From the NCBI GenBank assembly GCA_018817795.1, contig JAHITJ010000063.1, positions 1 to 42,385 of the forward strand: a DNA stretch of 42,385 bases, given 5' to 3'. The translations under genes were made by a program, and so were the position numbers. Shown here in pieces: positions 1-42,385 of the stretch. Under the pieces are notes generated by a model that saw nothing but the letters and a program-made list of their open reading frames with translations, was not told the origin of the DNA and made no database searches. Numbering within the stretch: the stretch's first letter is position 1; every line of letters starts with the position of its first letter. Source of the stretch: Myxococcota bacterium. Its GTDB lineage: Bacteria; Myxococcota_A; Polyangia; HGW-17.

Positions 1-1
1 C

Positions 2-1264
2 GACTTCGAGTCGATCCAGCCCGACAACTCCGCCCCCTATGCGGCCCAAAAGACGGGCGGCAAGCACGGCTACATCGATGACCATGGCCGCATGATCGTG
101 CCGTTCCTGTATGACACGGCCGCGCGGTGCTCCGACGGCTTGTGCCGTGCAACGCTGGGCCGCGACACCGTCTACTTCGACACCACCGGCAAGAAGATGC
201 TGACCGTCGCGATGAACGCGGACGTCTTCTCCGAGGGCCTGGCGATCGTGCAGGCCCCGGGGTTCAAATTCGGCTTCATCGACCGCACCGGCAAGCTGGC
301 GATCCCTGCGATCTATCAAGCGGCCCAGGACTTCCATGGGGGGTTCGCCGCCGTCCAGCGGGCCGGAAAATGGGGCTACATCGACCGCACCGGAAAGACC
401 GTCGTGCCATTCAAGTGGACCGAGGCCGGGGACTTCTCCGACGGCTTCGCCAGCGTCACCCTGGAGACCTTCGGCACCAAGGGCCAGACCCTCTCCACGG
501 ACACCGCCATCCTCAACGCCCACGGCAAGACCCTCTGGCGCGCGGCCGGACGATTCAATTACTATCTCGACAGCGGTTTTCCGGTGGTCAGCGACCCCGA
601 AAAGGAACGCTTCGGCGTCGTCGATCCGCTGTCGGGACACCTCGTGGTCCCCATGAAACACAAGTACGTTTCGGTCAGCGGACAGGGCCTGATCGTCACT
701 GGAGACGACGCGTCCAGGGTCGCCCTGCTGGACCGCAAGGGAGCCGTGATCCTGCCCATCGCGGAGCGGACCGTCGAATTCAACGTCGCGGGAGTGCTCG
801 TCTCCACCGGCGGGGCCAAGCCCTCGGCCCGGCTGTACGACGTGACCGGCCGCAAGGCGATCACCACCACCACCTACGACGAGCTGGGTGGCTGGTGGAC
901 TAGCGTGCCGCACCTGGGCACCTTCCGCCGGGGCGCCACCGGCGGGCTGATGGACGCCAGGGGCCGCGAAACCTGCACCGTTCCCGGCGCCTCCGCAGGC
1001 GCCTTCGTCACCAACGCCACGCCCGTGCTCGTGCATCGCTACTACAAACGCTGGTCCACCGGCGCGTTCACCCACCATTTCGCCTCCGACGGCCTGGTCA
1101 AGTTCAAGGTCAATGGGAAATGGGGCCTCTACGACTTTCACTGCCGCGTGGTCTCGGCCCCGTCCTGGGAGGACATCGGCATGATGCGCGAATGGATGGT
1201 GCCGGTGAAGTCCGCGGGGAAATGGGGCCTGCTGAAGATCACCGCGAGGACGGCGGCGCCGTAG
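2..1264 (+). CDS. WG-repeat protein, 5'-truncated
   Basis: The frame is open from the first bases of the window, so the gene begins upstream and the internal ATG at 92 is not its start. The visible ~420 residues carry repeated WG (KWG) units of the form GKWGYIDRTGK...P..Y/W, seen as KHGYIDDHGR, KFGFIDRTGK, KWGYIDRTGK, KWGLYDFHCR and KWGLLKITAR, with degenerate units between them. WG repeats fold as beta-rich repeat modules and are common in secreted or surface proteins of many bacteria; a specific function cannot be given. The signal peptide, if any, lies outside the window. The stop is TAG at 1262. It is followed by palindromes that may end transcription. The family call is secure; the role is unknown. 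Confidence 0.85.
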   Translation, partial: DFESIQPDNSAPYAAQKTGGKHGYIDDHGRMIVPFLYDTAARCSDGLCRATLGRDTVYFDTTGKKMLTVAMNADVFSEGLAIVQAPGFKFGFIDRTGKLAIPAIYQAAQDFHGGFAAVQRAGKWGYIDRTGKTVVPFKWTEAGDFSDGFASVTLETFGTKGQTLSTDTAILNAHGKTLWRAAGRFNYYLDSGFPVVSDPEKERFGVVDPLSGHLVVPMKHKYVSVSGQGLIVTGDDASRVALLDRKGAVILPIAERTVEFNVAGVLVSTGGAKPSARLYDVTGRKAITTTTYDELGGWWTSVPHLGTFRRGATGGLMDARGRETCTVPGASAGAFVTNATPVLVHRYYKRWSTGAFTHHFASDGLVKFKVNGKWGLYDFHCRVVSAPSWEDIGMMREWMVPVKSAGKWGLLKITARTAAP

Positions 1265-1280
1265 ACCCGAAGAAACGTTT

Positions 1281-1321
1281 CCCCGGGTAGGACGACCGGC
1301 AACCGGTCGCACAACCCGGGG
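1281..1321. repeat. REP-like palindrome, copy 1
   Basis: Outer arms CCCCGGGT (1281-1288) and ACCCGGGG (1314-1321) enclose inner arms CGACCGG (1293-1299) and CCGGTCG (1303-1309) with a CAA loop. It lies 17 bp after the stop of the WG-repeat gene. It resembles short palindromic extragenic (REP-like) elements and could also act as a terminator hairpin, although no T-run follows. Confidence 0.7.
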
Positions 1322-1334
1322 CATCATGTCCGGA

Positions 1335-1353
1335 ACACCGCCTCAGGCGGTGT
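1335..1353. repeat. Small hairpin between the two palindromes
   Basis: A perfect 8-bp stem, ACACCGCC/GGCGGTGT, has a TCA loop. It sits between the two larger palindromes and is not followed by a T-run, so a simple intrinsic terminator is unlikely. Confidence 0.5.
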
Positions 1354-1391
1354 AACGAGGAAGACGGGACTCCTGGGCTTTCCTCTTGTTT

Positions 1392-1434
1392 CCCCGGGTA
1401 GTGGCGACCGGCAACCGGTCGCCCTACCCAGGGG
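1392..1434. repeat. REP-like palindrome, copy 2
   Basis: A long stem: GGGTAG then GGCGACCGG (1396-1410 with one unpaired T), loop CAA, then CCGGTCGCC and CTACCC (ending 1429), flanked by CCCC/GGGG. The inner core is the same as in copy 1. The preceding bases (about 1378-1406) recur in reverse orientation at 22051-22083, so it belongs to a dispersed family. Confidence 0.7.
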
Positions 1435-1595
1435 CTAGCTTCCGTATAAGGATGGTCCGGCGCAGGGGTGGGGGGACGGCTCCGACGCATGGAACGGGCA
1501 CGGGACGGGAACGTAGACGGGCGCAGGGTATGGAAACTTTTTCAGGGGCCATTCTTTCCGAAATCGAGTAACAATATCGGACTGGAGGTTCTGCC

Positions 1596-3758
1596 ATGAA
1601 GATCACACTGCCAACCGTATTGCTTAGCCTTTCGCTCCTGGGATCCGCCGGTTCCGCCTGGGGCAGCGAGCACCTCGGCCCGCGCCGGGACATGAAGCAG
1701 GCGCCCCTTTCCCGCCTGCATCAAAGCCTGTGGTCGGATCAACTGGAGTTGAAGATCCTCGACAAGACGCCGGTGACGCTGCAGGGCAACCGCCTCGTCG
1801 ACGCCACGGGCAGGATCGTCTTCGACCCGGCCACGCTGCCGGCCTCGGTGCAGCCCGCGACCCTGTCGCCCACGTTCGCGACACCGGTGGCCACCCTCCG
1901 GGCCCGCCGTTTGGCGCTCATGAAAAAATGCAATTGTGATCTGGGTGACAAGGCCAACTATTTCCGTCTGACGCTGGGCGGGGATCAGCCCGCGCGCGCC
2001 GGCGTGCTGGCCAAGTTGTCGGCCCTGACCTCCGTCGAGGTGGCGTACCCGGTGTCTTTGCCGGTGGTTCCGCCCACCGACATCCCGCCGACCACGCCCG
2101 ACTACAGTTCGTACCAGGGCTACTTCAACGACGCGCCCAACGGCATCGGGCTGTCCTCCGCACGGGCCCTGGCCGGCGGGTTCGCCGAGGGCGTGACCAG
2201 CGTCGACGTCGAATACGGCTGGGACGTGGGCCACGAGGACCTGGAGCTCTGCGTCGACGCGCTGGTGCCCGACGCCGGCACCCTCTACGATGATCCGGAC
2301 TACGTCGCTCACGGCACCTCGGTGCTGGGCATCCTGTTCGCCCAGGACAACGGCTACGGCTTCACCGGCTCCCTGCTGGGCGCCACCTGCAAATTCGCCC
2401 CCTCGTACACCAATGAATATGGATACAACGTCGCGCGGGGCATCGACCTGGCGCACACCAACCTCACCTCCCTGCCGGGCGTGATCCTGCTCGAAGCCCA
2501 GGAGGGTGGACCCAACTTCGATCCGCAGACCTACGGCGGCATGGTGCCCGTCGAGTACATCCCGGCCACCTACGACGCGATCCGCGAGGCCGTGGCCGAC
2601 GGCATCGTCGTGGTCGAGGCCGGCGCCAACGGCTGGGAGGATCTCGACGCCGAGATCTACGGCGACACGTTCAACCGCGAGGTCTCCGACTCCGGGGCGA
2701 TCCTGGTCGGCGCCGGCACCCCGCCGGGCGATCCGCCGGCCCGCACCCGCGAGTGGTACAGCAACTGGGGATCGCGCCTGGACGTGCAGGGCTGGGGCTC
2801 CCTGGTCTACACCAGCGGCTACGGCGACCTGTTCGGCCCCAACGGCGACGTGAACCAGTACTACACGGCCCAGTTCGGCGGCACCTCGTCGGCCTCGCCC
2901 ATCGTCACCTCGGCGGTGGGCCTGCTGCTGGGCGTGTTCCGCGCGGGCAACGGCCAGTCGTGCTCGACCCCCGGCGAGTGCGGCGGCGACGAGACCTGTG
3001 ACACCGCCAACTTCACCCCCGGCTGGTGCGTCAAGCTCCTTCCGCCCGAGCCCCTCACGGTGCGCCGCGTCCTCACCGACACCGGCACCCCCCAAGCCGG
3101 GGACGGCGCCGAGCACATCGGCCCGCTGCCGAACCTGGCCCTGGCCATCGAGGCCATCGCGGCGACCTGCGGCAACGACGTGGTCGAGACCGGCGAGGCC
3201 TGCGACGACGGCAACACCACCGGCGGCGACGGCTGTTCGGCCGACTGCCGCTCCGACGAGAGCTGCGGAAACGGCATCACCGACCTCGCCGAGATCTGCG
3301 ACGACGGCAACACCGCCTCCGGTGACGGCTGCTCGGCCGACTGCCTGTCCGACGAGACCTGCGGCAACAACTACGTCGACGCGGGCGAGGCCTGCGACGA
3401 CGGCAACACCCTCGACGCCGACGGCTGTTCGGCGAACTGCCTGTCCGACGAGACCTGCGGCAACGGCATCCTCGACCCGCAGGAGCACTGCGAAGACGGC
3501 AACACCGAAAACGGCGACGGCTGCAGCGCCGACTGCCGCTCCGACGAGACCTGCGGCAACGGCTACAAGGACGTGGGCGAGGAGTGCGAGGACGGCAACC
3601 TCATCGACGGCGACGGCTGCTCGGCCACCTGCCGCGACGAGAACAAGAAGGACGACGGCTGCGGCTGCACCGCCGGCTCCCGCTCCCCCTCCACCGGCAC
3701 CCTGGGCCTGTCGCTGCTACTGGCGGCCCTGTTCCTGTTCCGCCGCCGCCGCTCGTGA
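1596..3758 (+). CDS. Secreted subtilase (S8) with DUF4215 repeats and MYXO-CTERM-like tail
   Basis: 720 aa. An N-terminal signal peptide (hydrophobic to about residue 20, AWG cleavage region) is followed by a propeptide-like segment, an S8 peptidase domain (~180-450), five Cys-rich DUF4215 repeats (~525-690; CGN...CDDGN...DGCSADC pattern) and a C-terminal CGC motif, TM segment and RRRR tail typical of MYXO-CTERM sorting signals. Catalytic features visible are His239 (AHGTS), the oxyanion Asn345 (EAGANG) and Ser431 (GTSSASP). At the usual Asp position the sequence reads VDVEYGW, so Glu206 stands where DTG is expected (Asp204 is two residues earlier). The start is set by GGAGG upstream. Expected to be exported and surface-anchored. 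The substrate is unknown. Family secure, activity inferred. Confidence 0.9.
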
Positions 3759-3825
3759 TCTAGTGACAAACCCCTGGAAACTATGCTAAAGAAATCGCGG
3801 CATTGACGCCGGAGGTGATCGATTC

Positions 3826-5070
3826 ATGCGCAATTTCCGTGATATTCCACTGTGGAAGGACGTTACCGAGGACGAATGGAACGACTGGCGCTGGCAGCTG
3901 GCCCACGCGGTCCGCGACGTGGACACCCTCAACAAGGTGCTGCCGCTGTCCCACGACGAGGAGCGCGAGGTCCGCGCCACCCTGCAGACGTTCGACATGG
4001 CGATCACCCCGTATTACCTGACGCTGATCGACCCCTCGGACCGCAACGACCCTGTCCGCAAGCAGGCGGTGCCGACGATCCTGGAGACCCAGGTGCACAT
4101 GGGCGACCTGCTCGACCCCCTCGACGAGGACGTGGACTCGCCGGTGCACGGGCTCACCCATCGCTACCCCGACCGCGTGCTGCTGCTGGTGACGCAGCGC
4201 TGCTCGATGTACTGCCGGCACTGCACGCGCCGGCGCAAGGTCGGCGAGGTGGACCAGCACCTCGATCACGACGCGCTGGACAAGCAACTGGCCTACATCC
4301 GCGCCACCCCCGAGGTGCGCGACGTGCTGGTCTCCGGCGGTGATCCGTTCACGCTGCCCACCGAGGAGCTCGAGTACATCCTCAAGGCCGTGCGGGAGAT
4401 CGAGCACGTCGAGATGATCCGCATCGGCACCCGCATGCCCGTGGTCCTGCCCCAGCGCATCACCGAAGAACTGTGCGCGATGCTGCGCAAATACCACCCC
4501 GTGTACATCAACACGCACTTCAACCACCCCAACGAGATCACCCCCGAGTCGAAGAAGGCCTGCGAGATGCTGGCCGACGTGGGCATCCCGCTGGGAAACC
4601 AGACGGTGCTGCTGCGCAACGTCAACGACTGTCCGCATGTGATCAAGAAGCTCATGCACGGGCTGCTGAAGATCCGCGTCCGTCCGTACTACTTATACCA
4701 GTGCGACCTCTCCCGCGGCATCTCCCACTTCCGCACGAGCATCTCCAAGGGCATCGAGATCCTCGAGAGCCTGCGCGGCCACACCACCGGCATGGCCGTG
4801 CCCATGTTCGTGGTGGACGCCCCCGGCGGCGGCGGCAAGATCCCCATCGGACCTCAATACCTGATCTCGCGCAACGATCATCTGTCGATCCTGCGCAACT
4901 ACGAGGGCGTGATCACCGTGTACCACGAGAACCAGACCCCGGGTTCGGTGTGCGGCCACGATGAAGCCTGCGCGGATCCGCGCTACCAGGTGAAGAAGGG
5001 CGTCGCCCGCATCTTCACGCACCCCGAGGAGATCATCGAACCGTCGCAGAAGCCCCGGAAACTGACCTGA
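3826..5070 (+). CDS. kamA: L-lysine 2,3-aminomutase (radical SAM, PLP)
   Basis: 414 aa, the size of clostridial lysine 2,3-aminomutase and longer than EpmB. It interconverts L-lysine and L-beta-lysine in the cytoplasm using a [4Fe-4S] cluster, SAM and PLP. The radical-SAM triad is CSMYCRHC (Cys126, Cys130, Cys133), the PLP lysine is Lys338 in [10 protein letters not shown], and Asp294 and Asp331 match the two acidic residues that hold the substrate epsilon-amine in the characterised enzyme. These support a true lysine mutase over EpmB. A very strong Shine-Dalgarno (GGAGGTGATC at 3811-3820) fixes the ATG. Next gene starts one base after this stop, so they are probably co-transcribed. Beta-lysine could serve as a compatible-solute precursor or in lysine catabolism; no beta-lysine acetyltransferase (ablB) or other partner gene is seen here. 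Confidence 0.93.
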
Positions 5071-5071
5071 G

Positions 5072-5596
5072 ATGAAACTGATCGCCTGGACCCTCCCCTG
5101 TTTTCTGTTCGTTTTTGGCACCGTATCATCCATTGGGGCCTGCACCGGCTGCGGCGGTGGTGGCGGCGGCGACTCCGATGCCAAAGGCGGCTGGGAGGAC
5201 CTGGCCTCGCGCCTGCGCTCCATGATCCCTGATCCGGGACTCCCCGGGGTTGGCGCGCCCAGACCTGGCCAGGTCCAGGACATGCCCTCCACGCCCGAGG
5301 ACCGGGATCTGGACTACACCTTCCCCGAAACGCTCTGCGGCAACCTCGTGCAGCGGCTCCTGGAGTGCGAAACCGAGCGCATCCGGAACCAGCCCAACCT
5401 GCGGGACAACGAGAAACTGAGCGTGATCTCCAACAAGCGGCGCACGTTCGCCAAAAAGCGCGGGCAGTACCTGTCGCACTGCCAGAAGAAGGTCTCCGGG
5501 CTTCCCGAAGCCGGCGTCCGATCCTGTCTGCCACTGCCCTGCGTCGAAATGGATCGGTGCCTGCAAAAAATCTCTGGTCAAACGGGTCCAAAGTGA
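5072..5596 (+). CDS. Small Cys-containing lipoprotein, unknown function
   Basis: 174 aa. The N-terminus is a short charged start, a hydrophobic stretch and a lipobox-like IGAC (Cys24), followed by a Gly-rich spacer, so it is probably exported and lipidated. The C-terminal ~75 residues are helical-looking and hold six Cys (CGN, LLEC, SHC, CLPLPC, RC) that could form disulfides. The ATG lies one base past the kamA stop with no clear Shine-Dalgarno, suggesting translational coupling. I do not recognise the family. The tight spacing suggests shared expression with kamA, not necessarily shared function. Confidence 0.75.
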   Translation: MKLIAWTLPCFLFVFGTVSSIGACTGCGGGGGGDSDAKGGWEDLASRLRSMIPDPGLPGVGAPRPGQVQDMPSTPEDRDLDYTFPETLCGNLVQRLLECETERIRNQPNLRDNEKLSVISNKRRTFAKKRGQYLSHCQKKVSGLPEAGVRSCLPLPCVEMDRCLQKISGQTGPK

Positions 5597-5629
5597 CTAC
5601 TAACAGGTTGACTACCGGGAGGAAAAGCC

Positions 5630-6121
5630 ATGACCAAAGACGACATCAACCGACAGGATCTCAAAATTCTCCAGGAAAAACCCTCGGCTGAAGCACAGAT
5701 CATGGTCAAGGAAGATGTTTACATCATCGTCACCCAGGCGTTCTGTCCCAACGGTCACAACCTGGTCGGACATGGCACGCACTCCTTCGACGGCTACCCA
5801 GGCATCTGCCTGTTGGTGCAGGATCAGGACCAGCAGGGCATCGTCGAGCTCTCCCCGTTCCACGGCGATCACTCCAAGTCCGGCCCTGCCTTCACCGACG
5901 GCCACAAGGTGAAGGTCCTCTGCCCCGTGTGCAAGGCTGAGTTCGAGGTCATCGGAAAATGCACCTGCGACGAAGGCGAGCTGCACTCGATCTATCTGTC
6001 TCCGAAGCGCCAGACCGCCCACCAGATGGCAGTCTGCGACGTGTGGGGCTGCTACCACTCCCGCGTCATCGACAACAACGAGATTTTCTCGGAATTCGTG
6101 GACAGCTCCTGGCAGGATTGA
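5630..6121 (+). CDS. Zinc-ribbon-like cytoplasmic protein, unknown
   Basis: 163 aa with no signal peptide or TM segment. Paired Cys/His motifs CPNGH (39-43), CPVC (98-101), CTC (111-113) and CDVWGC (136-141) suggest one or two structural zinc sites. The N-terminal ~35 residues are charged, the middle is mixed alpha/beta. GGGAGG at 5617-5622 gives a good ribosome site for this ATG. It lies 33 bp after the lipoprotein gene on the same strand and may be in the same transcript. I do not recognise the family or a function. Confidence 0.8.
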   Translation: MTKDDINRQDLKILQEKPSAEAQIMVKEDVYIIVTQAFCPNGHNLVGHGTHSFDGYPGICLLVQDQDQQGIVELSPFHGDHSKSGPAFTDGHKVKVLCPVCKAEFEVIGKCTCDEGELHSIYLSPKRQTAHQMAVCDVWGCYHSRVIDNNEIFSEFVDSSWQD

Positions 6122-6193
6122 TGCAATCCTGGTATGAATAATAAATGCCGGATGGACGGATGAGGTCCTCGCTGGCCTCACAAGGAGACGATC

Positions 6194-6971
6194 ATGAAAA
6201 CTACGATTCATTTCCTCGCTTTTTGTATCGTTTTTTCGACGGCATCCATGACCTGGGCCCAGGGCGCCCCCCCCGTGGATGCCGCCTCCCCCCGCGCCGG
6301 TCATCCTGTCGGAGATCGCCTCCCCGATCACCGAGGTGCGCGCCGACGACGAATCCGAGATCAAGCTCCGCAAGTTCGGCCTCGGTGTCGAGGTCCGGCA
6401 GAACATCGTGCCTGAGTTCTTCCTGAACCTGTTCATGCGCGCCGCCCACGAGGTCGCCACTCCGGCCTACTCGGCGAAGTTCATCTACCGCACCAAGACC
6501 ACCGACGTCATCATCAAGGGGTCCTACTGGGACATCAAGGCGCCCAACGGCAACTGGATGGGCATCGGTCATGACTGGGAGGACATGGAGTACACCGAGT
6601 TCCAGAACTTCAAGTTCGTCTGGGGCCAGATCAACGTGGTGTGGAACCAGCCGCTGATCACCGGCCTGTACTTCATCTACGGCGGCGGCATCGGCGCCGG
6701 TGCGGTGATGGGCGACATCTGGACGACGCCGGCCTACAACTGCACCGCCGACAACTGGCGCGACGCCACGACCAATCCCATCAGCGGCTGCTGGCACTCC
6801 CCGTTGGATCCCGAACGCGAGAAGGAAGACATCCCGCGGGTCATGGCGGCCCTCGAGGCCACCTTCGGCCTGCGCTACGACCTGTTCTCGAACGTAAGTT
6901 TCAAGCTCGAGACCGGCCTTTTCCTGCCCGGCTTCTGGCAGGTGTCCGGCTCGGTCGAGATTCTGTTCTAA
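6194..6971 (+). CDS. Outer-membrane beta-barrel-like protein, broken by a +1 shift at a C8 tract
   Basis: Translation from ATG 6194 (good AAGGAGA ribosome site) gives a clean signal peptide ending TWAQG, then runs out of frame and stops at 6415. The barrel-like body is in another frame, readable from ATG 6279 to the TAA at 6969. The two frames join exactly if one C is removed from the run of eight C at 6267-6274; the junction would then read AQGAPPWMPPPPAPV. A second C6 run at 6288-6293 is an alternative site. The body (~230 aa) has alternating hydrophobic strands, Gly/Tyr/Trp-rich segments and ends in ILF, typical of outer-membrane barrels. A protein begun at 6279 would lack its signal. The shift could be a sequencing error, a pseudogene or a phase-variable switch. 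Confidence 0.7.
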
Positions 6972-7075
6972 CTGATCCCCCTGCCTTCCCACAAAAATGA
7001 AATACTGATCAGGGTTCCAGCACGCCTCAAGTATTGATGCTTTCCCTGCGGCCTCGTATGTGGTATACGCGAGCG

Positions 7076-7786
7076 ATGAATGAGGAAATCATTTCCCTTA
7101 CCAAGGTGAACAAATACTATGGACACGGGGGCGGACGACAGCAGGTCCTCCACGACCTGACGCTCACGATCAACCAGGGGGACTTCATCTCCATCGTGGG
7201 CACCTCCGGCTCCGGCAAGACGACCCTTCTGAACATCGTCGGCGGGCTGGATCGCCGCTACGACGGGACCTGCGTGGTCGACGGCAAGCAGGTGGAGAAG
7301 CTCGACGACAAGCGGCTGGCCCGCATGCGCAACGAGACCCTGGGGTTCGTGTTCCAGTCCTTCAACCTCATGGAGCACCTGACCTGCTGGGAGAACGTCG
7401 CGCTCTCGGCCTTCTTCCAGGGCTCCAACATCCCGCAGACCCAGATCTACAACCGGGCCGTCGAGGTGCTCGATCGGTTCGGGCTGCATGACAAGATCCA
7501 CAGTCAGCCGGCCAACCTCTCGGGGGGTCAGAAGCAGCGCGTCGCCATTGCCCGTGCCCTGTACAACAAGCCCAAGATCCTGCTGTGCGACGAGCCCACG
7601 GGCAACCTCGACAGCAAGACCGGTGACGACGTCATCGAATTGTTCAAGTCCCTCAACCGCGAGGACGGCATCACGCTGCTCGTGATCACCCACGAGGAGC
7701 GCGTGTCCAAAGCCACCGACCGCAGCATCCTACTTGAGGACGGTCGAATTGTTTCCGAAAACACGGAAGCTCCGCCGGTGAAGTAA
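7076..7786 (+). CDS. ABC transporter ATPase, MacB/LolD type
   Basis: 236 aa from ATG 7076. The longer frame from TTG 7034 adds 14 residues (MLSLRPRMWYTRA) unlike any family member and is rejected, though neither start has a strong ribosome site. Walker A GTSGSGKT, Q-loop FVFQSFNLME, signature LSGGQKQR, Walker B ILLCDEPTGNLD and an H-loop (VITHEE) are all present, so the ATPase should be active. This subfamily drives MacB, LolCDE and related extracytoplasmic exporters by mechanotransmission. The permease begins immediately after the stop (TAA then ATG), so the two are one operon and one transporter. Confidence 0.92.
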   Translation: MNEEIISLTKVNKYYGHGGGRQQVLHDLTLTINQGDFISIVGTSGSGKTTLLNIVGGLDRRYDGTCVVDGKQVEKLDDKRLARMRNETLGFVFQSFNLMEHLTCWENVALSAFFQGSNIPQTQIYNRAVEVLDRFGLHDKIHSQPANLSGGQKQRVAIARALYNKPKILLCDEPTGNLDSKTGDDVIELFKSLNREDGITLLVITHEERVSKATDRSILLEDGRIVSENTEAPPVK

Positions 7787-9421
7787 ATGAACATACTCAA
7801 TGTCATCAAACTCGTCCGCAAGAACATCAGCCGCAATTCCAAGCAACTGCTTGTTGCGTCCATCGGCATCGTCATCGGACTGTGGGCGTTCTCCCTGTTC
7901 CTGTCCTTCGGGCTGGGCATCACCAACGTCGTCGAGGGCGAAATCTTCCCGTGGGACAAAATCGAGGTCATTCCGCCTGCGACCAACCTCGAGGCCAGCC
8001 GCTCCCGCACGCCGGTGGCCAACTCCTCGGCCTGCGACGAGAACGACTTCTACATCGACGGCAAACCCAACGGCACGGTGAACCACGATCTGGCGCTGAA
8101 GTTCCACAAGAAGCGCTACCTCGACAACGAGGTCGTCGAGATGATCCGCCACCGTCCCGAGGTGCGCACGGCGTATCCCAAGATGAAGTTCACGTTCCCG
8201 GCCGTCGCCGAAGGCGGACAGGACGCCCTTCACCTGGCCAATCCGCTCCGGACCGAGATCTTCGCCGACGGCATTGAGCCCGGCACCCTCATCCAGTGCA
8301 ACGAGAAAGAGACCGCCGAGGACATGGAGCGGCCGCGCGAAGTCCGTCAGTGCGACGTCTACTTCCCGTTCCAATTCAAGGACTACGCCCTCGACAGCGA
8401 TCTGGACGAGCCCATCTGCAGCACCTCCGACGATTGTGGCCCGGGCGTCTACTGCGAGGAGGATGATCCCGCCAAAATATGGGTTTTCCCCCTGAACAAG
8501 CAGGACGTGGGCAACATGCGCAACCGGTACTACAAGTACTGCTACCACGCCATCCCTGTGCTGGTCTCCACGTACCTGCTGGAACTGTGGAACGGCTCGG
8601 TCGCCCCCGCCCATGGGTATCCGAAGATCAGCAAATCCACGCTGGGGACCTTCCTGGGCCTCACGTTCGACACCTATCTCGGGCTCTCGATGTTCACCTC
8701 GAAGGCCCAGACGGTGCCTTCGATCACCCGAAAGTTCCAGTTGGTGGGCATCTCCCGCAAGGCCATTCCCCTGGGTGTAACCGCTCCGCTGTCCGTGGCT
8801 GCGCGTTACAACGACTACTTCGCCACCCGTGACGAGGCCGGCGACGTGCTCGACAAGGAGCGCCCCAAGGCCGAGACATACTCCTCGATCGTGGTGCGCG
8901 TGAAGTCGAAGAAGCAGATCACGAGCTTCCTGGCGTTCGTCAAGAAGCTGGGCTTCACCCAGGAGGACACCAACGCCGAGACGGTGGGCCTGGTCATCCT
9001 GTTCATCACCGGCATCCTCGTGTTCATCAGTTTCGTCATCGTCATCATCGCGGCGATCAACATCGCCAACACGTATTTCATGATCATCTCCGAACGACGG
9101 AGGGAAATCGGCATCATGCGCGCCATCGGCGCGAACAGGGGGGACATCCGATCCATCTTCCTTGCCGAAGCCGCCCTCCTGGGCTTCCTGGATGGCGGGC
9201 TGGGACTGGGACTGGGCTGGCTCACCGCGACCTTCGTGGACTGGGTCATCTGGCACGTGGTCCCGGAGTTCCCGTTCAAGCCTGAGACCGCCTTCCACTT
9301 CCCCCTGTGGCTCGTGATCTCCACCGTGGTCTTCGGCGTCGCCTTCTGCGTCTTCGGGGCGCTCTTCCCTGCCTACAAGGCGGCCAAGATCGAACCGTCC
9401 GAAGCGTTGCTCCCCCAATAG
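7787..9421 (+). CDS. ABC transporter permease, MacB/FtsX family
   Basis: 544 aa. One N-terminal TM (~20-45) is followed by a large periplasmic domain (~47-398) and a C-terminal FtsX-type domain with three TMs (~402-427, ~458-482, ~507-528), with the conserved SERRREIGIMRAIGA coupling motif and the final YKAAKIEPSEAL. This is the MacB/LolC layout. The periplasmic domain carries a Cys-rich stretch (CSTSDDCGPGVYCEED, ~213-228) and a further Cys pair (SACDEN; YKYCYH) that are unusual in MacB and could form disulfides. No MacA-type adaptor or TolC gene is beside it; a 725-aa lipoprotein follows 19 bp downstream. The cargo is unknown. Confidence 0.9.
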   Translation: MNILNVIKLVRKNISRNSKQLLVASIGIVIGLWAFSLFLSFGLGITNVVEGEIFPWDKIEVIPPATNLEASRSRTPVANSSACDENDFYIDGKPNGTVNHDLALKFHKKRYLDNEVVEMIRHRPEVRTAYPKMKFTFPAVAEGGQDALHLANPLRTEIFADGIEPGTLIQCNEKETAEDMERPREVRQCDVYFPFQFKDYALDSDLDEPICSTSDDCGPGVYCEEDDPAKIWVFPLNKQDVGNMRNRYYKYCYHAIPVLVSTYLLELWNGSVAPAHGYPKISKSTLGTFLGLTFDTYLGLSMFTSKAQTVPSITRKFQLVGISRKAIPLGVTAPLSVAARYNDYFATRDEAGDVLDKERPKAETYSSIVVRVKSKKQITSFLAFVKKLGFTQEDTNAETVGLVILFITGILVFISFVIVIIAAINIANTYFMIISERRREIGIMRAIGANRGDIRSIFLAEAALLGFLDGGLGLGLGWLTATFVDWVIWHVVPEFPFKPETAFHFPLWLVISTVVFGVAFCVFGALFPAYKAAKIEPSEALLPQ

Positions 9422-9440
9422 TCTTCCGCGAGGTTTTCCC

Positions 9441-11618
9441 ATGCGCATCGTGTCCGGGCTCGTTCTGCTCACGTTTTTGATTTCCTGCACGACCACCGTC
9501 TCCCGGACACCGCGATCGACTGCCGCGCAACTGAAGCTGCCCGATGCGCCTCCGACGCCCGCGGAGCTGCCGCTGGAGTCTGACCTGGACTTCCGCATGA
9601 TGCTTTCGGCAGCGTATTTCCATGGCAAGACCTGGCCGGAATCCGAACGCCTCCGACTGGATTCCTGGGTCCGCAGGGAGATCGGAGCCAGACTGTCCCG
9701 GAACCTGGAGAACGAGGCCTTCACCCTGTGGCTGCCGTACGCGCAGTGGTTGCAGACCGGCCAGACCGCCCCCACACCTGAGTTCATGCAACTGACTTCG
9801 AAGTTGATCGACGCATACCAGAAAATGGGGTCGGCCACACGCACCCTCCAGATCATCCATTTCATCGACCAGTACGCCCCCGACACGATCCCCAACCGCA
9901 CCCGGATCCTCTGGGGCATCCTGGAGCTCGAGCGGGTGCGCGTCGAGCAATGCCGATTCGAGAGCGAGGAGCATCCGGAGCGTTGCATCGCCCAGAGCGC
10001 GCTCGAGGGCGACCTTTACAAGGGGGTGCCCCCGCAGCAGGCCCCGGGCTGGCTGCCGCTGCTGCAGGAGATCAGTTTCGCCCTGTGGCAGGTCCCTGCA
10101 GATACCTCTTTCCTGCAGGTGCCCGCCTGGCTCGCCGGGGCCTCCGAGGGTCTCCGCCTCCACGGCTCCGATCGCTGGTTCGCGATGTGCCTGTTCACGC
10201 CGGACTGCTTCGCCAAGCCCGGCCCGGACGTACGCGCGGCCATGGCCAAGCTCAATCCGTTTTTACACGACGCCTGGATGAACCTGCTGTCCGCCAAGCC
10301 GGATCCCGCCCAGCTCGAGGCCCTCTCCCTGTACGTGCACACCCAACTGGGTTCGGGCTTCTCGGGCCGCGTGTGCGAGCTCACCGCGAAGTCGTTCCCC
10401 GGCCACCCGCAGACAGCCCTGTGCACCCAGCGGCAGTTCGGCCGCCTGGAGTACAGCCTGCTGCAGCGACGTGTGCTCGTGGAGCAGATCGCCCGCACCC
10501 CGTTCGTGCGCGAGCTCTGGGATGAACTGTTCCAGGTCACCGTCTCGCGCTTCTACCACCTCGTCGAGCGTGAGCACCTGACCCTGGCCCGCCAGGAGTA
10601 CTCCTACCTGCAGCATCTGGTGAAACTGATGGACGCCCGCTGGCCCTCCGATGCGCACCAGAGCGCGCTGACCGTGCAGAGCGTGGCCATCGTGGATCTG
10701 TACATGCTGCGAGGCGAGATCGACCTGGCCCGGTCCACCTGCGAATCGACGTTCGCCCGCACCCAGGATCCGCGCATCCTGCTCTCCTGGTTCCGGCTCG
10801 AATTCTGGACCGGACAGTACGCCAAGGCCGTCGAACTAATGGAGAAGCTGCGTTCCCTGTCCAAGGAATCCGTATCCACTCAGTATTACTTCATGAAGAT
10901 GGCCCGCTACCACGCGGTGGCCCTGGACCGCCTCGGGGAAGGCGAGAAGGCCGGCCAACTGCGGGCCGAAGCAGCACACTTCTTCCGGAAGTTGTTCGAA
11001 TTCATCAATGATCCCGAGCTGCGCACCGAGGTGGTCGTCGACATCGGCAAGCTCTACTTCGATTCGGACAACGCCGCGAACGGACTCCAGCTCTTCCAGG
11101 CCGCGCTGACGCGCTCCCCCACCTGCGACATCATCGGCTCGATCCTGCAGACGCTCATCATTTACGAGCAGGTCGACGCGGCCTTCGATGTGTACCACAC
11201 GCTGATGGATCACGACACGTGCCGCTCCAACCGCAGGCTCTATAGTTCCATCTGGATGCGCTTCTTCGGTCTGCGGTTCGCCGTCACCGACGAGCGCATG
11301 GAGCGCGTGAACCAGTATCTCGACGCCTATTCCGGCGATTCGTGGTCCAATGATCTGGCCGCCTTCGCCCGCGACCGTCTCTCCTCTGCCAAGTTGATCT
11401 CCAGGGCCGGCAACTCTGGACAGAAGTCCGAGGCCCTGTACTACAGCGGCATCGCCGCCTGGTCCCGGGGGGACACCAAGACCGCCTTCGAGTTGTTCCG
11501 GCAGGTCCTCGACCTGCGCATCGTCAACTACACCGAGCATGAGTTCTCGTTCTGGCACATCGAGCGGCAGCTGCGCCGTCCCCCCGAGCCGGAAAAGGAA
11601 TTTGAGTTCCCCCGCTAA
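9441..11618 (+). CDS. Large helical-repeat lipoprotein downstream of the ABC exporter
   Basis: 725 aa. Signal peptide with lipobox LISC (Cys14-15 region), so predicted to be lipidated. The rest is mostly alpha-helical, with TPR/Sel1-like helical pairs especially in the second half (for example runs around residues 400-690 with A/L/Y spacing and QLFQAALTRSP, AFELFRQVLDL). No catalytic motif is seen. It starts 19 bp after the permease stop and is on the same strand, so it is likely part of the exporter operon, perhaps as an envelope scaffold or partner in place of MacA; this is inference. The exact family is not recognised. Confidence 0.8.
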   Translation: MRIVSGLVLLTFLISCTTTVSRTPRSTAAQLKLPDAPPTPAELPLESDLDFRMMLSAAYFHGKTWPESERLRLDSWVRREIGARLSRNLENEAFTLWLPYAQWLQTGQTAPTPEFMQLTSKLIDAYQKMGSATRTLQIIHFIDQYAPDTIPNRTRILWGILELERVRVEQCRFESEEHPERCIAQSALEGDLYKGVPPQQAPGWLPLLQEISFALWQVPADTSFLQVPAWLAGASEGLRLHGSDRWFAMCLFTPDCFAKPGPDVRAAMAKLNPFLHDAWMNLLSAKPDPAQLEALSLYVHTQLGSGFSGRVCELTAKSFPGHPQTALCTQRQFGRLEYSLLQRRVLVEQIARTPFVRELWDELFQVTVSRFYHLVEREHLTLARQEYSYLQHLVKLMDARWPSDAHQSALTVQSVAIVDLYMLRGEIDLARSTCESTFARTQDPRILLSWFRLEFWTGQYAKAVELMEKLRSLSKESVSTQYYFMKMARYHAVALDRLGEGEKAGQLRAEAAHFFRKLFEFINDPELRTEVVVDIGKLYFDSDNAANGLQLFQAALTRSPTCDIIGSILQTLIIYEQVDAAFDVYHTLMDHDTCRSNRRLYSSIWMRFFGLRFAVTDERMERVNQYLDAYSGDSWSNDLAAFARDRLSSAKLISRAGNSGQKSEALYYSGIAAWSRGDTKTAFELFRQVLDLRIVNYTEHEFSFWHIERQLRRPPEPEKEFEFPR

Positions 11619-11690
11619 TCAGTAGATTGCATGCAGCCGGAAAAGGGGTACAAATACGGTGACCGAACCGTTGCACCCAGGAGTGTCCCC

Positions 11691-12983
11691 ATGAAAAACA
11701 TCCTTATAATTTTAACATTGTCCATCCCATTGATTCTGTCCGCCTGTCAGAACGACTGCGGGAGCGACTGCAGCGAAAACAGCCAGACCACGTTCACGGT
11801 CCTCAAGAGCGACGCGCCGCGTGACACGACGCCCGACGCCTCTGCGGCCACCATCGACGCCTACGTGGCGGCCAACACCGACTTTGCGACGAACCTTTAC
11901 CAGGAACTGATCAACACCGCCGACGGGAACGTGTTTTTCTCCCCGCACAGCATCAATGTCGCCCTGATGATGACCTATGCCGGCGCCCGCGGCGACACGG
12001 CCGCGCAGTTCGCCGACCTGCTGCGCTTCGATCCCGCCGACGGGGCCATCCACGACACGCTCAACGCCCTGGACCTGCACCTGTCGGGCCTGGGCTCCGG
12101 CGACCCCGACGAGTTCCGGCTCTCCGTGGTCAACGCGACCTGGGGACAGGATGGCTTTTCCTTCGAAGACGCCTTCCTGGACATCCTGGCGACCTCCTAC
12201 GGCGCAGGGCTCAACATCCTCGATTTCCTCACCGATCCCGAGGCGTCCCGGGTGGTCATCAACGACTGGGTCGAGGATCAGACCGAGGGCCGCATCGAGG
12301 ACCTGCTGCCCGAGGGCTCGGTGACCTCCGACACACGCCTGGTGCTCACCAACGCGATTTATTTCAAGGCCGACTGGGAATACCAGTTCTCCGACCAGAT
12401 GACCCACGACGCCGACTTCACCCGGCTCGACGGCACGGTCGTGACCGCGGAGATGATGGGGCAGGACGAGATCGAGGTGCCGTACTTCGCCAACGCCGAG
12501 TTCCAGATGGTGGAGCTGCCGTACAAGGGGCTGGACACCTCCATGGTCATCCTGCTCCCGGCCGACGGCCAGTTTGACGCGGTCGAGTCCGAGCTCGCGG
12601 CAGCCTTCATCAACGGTTTCATCGACCAGATGACCCTCCAGAGCGTGATGGTCCAGCTGCCGAAGTTCTCGTTCACCTTCGATGTGAGCCTTAAAGCCCC
12701 CCTGATGGCCATCGGCCTGGCCGATGCCTTCGATCCTGCGCTGGCCGACCTCACGGGCATGAACCCGACAGCCAATCTCTACATACAGGACGTCGTGCAC
12801 AAGGCCTTCGTGGCCGTGGACGAGGACGGCACCGAAGCCGCCGCCGCCACGGGCGTGATCGTGGGCGACACGTCGGTGCCCATGAACATCGTCACCGCCA
12901 ACCGCCCCTTCTTCTTCTTCATCCGTGACCGCGTGCACGGCACGATCCTGTTCTTCGGACGCGTGCTCGACCCCACCGTTTAA
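11691..12983 (+). CDS. Serpin, predicted lipoprotein
   Basis: 430 aa from ATG 11691, chosen because AGGAG (11679-11683) precedes it and it begins directly with a lipoprotein signal (LSAC lipobox); a frame from 11631 adds a non-signal leader. The serpin fold is clear: FFSPHSINVALMMTYAGARG, the TRLVLTNAIYFKADWE strand, and the C-terminal NRPFFFFIRD...ILFFGRVLDPT. The reactive-loop hinge is EDGTEAAAATG (Glu378-Gly388), the small-residue pattern of inhibitory serpins. Counting from the hinge puts P1-P1' near Thr394-Ser395, which is only approximate. It would trap a serine or cysteine protease outside the inner membrane, possibly to shield the cell from its own or foreign proteases; that role is inferred. 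Confidence 0.93.
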   Translation: MKNILIILTLSIPLILSACQNDCGSDCSENSQTTFTVLKSDAPRDTTPDASAATIDAYVAANTDFATNLYQELINTADGNVFFSPHSINVALMMTYAGARGDTAAQFADLLRFDPADGAIHDTLNALDLHLSGLGSGDPDEFRLSVVNATWGQDGFSFEDAFLDILATSYGAGLNILDFLTDPEASRVVINDWVEDQTEGRIEDLLPEGSVTSDTRLVLTNAIYFKADWEYQFSDQMTHDADFTRLDGTVVTAEMMGQDEIEVPYFANAEFQMVELPYKGLDTSMVILLPADGQFDAVESELAAAFINGFIDQMTLQSVMVQLPKFSFTFDVSLKAPLMAIGLADAFDPALADLTGMNPTANLYIQDVVHKAFVAVDEDGTEAAAATGVIVGDTSVPMNIVTANRPFFFFIRDRVHGTILFFGRVLDPTV

Positions 12984-13541
12984 TCATTCATAAACATTCA
13001 GTCATTTCGCAACAAACGCCGTCAGGGGCCGGCCCATGTCGTCGAAATTACTGAATGTGCCCCAGGTCGTCGTTGACGCAGTGGTTGTCTTCGTTCTGTT
13101 CACGGACGTTGCCCACGAACTAGGAAAAATATATAACTTTTGTGGTCAATGGATAATAAATGCTCACGATTCCCGTTGGCTCAAGCATCATGGAAATCGA
13201 CGCGAGAATATCCTACAACTTTAATATGGTTACAACATAGTCGCTCTGTTGGTGGAATTTTTACCTGCAAAATCAACCAGTTACATTCTCCCTTCAGTTT
13301 TCCAATGATTTCCGCTTACAGATTATGCGGTCTCTATCTATTATTTATTCAGATTAGGACACACTCCGCCTGCGAATGAGCATGGTTGTCTTTATAAAAA
13401 AAGACTTGACACATTATCGCTAGGGCATGTAATCTGTTATTTATCATTCAGGATTGTGCTTTTTATAGCGAAGTACAATTCACATTATCTGGCACTTGTA
13501 CCAACAACAGGAAGCACCTGCTTCCACATGAGGAGTACCCT
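12984..13541. other. AT-rich 558-bp gap with a sigma70-like promoter
   Basis: From about 13030 to 13500 the sequence is much more AT-rich than everything around it. Two short frames (13036-13224, 13140-13379) have no ribosome site or recognisable product and are not called. Near its 3' end lies a good promoter (13406-13433) that leaves a leader of roughly 100 nt before the beta-helix lipoprotein gene. The rest could be a regulatory upstream region, a degraded remnant or a small RNA locus; nothing decides between these. Confidence 0.6.
13406..13433 (+). promoter_or_regulatory. Sigma70-type promoter for the beta-helix lipoprotein
   Basis: TTGACA (13406-13411), a 16-bp spacer and TGTAAT (13428-13433) give one of the best -35/-10 pairs in the window. 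Transcription would start near 13440, about 100 nt before ATG 13542. Inferred from consensus match and position only. Confidence 0.6.
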
Positions 13542-16403
13542 ATGCGTTCAGCCATGATTCTGATCTGCCTCGCGCTTCTGACAGCCGGAACCGTCGCCTG
13601 TGACAACTCCGGTGACAAAAAGAAGACCGAGGATCCCTACGTCGCCAGGAACACGCTCCCCAACCTGCCCGACTGGACCTGTCCGGCGGGGTGGACCAGC
13701 ACCCCAGGCTTTGTCGACGCCGACGGCAACGAGAATGTCCCTGAGGGCCTGACCCAGTTCAACCGGTGTGCTCCGCCGGCTTCCTGGGCCGGACCCAATG
13801 GCCCAGTCGAACTCGAGAGCTGGGTGTGTCCGGCCGGCTGGGTCACCATCGAGCACGCGACCCTGCTGGATAAAAATGGAAATCCGTTCTCCTGGTGTGA
13901 ACCCCCCAGGGTCGCGCGCATTTTCTCCCCCGGGGACGCCGATGACGGCACCGATTACCTCACACCGGTGCCCGAGGGGACCAACCCCGACGACTTCGAG
14001 CAGTGCGATGTATCCCAGGCCTTGATGCCTCAGTTGTGGGGCACAGGCTGCGTTCACATCGGGGATGCGTGTCCGGCCGGCGACTTCCCGGTGATCCCGC
14101 CCGAGGTCACCGGAGCCCGCCTCTACGTCCTTGAAGGCTCCGTGGCCGGTGACGGTTCCGAGGGCGCGCCCTTTGCGACGATCCTGGAAGCCGTGGCCGC
14201 CGCAGCCTCCGGCGATGTCATCGTCGTGGGAGCGGGCACCTACACCGATCCGATTGTCATAGACAAACCCCTCACGGTCTGGGGTGCCTGCGTTGAACGC
14301 GTGAAGATTGTCGACACCGTCACCAACGACGACGACGGCACCTTCACCGTCAACGACCGACTGGACATCCGGAACCTGGAAATCACCAGCTCGGGAATGG
14401 CCTTCAACCAGGCCCTCGCCGAGGGCTCCACCGGACTGGTGGCCACAGGGATCTTCATTCACCACACGACCCGCCGCGCCATTTTGGTGACCAGCGGCAA
14501 CAGCATGATCCATGACTCCCTGATCTTCAACATCAATCTTGGCGGACCGGACCTGACCGACGCCCGCGGACTGCAGGCCTACTCGATCACCGGGGCCGCC
14601 GCCATCGAAGTTGAAAACGTCATCATTGAAAAGGTGTCTGCTGCGATCGTCTCCATGGAAGCCTCGACCAGCATCAACGCCACCCATGTCCTGGCCCGCA
14701 ACAGTTTCCAGGGCTCGGCGACCGATGGCTATCCCTGCTTCGGCGCCTGGCGTGGGGCCCACCTCACCGGCAACGTCATCGCGGCCGATCAGTGCACCTT
14801 CAAAGGGATTCAGGCCAAGGATGCCTCCGCCGTCGTCTCCATCTCCTATGGCGCAGTCACCGACACCAGAACCATGTCCTTTGGCGCGAGCGCCGGCCAG
14901 CTCGGCTTTGGCATGGACGCCATCGCATCCCAGTTGATCGCGGATCATGTGCTCGTCCGCAACGCATTTGAGTTCGGCATCGGCTCGTCCAGCACCGGCA
15001 CCACCCTGAACCTCTCCGATGTCGTCGTCCTCGACACGCAGGCGCGCCCAAACAGTTCAGGCCTCTATGGATGGGGCCTGCTCATGGTCAACGGGCCCGA
15101 GGTCAATCTGGAGCGGGGCCTGTTTGAAGGCAACCGAATCCATGCCGAAGGGGAATCGACCCAGCTCAACGCCAGTCACATCGCGATCCTCCATAACCTG
15201 GAATCCGACGATGGCATGGGCCTGGTCGCCATGAGCGGATCCCGGATCACCCTCGCCAACGCCCTGTTCGAAGACATCGCGAACCCCAATATTTATGTGA
15301 GTGATGCACAGACCCAAATCAATATGAGCGACGTCTTGATCCATCACGCGACGGAAGAGGTCTCTTCCATGTCTGGCTATGGGGTTGTCCTTGCGGGTGG
15401 TGCCACAGGGATTCTGGAGCGGGGGGTCATCGACGACGTGGAGGTCTTTGGTGTACAGGCCGAATCGGGCAGCACCCTGGAGGCCATCGACGTGATCGTT
15501 TCCAACACGCGCCCGGATGACTTGACTCAATCGGCCGGCTACGGAGTTGGATCCCTCGGCGGCAGCGTGGTCTCCCTGACCCGCGCGTTCATCAACAACA
15601 ACCATTTTTTAGGGGTCGGAGCCCAGGTCAGCGAGACGGCCGTCCCCGGTGAAGACCCCAACTTGCTCCTCCACGACGTGATCATCTCTGACACGCACCC
15701 GAGCGTTGACAATGGGGAGTGCATGGGCCATTTCGAGTCCCAAGGCAGTGTCAGTTCCCTGACCAACGTGCTCATCGATCGCAGCTCGACCGTGGGGAGC
15801 TATCACGGCCCCCATACCGTGACCTCTGCGACCCACCTCGTGATCCGGGACACCATGTCCGGCGAGGACTCGGAGAACCCCGGACGGAATGGCTGGGGCC
15901 TTCATGTGTTCGATGACGCCGAGTTCACCGGACAGTACCTGCTGATCGAGGGCAGCCAGGACGCCGGCGCAGTGTTCCAGGGTGCTGGCCCCTCCTCCCT
16001 CACCGACATCCTGATCCGGGACACCAGGATCGGGGAATGCGCCCTCTACGAATCCACCGACCCATTTTACTGCCTCGATGACGGCCAGACACCGGTCTCC
16101 CGTGCCCTGGCGTTGATGGGTCCCACCCACCTGACCGTGACAAACTTCGAGTTCTCCGACAACGGGACCCTGGGTTTCCAACTCTTGATGGGCAGGGACG
16201 TCACCGGGGTCGCCTACACCGAGAGCGGCACCCTGACGCTGACCGATGGCGGCATCCTCGGCCACGAGTTCGGCATGTGCATCGAGGAGCTCCCCGACTA
16301 CGATCTGACCACGCTGGAGAACAACGTGTACCTGGAAAACGACGCCCTGATGTGCATCCAGGCCCACGCCGCCCCCCTGTGGATCATTCCCCCGACCCAG
16401 TGA
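13542..16403 (+). CDS. Large beta-helix lipoprotein (DUF1565-like)
   Basis: 953 aa. Signal peptide with lipobox TVAC (Cys20), then a charged linker. Residues ~45-130 contain two copies of a W-x-CPAGW ... CxPP module. A DUF1565-like start of a right-handed parallel beta-helix (GDGSEGAPFATILEAVAAAASGD, ~190-240) leads into a long repetitive beta-helix that fills most of the rest, with many NxxI/V-type rungs. Such folds occur in surface polysaccharide-binding or adhesive proteins and in pectate-lyase-like enzymes; no catalytic residues are assignable. ATG is supported by AGGAG at 13531-13535. Transcribed alone from the promoter at 13406. Cell-surface, substrate unknown. Confidence 0.85.
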   Translation: MRSAMILICLALLTAGTVACDNSGDKKKTEDPYVARNTLPNLPDWTCPAGWTSTPGFVDADGNENVPEGLTQFNRCAPPASWAGPNGPVELESWVCPAGWVTIEHATLLDKNGNPFSWCEPPRVARIFSPGDADDGTDYLTPVPEGTNPDDFEQCDVSQALMPQLWGTGCVHIGDACPAGDFPVIPPEVTGARLYVLEGSVAGDGSEGAPFATILEAVAAAASGDVIVVGAGTYTDPIVIDKPLTVWGACVERVKIVDTVTNDDDGTFTVNDRLDIRNLEITSSGMAFNQALAEGSTGLVATGIFIHHTTRRAILVTSGNSMIHDSLIFNINLGGPDLTDARGLQAYSITGAAAIEVENVIIEKVSAAIVSMEASTSINATHVLARNSFQGSATDGYPCFGAWRGAHLTGNVIAADQCTFKGIQAKDASAVVSISYGAVTDTRTMSFGASAGQLGFGMDAIASQLIADHVLVRNAFEFGIGSSSTGTTLNLSDVVVLDTQARPNSSGLYGWGLLMVNGPEVNLERGLFEGNRIHAEGESTQLNASHIAILHNLESDDGMGLVAMSGSRITLANALFEDIANPNIYVSDAQTQINMSDVLIHHATEEVSSMSGYGVVLAGGATGILERGVIDDVEVFGVQAESGSTLEAIDVIVSNTRPDDLTQSAGYGVGSLGGSVVSLTRAFINNNHFLGVGAQVSETAVPGEDPNLLLHDVIISDTHPSVDNGECMGHFESQGSVSSLTNVLIDRSSTVGSYHGPHTVTSATHLVIRDTMSGEDSENPGRNGWGLHVFDDAEFTGQYLLIEGSQDAGAVFQGAGPSSLTDILIRDTRIGECALYESTDPFYCLDDGQTPVSRALALMGPTHLTVTNFEFSDNGTLGFQLLMGRDVTGVAYTESGTLTLTDGGILGHEFGMCIEELPDYDLTTLENNVYLENDALMCIQAHAAPLWIIPPTQ

Positions 16404-16610
16404 GATTGCCTGTCGGAATCATCTTCAAACCGAGAAGGCCAGCGTCACCACCGTCGTCCTGTTGGATCTGTTCATCGTTCACGCGCGGCCCGGCGGAGTT
16501 TGCGGAATTCCTAGGTTTGATGCGGGTCTCTCGCCTTACCCCTTCCACGGCTAGCGGTTTCCGCTTTACCGATTTTCTTTGGGTTGTAATTCATCGAACT
16601 TGATCAACTG

Positions 16611-18743
16611 TCAGGGACAGCCCAGCCCGGCGGGCTGCGTCCCCTCGCGGATTTTGTGCCTCTGCATCAGGGCGGCCAGCCGCCCGTCGGCACGCAGGGC
16701 GGCCAGGATCCCGTCGACGGCGGCCTTCAGTTCGGGCTCTCCCGACGGAAGCATGATGCCGTAGCCTTCACGGCTCAGCAGCTCGCCCACGAGCTTCCAG
16801 GCTGCGGTGTCGGTCCGGCTGGTGATCAGCACGTCGTCCATGATGAGGGCCTCCACTTCGCCCTTGAACATGGCCTCGAACGTGAGATCGTTGGTCTCGA
16901 AGACCCGCAGATCGGCAGCCTTGAAGGTCGCCCGGGCGAGCTTCTCCGAGGTGGTGTTCCGCTGCACCCCCAGGATGAAGGAATCCCGCGGCCCCGTGGG
17001 CCGTTTCGTCTTGCTGGCCAGGCGCTGTCCGGTGGCCAGGTAGGGCTCCGAAAACCCGTGCACCCGGCACCGCTCGGGCGTGATGCTCACCGCCGAGATC
17101 ACGACGTCGTATGGGTCCGGGAGGGAGGCCGCCAGGAGTTGGTCCCAGCCCTGGGGCACCAGCTCCACCCTGACCTTCAACTCGCCGGCGACGAGCTCGC
17201 CCAGCTCGACGTCGAAGCCGGTATACCGGCCCAGCTCCGGACTCCACGAGACAAAGGGCGGATGCTGGATCTTCTCGATGCCGATGCGCAGGACCCCGCG
17301 GGCCCTGATACGCGCCAGCGCCGACGGATAATAGGAGAACGAGCGCCAGGCGGACCAGGCCGCGCCATCCCGTTGGCGGACCCGCCAGCGGAAGGTGCCC
17401 CCCTCGGCGCCCAGGGAGTCCCACGGAATGACCAGATAGTCCTGACCGTCCGGGGCCCGCCAGGCGGGAAAAACCTTGGGCATGGGCGCGAGCCGCTCCA
17501 GTTCGATCTCGTGCATGGAGGCTGCCTGGCCCGGCGCCGGCCGCCAGCGCAGCATGTGGGCGCGATTGCGCGGTGAAAACGTCGCTGCGTCGGCGGGCTC
17601 GAGGAGTTCGGGAGCGGCCGGGGCCGTGCCGGCGATGACGGTCGGACCGGGGACGGCCACGAAGGCTGCCCAGGGACTCCCAAGGGCTCCCCAGGTCCGC
17701 GACAATATCCATGCGCCCACCAGGGCGACGGCAACCAGCGCGACCAGTCCGAAAAGAACCATCTTCCGGCGTCGGAACGGGGAATCCACCACAGTCCGGG
17801 TCGTCCCCGATTCTCCGGCTTCCCCGGTGTACGGCCCTGCTTCCACCGATGGATGGGCCTGCATGGTGACCGACGGTTCGACGGCGGCGACCGCACCGCA
17901 GAGCTCCTGAAAGAAATCACCGGCCGTGGCGGGGCGCGCCCCGGAATTCTTGTCCAGGGCCTTCTGCAGCACCTGCCACACCGGGATCGGGAAGGAGGGA
18001 ATGAACTGGGTGATGGGCGTGGGCGGCTCGGAGACGTGCTTGACCAGGATCTGCGGGACGTAGTCCCCCTCGAACGGCAGGCGTCCGGACAGCATCTGAT
18101 AGGTCATCACGCCCAGGGAGTAGATGTCGGAGGCGGGGCCGATCTCGTCGACACGACCCATGGCCTGCTCCGGGCTCATGTAGGACGGGGTCCCCATGAT
18201 GATGCCGGTGTTGGTGCGATCCCCGCTCTGAAGCTCCGGCTCCACGAGCTTGGCGATCCCGAAATCCAGCAACTTGACCATCACCCCGAGCTTCGATTGG
18301 ATGATGCGGACGTTGTCGGGTTTCAGGTCCCGGTGGATGATGCCCGTCTCGTGGGCCGCGTCCAGGCCCGAGGCGATCTGGCGGACCAGCAGCAGGGTCT
18401 CCTGGATCGACAGGGCCCCCTTGCGCTTGAGAAGTTGTCCGAGGTCCTCACCAGTCAGGAACTCCATGACCAGGTAGAGCCGCCCGTCCGGGAGCGTGCC
18501 GAAGTCGAACACCTGCACGATGTTGGGGTGGTTGATGTGGTTGACCGCCCGGGCTTCGGCGAGAAACCGGGTCGCCATGTCCGAGCGGGCATGCATGCCC
18601 GGATTGAGCACCTTGACGGCGACCTTCCGGTCAATCTGCGGATGGATCCCCAGAAACACCTGACCCATGGCCCCGGCGCCCAGGAGGCTCTCCACATGGT
18701 AGTTGCCAAGGGTCTGTCCAATCAGGGAATCCCGTTCTTCCAT
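16611..18743 (-). CDS. Transmembrane Ser/Thr kinase with extracytoplasmic solute-binding domain
   Basis: 710 aa. An N-terminal Hanks-type kinase (~13-285) has a Gly loop (GAGAMG, 22-27), Lys44 in VAVKVL, catalytic HRD (Asp139), DFG (160-162) and MSPEQ, so it should be active. A Thr/Ser-rich juxtamembrane segment and Arg-Arg-Arg lead into one TM (~328-348). Outside the membrane come a short beta-sandwich-like segment (~375-472) and a full bacterial extracellular solute-binding domain of family 3 (~476-700; RGVLRIGIE, YTGFDVELGE, YDVVISAVSITPERC, FSEPY). That domain usually binds amino acids or similar polar ligands. The architecture is of a ligand-sensing receptor kinase; ligand and substrates are unknown. 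GGAGGAG lies about 12 nt before the ATG. It follows the four-TM gene by 63 bp on the same strand. Confidence 0.92.
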   Translation of the reverse strand: MEERDSLIGQTLGNYHVESLLGAGAMGQVFLGIHPQIDRKVAVKVLNPGMHARSDMATRFLAEARAVNHINHPNIVQVFDFGTLPDGRLYLVMEFLTGEDLGQLLKRKGALSIQETLLLVRQIASGLDAAHETGIIHRDLKPDNVRIIQSKLGVMVKLLDFGIAKLVEPELQSGDRTNTGIIMGTPSYMSPEQAMGRVDEIGPASDIYSLGVMTYQMLSGRLPFEGDYVPQILVKHVSEPPTPITQFIPSFPIPVWQVLQKALDKNSGARPATAGDFFQELCGAVAAVEPSVTMQAHPSVEAGPYTGEAGESGTTRTVVDSPFRRRKMVLFGLVALVAVALVGAWILSRTWGALGSPWAAFVAVPGPTVIAGTAPAAPELLEPADAATFSPRNRAHMLRWRPAPGQAASMHEIELERLAPMPKVFPAWRAPDGQDYLVIPWDSLGAEGGTFRWRVRQRDGAAWSAWRSFSYYPSALARIRARGVLRIGIEKIQHPPFVSWSPELGRYTGFDVELGELVAGELKVRVELVPQGWDQLLAASLPDPYDVVISAVSITPERCRVHGFSEPYLATGQRLASKTKRPTGPRDSFILGVQRNTTSEKLARATFKAADLRVFETNDLTFEAMFKGEVEALIMDDVLITSRTDTAAWKLVGELLSREGYGIMLPSGEPELKAAVDGILAALRADGRLAALMQRHKIREGTQPAGLGCP

Positions 18744-18806
18744 CGGATCAAGTTACTCCTCCCGCCGGATCCGCCCAGGCCGGAAACCGGAGGGTCCGGG
18801 CCAGGT

Positions 18807-19718
18807 CTATCGGAAGGTGATCTTGCGCCAGAACTCGCGCACGGAGAACAACTGGAAATCCTGGCCGCGGGCCGGGATCCAGATCAACAGGAACAGGTTG
18901 AACAGGGCGATCACCCAGGACCCGAAGTTCCAGGAGCCCTTCTGGCCAAAGACATACCCCAGGAGCACCTGCACCAGGGTGGTGGCCAGGGCGATCGTCA
19001 GAAACGCGTAGGTGACCGCGACGCGGCGCAGCAGCGCCAGGATCGCAAGCGACAGGAAGAAGCCCGCGACCACCAGGTTGGGGATGCCCGAGGTGGCCGT
19101 ATGCCCGAAGTGGTATATGTTGCCGCGGCCGTGCAGCAACGCCAGGGCCAGCGCGGCGACGGCCAGCAAGCCGGCGACCACGCCGGGGCCGAGCCACATC
19201 GGACGGAACCGCTCGGCCTGATCCGACCAGTCCTGGACGCGCACGCCCTTGAGGTTGGCCCGGATCTCCGTAAGCGCAGCCAGCACGCCCTCGCTGCGCG
19301 GCGACGTCGTGAAGACGAACATCTTCAGGTTGCCCGCCTCCAGCGGCGCCGAGAGCCCGAAATGCATGACCAGATCGGATTCCTCGTGGAAGGTCTCCCA
19401 TGGCTCCAGTTTCTTGGCATCCTTTTCGCTCTGTCCGTTTAATAATTTCTTGATAAACCGTTCACGAAAGGACGAAGTCGCGCTCCCCGTCAATGGAAAG
19501 AACAGGGAAAACGAACGCAACGGCGCAAACTCCGACGCGCCGGGCACCTTGGGCAGCTCGCACATGACCTCAACGACATCGCCGAAAGCCTTGCGGCTCT
19601 TGACGACATGGCTCTTCTTGTCCAGGATCAGCTTCACGAAAGCCCGCACATCGCTCTCCGTGCGCATCTCAATCATCTTGGGGGGGTCGACATGTTGCAT
19701 TTTCTCATTTAATGCCAT
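18807..19718 (-). CDS. Four-TM membrane protein, unknown function
   Basis: 303 aa from ATG at 19718, picked because GGAGGAA sits just upstream in the right place; longer frames to 19844 have no such site. The first ~190 residues are soluble and mixed alpha/beta, then four TM helices (starting near MWLGPGVV, GIPNLVV, YAFLTIA and WNFGSWV) fill the C-terminal third, ending in a short basic tail. No enzyme motif is seen. It is the upstream gene of the receptor-kinase pair (63 bp gap), so it may share a transcript and possibly a role with the kinase, or be a phosphorylation target; this is inference. It is divergent from the diguanylate cyclase gene. Confidence 0.8.
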   Translation of the reverse strand: MALNEKMQHVDPPKMIEMRTESDVRAFVKLILDKKSHVVKSRKAFGDVVEVMCELPKVPGASEFAPLRSFSLFFPLTGSATSSFRERFIKKLLNGQSEKDAKKLEPWETFHEESDLVMHFGLSAPLEAGNLKMFVFTTSPRSEGVLAALTEIRANLKGVRVQDWSDQAERFRPMWLGPGVVAGLLAVAALALALLHGRGNIYHFGHTATSGIPNLVVAGFFLSLAILALLRRVAVTYAFLTIALATTLVQVLLGYVFGQKGSWNFGSWVIALFNLFLLIWIPARGQDFQLFSVREFWRKITFR

Positions 19719-19779
19719 CAGCACTTCCTCCATCCGAATCGCCCCACGATATAGTGAATCATTCCATGGAACAAGTGAA

Positions 19780-19808
19780 TTGACAGACCGAGATGGTCCC
19801 CGTACTGT
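19780..19808 (+). promoter_or_regulatory. Possible sigma70 promoter for the diguanylate cyclase
   Basis: TTGACA (19780-19785), a 17-bp spacer and a weak -10, TACTGT (19803-19808), lie in the 109-bp divergent gap. The implied leader is about 13 nt. The -35 is perfect, the -10 is poor, so confidence is modest. Confidence 0.4.
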
Positions 19809-19827
19809 GAACCCAACGGGATTGTAT

Positions 19828-20733
19828 ATGACCACTTCAACCACAATCGAACGAGATCCCTACGAACTGCAACGTTTTCACGCCGATTTTCGCCGGGCAC
19901 TCCTGATGCATCGCACCGGTCGGCTGAATTTTTTTTTCACGATGCAGTTTCCCCAGGCCCAGCCGCCCTTCGATGAGGACGAGGAGCTCCTCAAGCAACT
20001 GGACTTCAGGCAGTGGCTCTCCGAAGATCCGCCGGAGTCCATCCATCAACTCGGCGCATACCGCAACCTCATCGCCAACCTCGAGCGACTTCTTGAGCTC
20101 AGCCGGCAGGCCCTCGAGGCGATCCCGACTGCGCCATCCGACACCGTCCTGTTCGCCGACATCCTCTTCGCGATGCACGAGTTCGACCGGCTCGTGGACC
20201 GCCTGCTCTCCGGCGTCATCACCAAACTGATCGACGTGGACGGACTCACGGGCCTGCTCAACCGAACGGCGATGGAGCGGGATCTGGAGAAGGAGCTGGC
20301 CCAATTCCGCCGAAGCGGCCGGCCCTTTTCAATCGCGATGATCGATGCAGACCTGTTCAAGCGGGTCAATGACGAGTTCGGGCATGGGTTCGGCGACGTG
20401 GTCCTCGAAACCCTTTCGGACAGATTCGTCGAAAGCCTGCGACCAAGGGATCGCGTCTATCGATATGGGGGCGAGGAGTTCCTCGTCCTGCTGCCGGAGA
20501 CGCCGCTTGAAAACTCCCTTCCCGTGCTGGAGCGGTTGCGCAGACGTGCCAGTGAGCGCACCATCAGTGACGGGGTCGTTTCCGTGCGTCAGTCCGTCTC
20601 CATCGGCGCCGCCGAAGTCGAGTCCGAAGAGACGGTCGACGAGATCGTCTTGCGAGCGGACCAGGCGCTGTATCGGGCCAAACAGGCGGGCCGGGATCGC
20701 GTCGAAACGGACCCTGGAACCGGAAAAACCTGA
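19828..20733 (+). CDS. Diguanylate cyclase with DgcZ-like N-terminal domain
   Basis: 301 aa, no TM. The C-terminal GGDEF domain (~135-297) has the intact active site GGEEF (214-218) and, five residues before it, an inhibitory-site RPRD (205-208), so it should make cyclic di-GMP from two GTP and be product-inhibited. The N-terminal ~130 residues are helical and laid out like the zinc-binding CZB domain of E. coli DgcZ (YdeH): a His in the first helix (His28), a DFRQWL turn where DgcZ has CQFGRW, then a long helical pair. The Cys and the HxxxH of CZB are missing, so if related the zinc site is lost. Start ATG 19828 has a weak ribosome site. The divergent neighbour encodes the four-TM protein. 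Confidence 0.9.
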   Translation: MTTSTTIERDPYELQRFHADFRRALLMHRTGRLNFFFTMQFPQAQPPFDEDEELLKQLDFRQWLSEDPPESIHQLGAYRNLIANLERLLELSRQALEAIPTAPSDTVLFADILFAMHEFDRLVDRLLSGVITKLIDVDGLTGLLNRTAMERDLEKELAQFRRSGRPFSIAMIDADLFKRVNDEFGHGFGDVVLETLSDRFVESLRPRDRVYRYGGEEFLVLLPETPLENSLPVLERLRRRASERTISDGVVSVRQSVSIGAAEVESEETVDEIVLRADQALYRAKQAGRDRVETDPGTGKT

Positions 20734-20926
20734 ACTTCCCCCCCCTTCAGTTCCTGTCACGAAGTGATGTCAGGGCACAGTGTATCATTATTTCACACCT
20801 TGGGTTAAAAACCTCGCCCCCAAAAACCTTCGATAAACATCCACACAGAACCAATTCGTCCAAAAAGTAGCCGCCGGCGCTGGGTAATCACTTAAATACT
20901 TGCCTTTTTTTGCGCAATCCCGTAAA

Positions 20927-20941
20927 TGGCACGAGCCTTGC
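20927..20941 (+). promoter_or_regulatory. Sigma54 (RpoN) promoter
   Basis: TGGCACGAGCCTTGC matches the -24/-12 consensus TGGCACG-N4-TTGC at every conserved base, with GG and GC at the required spacing. It lies 59 bp before the ATG of the CBS-cupin gene, giving a predicted start near 20953. Its -12 half overlaps a perfect 16-bp palindrome (20935-20950). RpoN promoters need an AAA+ enhancer-binding activator; none is encoded in the window. The upstream 170 bp is AT-rich and includes an imperfect dyad near 20755-20775 that could bind one. Confidence 0.85.
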
Positions 20942-20950
20942 GAGCAAGGC
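20935..20950. repeat. Palindrome overlapping the sigma54 -12 element
   Basis: GCCTTGCGAGCAAGGC is perfectly self-complementary. Because it covers the -12 half-site and the bases just before the predicted start, it could be a repressor site or simply chance. Confidence 0.5.
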
Positions 20951-21000
20951 CGACGTGGACCTCAGTTTTTTCATCGAGGTTCACTTCGAGGAGAAGCGTC

Positions 21001-21810
21001 ATGGTCAAGTCCATGGTTAGAATTCAAAAGACAGTCGAACGTGCCGAGCCCGTCAGGCCGTCGATTCTTCCTGCGCTGATCTCCAGCGGCGCCACCCTGT
21101 TCGACGCGCTGCAGAAGATCCACCACAACCCGGGCAAGGCCCTCATCGTCATCGACGCCTACGGCCGGCTCGAGGGCGTCATCGACGAGAACCTGCTGCG
21201 GGAAGGCCTGCTGCGGGCCCGCTCGATGGAAGCGTCCCTGTCCGTCCTTCCGCTCTCCACGGTCGAGGCCGTCCACGTGGACACGCCCTTTGATGAGGTC
21301 ATCAAGGTGGTGTTCGGTTCGTGCCGCACCCTGATTCCGGTGCTCGACGCCCGCGACCGCGTCATCAACGGCCTCACGCGCGACCAGTTCCACCAACTGC
21401 TCATCGAGGATCTCGCATGGGATCCCCGCATGGACTTCACCCAATTGCACACCGACTCCCTGCATCAGGACGCCGTGTTCCGTCCGTGGGGCTTCTACAA
21501 GAGCCTGCTGACCACCGAGTTCTCCCAGACCAAGATCATCTCGCTGGATCCCGGCCAGGAGATCAGCTGCCAGAAGCACTTCCACCGCGAGGAGTACTGG
21601 ACCGTCATCCGCGGCGAGGGCATCTTCCGCCTCGACGACGACCGCTTCCTCGTGGAGAAGGGCTTCACCGTGCGCATCCCGAAGGAATCCGTTCACTGGA
21701 TCCGCAACACCCAGACCGAAGGCGCCCTGATCCTGATGGAAGTGCAGATGGGCGAATACTTCGGCGAGGACGACATCGTCCGCCTGTCCGACAAATACCA
21801 CCGCTCCTGA
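21001..21810 (+). CDS. CBS-domain pair fused to a mannose-6-phosphate-isomerase-type cupin
   Basis: 269 aa from ATG 21001 (GAGGAG at 20988-20993). Residues ~22-135 form two CBS motifs (ALIVIDAYGRLEGVI and TLIPVLDARDRVING), the usual adenine-nucleotide-sensing pair. Residues ~158-260 match the C-terminal cupin of type II phosphomannose isomerase/GDP-mannose pyrophosphorylase: RPWGFYKSL, LDPGQEISCQKHFHREEYW, VIRGEG and RIPKESVHWIRN, with likely metal ligands Gln191, His193, Glu198 and His232. The pyrophosphorylase domain that normally precedes this cupin is absent. It may isomerise mannose-6-phosphate and fructose-6-phosphate or bind a sugar phosphate under nucleotide control, feeding polysaccharide synthesis. 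It is driven by a sigma54 promoter. Confidence 0.85.
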   Translation: MVKSMVRIQKTVERAEPVRPSILPALISSGATLFDALQKIHHNPGKALIVIDAYGRLEGVIDENLLREGLLRARSMEASLSVLPLSTVEAVHVDTPFDEVIKVVFGSCRTLIPVLDARDRVINGLTRDQFHQLLIEDLAWDPRMDFTQLHTDSLHQDAVFRPWGFYKSLLTTEFSQTKIISLDPGQEISCQKHFHREEYWTVIRGEGIFRLDDDRFLVEKGFTVRIPKESVHWIRNTQTEGALILMEVQMGEYFGEDDIVRLSDKYHRS

Positions 21811-22137
21811 TCCCGCCCGACGACGTCTGCTAATCGAAGAAAACGGAAAAAGAAAAAGACAGAAGAGTTTTACCGCGGAAAAGACGGAAGAGATTCCGTG
21901 CGCCCGTCTGCGTTCATGCTCGCCGCAACTGGCCCCAGCACTGAGGCGCGTCGAAGCACGCGCCGGATCATCCAAAACCGGACGCCTGCCCGCCACCTGA
22001 GGCCACGACGTGGCCGGAACGTCCCTCCAGGTTCTTCGTCCTCGCTCACGCTCGCCGCTACCCGGGGATACAAGAGGAAAGACCCCTGCCCGGCGCCCGC
22101 AGGTGCGTTCCCGCCTCATCGGTGATATAACCGCCCC
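21811..22137. other. 327-bp gap with purine-rich tract and REP-like fragment
   Basis: No gene is seen. At 21834-21895 is a purine-rich tract (GAAGAAAACGGAAAAAG... CCGCGGAAAAGACGGAAG) similar in style to the flanks of the large inverted repeats elsewhere in the window. At 22051-22083 is a reverse copy of the bases that lead into the palindrome at 1392-1434. The permease start has only a weak ribosome site and I see no clear promoter for it. Confidence 0.55.
22051..22083 (-). repeat. Reverse copy of the REP-like leader found at 1378-1406
   Basis: Read on the minus strand it gives CTTTCCTCTTGT-A-TCCCCGGGTAGCGGCG, against CTTTCCTCTTGT-T-TCCCCGGGTAGTGGCG at 1378-1406, two differences in about 29 bases. 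The palindromic core that follows in the first copy is absent here, so this looks like a truncated member. Confidence 0.6.
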
Positions 22138-22887
22138 ATGCCGTTTTCCTCCGTCGAAGAACTCCTGCTCGTGGCAGCCATCGTCGCACTCGGACAGGTC
22201 GTGTACGCCCTGGCCGGGTTCGGCTCGGGCATGGTGTCGGTGTCCCTGTTCGCACTGGCGTTTGGAGACCTGAAGTTCTTCGTGCCGGTGTTCCTGCTGC
22301 TGTGCCTGCCCACGGAGGTGGCCGTGACCTGGCAGTCGCGGAGTCTCCAAAACTGGCGCCGCACGGCCCTGGTGCTGGCCGCGGCCCTGCCCACGCTGGC
22401 GCTGGGCGCATGGCTGCTGGGGTCCGTCGACTCCTCCCGGCTGGCGTTCTTCCTGGGCCTGCTGATCGTGGTGCTGGGGTTTTACTATCTGCTGCTCGAG
22501 GCGCACCTGCGGTTCTCGTTCACACAGAAATGGCATCTGCTGGCCGCCTCGGCGACCGGCGGCATCCTGGGCGGACTCTTCGGCGTCGCCGGCCCGCCCC
22601 TGATCCTCTACTTCAAGTCCTTGCGGCTGGACAAGGACGCCTTCCGCGCGGCGCTCATCGGCATCTGGCTGTGCATGACCTGCGTGAAGATCCCGATGTA
22701 CGCGGGCCTTGGCCTGTACTCGGTGAAGTCCCTGTGGTGGGCGCTGGTCCTGCTCCCGGCGTCGTTTGCGGGCGCGCGCCTGGGCATGTGCCTGCACCGG
22801 GCGGTCTCGGAGGCCGCCTTCCGCCGCTTCACCAGCCTGCTGCTCATCGCCTCAGGGTTCCTGCTGGCGCTGCAGAACCGCCCGTAG
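22138..22887 (+). CDS. TauE/SafE (TSUP) family membrane permease
   Basis: 249 aa, with about eight hydrophobic segments in two similar halves and the family features VVYALAGFGSGMVSV near the start and GGILGGLFGVAGPPLILY in the second half (Gly/Pro motif). TSUP proteins move sulfur-containing or carboxylate anions such as sulfite, sulfoacetate or taurine-related compounds across the inner membrane; the substrate here cannot be told. The ATG at 22138 has only a weak ribosome site, and no neighbouring sulfur-metabolism gene helps to decide. Same strand as the hemolysin III-type gene 166 bp downstream. Confidence 0.9.
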   Translation: MPFSSVEELLLVAAIVALGQVVYALAGFGSGMVSVSLFALAFGDLKFFVPVFLLLCLPTEVAVTWQSRSLQNWRRTALVLAAALPTLALGAWLLGSVDSSRLAFFLGLLIVVLGFYYLLLEAHLRFSFTQKWHLLAASATGGILGGLFGVAGPPLILYFKSLRLDKDAFRAALIGIWLCMTCVKIPMYAGLGLYSVKSLWWALVLLPASFAGARLGMCLHRAVSEAAFRRFTSLLLIASGFLLALQNRP

Positions 22888-23053
22888 GATTTTCCAAACG
22901 ATTTCAACCAGTTGGAGTGGATCTTCAAGGCTCCGTCAGAATGTCATAGGGCAAACTATTGAAGTGTCATGAAAATCGCGGTATGTCGCGGATGTGGAAT
23001 CGACCCCCGACGGCGTCCATTCACACCGGAGTCATCCTATGCGGAGGAGTTGC

Positions 23054-23704
23054 ATGGTGGCCATCACACGAGTCCTGAGAAATCCCATGAGCGGTCTGAC
23101 CCATTTCATCGGCGCGCTGCTGGCCGTGGCCGGGCTCGTCGCCCTGCTCCTGAAGGCCTCCGCCGGCACGAACTGGCACGTGACGTCCTATGCGATCTAC
23201 GGCATCGCGCTGATCGCGCTGTACACGACCTCGACGCTGTACCACTGGCTGCCGCTGCGCGAGTCCGCGGTCGCGACCATGCGCAAGCTCGATCACATCA
23301 TGATCTTCATCTTCATCGCGGGCACCTACACGCCGATCTGCCTGACAGTCTTCCGCGGCCCGTGGGGATGGACGATGTTCGGCATCATCTGGGGCCTAGC
23401 CGTCGCCGGCTTCGTCACGAAGTTCGTGTGGATGCACGCGCCACGTCCGCTGTACGTGGGCCTGTACATCGCCATGGGCTGGACCGCGCTGATCTTCATG
23501 GTGCCGCTGGCCCGGGCGATGTCGCACGCCGGCCTGATGTGGCTCCTCGCCGGCGGCCTGCTCTACTCGTTTGGCGCGGTGTGCTACACCCTCAAGCGCC
23601 CCGATCCCTTCCCGGGCTTCTTCGGTTTCCACGAGGTCTGGCACCTGTTCGTCATGGCAGGCTCCCTGGCGCACTTCGTGATGGTCTACAACCTGCCGTT
23701 GTGA
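23054..23704 (+). CDS. Hemolysin III / PAQR-family membrane protein
   Basis: 216 aa, seven TM helices, the normal length of the family. The start at ATG 23054 is set by GGAGGAG (23042-23048); longer frames from GTG 22994 are rejected. Family marks are NPMSGLTHFIGA, TLYHW, LDHIMIFIFIAGTYTPICL and the closing FGFHEVWHLFVMAGSLAHF with conserved His residues that bind metal in PAQR proteins. In bacteria these are called hemolysin III or YqfA, with roles in membrane homeostasis proposed but not settled. No toxin function should be assumed. The gene is convergent with the Cys-rich lipoprotein gene at 23895. Confidence 0.92.
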   Translation: MVAITRVLRNPMSGLTHFIGALLAVAGLVALLLKASAGTNWHVTSYAIYGIALIALYTTSTLYHWLPLRESAVATMRKLDHIMIFIFIAGTYTPICLTVFRGPWGWTMFGIIWGLAVAGFVTKFVWMHAPRPLYVGLYIAMGWTALIFMVPLARAMSHAGLMWLLAGGLLYSFGAVCYTLKRPDPFPGFFGFHEVWHLFVMAGSLAHFVMVYNLPL

Positions 23705-23736
23705 TTGCAAACCGCTGAAAAACGAAGAATATTTCA

Positions 23737-23873
23737 ACCACGGAACACACGGAACACGCGGAACATGTGGAACACACGGTCATAATCTCTTCTTCACCTT
23801 CAGCGTGCTCCGCTTATTCCGCGGTAAAAAAACCTCTTCTTCCCCTATCGCGCGCTTTCGCGTTTTCCGTGGT
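23737..23873. repeat. Large inverted-repeat element, convergent gap 1
   Basis: ACCACGGAACACACGG (23737-) pairs imperfectly with GCGTGCTCCGCTTATTCCGCGGT (ending 23825), and the same left arm also matches TTCCGTGGT at 23865-23873. CTTCTT-rich tracts flank the outer side. The region separates the convergent hemolysin III and lipoprotein genes and can form a stem on either strand. Related elements are at 27364-27455 and 38625-38704. Confidence 0.6.
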
Positions 23874-23894
23874 AAAAAGATTCTTCTTCGGGGA

Positions 23895-24386
23895 TTACTC
23901 TTTGGCGACGCAGAAGCGGGAGATGCCCACGGTGGCGTAGTCCTGCGTGTCCCGGGGGACGCGCTGGGAGCCCAGCTCGCCGGTGGTGCGGCAGGTGTAC
24001 TTGTCCCGGCAGTCCCCGCTACCGCCGCAGCGCTGCATGCAGAAGCGGCGCTCCAGGGAGGCCTGGGCGCAGAAGCCCGAGCTCAGGCAGACCTCGTAGT
24101 CGGCGCAGTCGTCGGTGACCGTGTCGCTGCCCAGGCGGTCCTCGGTGGCCGGATCGCAGGGTGTGAACAGCGTCGCGGGCGGGAAGAAGGCGACACAGAC
24201 GGCGCCGTCGGGGCAGCTTCCGGCCGAACAGCCCTCGACCGTGCAGTAGCCGCCGGGCATGGAGGTGTCACAGAGGCGGTTGCCGCTGGAGGAGCAGTCC
24301 ACGTTGGCCGAGCAACTGTCCCCGATCACCGCGTCGCAGGCCATCGTCGTCGCAGCCAGAAGGCAAATCATGATCAGTCGTTTCAT
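23895..24386 (-). CDS. Cys-rich lipoprotein
   Basis: 163 aa. Signal peptide with lipobox TMAC (Cys17), so lipidated after export. The mature part is very Cys-rich (about 18 Cys) in spaced pairs (CSANVDC, CDTSMPGGYC, CSAGSCPDGAVC, CRDKYTC), resembling disulfide-knotted Cys-rich surface repeats of Myxococcota-type proteins; no catalytic residue is seen. The start has GGGAAC upstream, a weak ribosome site. A DUF6485 gene lies 21 bp upstream on the same strand, so they may share a transcript. Confidence 0.8.
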   Translation of the reverse strand: MKRLIMICLLAATTMACDAVIGDSCSANVDCSSSGNRLCDTSMPGGYCTVEGCSAGSCPDGAVCVAFFPPATLFTPCDPATEDRLGSDTVTDDCADYEVCLSSGFCAQASLERRFCMQRCGGSGDCRDKYTCRTTGELGSQRVPRDTQDYATVGISRFCVAKE

Positions 24387-24407
24387 CTTCAGCGTTCCCC
24401 TGTTCCG

Positions 24408-24605
24408 TTACCGCCCGTTGCACTTGACGAAGTACGCAATCGAGCGGTCCCAGGTCTTTTCCTGTTCCGTGGTGAAGTAGCAGGCCGGCAGCTGCCCGCT
24501 CTTCCGGTGATAGGCGATGCAGTCGCAGCAGATGCCGTGGCGTGGACAGCCCGGATAGGAACAATTGCAGTTCTTCCTGTTCTTCGTTTCGTTGGGGCAC
24601 GTCAT
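24408..24605 (-). CDS. DUF6485-type small Cys-rich protein
   Basis: 65 aa from ATG at 24605 (AAGGTG in front). The pattern [24 protein letters not shown]...PACYF...[11 protein letters not shown] is that of DUF6485, a small Cys-rich, probably metal-binding family. A longer frame from 24734 would add an RTDCLSP heptad three times, encoded by the 21-bp tandem repeats; the family match begins only at MTCPNE, so the repeats are more likely untranslated leader. Function unknown. It is divergent from glgP. Confidence 0.75.
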
Positions 24606-24620
24606 GCAACACCTTGGACT

Positions 24621-24683
24621 CGGACTCAAACAGTCCGTACGCGGACTCAAACAGTCCGTACGCGGACTCAAGCAGTCCGTACG
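24621..24683. repeat. Three tandem 21-bp repeats in the DUF6485 leader
   Basis: Units at 24621-24641, 24642-24662 and 24663-24683 read CGGACTCAA(A/G)CAGTCCGTACG, with a single base difference. Each contains GGACT/AGTCC arms, so each could be a hairpin or a 21-bp (two-turn) operator. They begin 16 bp upstream of the DUF6485 start codon, on its 5' side. Only three exact-period copies and no spacers, so not a CRISPR. Confidence 0.8.
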
Positions 24684-24786
24684 CTGCATGAATACCCCAT
24701 TTTTCACCATCACGGAAAGCATTTTTTCCAACATATCTTTAAAAACCGGCCGGTCTGTGGTAGTACTCAGACAGTTAATTAACCTT

Positions 24787-24801
24787 GGTTGCGTCGCAAC
24801 C
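24787..24801. repeat. Small perfect inverted repeat before glgP
   Basis: GGTTGCG-T-CGCAACC, 7-bp arms, 22 bp before the glgP ATG. It could be an operator or an RNA hairpin near the ribosome site; no regulator is assigned. Confidence 0.45.
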
Positions 24802-24823
24802 GGAAGAGGAAAAAGGCAGACAC

Positions 24824-27316
24824 ATGGCCGACAAGCACGAGATCCTCTGGAAACTGATGGAAGACTCCTACCTCGAGAACGACGCGAAGTCCCTGCAGCG
24901 CTCGTTCGCCAACCACCTGGAGTATTCCCAGGGCAAGAACCGTCACATCGCCACGCGGCACGACCTGTACCAGTCCATCGCCCTGTCCATCCGCGACCGC
25001 CTGATGGAGCGGTGGAACGACACGATGAACACGTACTACGAGCAGAACGTCAAGCGCGTGTATTACCTTTCGCTGGAGTACCTGATGGGGCGGACCCTGG
25101 GCAACAGCCTGGTGAACCTGAGCATCGACGGCGACGCCGGAAACGCCCTGACCGAGCTCGGCTACGACCTCGAGGACCTGCGTGAGCTCGAGCCCGACGC
25201 GGGGCTGGGCAACGGGGGCCTGGGGCGCCTGGCGGCCTGCTTCCTGGACTCCATGGCCACCCTGGGGCTGCCCGCCGACGGCTACGGGATCCGGTACGAG
25301 TACGGGATCTTCGATCAGAAGTTCGAGAACGGCTTCCAGGTCGAGAAGCCCGATCACTGGCTGCGGTTCGGCAACCCCTGGGAGCTCGTCCGCCCTGAGT
25401 TCAGTTATCCGGTGAGTTTCGGAGGCCACGTGGAGAAGAGCCATGACTCCGAGGGCCGCCTGAGCTGCCGCTGGGTCCCCTCGGACCGCGTCGTGGCGGT
25501 CGCCTACGACACGCCGGTGCCGGGCTACCGCAACCGCACCGTCAACACCATGCGCCTGTGGTCGGCCCGCACCCTTGACGAGTTCTCGCTCAAGTATTTC
25601 AACGAGGGCGACTACATGCGGGCCGTGGAGGACAAGATCCACGACGAGAACATCTCCAAGGTGCTCTATCCGGCCGACGAGCGCGAGGCGGGCAAGGAGC
25701 TGCGGCTCAAGCAGGAGTACTTCTTCGTGGCGGCCACCCTCAAGGACATCATCCGCCGCTTCCGGATCAAGAACGAGGACCTGCGGAAGCTGCCCACGAA
25801 GGTCGCGATCCAGCTCAACGACACCCACCCCGCGCTGGCCATCCCCGAGTTGATGCGCCTGCTCGTCGACAAGAACTGCTTCTCCTGGGAAGATGCGTTC
25901 CGGGTCTGCCAGGGCGTCTTCGGCTACACCAACCACACGATCCTGCCCGAGGCCCTCGAGAAGTGGCCCGTGTACATGCTCGAGAAGCTCCTGCCGCGGC
26001 ACCTGGAGATCATCTACGAGATCAACCGGCGCTTCCTCGAGGAGGTGGCCGCAAAATTCCCCGGGGAGCCCGAACTCCTCACCAAGTTGTCGATCATCGA
26101 GGAGGGTTCCCGGAAGTCCGTCCGCATGTCCCACCTGGCCATCGTCGGCAGCCACTCCCTCAACGGCGTGGCCCAGTTGCACAGTGACATCCTGAAGGCC
26201 AAGACCTTCCATGATTTTTACCGGCTGTGGCCTGAGAAGTTCAACAACAAGACCAACGGCGTCACCCCCCGCCGCTGGATGAAACTGTGCAACCCGCGCC
26301 TGACGCAACTCCTCGAGAGCCATATCGGCGGGTCCTTCATGACCGACCTGGCCGAGCTCGCCAAGCTGGTTCCCCTGGCCGACGACAAGAAGTTCCGCAA
26401 GGCGTTCCGCGAGGTCAAGACCGCCAACAAGCAGGCGCTGGCGCACCTGGTCAAGCAGAAGACCGGCATCAAGATCAACCCCGACTCGATCTTCGACTGC
26501 CAGATCAAGCGGCTCCACGAGTACAAGCGCCAGTTGATGAACGTGCTGCACATCATCGCCCTGTACAACCGCATCAAATCCGGCCAGGGAAAGGACATGG
26601 TCCCGCGCACCTTCATCTTCGGGGCCAAGGCCGCGCCCGCCTACCATATGGCCAAGTTAATCATCAAGTTGATCAACTCCGTGGCCGACGTGGTCAACGA
26701 CGATCCCGACGTGGGCGACCGCCTCAAGGTCGTGTTCCTGGAGAACTACTCGGTCAGCCTGGCGCAGCGGATCGTCCCGGCCGCCGACGTCTCGGAGCAG
26801 ATCTCGACAGCGGGCATGGAGGCCTCGGGCACCGGCTGCATGAAGCTCTCCATGAACGGCGCGCTGACCATCGGCACCCTCGACGGGGCCAACGTCGAGA
26901 TCCTCGAGGAGGTCGGCGCCGAGAACATGTTCATCTTCGGGCTCAAGACCGACGAGGTCCTCGCGTTGCGCTCCTCGGGGTATCGCCCCCGCGACGTCTA
27001 CGACCGCTGCGGCGAGCTGCGGCAGGTGCTCGACATGATCTCCCAGGGCGCCTTCTGCCCGGAGCAGCCCGACCTGTTCGCACCCATCGTCCACTCCCTG
27101 CTCGACGGCGGCGACTATTACATGGTGATGGCCGACTACGAGGCTTACGCCCGCAGCCAGGAAGAGCTCTCCCTGACCTACCGCGATCCGGAGAAGTGGA
27201 GCCGCCTGGCCATCCTCAACGTCGCCAGGATGGGCAAGTTCTCGTCGGACCGGACCATCCGGCAATACGCCGACGAAATCTGGAACGTCAAGCCCGTCGA
27301 TCCCACCCCCCGCTAA
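24824..27316 (+). CDS. glgP: Glycogen/starch phosphorylase
   Basis: 830 aa from ATG 24824, the family length; the longer frame from 24785 adds 13 residues with no support. It releases glucose-1-phosphate from the non-reducing ends of alpha-1,4-glucans using PLP and phosphate in the cytoplasm. Markers: [20 protein letters not shown] near the N-terminus, [32 protein letters not shown], the [15 protein letters not shown] and the PLP-lysine segment [23 protein letters not shown] with Lys674 as the cofactor lysine. No other glycogen gene is adjacent. The gene is convergent with the inositol-monophosphatase gene across an inverted-repeat element. Confidence 0.96.
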
Positions 27317-27363
27317 CGCGAAAGCCGAAGAGGGGATGAAGAAAAGAAAGGAAAAGAGGGGTT

Positions 27364-27455
27364 AACCACGGAACACACGGAGCACACTGAAAGGGAGGGC
27401 GTCAGACCTGTCAGACCCTTCAGACCCCTCCGTGTGCTCAGTGTATTCCGTGGTT
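27364..27455. repeat. Large inverted-repeat element, convergent gap 2
   Basis: The left arm AACCACGGAACACACGGAGC (27364-) pairs with a right arm ending TATTCCGTGGTT (to 27455). The loop holds a 9-bp tandem, TCAGACCTG/TCAGACCCT/TCAGACCCC (27402-27428). Purine-rich sequence precedes it and TTTCT follows. It lies between the stops of glgP and the convergent IMPase gene and could terminate both. Confidence 0.7.
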
Positions 27456-27477
27456 GTAAAAATCTTTCTGGAGGGGA

Positions 27478-28317
27478 TCAACGGGGATAGGAGCCGTCCT
27501 TCTCGTGGACAAAGACGTCGTGTTCGCGAATCACGTCGAGCATCTTTTCATGGGTGCCGGGGCGCCCCAGCAGGAGGCGTCCCGTGAAGGGGTCGAAGGG
27601 ACCGCCGTCGACGTCGGTGGCGACCGCACCGGTGCCGCGCGCGATGAGCACACCGGCGGCCAGATCCCAGGGGTGCAGGTTGACCTCCATGTAGCCGTCG
27701 ACCTGCCCGCGAGCGCAGATGCAGCAGTCCAGGGCGGCCGACCCCGTGCGTCGCAGGCCCTGGGTGCGCGTCATGAACGTGGCGATCATGGCCAGGTAGC
27801 GCTCCGGCCGCGTCGTGCGGTCATACCCGCAGCCGAACATCAACAGTGACGAGCCCAGGTCGTCGCGGGCGGCCAGCGGCGGCATCGGCGCACCGTTGAA
27901 GTGCGGCGCCTCGCCGGCGACGCGGGAGAACGTCCAGTCCAGGGCCGGCGCGTGGACCACGCCCACGGCCGCCTCGCCGTCGACCAGCAGCGCGATGGAC
28001 ACGCAGAAGAACGGCAGGCCGTGCGCGAAGTTGGTCGTGCCATCGAGGGGATCGACGCACCAGACACGATTCGCGTCGCCGGTGCGGCCCAGACCCTCGG
28101 TCTGGCCACCCTCCTCGGCCAGGATCGCATCGCCAGGGAAGTGCTCCGCCAGCCGGGTGCGCACCAGCGCCTCCGAACGACGGTCGTACGGAGTCACCAG
28201 ATCGATGGCACCCTTGTGCTCGACGGCCTCCGGTGCGACGCCCAGATGATGTCCCTCGAGGAGGATTTCGCCCGCCTCGCGGGCCATGTGCAGCGCAATC
28301 GTGAGTTCTTCGTACAT
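27478..28317 (-). CDS. Inositol monophosphatase family protein
   Basis: 279 aa from ATG at 28317; a frame to 28356 begins with TTG and is rejected. Neither has a strong ribosome site. Metal-ligand motifs of the Mg-dependent phosphatase fold are all present: LAEEGG (Glu68), WCVDPLDGTTNF (Asp89, Asp92) and HPWDLAAG (Asp218). Substrate may be inositol-1-phosphate, other sugar phosphates or PAP; the sequence does not separate SuhB-like from related enzymes. Acts in the cytosol. Upstream neighbour on the same strand is the receiver-like protein, about 100 bp away. Confidence 0.92.
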   Translation of the reverse strand: MYEELTIALHMAREAGEILLEGHHLGVAPEAVEHKGAIDLVTPYDRRSEALVRTRLAEHFPGDAILAEEGGQTEGLGRTGDANRVWCVDPLDGTTNFAHGLPFFCVSIALLVDGEAAVGVVHAPALDWTFSRVAGEAPHFNGAPMPPLAARDDLGSSLLMFGCGYDRTTRPERYLAMIATFMTRTQGLRRTGSAALDCCICARGQVDGYMEVNLHPWDLAAGVLIARGTGAVATDVDGGPFDPFTGRLLLGRPGTHEKMLDVIREHDVFVHEKDGSYPR

Positions 28318-28416
28318 GTCTTTGGCTTTCGTGGTTGGAGTCACAGCGCCGGTCAAGTTGGATGATCCGCACCAAGCATGGGTTCCAGACGGTATCCTCG
28401 AACCTGACCGGCTCTG

Positions 28417-29505
28417 TTACGCGGTCTTCAGCAGTTCGATCAACCTGCGCCGGGCGCCCTCAGGGTCGTCTGCGGAGATGACCCGGATGACCTCGGCCAA
28501 CTGCAGGTATCCGTGCACGCCCAGCCAGTTCGAGAAATGCCGGCGACCGGCGTGATACAGAAAGGACTCCACCGGCACCCACTCCAGGCAGGAGCGCAGG
28601 TCCGACAGGGTCCTGGCACGGGCGACCTCCTGGGAGTCCTGTCCGGGCATCCGGAAGATAAAGTCACCGAAGCCGAAGTGGTGCAGCAGGTGAGCCTGCA
28701 GCATCGACAGCAGGTGGGGCGAGGTCTTGTGCATGAAGGAGGCGCCCAGGTCCATGATCTCCTGCTCGCGGTGACTGCGTGCACTCATGATGACGACGGG
28801 AAACTCCGCCTGCATGCTGTTGCGCTTCTCCAGGAGGTGGATGCCCGCGTCGCTGTTGTTCTTGCCGTCCTTCGGGAAGCCCAACGCGGAGATAATCCCC
28901 ACCATGCGGTCCCCGAAGCGATCCATGTAGTCGACCGCCTGCTCGAAGGAGGAGGCCAGCAGGAGCACCGGCCGCTCGCTGGCGGCCTTCTCACGCAGGC
29001 TCTCGGGCGAGGACGAAGGCGGCAGCAGCGACAGCGTGCGCTCGGTCAACTCCCGCAGGATCAGCGGAATGAAGTACGAGGCAAAGTTGATCTCGTCCTC
29101 GACAAGCAACAAGAAGCGGCGGTGCTGCACCCGGTAGAGCTCCTCGGCGTTGAGCTGGTCTTCGATCAGGTCGACCACCGCGGCGGCCAGGCCGGGCTCG
29201 GAGTGCCAGCGGAAGTGATACGCCATGGCCCCCAGCGGCGTGGGCGCCGGCGTGCCGTTGAGCGGAAACGGCCCGTGCGAGATCACGGCCACGGCGCGGG
29301 CCCGGCTGGGCGCCCCCTCCAGCAGCTGGTTCGCGTCGTAGCCCGGCAGGTGGTGTCCCAGCACCAGGACATCGGCGCCCGCACCCAGCGGGTCGGTGGT
29401 GACGCGCTCCAGGGCGACGGCCCCGGCCATGTCCCGGAACCCTTCCTCAAAAAGTGCGTAGTCGTAGGCGCTGCCGTAGAAGGCAACTTTCCGGATAAGT
29501 TCCAT
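28417..29505 (-). CDS. Stand-alone double receiver-like protein (PEP-synthase-associated type)
   Basis: 362 aa. Residues ~5-115 look like a degenerate receiver fold and ~129-275 a second one (FLLLVEDEIN with Glu136-Asp137-Glu138, Lys260 in HKTSP). At the expected phospho-Asp site the sequence reads GIISALGFP, with Ala207 where Asp is usual, so phosphotransfer is unlikely. The C-terminal part (HHFGFGDFIFRMP...ESFLYHAGRRHFSNWLGVHGYLQLAEVI) matches the N-terminal module that in many bacteria precedes a PEP-synthase/pyruvate-phosphate-dikinase-type domain; here nothing catalytic follows. The ribosome site is GAGGGGG before the ATG. Role unknown; perhaps a partner of a separately encoded PEP-synthase-like enzyme. 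Confidence 0.78.
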   Translation of the reverse strand: MELIRKVAFYGSAYDYALFEEGFRDMAGAVALERVTTDPLGAGADVLVLGHHLPGYDANQLLEGAPSRARAVAVISHGPFPLNGTPAPTPLGAMAYHFRWHSEPGLAAAVVDLIEDQLNAEELYRVQHRRFLLLVEDEINFASYFIPLILRELTERTLSLLPPSSSPESLREKAASERPVLLLASSFEQAVDYMDRFGDRMVGIISALGFPKDGKNNSDAGIHLLEKRNSMQAEFPVVIMSARSHREQEIMDLGASFMHKTSPHLLSMLQAHLLHHFGFGDFIFRMPGQDSQEVARARTLSDLRSCLEWVPVESFLYHAGRRHFSNWLGVHGYLQLAEVIRVISADDPEGARRRLIELLKTA

Positions 29506-29558
29506 GATAACCCCCTCAAATGGGTTAAAAGATTTGTCGTGAAAATGAAAGGGAAAAA

Positions 29559-31526
29559 TTACATGTCACGCTTGTGACGGGCCATGGGCGGCTCGGGAGC
29601 GGGCACCGGCTGGGGGCCGCGGACGCGGGGGCCGGGGCCGGGCACGACCACGGGCATCATGCCCGGGACGACCATCGGGGGCACCACGATGACCGCAGGG
29701 CGCATGCCGTCACGACCACCCATGCACTCGGGGCTCATGTCGTGGGGGCCCTTGCAGCGGGGGCCCATGCCGTCACGGTCCATGCCGTCACGGTCCATGC
29801 CGTCACGATCGCCCATGCACTCGGGGCTCATGTCGTGGGGGCCCTTGCAGCGGGGACCCATGCCGTCACGGTCCATGTCCTCGGGACCCATACCGTCATG
29901 ACCCATGGGCATGCGGGGATCCACCACGGCGCCCGGCACACGCGGAACCATGACCATGGGGCGACGGGTACGGTACTTCGGCTGTTCCACCACGATCTTC
30001 ACTTCCACCTTCGGGCGGGCACGGCGAACGCGCTCGGCGATCCGCTTCTGGCGCTCGATGCGGGCGGGATCGGCCGGGGCGTACGGACGGGCGGCGTGCC
30101 AGTTCGGCGTCATGGGACGAATGACGATCTCCTTGCGGGCCGGGCCACGGTACTGACGCGGCTGATACTTCACCGGTGCGATGAACTTCGGCTTCACGAC
30201 TCTGGGCTTGATGACCTTCACGGGCATCTTGCCATAGAAGGCGGGCAGCTCGATCTTGGCCTTCACGGCATACTGGCGGCCGCGGGGATGGTGACGCAGG
30301 TAGACTTCGCGCATGCGCTTGTCGCGCTGGTACCGGTTGCGCAGGCGATCGATTTTGTTCTCGTCGTACTCGTCGACCCACTCGGTCTGGGTCTTGGCCA
30401 CGGCCATGATCTTGGCCTGGGCCTCGGACGGCTTGATCACGCCGGCGGCGACCAGGGCCCGGAGGCGGCGAAGCATGTAGGTGTTGGCGGTCATCATGGC
30501 CATGAGGCGCTGATTCTCGCGGTTGGCCAGCGTGTTCTCGTCGAGGATCTCGACCAGCGGAGCTGCCTCGGTGTCATAAGCCTTCAGGTCATCGCTGGAG
30601 GCTGCGGACTCGGTCTTCTTCACGAGCTCGGCCGACTTGGCTTCCATCTCGGCGATGTTCTTCTCGAGGGTCTCCATCTGCTTCTTCAGGAGTTCGAGGC
30701 GCTCGCTGGTGGCCGTGGTCAGAATGGCGATCTTCTCCTGGGCGGCCTTGTTCTCGGCCTCATACCACTTCGCCCAGTCTTCCTTTTCGGCGTCATAGGC
30801 GACCACGCCGGCCGCCTTGGAGGTTGTGCCGTCCAGGGAAATCACGACGGCCTTGCCGCCGGCGACTTCCATCAGGTCGCCGCCCTCCTGGGAGGAGACC
30901 TGAACGGTGCCCTCTTCCACGCCCAGCTTCACGGTGCCGGTGTCGGCGACGCCGACGTCGAATTCCGTGCCCAGGACGGACAGGATCGCGGCAGGCGTGT
31001 AGACCATGAACACGGACTGGTTCTCGCCGCGAGGCTCGACCATCAGGTTCGAGGTGCCGTTGAGCAGCGTGATCGACGGACTGGAGTTGGCCACGTCGGC
31101 GCCGGGATTGATCACGGCTTCGGCGCCGGAACCCAGCGAAACGATGGAGTCGTCCCACATCCGCAGCTTGAGCATGCCGTCGTCTCCGGACACGCGGACG
31201 TGATCGCCCACCGACAACTGGGCGTTGACGGCCAGCGCCACGAAGGCGTCGGAGCCGGCAGGCTTCACTTCGACGGTGCCGGCGACTTCGGTCGCCACTG
31301 CCTCAACGGGCAGTTTGTCCTCTTCGGCCACGACCGGGGTCTCGACCTTGGGCTCTTCGACCTTGGGCTCTTCGACCTTGGGCTCTTCAACCTTCGGCTG
31401 TTCGGCCATGGCGACTTCGGTCATGTCGCCGGGAGCCGGCACCGGAGCCGGAGCTTCGTCCTTTTTCTTACCGCCGCATCCCAGAACCATCAGGGAGCAA
31501 ACCAAAAAAGCAGTCTTGCGTAACAT
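29559..31526 (-). CDS. FecR-domain lipoprotein with coiled coil and Met/Cys-rich tail
   Basis: 655 aa from ATG at 31526, preceded by GGAGGT. Signal peptide with lipobox VLGC, then a Pro/Glu linker with four KVEEP-type repeats. A FecR-type domain (~80-225; VGDHVRVSGDDGMLKLRMWD, AAILSVLGTEFDVGV) is followed by a helical region (~245-340, coiled-coil-like), a second helical segment, and a basic Pro/Arg-rich stretch. The tail (~545-625) repeats DRDGM, GPRCKGPHDM and SPECMG as a 31-residue duplication (93-bp period in the DNA). FecR domains occur in signalling and in surface or polysaccharide-related proteins. No sigma factor gene is adjacent. Envelope location predicted; function not known. Confidence 0.85.
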   Translation of the reverse strand: MLRKTAFLVCSLMVLGCGGKKKDEAPAPVPAPGDMTEVAMAEQPKVEEPKVEEPKVEEPKVETPVVAEEDKLPVEAVATEVAGTVEVKPAGSDAFVALAVNAQLSVGDHVRVSGDDGMLKLRMWDDSIVSLGSGAEAVINPGADVANSSPSITLLNGTSNLMVEPRGENQSVFMVYTPAAILSVLGTEFDVGVADTGTVKLGVEEGTVQVSSQEGGDLMEVAGGKAVVISLDGTTSKAAGVVAYDAEKEDWAKWYEAENKAAQEKIAILTTATSERLELLKKQMETLEKNIAEMEAKSAELVKKTESAASSDDLKAYDTEAAPLVEILDENTLANRENQRLMAMMTANTYMLRRLRALVAAGVIKPSEAQAKIMAVAKTQTEWVDEYDENKIDRLRNRYQRDKRMREVYLRHHPRGRQYAVKAKIELPAFYGKMPVKVIKPRVVKPKFIAPVKYQPRQYRGPARKEIVIRPMTPNWHAARPYAPADPARIERQKRIAERVRRARPKVEVKIVVEQPKYRTRRPMVMVPRVPGAVVDPRMPMGHDGMGPEDMDRDGMGPRCKGPHDMSPECMGDRDGMDRDGMDRDGMGPRCKGPHDMSPECMGGRDGMRPAVIVVPPMVVPGMMPVVVPGPGPRVRGPQPVPAPEPPMARHKRDM

Positions 31527-31650
31527 TGTACCTACCTCCAAAAAAATATTGTGCGGCTATAACGGTCACATGAACCGCCGGGCAACCCGCACTCGTCCCA
31601 CAGACTGACTGGATTGTATGCATGCACCGATGGTTTTCAAGACAATTCTT

Positions 31651-32706
31651 TTAGAGGTGCTGGCCAAACAACATTAATTGATTCTGTATTTCGTGGACGC
31701 TCACCGGCAGCGTAATGTGGAGTTCGTTGAGGCTCCCGCAGCCGAAGTGGGCTCTCTTGAAAAATACATCGTCAAGTTGCCACGCATTGATGTTCTTCTT
31801 TAAAAATTCTTTCAATACCGGGATCGCTTCGACACAGTTCCCTTTCAGCAATATGTCTGCCTGCAGGAGAAGGCCGTCGGGGTTCCACTCACCCGCAACC
31901 AGAATCGAGCGGATCTGGACCGATGGAGACAGGCGAAGCGGCGTCCGCGGGGTGAACACCCCCAGCAAATGCGCCCAGGACTGCAGCTTGACGAAGTGGG
32001 TGCGGCACCGGACCGCATCGCAGACGTTCTGCAATTGCTGTGTGCGCTCCACCAGGCCGACCGTGGAGGACAGGTCGGCCTTCCATGCCCCCACCACCAG
32101 GTGCGGCTCGTGCTGCATGGGAAAATAGAGAAGGTACTGGCCAACCTGAATGTTCGAGGTGCCCTGTCTCGACTGCCAGAAGCGACGCAGCAGATCCATC
32201 CGCCCCTCGCGACCGCGCAGCAGGAACACATGGGGCACGAAGGCGAACTGCAGGCTGCGGCCAGTCCAGGAGACCGGCGAGCGCGAGGGCTCCAGTCCGA
32301 TCCCGAGCAACTCGAAACCGTCGGCGTCGATCTGGAGCACGTCCAGGTGCCGGCGCACCACAGGGTTGTTCACCAGGAACCAGAACGAGCGCGTCCAGGC
32401 GAACTTGCGCAGCGCACCCAGGTCCAGCGCCAGCGCCAAGGGAAAGCCGCCCGGTATCCACTCAAGCACCTGGATCAACTGGCGGGAGCGCGGCATCGTG
32501 GCGCGGGAGATCTCCTCGCGCACGGGTATTTCGGCCGGTCGCGACTGGAGCGGCGTGGTGATGCTCTCGGGGTTGTTGGATGCGTCCGGACGGCTGGGCC
32601 ACCAGACCAGCAGGATCAGGCCAGTGAAGCCCACTGCCATGATCCCGACGAAGACCAGCCGGATCCCGCTCCTGCCGGTCGATCCGGCATGGAGTTGACT
32701 AGTCAT
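31651..32706 (-). CDS. Membrane-anchored protein of unknown function, coupled to lepA
   Basis: 351 aa with a single N-terminal TM (~15-36) and a large periplasmic portion (~37-351), so predicted type II anchored. The soluble part alternates strands and helices and contains segments like [27 protein letters not shown] and [13 protein letters not shown] see some likeness to DUF3352-type proteins but not enough to call it. Its ATG overlaps the lepA stop by 8 bp, so translation is probably coupled. lepA is the upstream gene on the same strand. Confidence 0.75.
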
Positions 32707-34501
32707 CCGTATCCACTTTGAGCACGGCCAGGAAGGCTTCCTGCGGGATCTCCACCGCGCCCACCATCTTCATGCGCTTCTTGCCCTTCTTCTGCTTCTC
32801 GAGGAGCTTGCGCTTGCGGCTGATGTCACCACCGTAGCACTTGGCCATGACATTCTTGCGGAAGGCCTTCACGTTCACCCGCGCGATGACGCGGGTGCCC
32901 ACGGCCGCCTGGATCGCCACGTCGTACTGCTGCCGGTCGATGAACTCCTTCATCTTCTGGATCAACGCCAGTCCGCGGGTATGGGAGCGGGACTTGTGCA
33001 CGACGACCGAGAGCGCATCGACGGGATCCCCATTGAGCAGGATGTCGACCTTCACGAGATCGGCGGCTGTCATGCCGTCCTCCTCGTAGTCCATCGAGGC
33101 ATATCCCTTGGTGTTGCTCTTGAGCTTGTCGTAGAAGTCGAACACCACCTCGGCCAGCGGCAGGCGGTACGTGATGATCACACGGCTGTGGGAGTGGTAG
33201 TCCATGGACACCTGCTCGCCCCGCCGGTCCAGCGACAACTTCATGACCGCCCCGATGTACTCCTCGGGCACATGGATGGCGGTCTTGATGTAGGGCTCGA
33301 GAATATCCTGGATGTCGTTGGCCGACGGCATCTTCGCGGGATTGTCGATCCAGACCTCGGTGCCGTCCTTCTTGATGACCTTGTACGTGACCGTGGGCGC
33401 GGTCGTGATCAGATCCAGATCATACTCGCGCTCGAGGCGCTCCTGGATGACCTCCATGTGCAGCAGTCCCAGGTAGCCGCAGCGGAAGCCGTACCCCAGG
33501 GCCAGGGACGTCTCGGGCTCGAACGTGAACGAGTTGTCGTTCAGGCGGAGCTTGTCCAGGGCGTCCTTGAGTTGATCGTAGTCCGCGTTCTCCGTGGGGT
33601 ACAGACCCGCGAAAACCATCGGCTTGGCGTCGCGAAAACCATCGTACAGATGATCGGTGGGCCGGTCCGCGCCGGTGATCGTATCGCCGATGCGGATGTC
33701 GTGCACGGACTTGACGCCCGCGACCACGAAGCCGACCTCGCCCGCGTTCAGGCAGGCGACCTCGAGGGGCTCGGGGGCGAACACGCCCACCTTGTCCACG
33801 TCGAAGACCTTGTTCGTGTTGACGAAGCGGATGCGGTCCCCGCGCCGGATCGAGCCGTCACCGATGCGCACCAGGGCGATGGTCCCGACATAGGTGTCGT
33901 ACCACGAGTCGAAGATGAGCGCGCGCAGCGGGCCGTCCGGATTGCCCTTTGGTGCAGGCACCTTCAGGATGATCTGCTCGAGCACGTCGGCGATGCCCAC
34001 GCCCTCCTTGGCGGAGATCCGTGGCGCATCCGTGGCGGCGATCCCGATGATGTCCTCGATCTCCTCGGCCACGGACTCCGGATCCGACGAGGGGAGATCG
34101 ATCTTGTTGAGCACGGGCACGATCTCGAGGTTCTGATCGAGCGCGAGGTACACGTTGGCCAGCGTCTGGGCCTCGACCCCCTGCGTGGCGTCGACCACCA
34201 GGAGCGCGCCCTCGCAGGCGCCCAGGCTCTTGCTGACCTCGTAGTGGAAGTCCACGTGTCCCGGCGTGTCGATCAGGTTGAGTTGATACTCCTCACCCTC
34301 GTACACGTAATGCAGCCGCACGCTCTGGGCCTTGATGGTGATCCCGCGTTCCCGCTCGATGTCCATCTTGTCCAGATACTGGGCGCGCATCTCCCGCTGC
34401 TGCAGCGCGCCGGTGAGCTCGAGGATGCGATCCGCAAGCGTGCTCTTACCGTGGTCGATATGTGCGATGATGCTGAAATTCCTGATAAATCTTTGGTCCA
34501 T
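32699..34501 (-). CDS. lepA: Elongation factor 4 (LepA), translational GTPase
   Basis: 600 aa, normal length. A GTPase domain with AHIDHGKST (G1), DTPGH (G3) and NKID (G4) is followed by domain II, then the LepA-specific C-terminal domain ending [34 protein letters not shown]-type sequence (KCYGGD and RKRKLLEKQ are diagnostic). It back-translocates or remodels stalled ribosomes and is membrane-associated when inactive. GGAGTG precedes the ATG. It is divergent from trpS and overlaps the next gene downstream by 8 bp. Confidence 0.97.
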
Positions 34502-34544
34502 TTACACTCCAAACCCCCGACATACATTTTGGAAAACCCCGGTC

Positions 34545-34573
34545 TTGTCAATGTTTTTTTACGGGTGTAGATT
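34545..34573 (+). promoter_or_regulatory. Possible trpS promoter, -35 shared back-to-back with lepA
   Basis: TTGTCA (34545-34550), a 17-bp spacer and TAGATT (34568-34573) give a fair promoter for trpS. On the other strand a perfect TTGACA (34551-34546) overlaps it, pointing at lepA, although its -10 is not obvious. A short poly-T run (34554-34560) lies between. Modest confidence. Confidence 0.4.
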
Positions 34574-34645
34574 TCCACCTCCCGGAAACGGCCCGTGGTA
34601 TCCGACCGCGGCCCCGTTTTCCGCACGTTCCAAAGGAGTCTGACC

Positions 34646-35623
34646 ATGCGATCCCTGTCCGGCGTCAAGCCCACCGGCACCCTCCACATCGGCAACTACT
34701 TCGGCGCGATCCGCCAGTTCGTCCAGTTGCAGGAAAAGTACGACTGCTTCTATTTCATCGCTGACTACCACGCGCTCAACGCGCACCCTGAGCCATCCCA
34801 GCTGGCCGCGCACACGTGGGACATCGTCACGGCATACATGGCCCTGGGCCTCGATCCGGGCAAGAGCACCATCTTCCTCCAGAGTCAGGTGCCCGAGGTG
34901 GCTGAACTGACGCTGCTGCTGTTCAACCACATGCCCATGGGCCTGCTGCAGCGCGCCCACGCCTACAAGGACGCCCTGGCCAAGGATCTCCAGCCCAACT
35001 GCGGGCTGTTCATCTATCCGGCCCTGATGGCCGCGGACATCCTGCTGTACGACTCCAACGTCGTGCCCGTGGGACAGGACCAGAAGCAGCACCTGGAGAT
35101 CACCCGCGACGTCGCGATGACGTTCAACCATGTCTTCAACGAAGAACTGTTCGTCGTGCCCGAGCCGCTGATCCTGGAGAGCGTGGCCGTGGTCCCGGGC
35201 ACCGACGGGCGCAAGATGAGCAAGTCCTACGGCAACGTCATCGACCCGTTCGCGCCCGAGAAGGCCCTCAAGAAGCAGGTCATGAACATCGTCACCGACT
35301 CGACCCCCCTCGAGGAGCCCAAGAACCCCGACACCTGCAACGTGTTCCAGTTGTACAAGCTCGTGGCCACCGCCGACGAGCAGGCGGAGATGAAGAAGAA
35401 CTATCTCGCCGGCAACTACGGCTTCGGCCACGCCAAGATCGCCCTGTACGAGCGGCTGCTGCGCTTCTTCACGCCCATGCGGGCCGAGCGCGACGCCCTG
35501 CTGCAGGACCGGGAGCTGGTCGAGCGGGCGCTCTCCCACGGCGCCGCCCGCGCCCGCGAGGTCGCCATCACCAAGATGAAGCGCCTGAAGAAAGCCATGG
35601 GGCTTGTCGGCGGAATTTACTGA
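34646..35623 (+). CDS. trpS: Tryptophanyl-tRNA synthetase
   Basis: 325 aa from ATG 34646 (AAAGGAG just ahead); the frame reads back to GTG 34595 but that has no ribosome site. Class I signatures are TLHIGNYFGA (HIGH-type) near residue 13-22 and RKMSKSYGN (KMSKS loop) about residue 191-199. Charges tRNA-Trp in the cytoplasm; essential housekeeping. It is followed after 161 bp by the gene at 35785 on the same strand. Confidence 0.97.
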   Translation: MRSLSGVKPTGTLHIGNYFGAIRQFVQLQEKYDCFYFIADYHALNAHPEPSQLAAHTWDIVTAYMALGLDPGKSTIFLQSQVPEVAELTLLLFNHMPMGLLQRAHAYKDALAKDLQPNCGLFIYPALMAADILLYDSNVVPVGQDQKQHLEITRDVAMTFNHVFNEELFVVPEPLILESVAVVPGTDGRKMSKSYGNVIDPFAPEKALKKQVMNIVTDSTPLEEPKNPDTCNVFQLYKLVATADEQAEMKKNYLAGNYGFGHAKIALYERLLRFFTPMRAERDALLQDRELVERALSHGAARAREVAITKMKRLKKAMGLVGGIY

Positions 35624-35784
35624 ATCATTTCAGAAACCCGCATCCCTTCAGGATATTTTTGATCTCGATTTTTTCCCATTGACAACCTCCGAATTCGGCG
35701 CAAACTCCGCCCAGGGTCTTGCCTTTCATCAAACTACCGGGCAACCCGTGAAATTTTATTTGGGTGTACGAAAGGAGTTTTCAC

Positions 35785-37653
35785 ATGAAAAAGCTGGCAC
35801 TTTCTGCGTTCCTCGTTCTCACGTCCTGCGCCCAGATGATGGGCGCCGTGGGGGCGGACACCAATCCCTCGGGATCCGGATCCGGCCATGAAAAGACGGC
35901 CACCACCGGCGGCGGCGGCAGCGGCGGCACCACCCCGGAGCCGACCAAGACCGGCGGCGACACCCCCGAGCCCGTGGCTGCCAAACCCGACCCGACGCCG
36001 CCTCCCCCCACCGGAGGCAAGGACGCCGAGGGCGACGACATCGTCGTGGTCGCCCCCCGAATCGGGCTTGAGGTCATCAAACCGTTTGCCGCACCCTGGT
36101 GCGATCTGGCCAAGGACAAGGGGTACAGCGTCGGCGCGATGGCCCGCGCGATCCAGCGCGGCCTCAAGGAAGGCTGGGGCGGCAGCGTCATGCTCGAGGC
36201 CGGTGAGGCCGTGTGCGTCACCCCGGGCGCGCCGGGCTACATGAAGAACACCATGGCCATCGTGCAGGACTGGGTCAACATGACCGGACAGACCAAGGCC
36301 GAGGCCGTCGAGAGCATCCGCGCCCGCATGCAAAAGGAAGCCTGGGAAGCCGGATATGCTGCGACCTGCAACAGTATGACCGTCTCAGGCGAAGCCTCCG
36401 ACGAGGACAAGGCCCTCAACGAGGCGCGCCGGAGGTTCTTCGGCTGCAACTACCACAAGGTGCCGCAGTGGTCGGAGAACAACACCGACTCCATCCGGGG
36501 GTACCTCGACTTCGGCGCCGGCCCGGTGGATCCGGTCCTGCAGGTGTACGAGGTCCGCCAGTGCCTGTTCAACTACAGCGCCGACAGGAACCCCCAGTAC
36601 ACCGACGTGTTCAACTGGGCCGTCTGCTCGCCCGTGGGAAATCGCCTGGACAAGGCCGCCTTCGACAAGCACGTCGCCGGGCTAAAGCTCGACCTGTACG
36701 GCAGGACCATCGCCCGCGAGAGCTTCGCGGTCGCGAAGATGCTCCACCTCCGCTATGCCGGCACCGCCAAGGGCATGATCCAGCAGGAGCCTGCGTTCAA
36801 GGCCCTCTTCGAGATCCCCGAGAAGGAGTGGACGAAGTGGGAGAAGCTGCGCGTGGACCACAAGGCCGCCATCGACGCGGCGATGGCCTACCACAAGTTG
36901 TTCTTCGGCCCCTCCAAGAACGCCCGCAAGGGCTGTTTCGAGAACCTGCGCAAGGTGTGGGCTCCGTACATCGCGAAGATCAAGGTCACCGATCTCCAGG
37001 CCGCCCGGACGGCCCTCACCCATGAGGTCAATTCCATTTTGACCATCGAAATGATGCTCTGCAGCGCCGCCGACGGCCAGAGCCTGTTCGCCAATCTGAT
37101 CTCGCGGGAGCTGGGCTACTCCCGCTTTGTCTCCGGCCCCCGCACGGGCACCTACTGGGCGATGATCGACGCGATCGTCGAGATCATCGCCGACCGCGAG
37201 AGTTTTCCGATGCGCCCCAAGCAGAGCCTGGGCCATGTCGGCGTGAACTTCAACACGGCGCTGTCCTACGCCCGCGATAATGACAGCTTCGGCGGCGACG
37301 CCGAGTCCGTCATCGACAAGCTCCAGCCCACCGGCGACGACGTGAAGATCATCTTCATCAAGACGAAAATGATGGTCGACGAACTGTCCTGCAAGCAGAC
37401 CAACAAGATCTCCCGCATCAACGACAGCGGCATCGTGGAGTATCAGAGCGACTGCAGGCCCGTGGGCAAGAAGGAGGTCACGCTGCAGGAGGAGCCCGTG
37501 ATCATCCCCGCATGGGCCGCCGGTGGCCTCAAGAAGGGCAACCTGGGCAGTTTCTTCATAAAGGGGCCGGATCGCCGCGGCTTCCCCGCCACCGTCTGGG
37601 CCGACAAAGATAAAAAATCGATCGTCAACTACCTCGGCGTCGAACTGAAGTAG
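35785..37653 (+). CDS. Large lipoprotein of unknown function
   Basis: 622 aa from ATG 35785 (AAAGGAG upstream). Signal peptide with lipobox LTSC (Cys15), then a long Gly/Thr/Pro-rich linker (~28-85, GGGGSGG, TPEP, PPPPTGG). The rest (~90-620) is helical and soluble-looking, with a few Cys and no known catalytic motif; I do not recognise the family. Probably lipidated and held in the envelope. The gap before it contains a TTGACA at 35679-35684 without a good -10. Confidence 0.78.
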   Translation: MKKLALSAFLVLTSCAQMMGAVGADTNPSGSGSGHEKTATTGGGGSGGTTPEPTKTGGDTPEPVAAKPDPTPPPPTGGKDAEGDDIVVVAPRIGLEVIKPFAAPWCDLAKDKGYSVGAMARAIQRGLKEGWGGSVMLEAGEAVCVTPGAPGYMKNTMAIVQDWVNMTGQTKAEAVESIRARMQKEAWEAGYAATCNSMTVSGEASDEDKALNEARRRFFGCNYHKVPQWSENNTDSIRGYLDFGAGPVDPVLQVYEVRQCLFNYSADRNPQYTDVFNWAVCSPVGNRLDKAAFDKHVAGLKLDLYGRTIARESFAVAKMLHLRYAGTAKGMIQQEPAFKALFEIPEKEWTKWEKLRVDHKAAIDAAMAYHKLFFGPSKNARKGCFENLRKVWAPYIAKIKVTDLQAARTALTHEVNSILTIEMMLCSAADGQSLFANLISRELGYSRFVSGPRTGTYWAMIDAIVEIIADRESFPMRPKQSLGHVGVNFNTALSYARDNDSFGGDAESVIDKLQPTGDDVKIIFIKTKMMVDELSCKQTNKISRINDSGIVEYQSDCRPVGKKEVTLQEEPVIIPAWAAGGLKKGNLGSFFIKGPDRRGFPATVWADKDKKSIVNYLGVELK

Positions 37654-37763
37654 CTTTCCGGCTCATTCCCCCATCCCACAATCAATTACAGGGTGACAAA
37701 GGAGCCCCACGGAAGTATTGTATTTGCGGTTTGATTACGGACCTGTAACTTTGGAGGTACACC

Positions 37764-38579
37764 ATGAAGAATCTTCGCATTACATCCCTGCTTTTTTTCT
37801 TCCTCGCTTCGACGCTGCTCGCCCCCGGCTGCAGCACGCCGCCCGTGATCCGGAACCGCGTCAGCGCCGGCCACGTGCAGTCCGTCCACGTCTCCTTCAT
37901 GGGCAAGGCGAAGATCGCCAAGGATGAGTGGGACAAGGCCATCAAGGAACTGGCGACCGAGAAGGAAAAAACGAAACTGCTGGCCCAGGACAAGAAGGTG
38001 GCCGATCTGTGGGTGAAGATCGCCAAGATGCAACTGGAGCGGGCCGCCACGGTGAAGAAGCTCGGTGGAGCCCCCGTCGGCGTGAAGGTGGACAAGAGCG
38101 TGGCCCAACTCGAGAAGGAGCTGGAGGCAGCCCAGGCCTATCGTGAGTTCACGGCCCTGCTGATCAAGTTCAACCGGAAGCAGCTCGATCTGCTGAAGTG
38201 GAAGATCTACACGGCCGAGGCCACCAGCATCGAGGAGCAGGTCCTGGCGCTCCACAAGTCGCAGAACACCCACGCGGGCAAGTACTCCAAGTTGACCTAT
38301 ACCGATCAGACCTATCGCGTGCGCCGCAAGTTCCTGGTGGCCGAGGAGAAGATGGGGAGCCTGGCCGCCGAGGTCAAGACCCTGCAGAAGCAGATCGAGG
38401 CGACCTGGAACCCGACGCTGGTGAAGTCGGCCGCTGGCCCCGCATCCCCGGCCGCCTGCAAGCCCTGCACGCCCTGCCCTGACGCGGTCCCGTGCCCCCG
38501 CTGCGCCGGCGCCCCCGGCCCCGCCGAACTGAAGATCGTCGACCCGCCCAAGCCCGCCGACACCACTGATGTGAAGTAG
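37764..38579 (+). CDS. Coiled-coil lipoprotein with Cys/Pro-rich tail
   Basis: 271 aa. Signal peptide with lipobox APGC (Cys23), then long Lys/Glu/Ala-rich helices (~55-215) with heptad-like spacing, and a tail rich in Cys and Pro (CKPCTPCPDAVPCPRC). ATG is set by GGAGGT. Probably an envelope anchor or spacer; no enzymatic motif. It follows the previous lipoprotein gene by 110 bp on the same strand and is convergent with the glycosidase-like gene. Confidence 0.8.
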   Translation: MKNLRITSLLFFFLASTLLAPGCSTPPVIRNRVSAGHVQSVHVSFMGKAKIAKDEWDKAIKELATEKEKTKLLAQDKKVADLWVKIAKMQLERAATVKKLGGAPVGVKVDKSVAQLEKELEAAQAYREFTALLIKFNRKQLDLLKWKIYTAEATSIEEQVLALHKSQNTHAGKYSKLTYTDQTYRVRRKFLVAEEKMGSLAAEVKTLQKQIEATWNPTLVKSAAGPASPAACKPCTPCPDAVPCPRCAGAPGPAELKIVDPPKPADTTDVK

Positions 38580-38624
38580 AAAACCCCCACCACTGAAAAA
38601 CGAGAAGAGAAGAGAAGAATTATT

Positions 38625-38704
38625 ACCACGGAACACACGGAACACACTGAAGGGGGAGAGTCAGACCAGTCAGACCAGTCAGACTCCTCCGTGTGTTCCG
38701 TGGT
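38625..38704. repeat. Large inverted-repeat element, convergent gap 3
   Basis: Arms ACCACGGAACACACGGA (38625-38641) and TCCGTGTGTTCCGTGGT (38688-38704) are perfect over 17 bp. The loop contains TCAGACCAG twice and a third partial copy (38661-38686). Purine-rich (38600-38623) and pyrimidine-rich (38705-38735) flanks complement each other loosely. Reversed, the right side resembles the left side of the 27364 element. Convergent gap between two genes. Confidence 0.75.
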
Positions 38705-38739
38705 CAACCCCTCTTATCTCTTCTTCTCTTCTTCCGCGG

Positions 38740-40518
38740 TCACTCCATCGTGACGACCACCGCGCGGCTCTCGACGTTGCCCAGGCTGGCGGCGCTGATG
38801 GCCCAGGTGCCGGAGGCCAGCGTGAACGAAGTCTCCGCGGCCGGCACGATGCGGTCCAGTACCCAGGCGCCGGCGACGTCGGAGTAGACGACCCAGGCGC
38901 GGACGGCGGCGGGATCGGGATGAGCCAATGTAATCGTGCCACCGACGACGGTGACCTGCGGCCAGGCCGGGACCTCGTCGCGGGCGGCGACCACCGGCGG
39001 GGTCAGCGCCGCGGTGTGGTAGAACTCATCCGACAGCATCGAGGCGACCCCGCTCTTGTCCGTGAGGATGTTGTCGACGTGGTAGTAGATGTTGCCCATG
39101 GACCCCGAGCCCCGCAGATTCCGCCCGATCTGCACCTCCTGCCGGAACTCGTCGACGGTCCAGGAGCCGCTGGAGCCGAGCTGGTACAGGGCGTTGCCGG
39201 CGAAGATGTAGCGCTCCGACGAGAGCCCGGCCCACCAGGTCAGCAGGGGCTCGTAGGGCTGGCCCGACGAGGTGGTGGGCCAGTACAGTTGCGGTGCGAT
39301 GTAGTCGACGTAGCCCTCCTGGATCCACTTCTTCGGATCCGAGTAGAGCACGTCGTACTGGCTCGTGCCGGTCACGCCCGCGGGCTCCCCGGCCTTCCAG
39401 ATGCCAAACGGGCCGATGCCGAAGCGCACGTGGGGCTTCACCGCGGCGATGTCCTCGCCGATGATCCGGATCATCTCGTCGACGTTGTTGCGGCGCCAGT
39501 CGGCCAGGCTCATGGAGCCGCCGGCGGCGGTGTAGGCCTGGTACAGCGGCGCGTCAGGGAAGGTGTACCCGGTGGCCGGCCACGGATAGAAGTAGTCGTC
39601 GAAGTGGATGCCGTCGACGTCGTAGCGGTCCACGATGTCCATGACCACGGAAATGATGTGGTCGCGCACGACGACGGCGCCCGGATCCATCCACAGCAGG
39701 CTGTCGCCCCACGGATAGGCGTACTCAGGGAAGCGCCGCGACACGTGCCCGGCGGCGGTGGTCGTGGTGCGGCTGACCAGGGCGCGGTAGGGGTTGAGCC
39801 AGGCGTGGACCTCGATGTTGCGGGCGTGGGCCTCGGTGATCAGGAAGTCCAGCGGATCGTAGCCCGGGTCCTGGCCCTGCGTGCCGGTCAGAAAGCGGCT
39901 CCAGGGCTCCAGCGTGGAGGCGTACAGGGCGTCGCCCTCGGGCCGCACCTGGAAGACCACCGCGTTGAAGCCGTGGGCCGCCAGGGCGTCGAGGATGTCG
40001 ATCAACTCCGCCTGCTGTGCGGACATCGACGACGTGCTGCTCGGGAAGTTGATGCCCCAGACGGTGGCGACCCAGGCCGCGCGGAACTCCCGCTCGTGGG
40101 CCACGTCGGCCAGCTCCGGCTCGACCGCGATCGTCGCCTGTCCGGTGACGTCGCCCATCGCTGCGGTGACCGTCGAACCGCCCACGGCCACGGCCGTCAC
40201 AAACCCCGAGGCGTCCACGGTCGCGATGGCCGTCGCGTCGGAGGACCAGACGACCTCGCCGGTCACGTCGCGGGACGAGTCGTCGTCCCAGGTGCCCGTG
40301 GCGGCCAGCTGCACGGTGCCGCCCGGGTTCAGCGTGACCGTCCCCGGGCTCACGTCGATGCGCACCAGCGCCGGGTTCACCACGTTGTTGACGTTGCTCG
40401 TGTTGTTGATGTTGTTCGTGTTGTTGACGTGGTTCTTCGACGATCCGTCGTCGCAGGCCACCGCCAGCAGCAGCGTCAGGCACATCAGGATCCACAGGTT
40501 CTTGCGCGGCATGTTCAT
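38740..40518 (-). CDS. GHL10/DUF187 glycosidase-like lipoprotein with BIG2-like domain
   Basis: 592 aa. Signal peptide with lipobox AVAC (Cys22), then an Asn-rich spacer (NNTNNINNTSNVNN), a bacterial Ig-like (BIG2) domain (~50-133; VSPGTVTLNPGGTVQLAATGTW...ATVDASGFVTAV) and a GHL10 (DUF187, YngK-like) TIM-barrel domain (~143-480; REFRAAWVATVWGINFPS, FNAVVFQVRPEGDALY, HAWLNPYRA, DGIHFDDYFYPWP). The acidic pair in the DGIHFDDYFYP segment is the likely active-site region. A C-terminal beta-rich segment closes it. Probably hydrolyses or rearranges cell-surface or peptidoglycan-linked glycans; substrate unknown. The start has GGGGGTG ahead. Confidence 0.88.
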   Translation of the reverse strand: MNMPRKNLWILMCLTLLLAVACDDGSSKNHVNNTNNINNTSNVNNVVNPALVRIDVSPGTVTLNPGGTVQLAATGTWDDDSSRDVTGEVVWSSDATAIATVDASGFVTAVAVGGSTVTAAMGDVTGQATIAVEPELADVAHEREFRAAWVATVWGINFPSSTSSMSAQQAELIDILDALAAHGFNAVVFQVRPEGDALYASTLEPWSRFLTGTQGQDPGYDPLDFLITEAHARNIEVHAWLNPYRALVSRTTTTAAGHVSRRFPEYAYPWGDSLLWMDPGAVVVRDHIISVVMDIVDRYDVDGIHFDDYFYPWPATGYTFPDAPLYQAYTAAGGSMSLADWRRNNVDEMIRIIGEDIAAVKPHVRFGIGPFGIWKAGEPAGVTGTSQYDVLYSDPKKWIQEGYVDYIAPQLYWPTTSSGQPYEPLLTWWAGLSSERYIFAGNALYQLGSSGSWTVDEFRQEVQIGRNLRGSGSMGNIYYHVDNILTDKSGVASMLSDEFYHTAALTPPVVAARDEVPAWPQVTVVGGTITLAHPDPAAVRAWVVYSDVAGAWVLDRIVPAAETSFTLASGTWAISAASLGNVESRAVVVTME

Positions 40519-40685
40519 GGGTCACCCCCGTTGGCTGCAAGGTACCCCGCCTTCGGCCAGTCTGCAAGTCGAACATCATCGTCGGCCGGTCGGTGCCTGC
40601 ACGAGGCTCACCTTGACTTCGGGGGGCATGCACGTACACTTCAGGAGCCGCCGGTCCGCCGGATTCCGGCCTGGAGGTTTTTTCA

Positions 40686-41660
40686 ATGATATTGAAGGTG
40701 TTCGGTCCCTGTCTTGGCATCCTGCTGATGATCCTGCCCCCGAAGGTCTCGGCGACGGCCATCTCCTGCCCCCGCCCCCGGGGTGATCAGGAGTGGAACA
40801 AGGCTGAAGGGCGTCGCTATTTCGGACTGGGAAACACGATGTTCAAGGCGGAAAAATATACTGAAGCCGCCCTGGCCTTCGAGTGCGTCCTCACCCTCGT
40901 CCCCTACTCCATGAACTCACGTCACCGTCTGGCTGAAAGCTATGAAAAGGCCGGAGAACTGGAAAAGGCGCTGGAGCAGTACCGGCTGGCCCTGGCCGAC
41001 GACAACCCCGAGGCCGAGGCGCTGCGGCCCGAACTCCAAAAGAAGGTCGACGAACTGGAGGCTCGCGTCGCCCGCGGAGAATCCAGCCCCGTGGGCACCC
41101 CCGCTCCGCCGATGCCGCCGCGGCCGCGCATGGGAAAACCGGCGCCCCGGATCATCCCGGGCCTGCTCGAGGACTTCCCCGATCGCCGTCACCGCGTGGA
41201 CCTCCACCTCGGACTCAACACCAGCGCATCGTCGGACCCGGCGACCTTCGTGGGTTACTTCTGGCGCCATAATCCCCGCGTCTCCTGGGGCGCCGACGTC
41301 GGGAGCCTGGGCCTGGGCTTGTCCGCGCCCAGCGGCGCCGCCATCACCGGCAGGGGGTACTTCGTGCTGCCCTCTGCGGAGTTCATATATGCTCAACTGG
41401 GAGGCCTCTTCCACATCGTGTTCGGCGGGGGCCTCGGGTACCTCTTCGCCCAACTGGAGAACACGCAGAAGGTGACCGCCGACGCCCACACGGGCTTTGC
41501 TTCCCTGTTCATGGCGCTGGACTACCGGATCAACGCCCTCCTCTGCGTCCGCTTCAGCCTGCGGTACCACTACATTCTCGGAATGACCGGCCCCGGGGAC
41601 GAATCCCTGGACCGTTCCATCACCGGGCTCTACGAGCTCGGCCTCACCTATCGTTTCTGA
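40686..41660 (+). CDS. TPR-domain protein with C-terminal barrel-like domain
   Basis: 324 aa. A signal peptide (to about VSATA) is followed by two to three TPR-type helical hairpins (~45-115; YFGLGNTMFKAEKYTEAAL, LAESYEKAGELEKALEQY), a Pro-rich linker (~130-160), and a beta-rich domain (~170-324) with Gly/aromatic alternation ending in TYRF, as in outer-membrane barrels. ATG 40686 has GGAGG in front. Probably an outer-membrane-associated protein; no partner identified. Confidence 0.8.
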   Translation: MILKVFGPCLGILLMILPPKVSATAISCPRPRGDQEWNKAEGRRYFGLGNTMFKAEKYTEAALAFECVLTLVPYSMNSRHRLAESYEKAGELEKALEQYRLALADDNPEAEALRPELQKKVDELEARVARGESSPVGTPAPPMPPRPRMGKPAPRIIPGLLEDFPDRRHRVDLHLGLNTSASSDPATFVGYFWRHNPRVSWGADVGSLGLGLSAPSGAAITGRGYFVLPSAEFIYAQLGGLFHIVFGGGLGYLFAQLENTQKVTADAHTGFASLFMALDYRINALLCVRFSLRYHYILGMTGPGDESLDRSITGLYELGLTYRF

Positions 41661-41738
41661 CCACGGTCCACAAGCCCCGACCCCGTGTGGCCGCTCACAC
41701 CCGTGGTGCCGAAGGGGGGGCGAACCTTCATATTGAAC

Positions 41739-41767
41739 TTGTGGCCTTTCGGAATGCGGTTTATAGT
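41739..41767 (+). promoter_or_regulatory. Sigma70-type promoter with very short leader
   Basis: TTGTGG (41739-41744), exactly 17 bp, then TATAGT (41762-41767, five of six consensus bases). Transcription would start near 41774, only about 11 nt before the ATG at 41785, and there is no Shine-Dalgarno, so the gene may be read from a near-leaderless mRNA. Confidence 0.55.
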
Positions 41768-41784
41768 GCGTCGGATTTACGAAT

Positions 41785-42385
41785 ATGTGGCTTCTACTCT
41801 CTCTCTGGACCATTCTCTCGCAAGTCGCGGTCGACCCCGTGGACCCGCCCGATCGCCTGGAACTGGCGTCCCAGGAGTCCCTCCAGGGCAACCACCAGCG
41901 CGTCATCGACCTGCTGTCGAGCCTGCTGTACCCGACCAGCCAGTTCGCCACCGAAGAAGAAGAGATCAAGGCGCTGCGCCTGCTGGGGCTCTCGTACTGG
42001 TTCCTCAACAACACCGGCGAGGCCACCAAGGCGTTCACCGTTTTGCTGAACCGCCGCCCGGACTTCAAGCTCGACCCGGTCGTGGTGCCCGCGGGGGCCC
42101 TCCTGTTCTTCAACGAGGTCAAGGGCAAGCTGCGGGAGAAGCTCAACGAGCTGCGGCGCCTGAAAAAGGAAGAGGAGGAGCGCAGGAAGCGCGAGAAGGC
42201 CGAGGCCGAGCGCAAGTTCCAGGAGGAGCTGCGCAAGAACGCGCCGGTGCTGCGCGAGACCACGGTGATCCAGAAGAACTACATGCTGTTCAACTTCTTT
42301 CCGCTGGGCCTGGGCCAGTTCCAGAACCGCCAGGACGCCAAGGGGTGGCTCCTCGTGGGCCTGCAGTCGCTGACGGTCACGGTCA
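41785..42385 (+). CDS. Envelope protein with coiled coil, 3'-truncated by the window
   Basis: The frame is open to the window end, 200 codons visible. A short signal-like N-terminus (MWLLLSLWTILSQVAV) precedes a helical repeat region (~20-105, LGLSYWFLNNTGEATKAF) and a Lys/Glu-rich coiled coil (~112-150). Then comes NFFPLGLGQFQNRQDAKGWLL (about 175-195), a motif I associate with DUF5683-like membrane or outer-membrane-associated proteins (P-G-GQF-N). ATG is chosen from the promoter at 41739 and the signal-like start. Function unknown. Confidence 0.75.
   Translation, partial: MWLLLSLWTILSQVAVDPVDPPDRLELASQESLQGNHQRVIDLLSSLLYPTSQFATEEEEIKALRLLGLSYWFLNNTGEATKAFTVLLNRRPDFKLDPVVVPAGALLFFNEVKGKLREKLNELRRLKKEEEERRKREKAEAERKFQEELRKNAPVLRETTVIQKNYMLFNFFPLGLGQFQNRQDAKGWLLVGLQSLTVTV

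Follow-up and report, generated by a model that had tools for sequence, protein, structure and literature searches.

Domain organization of the receptor kinase gene

The window analysed here, a 42,385-nt stretch of a Myxococcota genome (contig JAHITJ010000063.1), raised at its locus 16611..18743 (minus strand) the question of whether a single bacterial polypeptide can couple a solute-binding protein (SBP) domain outside the membrane to a Ser/Thr kinase inside it. The minus-strand translation of 16611-18743 was one open frame of 710 aa with an ATG start, and it displayed the order kinase–transmembrane (TM) stretch–Fn3-like spacer–family-3 SBP, as recognized from the single frame, Pfam matches, homologues, and purifying selection. 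ORF translation and Pfam bore out the original prediction that a Hanks kinase, one TM, and a family-3 SBP occur together in this protein, and the domain order supported its reading of the layout as that of a direct ligand-to-kinase receptor; the minus strand, the Fn3-like spacer, the conservation over three genera, and the presence of the sensor on different kinase lineages had been omitted there.

The same order was found in six proteins from three genera of one class: (i) the window's own genome G000 and G002, (ii) G041 and G025, and (iii) G262 and G255, most of these genomes being draft or incomplete. The homologue from G002, belonging to the same genus, shared 92-94% identity with the window protein, and the four more distant homologues had an identical layout. 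A chance ORF was ruled out by the gene-like codon-position G+C of 16611-18743 (0.68/0.47/0.86), the 94% same-genus homologue, dN/dS, and the four distant homologues with the layout. The overall dN/dS between the window protein and its G002 homologue was 0.21; by region it amounted to 0.075 (kinase), 0.67 (juxtamembrane/TM part), 0.29 (Fn3-like spacer), and 0.13 (SBP). Purifying selection acts on kinase and SBP alike, and since dN/dS was low in these two parts and higher between them, both ends of the receptor are constrained while the link between them is loose. That chance or mis-assembly had joined a kinase gene to a transporter gene might be suspected in an assembly that was 88% complete and split into 263 contigs, but the same domain order and spacer recurred across three genera in six genomes, one of them the second genome with 92-94% identity, and these independent family members already refuted an artefact, which we regard as extremely improbable.

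Distribution of the fusion

The class search was performed with the C-terminal part as query against about 318 genomes of the class (Polyangia, Myxococcota), a member being defined by a full Fn3–SBP match, and the fusion was present in 6 of them; all six members matched Pfam kinase and SBP and had one TM helix each. At E 1e-20, 379 genomes sampled evenly over the phylum contained no further members. Of the distinct ORFs fetched, 169 for kinases and 123 for SBPs, these six alone carried both domains. Within the genomes and ORFs covered, the fusion is thus uncommon, as had been supposed (6 of about 318 in the class; none besides these among the kinase ORFs).

Samples of Chloroflexota, Actinomycetota, Acidobacteriota, and Planctomycetota contained SBPs, but no listed match extending far into the Fn3-like part was accompanied by a kinase, in a search that scored 8-10 SBP candidates per genome and could have missed rare fusions there. 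The long-frame SBP matches checked in these four phyla had no kinase in the same frame, and those read were SBP–permease fusions or ordinary SBPs with long read-through frames. When plasmids were searched by tblastn, kinase matches came on top and no record spanned 80% of the query. No published description of this kinase–SBP fusion was found in the open-access literature. Some Streptomyces proteins bear the name of kinase/substrate-binding fusions, with a different type of SBP; these found no confirmation in the plasmid collection or the open-access literature. All six proteins belong to both the Hanks kinase and the SBP_bac_3 families, and the way in which the two are joined appears to be new.

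Kinase domain and membrane segment

The kinase domain (residues 15-271; 17931..18701, minus strand) matched Pkinase PF00069 over its whole length at E 5.6e-48 and contained all core motifs: GAGAMG (22-27), VAVK (41-44), HRDLKPDN (137-144), DFG (160-162), and SPEQ (190-193). By domain and motifs it would be assigned to the Hanks-type Ser/Thr kinases, and the intact motifs of the full Pkinase domain agreed with its earlier description as active-looking. Its top PDB match was Mycobacterium tuberculosis PknA, and its nearest kinases were mostly myxobacterial. When the full-length protein was used as query against the genome contigs, matches were limited to the kinase domain. The window's own genome (3.4 Mb, incomplete) had 66 places matching the kinase query and was kinase-rich for its size.

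A single hydrophobic stretch at residues 325-354 (17682..17771, minus strand; from hydropathy) began with RRK after an RRR patch, its cytosolic end thus being marked by RRRK, and a TM stretch occupied the equivalent position, near the middle, in 6/6 members; the one TM of the original prediction was thus recovered in the entire family. Because of this positive-inside patch and the location of ATP, the kinase is placed inside and the SBP outside the membrane. The outside location claimed for the SBP accordingly stood, while the word "extracellular" did not: in a diderm host, which the phylum implies, the ectodomain would be periplasmic.

Solute-binding domain and predicted ligand site

The SBP domain covered residues about 476-700 (16644..17318, minus strand), as judged from PF00497 and from the fit to AncCDT-1 (5t0w). 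SBP_bac_3 PF00497 was matched at residues 486-695 over profile positions 2-128 of 132, with E 2.2e-25 and 89.4 bits against a cut-off of 26.4. The ectodomain was modelled by AlphaFold2 with 42 sequences (pLDDT 88, pTM 0.85), while AlphaFold of the whole protein from its single sequence reached pLDDT 34. In a Foldseek search with the ectodomain SBP, AncCDT-1 5t0w was the best match (target TM-score 0.85), followed by ArgBP, a Trp-bound SBP, LAO, and glutamine-binding proteins (GlnH). The C-terminal half accordingly matched SBPs in both profile and fold searches, and the near-full profile match plus the two-lobe fold match to 5t0w justified calling the domain complete. Both segments named as diagnostic were also kept: ISAVSITPER at residues 549-558 (17070..17099, minus strand), which includes S553 and R558 in register with GlnH Ser164 and Arg169, and FSEPY at residues 564-568.

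In M. tuberculosis GlnH, the amino-acid ligand is held by its backbone through Ser164, Arg169, and Asp250, residues common to SBPs of many specificities (PMC6069109). Their aligned counterparts in the window protein were S553, R558, and D636 (16836..16838, minus strand), the last being the predicted holder of the ligand alpha-amino group. R558 and D636 were invariant in 6/6 members, position 553 was Ser or, in G262 and G255, Thr, and the position of D636 was Asp in 97% of 36 other class SBPs. The predicted site therefore has the Ser/Arg/Asp set for an alpha-carboxylate and an alpha-amine. E490, H494, A551, T571, R595, R643, and M664 were invariant in the six members and rare or absent in the 36 other class SBPs, as would be expected of a kept ligand specificity; because E490, H494, and R595 belong to this set, the receptor family probably has a ligand of its own, presumably an amino acid or a related compound. 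The side chain of this ligand may, as a guess from E490, be basic or polar. Of the GlnH side-chain contacts to Asp/Glu, the two that could be placed, Lys161 and Thr162, corresponded by motif register to S550 and A551 and were not kept; they therefore do not reveal the ligand. The conserved pocket residues support retention of ligand binding by the SBP, as the original prediction had allowed. Cyclohexadienyl dehydratase activity was rejected for this domain, in which GVQRNTTSE resembled the binder AncCDT-1 (avqlgttse), not AncCDT-3 (avnpggtne).

The SBP could instead bind no free solute and offer a docking surface, with an amino-acid ABC permease or some other protein of the periplasm as examples of partners, the kinase then reporting the state of the transporter or envelope. 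An ancestral permease-docking surface is plausible because the non-receptor relatives in the class include SBP–permease fusions of amino-acid ABC transporters, and the family-specific R643 and M664 need not sit in the pocket. This is nevertheless unlikely: the amino-acid backbone site and the pocket positions E490 and H494 were kept across members differing at about 60% of their sequence, and no ABC transporter gene was recognized beside the window gene or among the neighbouring ORFs examined at member loci.

Spacer between membrane and sensor

The spacer (residues about 377-473, about 95 aa; 17325..17615, minus strand) was conserved in the six members, 19 of about 100 positions being invariant, and the AlphaFold2 ectodomain model builds it from beta strands. 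Its profile gave weak matches to beta-rich repeats of secreted proteins from the same class. Pfam fn3 gave no match, and a PDB sequence search with this stretch returned no match either. From its conservation, the model, and the weak profile matches, the spacer is designated, with reserve, an Fn3-like beta-sandwich.

Mosaicism of sensor and kinase

The SBPs of the distant members were 35-41% identical to the window SBP, and the kinases were 29-36% identical; the kinase is normally the better conserved part of the two. The window kinase was 55% identical over residues 4-393 to another kinase of its own genome, and the G255 kinase was 53-55% identical to kinases without an SBP in other genomes. 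In trees built with a quick method, the six sensors formed one clade, both among class SBPs (SH-aLRT 87) and in a set of 101 SBPs covering five phyla (SH-aLRT 100), while the six kinases were placed apart on the kinase tree. Forcing the six kinases into one group cost 214 log-likelihood units and was rejected (AU p 2.6e-45), as was joining the G000/G002 kinases with the G255/G262 kinases (AU p 8e-99); joining the window-type with the G041/G025-type kinases was not rejected (p 0.67), and the AU test did not separate these two. Because the sensors form one clade and the kinases do not, the phylogenies give good support to at least one swap, of either the kinase or the sensor, and two such exchanges are possible. 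That a portable cassette of flytrap and spacer has been put repeatedly on different Ser/Thr kinase lineages, the output being swapped and the input kept, is a proposition to which we would give even odds; if true, these proteins would be bacterial counterparts of ligand-gated receptor kinases.

Gene neighbourhood

The gene at 18807..19718 (minus strand) lay upstream of the kinase gene across a 63-nt gap, and its product of about 303 aa had a cytosolic N-terminal part, several C-terminal TM helices, and no Pfam match. It adjoined the kinase gene in both genomes of the genus, with a dN/dS of 0.076 against G002, and its product is possibly a co-transcribed partner of the receptor kinase. A diguanylate cyclase gene (19831-20730, plus strand; GGDEF E 5e-41) was divergent from this pair. 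On the other side, 13542-16403 (plus strand), which converges on the kinase gene, encoded a secreted-looking protein of 953 aa containing a right-handed beta-helix domain, and 11631-12983 (plus strand) encoded a bacterial serpin (PF00079 E 4e-111), which is uncommon in bacteria.

G041 and G025 had a second kinase gene directly upstream of the receptor kinase gene. In two related genomes, a second kinase with an N-terminal Cys-rich stretch was located just upstream of the receptor kinase, at loci L142 (11053-12150, minus strand) and L143 (7339-8436, plus strand), and the receptor kinases at these two loci also had an N-terminal Cys-rich stretch. No neighbour gene common to all three genera was seen at the member loci examined.

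These surroundings bear on another explanation, in which cytosolic inputs or partner kinases are the main drivers of the kinase, while the ectodomain does no more than tune or localize it. The second kinase gene of G041 and G025 suggests kinase cascades, a membrane-protein gene lies 63 nt upstream of the window gene, and the sensor is found with different kinases, all in keeping with cytosolic drive. It is the sensor cassette, however, that unites the family while the kinase lineage changes, and a ligand site is not expected to persist in a mere anchor; we consider this explanation quite unlikely, more so than docking.

Proposed mechanism and comparison with known systems

The reading we prefer, at a probability of roughly two in three, is a one-component periplasmic amino-acid receptor Ser/Thr kinase, whose sensor cassette of flytrap and spacer has been combined with different kinase lineages. 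The periplasmic flytrap would bind a small amino-acid-like solute and then close. We infer the further steps as follows: closure would be passed on through the Fn3-like spacer, and from there through the single TM helix, to the cytosolic kinase, the kinase would then autophosphorylate, most likely as a dimer, and the activated kinase would phosphorylate target proteins. Ligand-promoted dimerization has been described for PASTA kinases (PMC6213207). The identity of the ligand, the switching of the kinase by binding, dimerization, and the substrates all belong to this conditional part of the proposal.

The closest analogue was GlnH–GlnX–PknG of Mycobacterium and Corynebacterium, in which a Ser/Thr kinase is under the transmembrane control of a family-3 SBP for amino acids, and which its authors presented as a new role of SBPs as sensors for Ser/Thr kinases (PMC6069109). 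There the same job is done by separate proteins, namely the lipoprotein GlnH, the four-helix-bundle membrane protein GlnX, and the soluble TPR kinase PknG, whereas the window receptor is a single polypeptide with no TPR recognized by Pfam and without the Asp/Glu side-chain contacts.

The PASTA kinases PknB, PrkC, and StkP resemble the window receptor in having a cytosolic Hanks kinase, one TM, and an outside ligand domain, and the kinase domain of PknA/PknB is similar to the window kinase. PASTA repeats were absent from the window protein by Pfam, the outside domain being a Venus flytrap, and the NCBIfam PASTA-kinase model matched the kinase half alone (266.8 against a cut-off of 450). Venus-flytrap sensor histidine kinases such as BvgS and EvgS have family-3 SBP-type domains fused via a TM helix to a histidine kinase with phosphorelay output; the window receptor differs in its Hanks Ser/Thr kinase output and in the Fn3-like spacer between TM and SBP, and the Pfam scan found no HisKA/HATPase domains in it. 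The SBPs of amino-acid ABC transporters (LAO/ArgT, Escherichia coli GlnH, AncCDT-1, and ArgBP) share with the window SBP the fold, the Pfam family, and the backbone site, but the window SBP is part of a receptor rather than a transporter and has the family-specific H494 and R595.

The trigger of bacterial kinases is usually unknown, and the receptor design would make it directly testable: with sensor and kinase in one chain and ligands screenable by simple binding assays, ligand-to-kinase signalling would be open to study in a purified system. The six natural members, which join a shared sensor to different kinases, could reveal whether the sensor output is generic, and a generic output would be useful for building amino-acid-responsive kinases.
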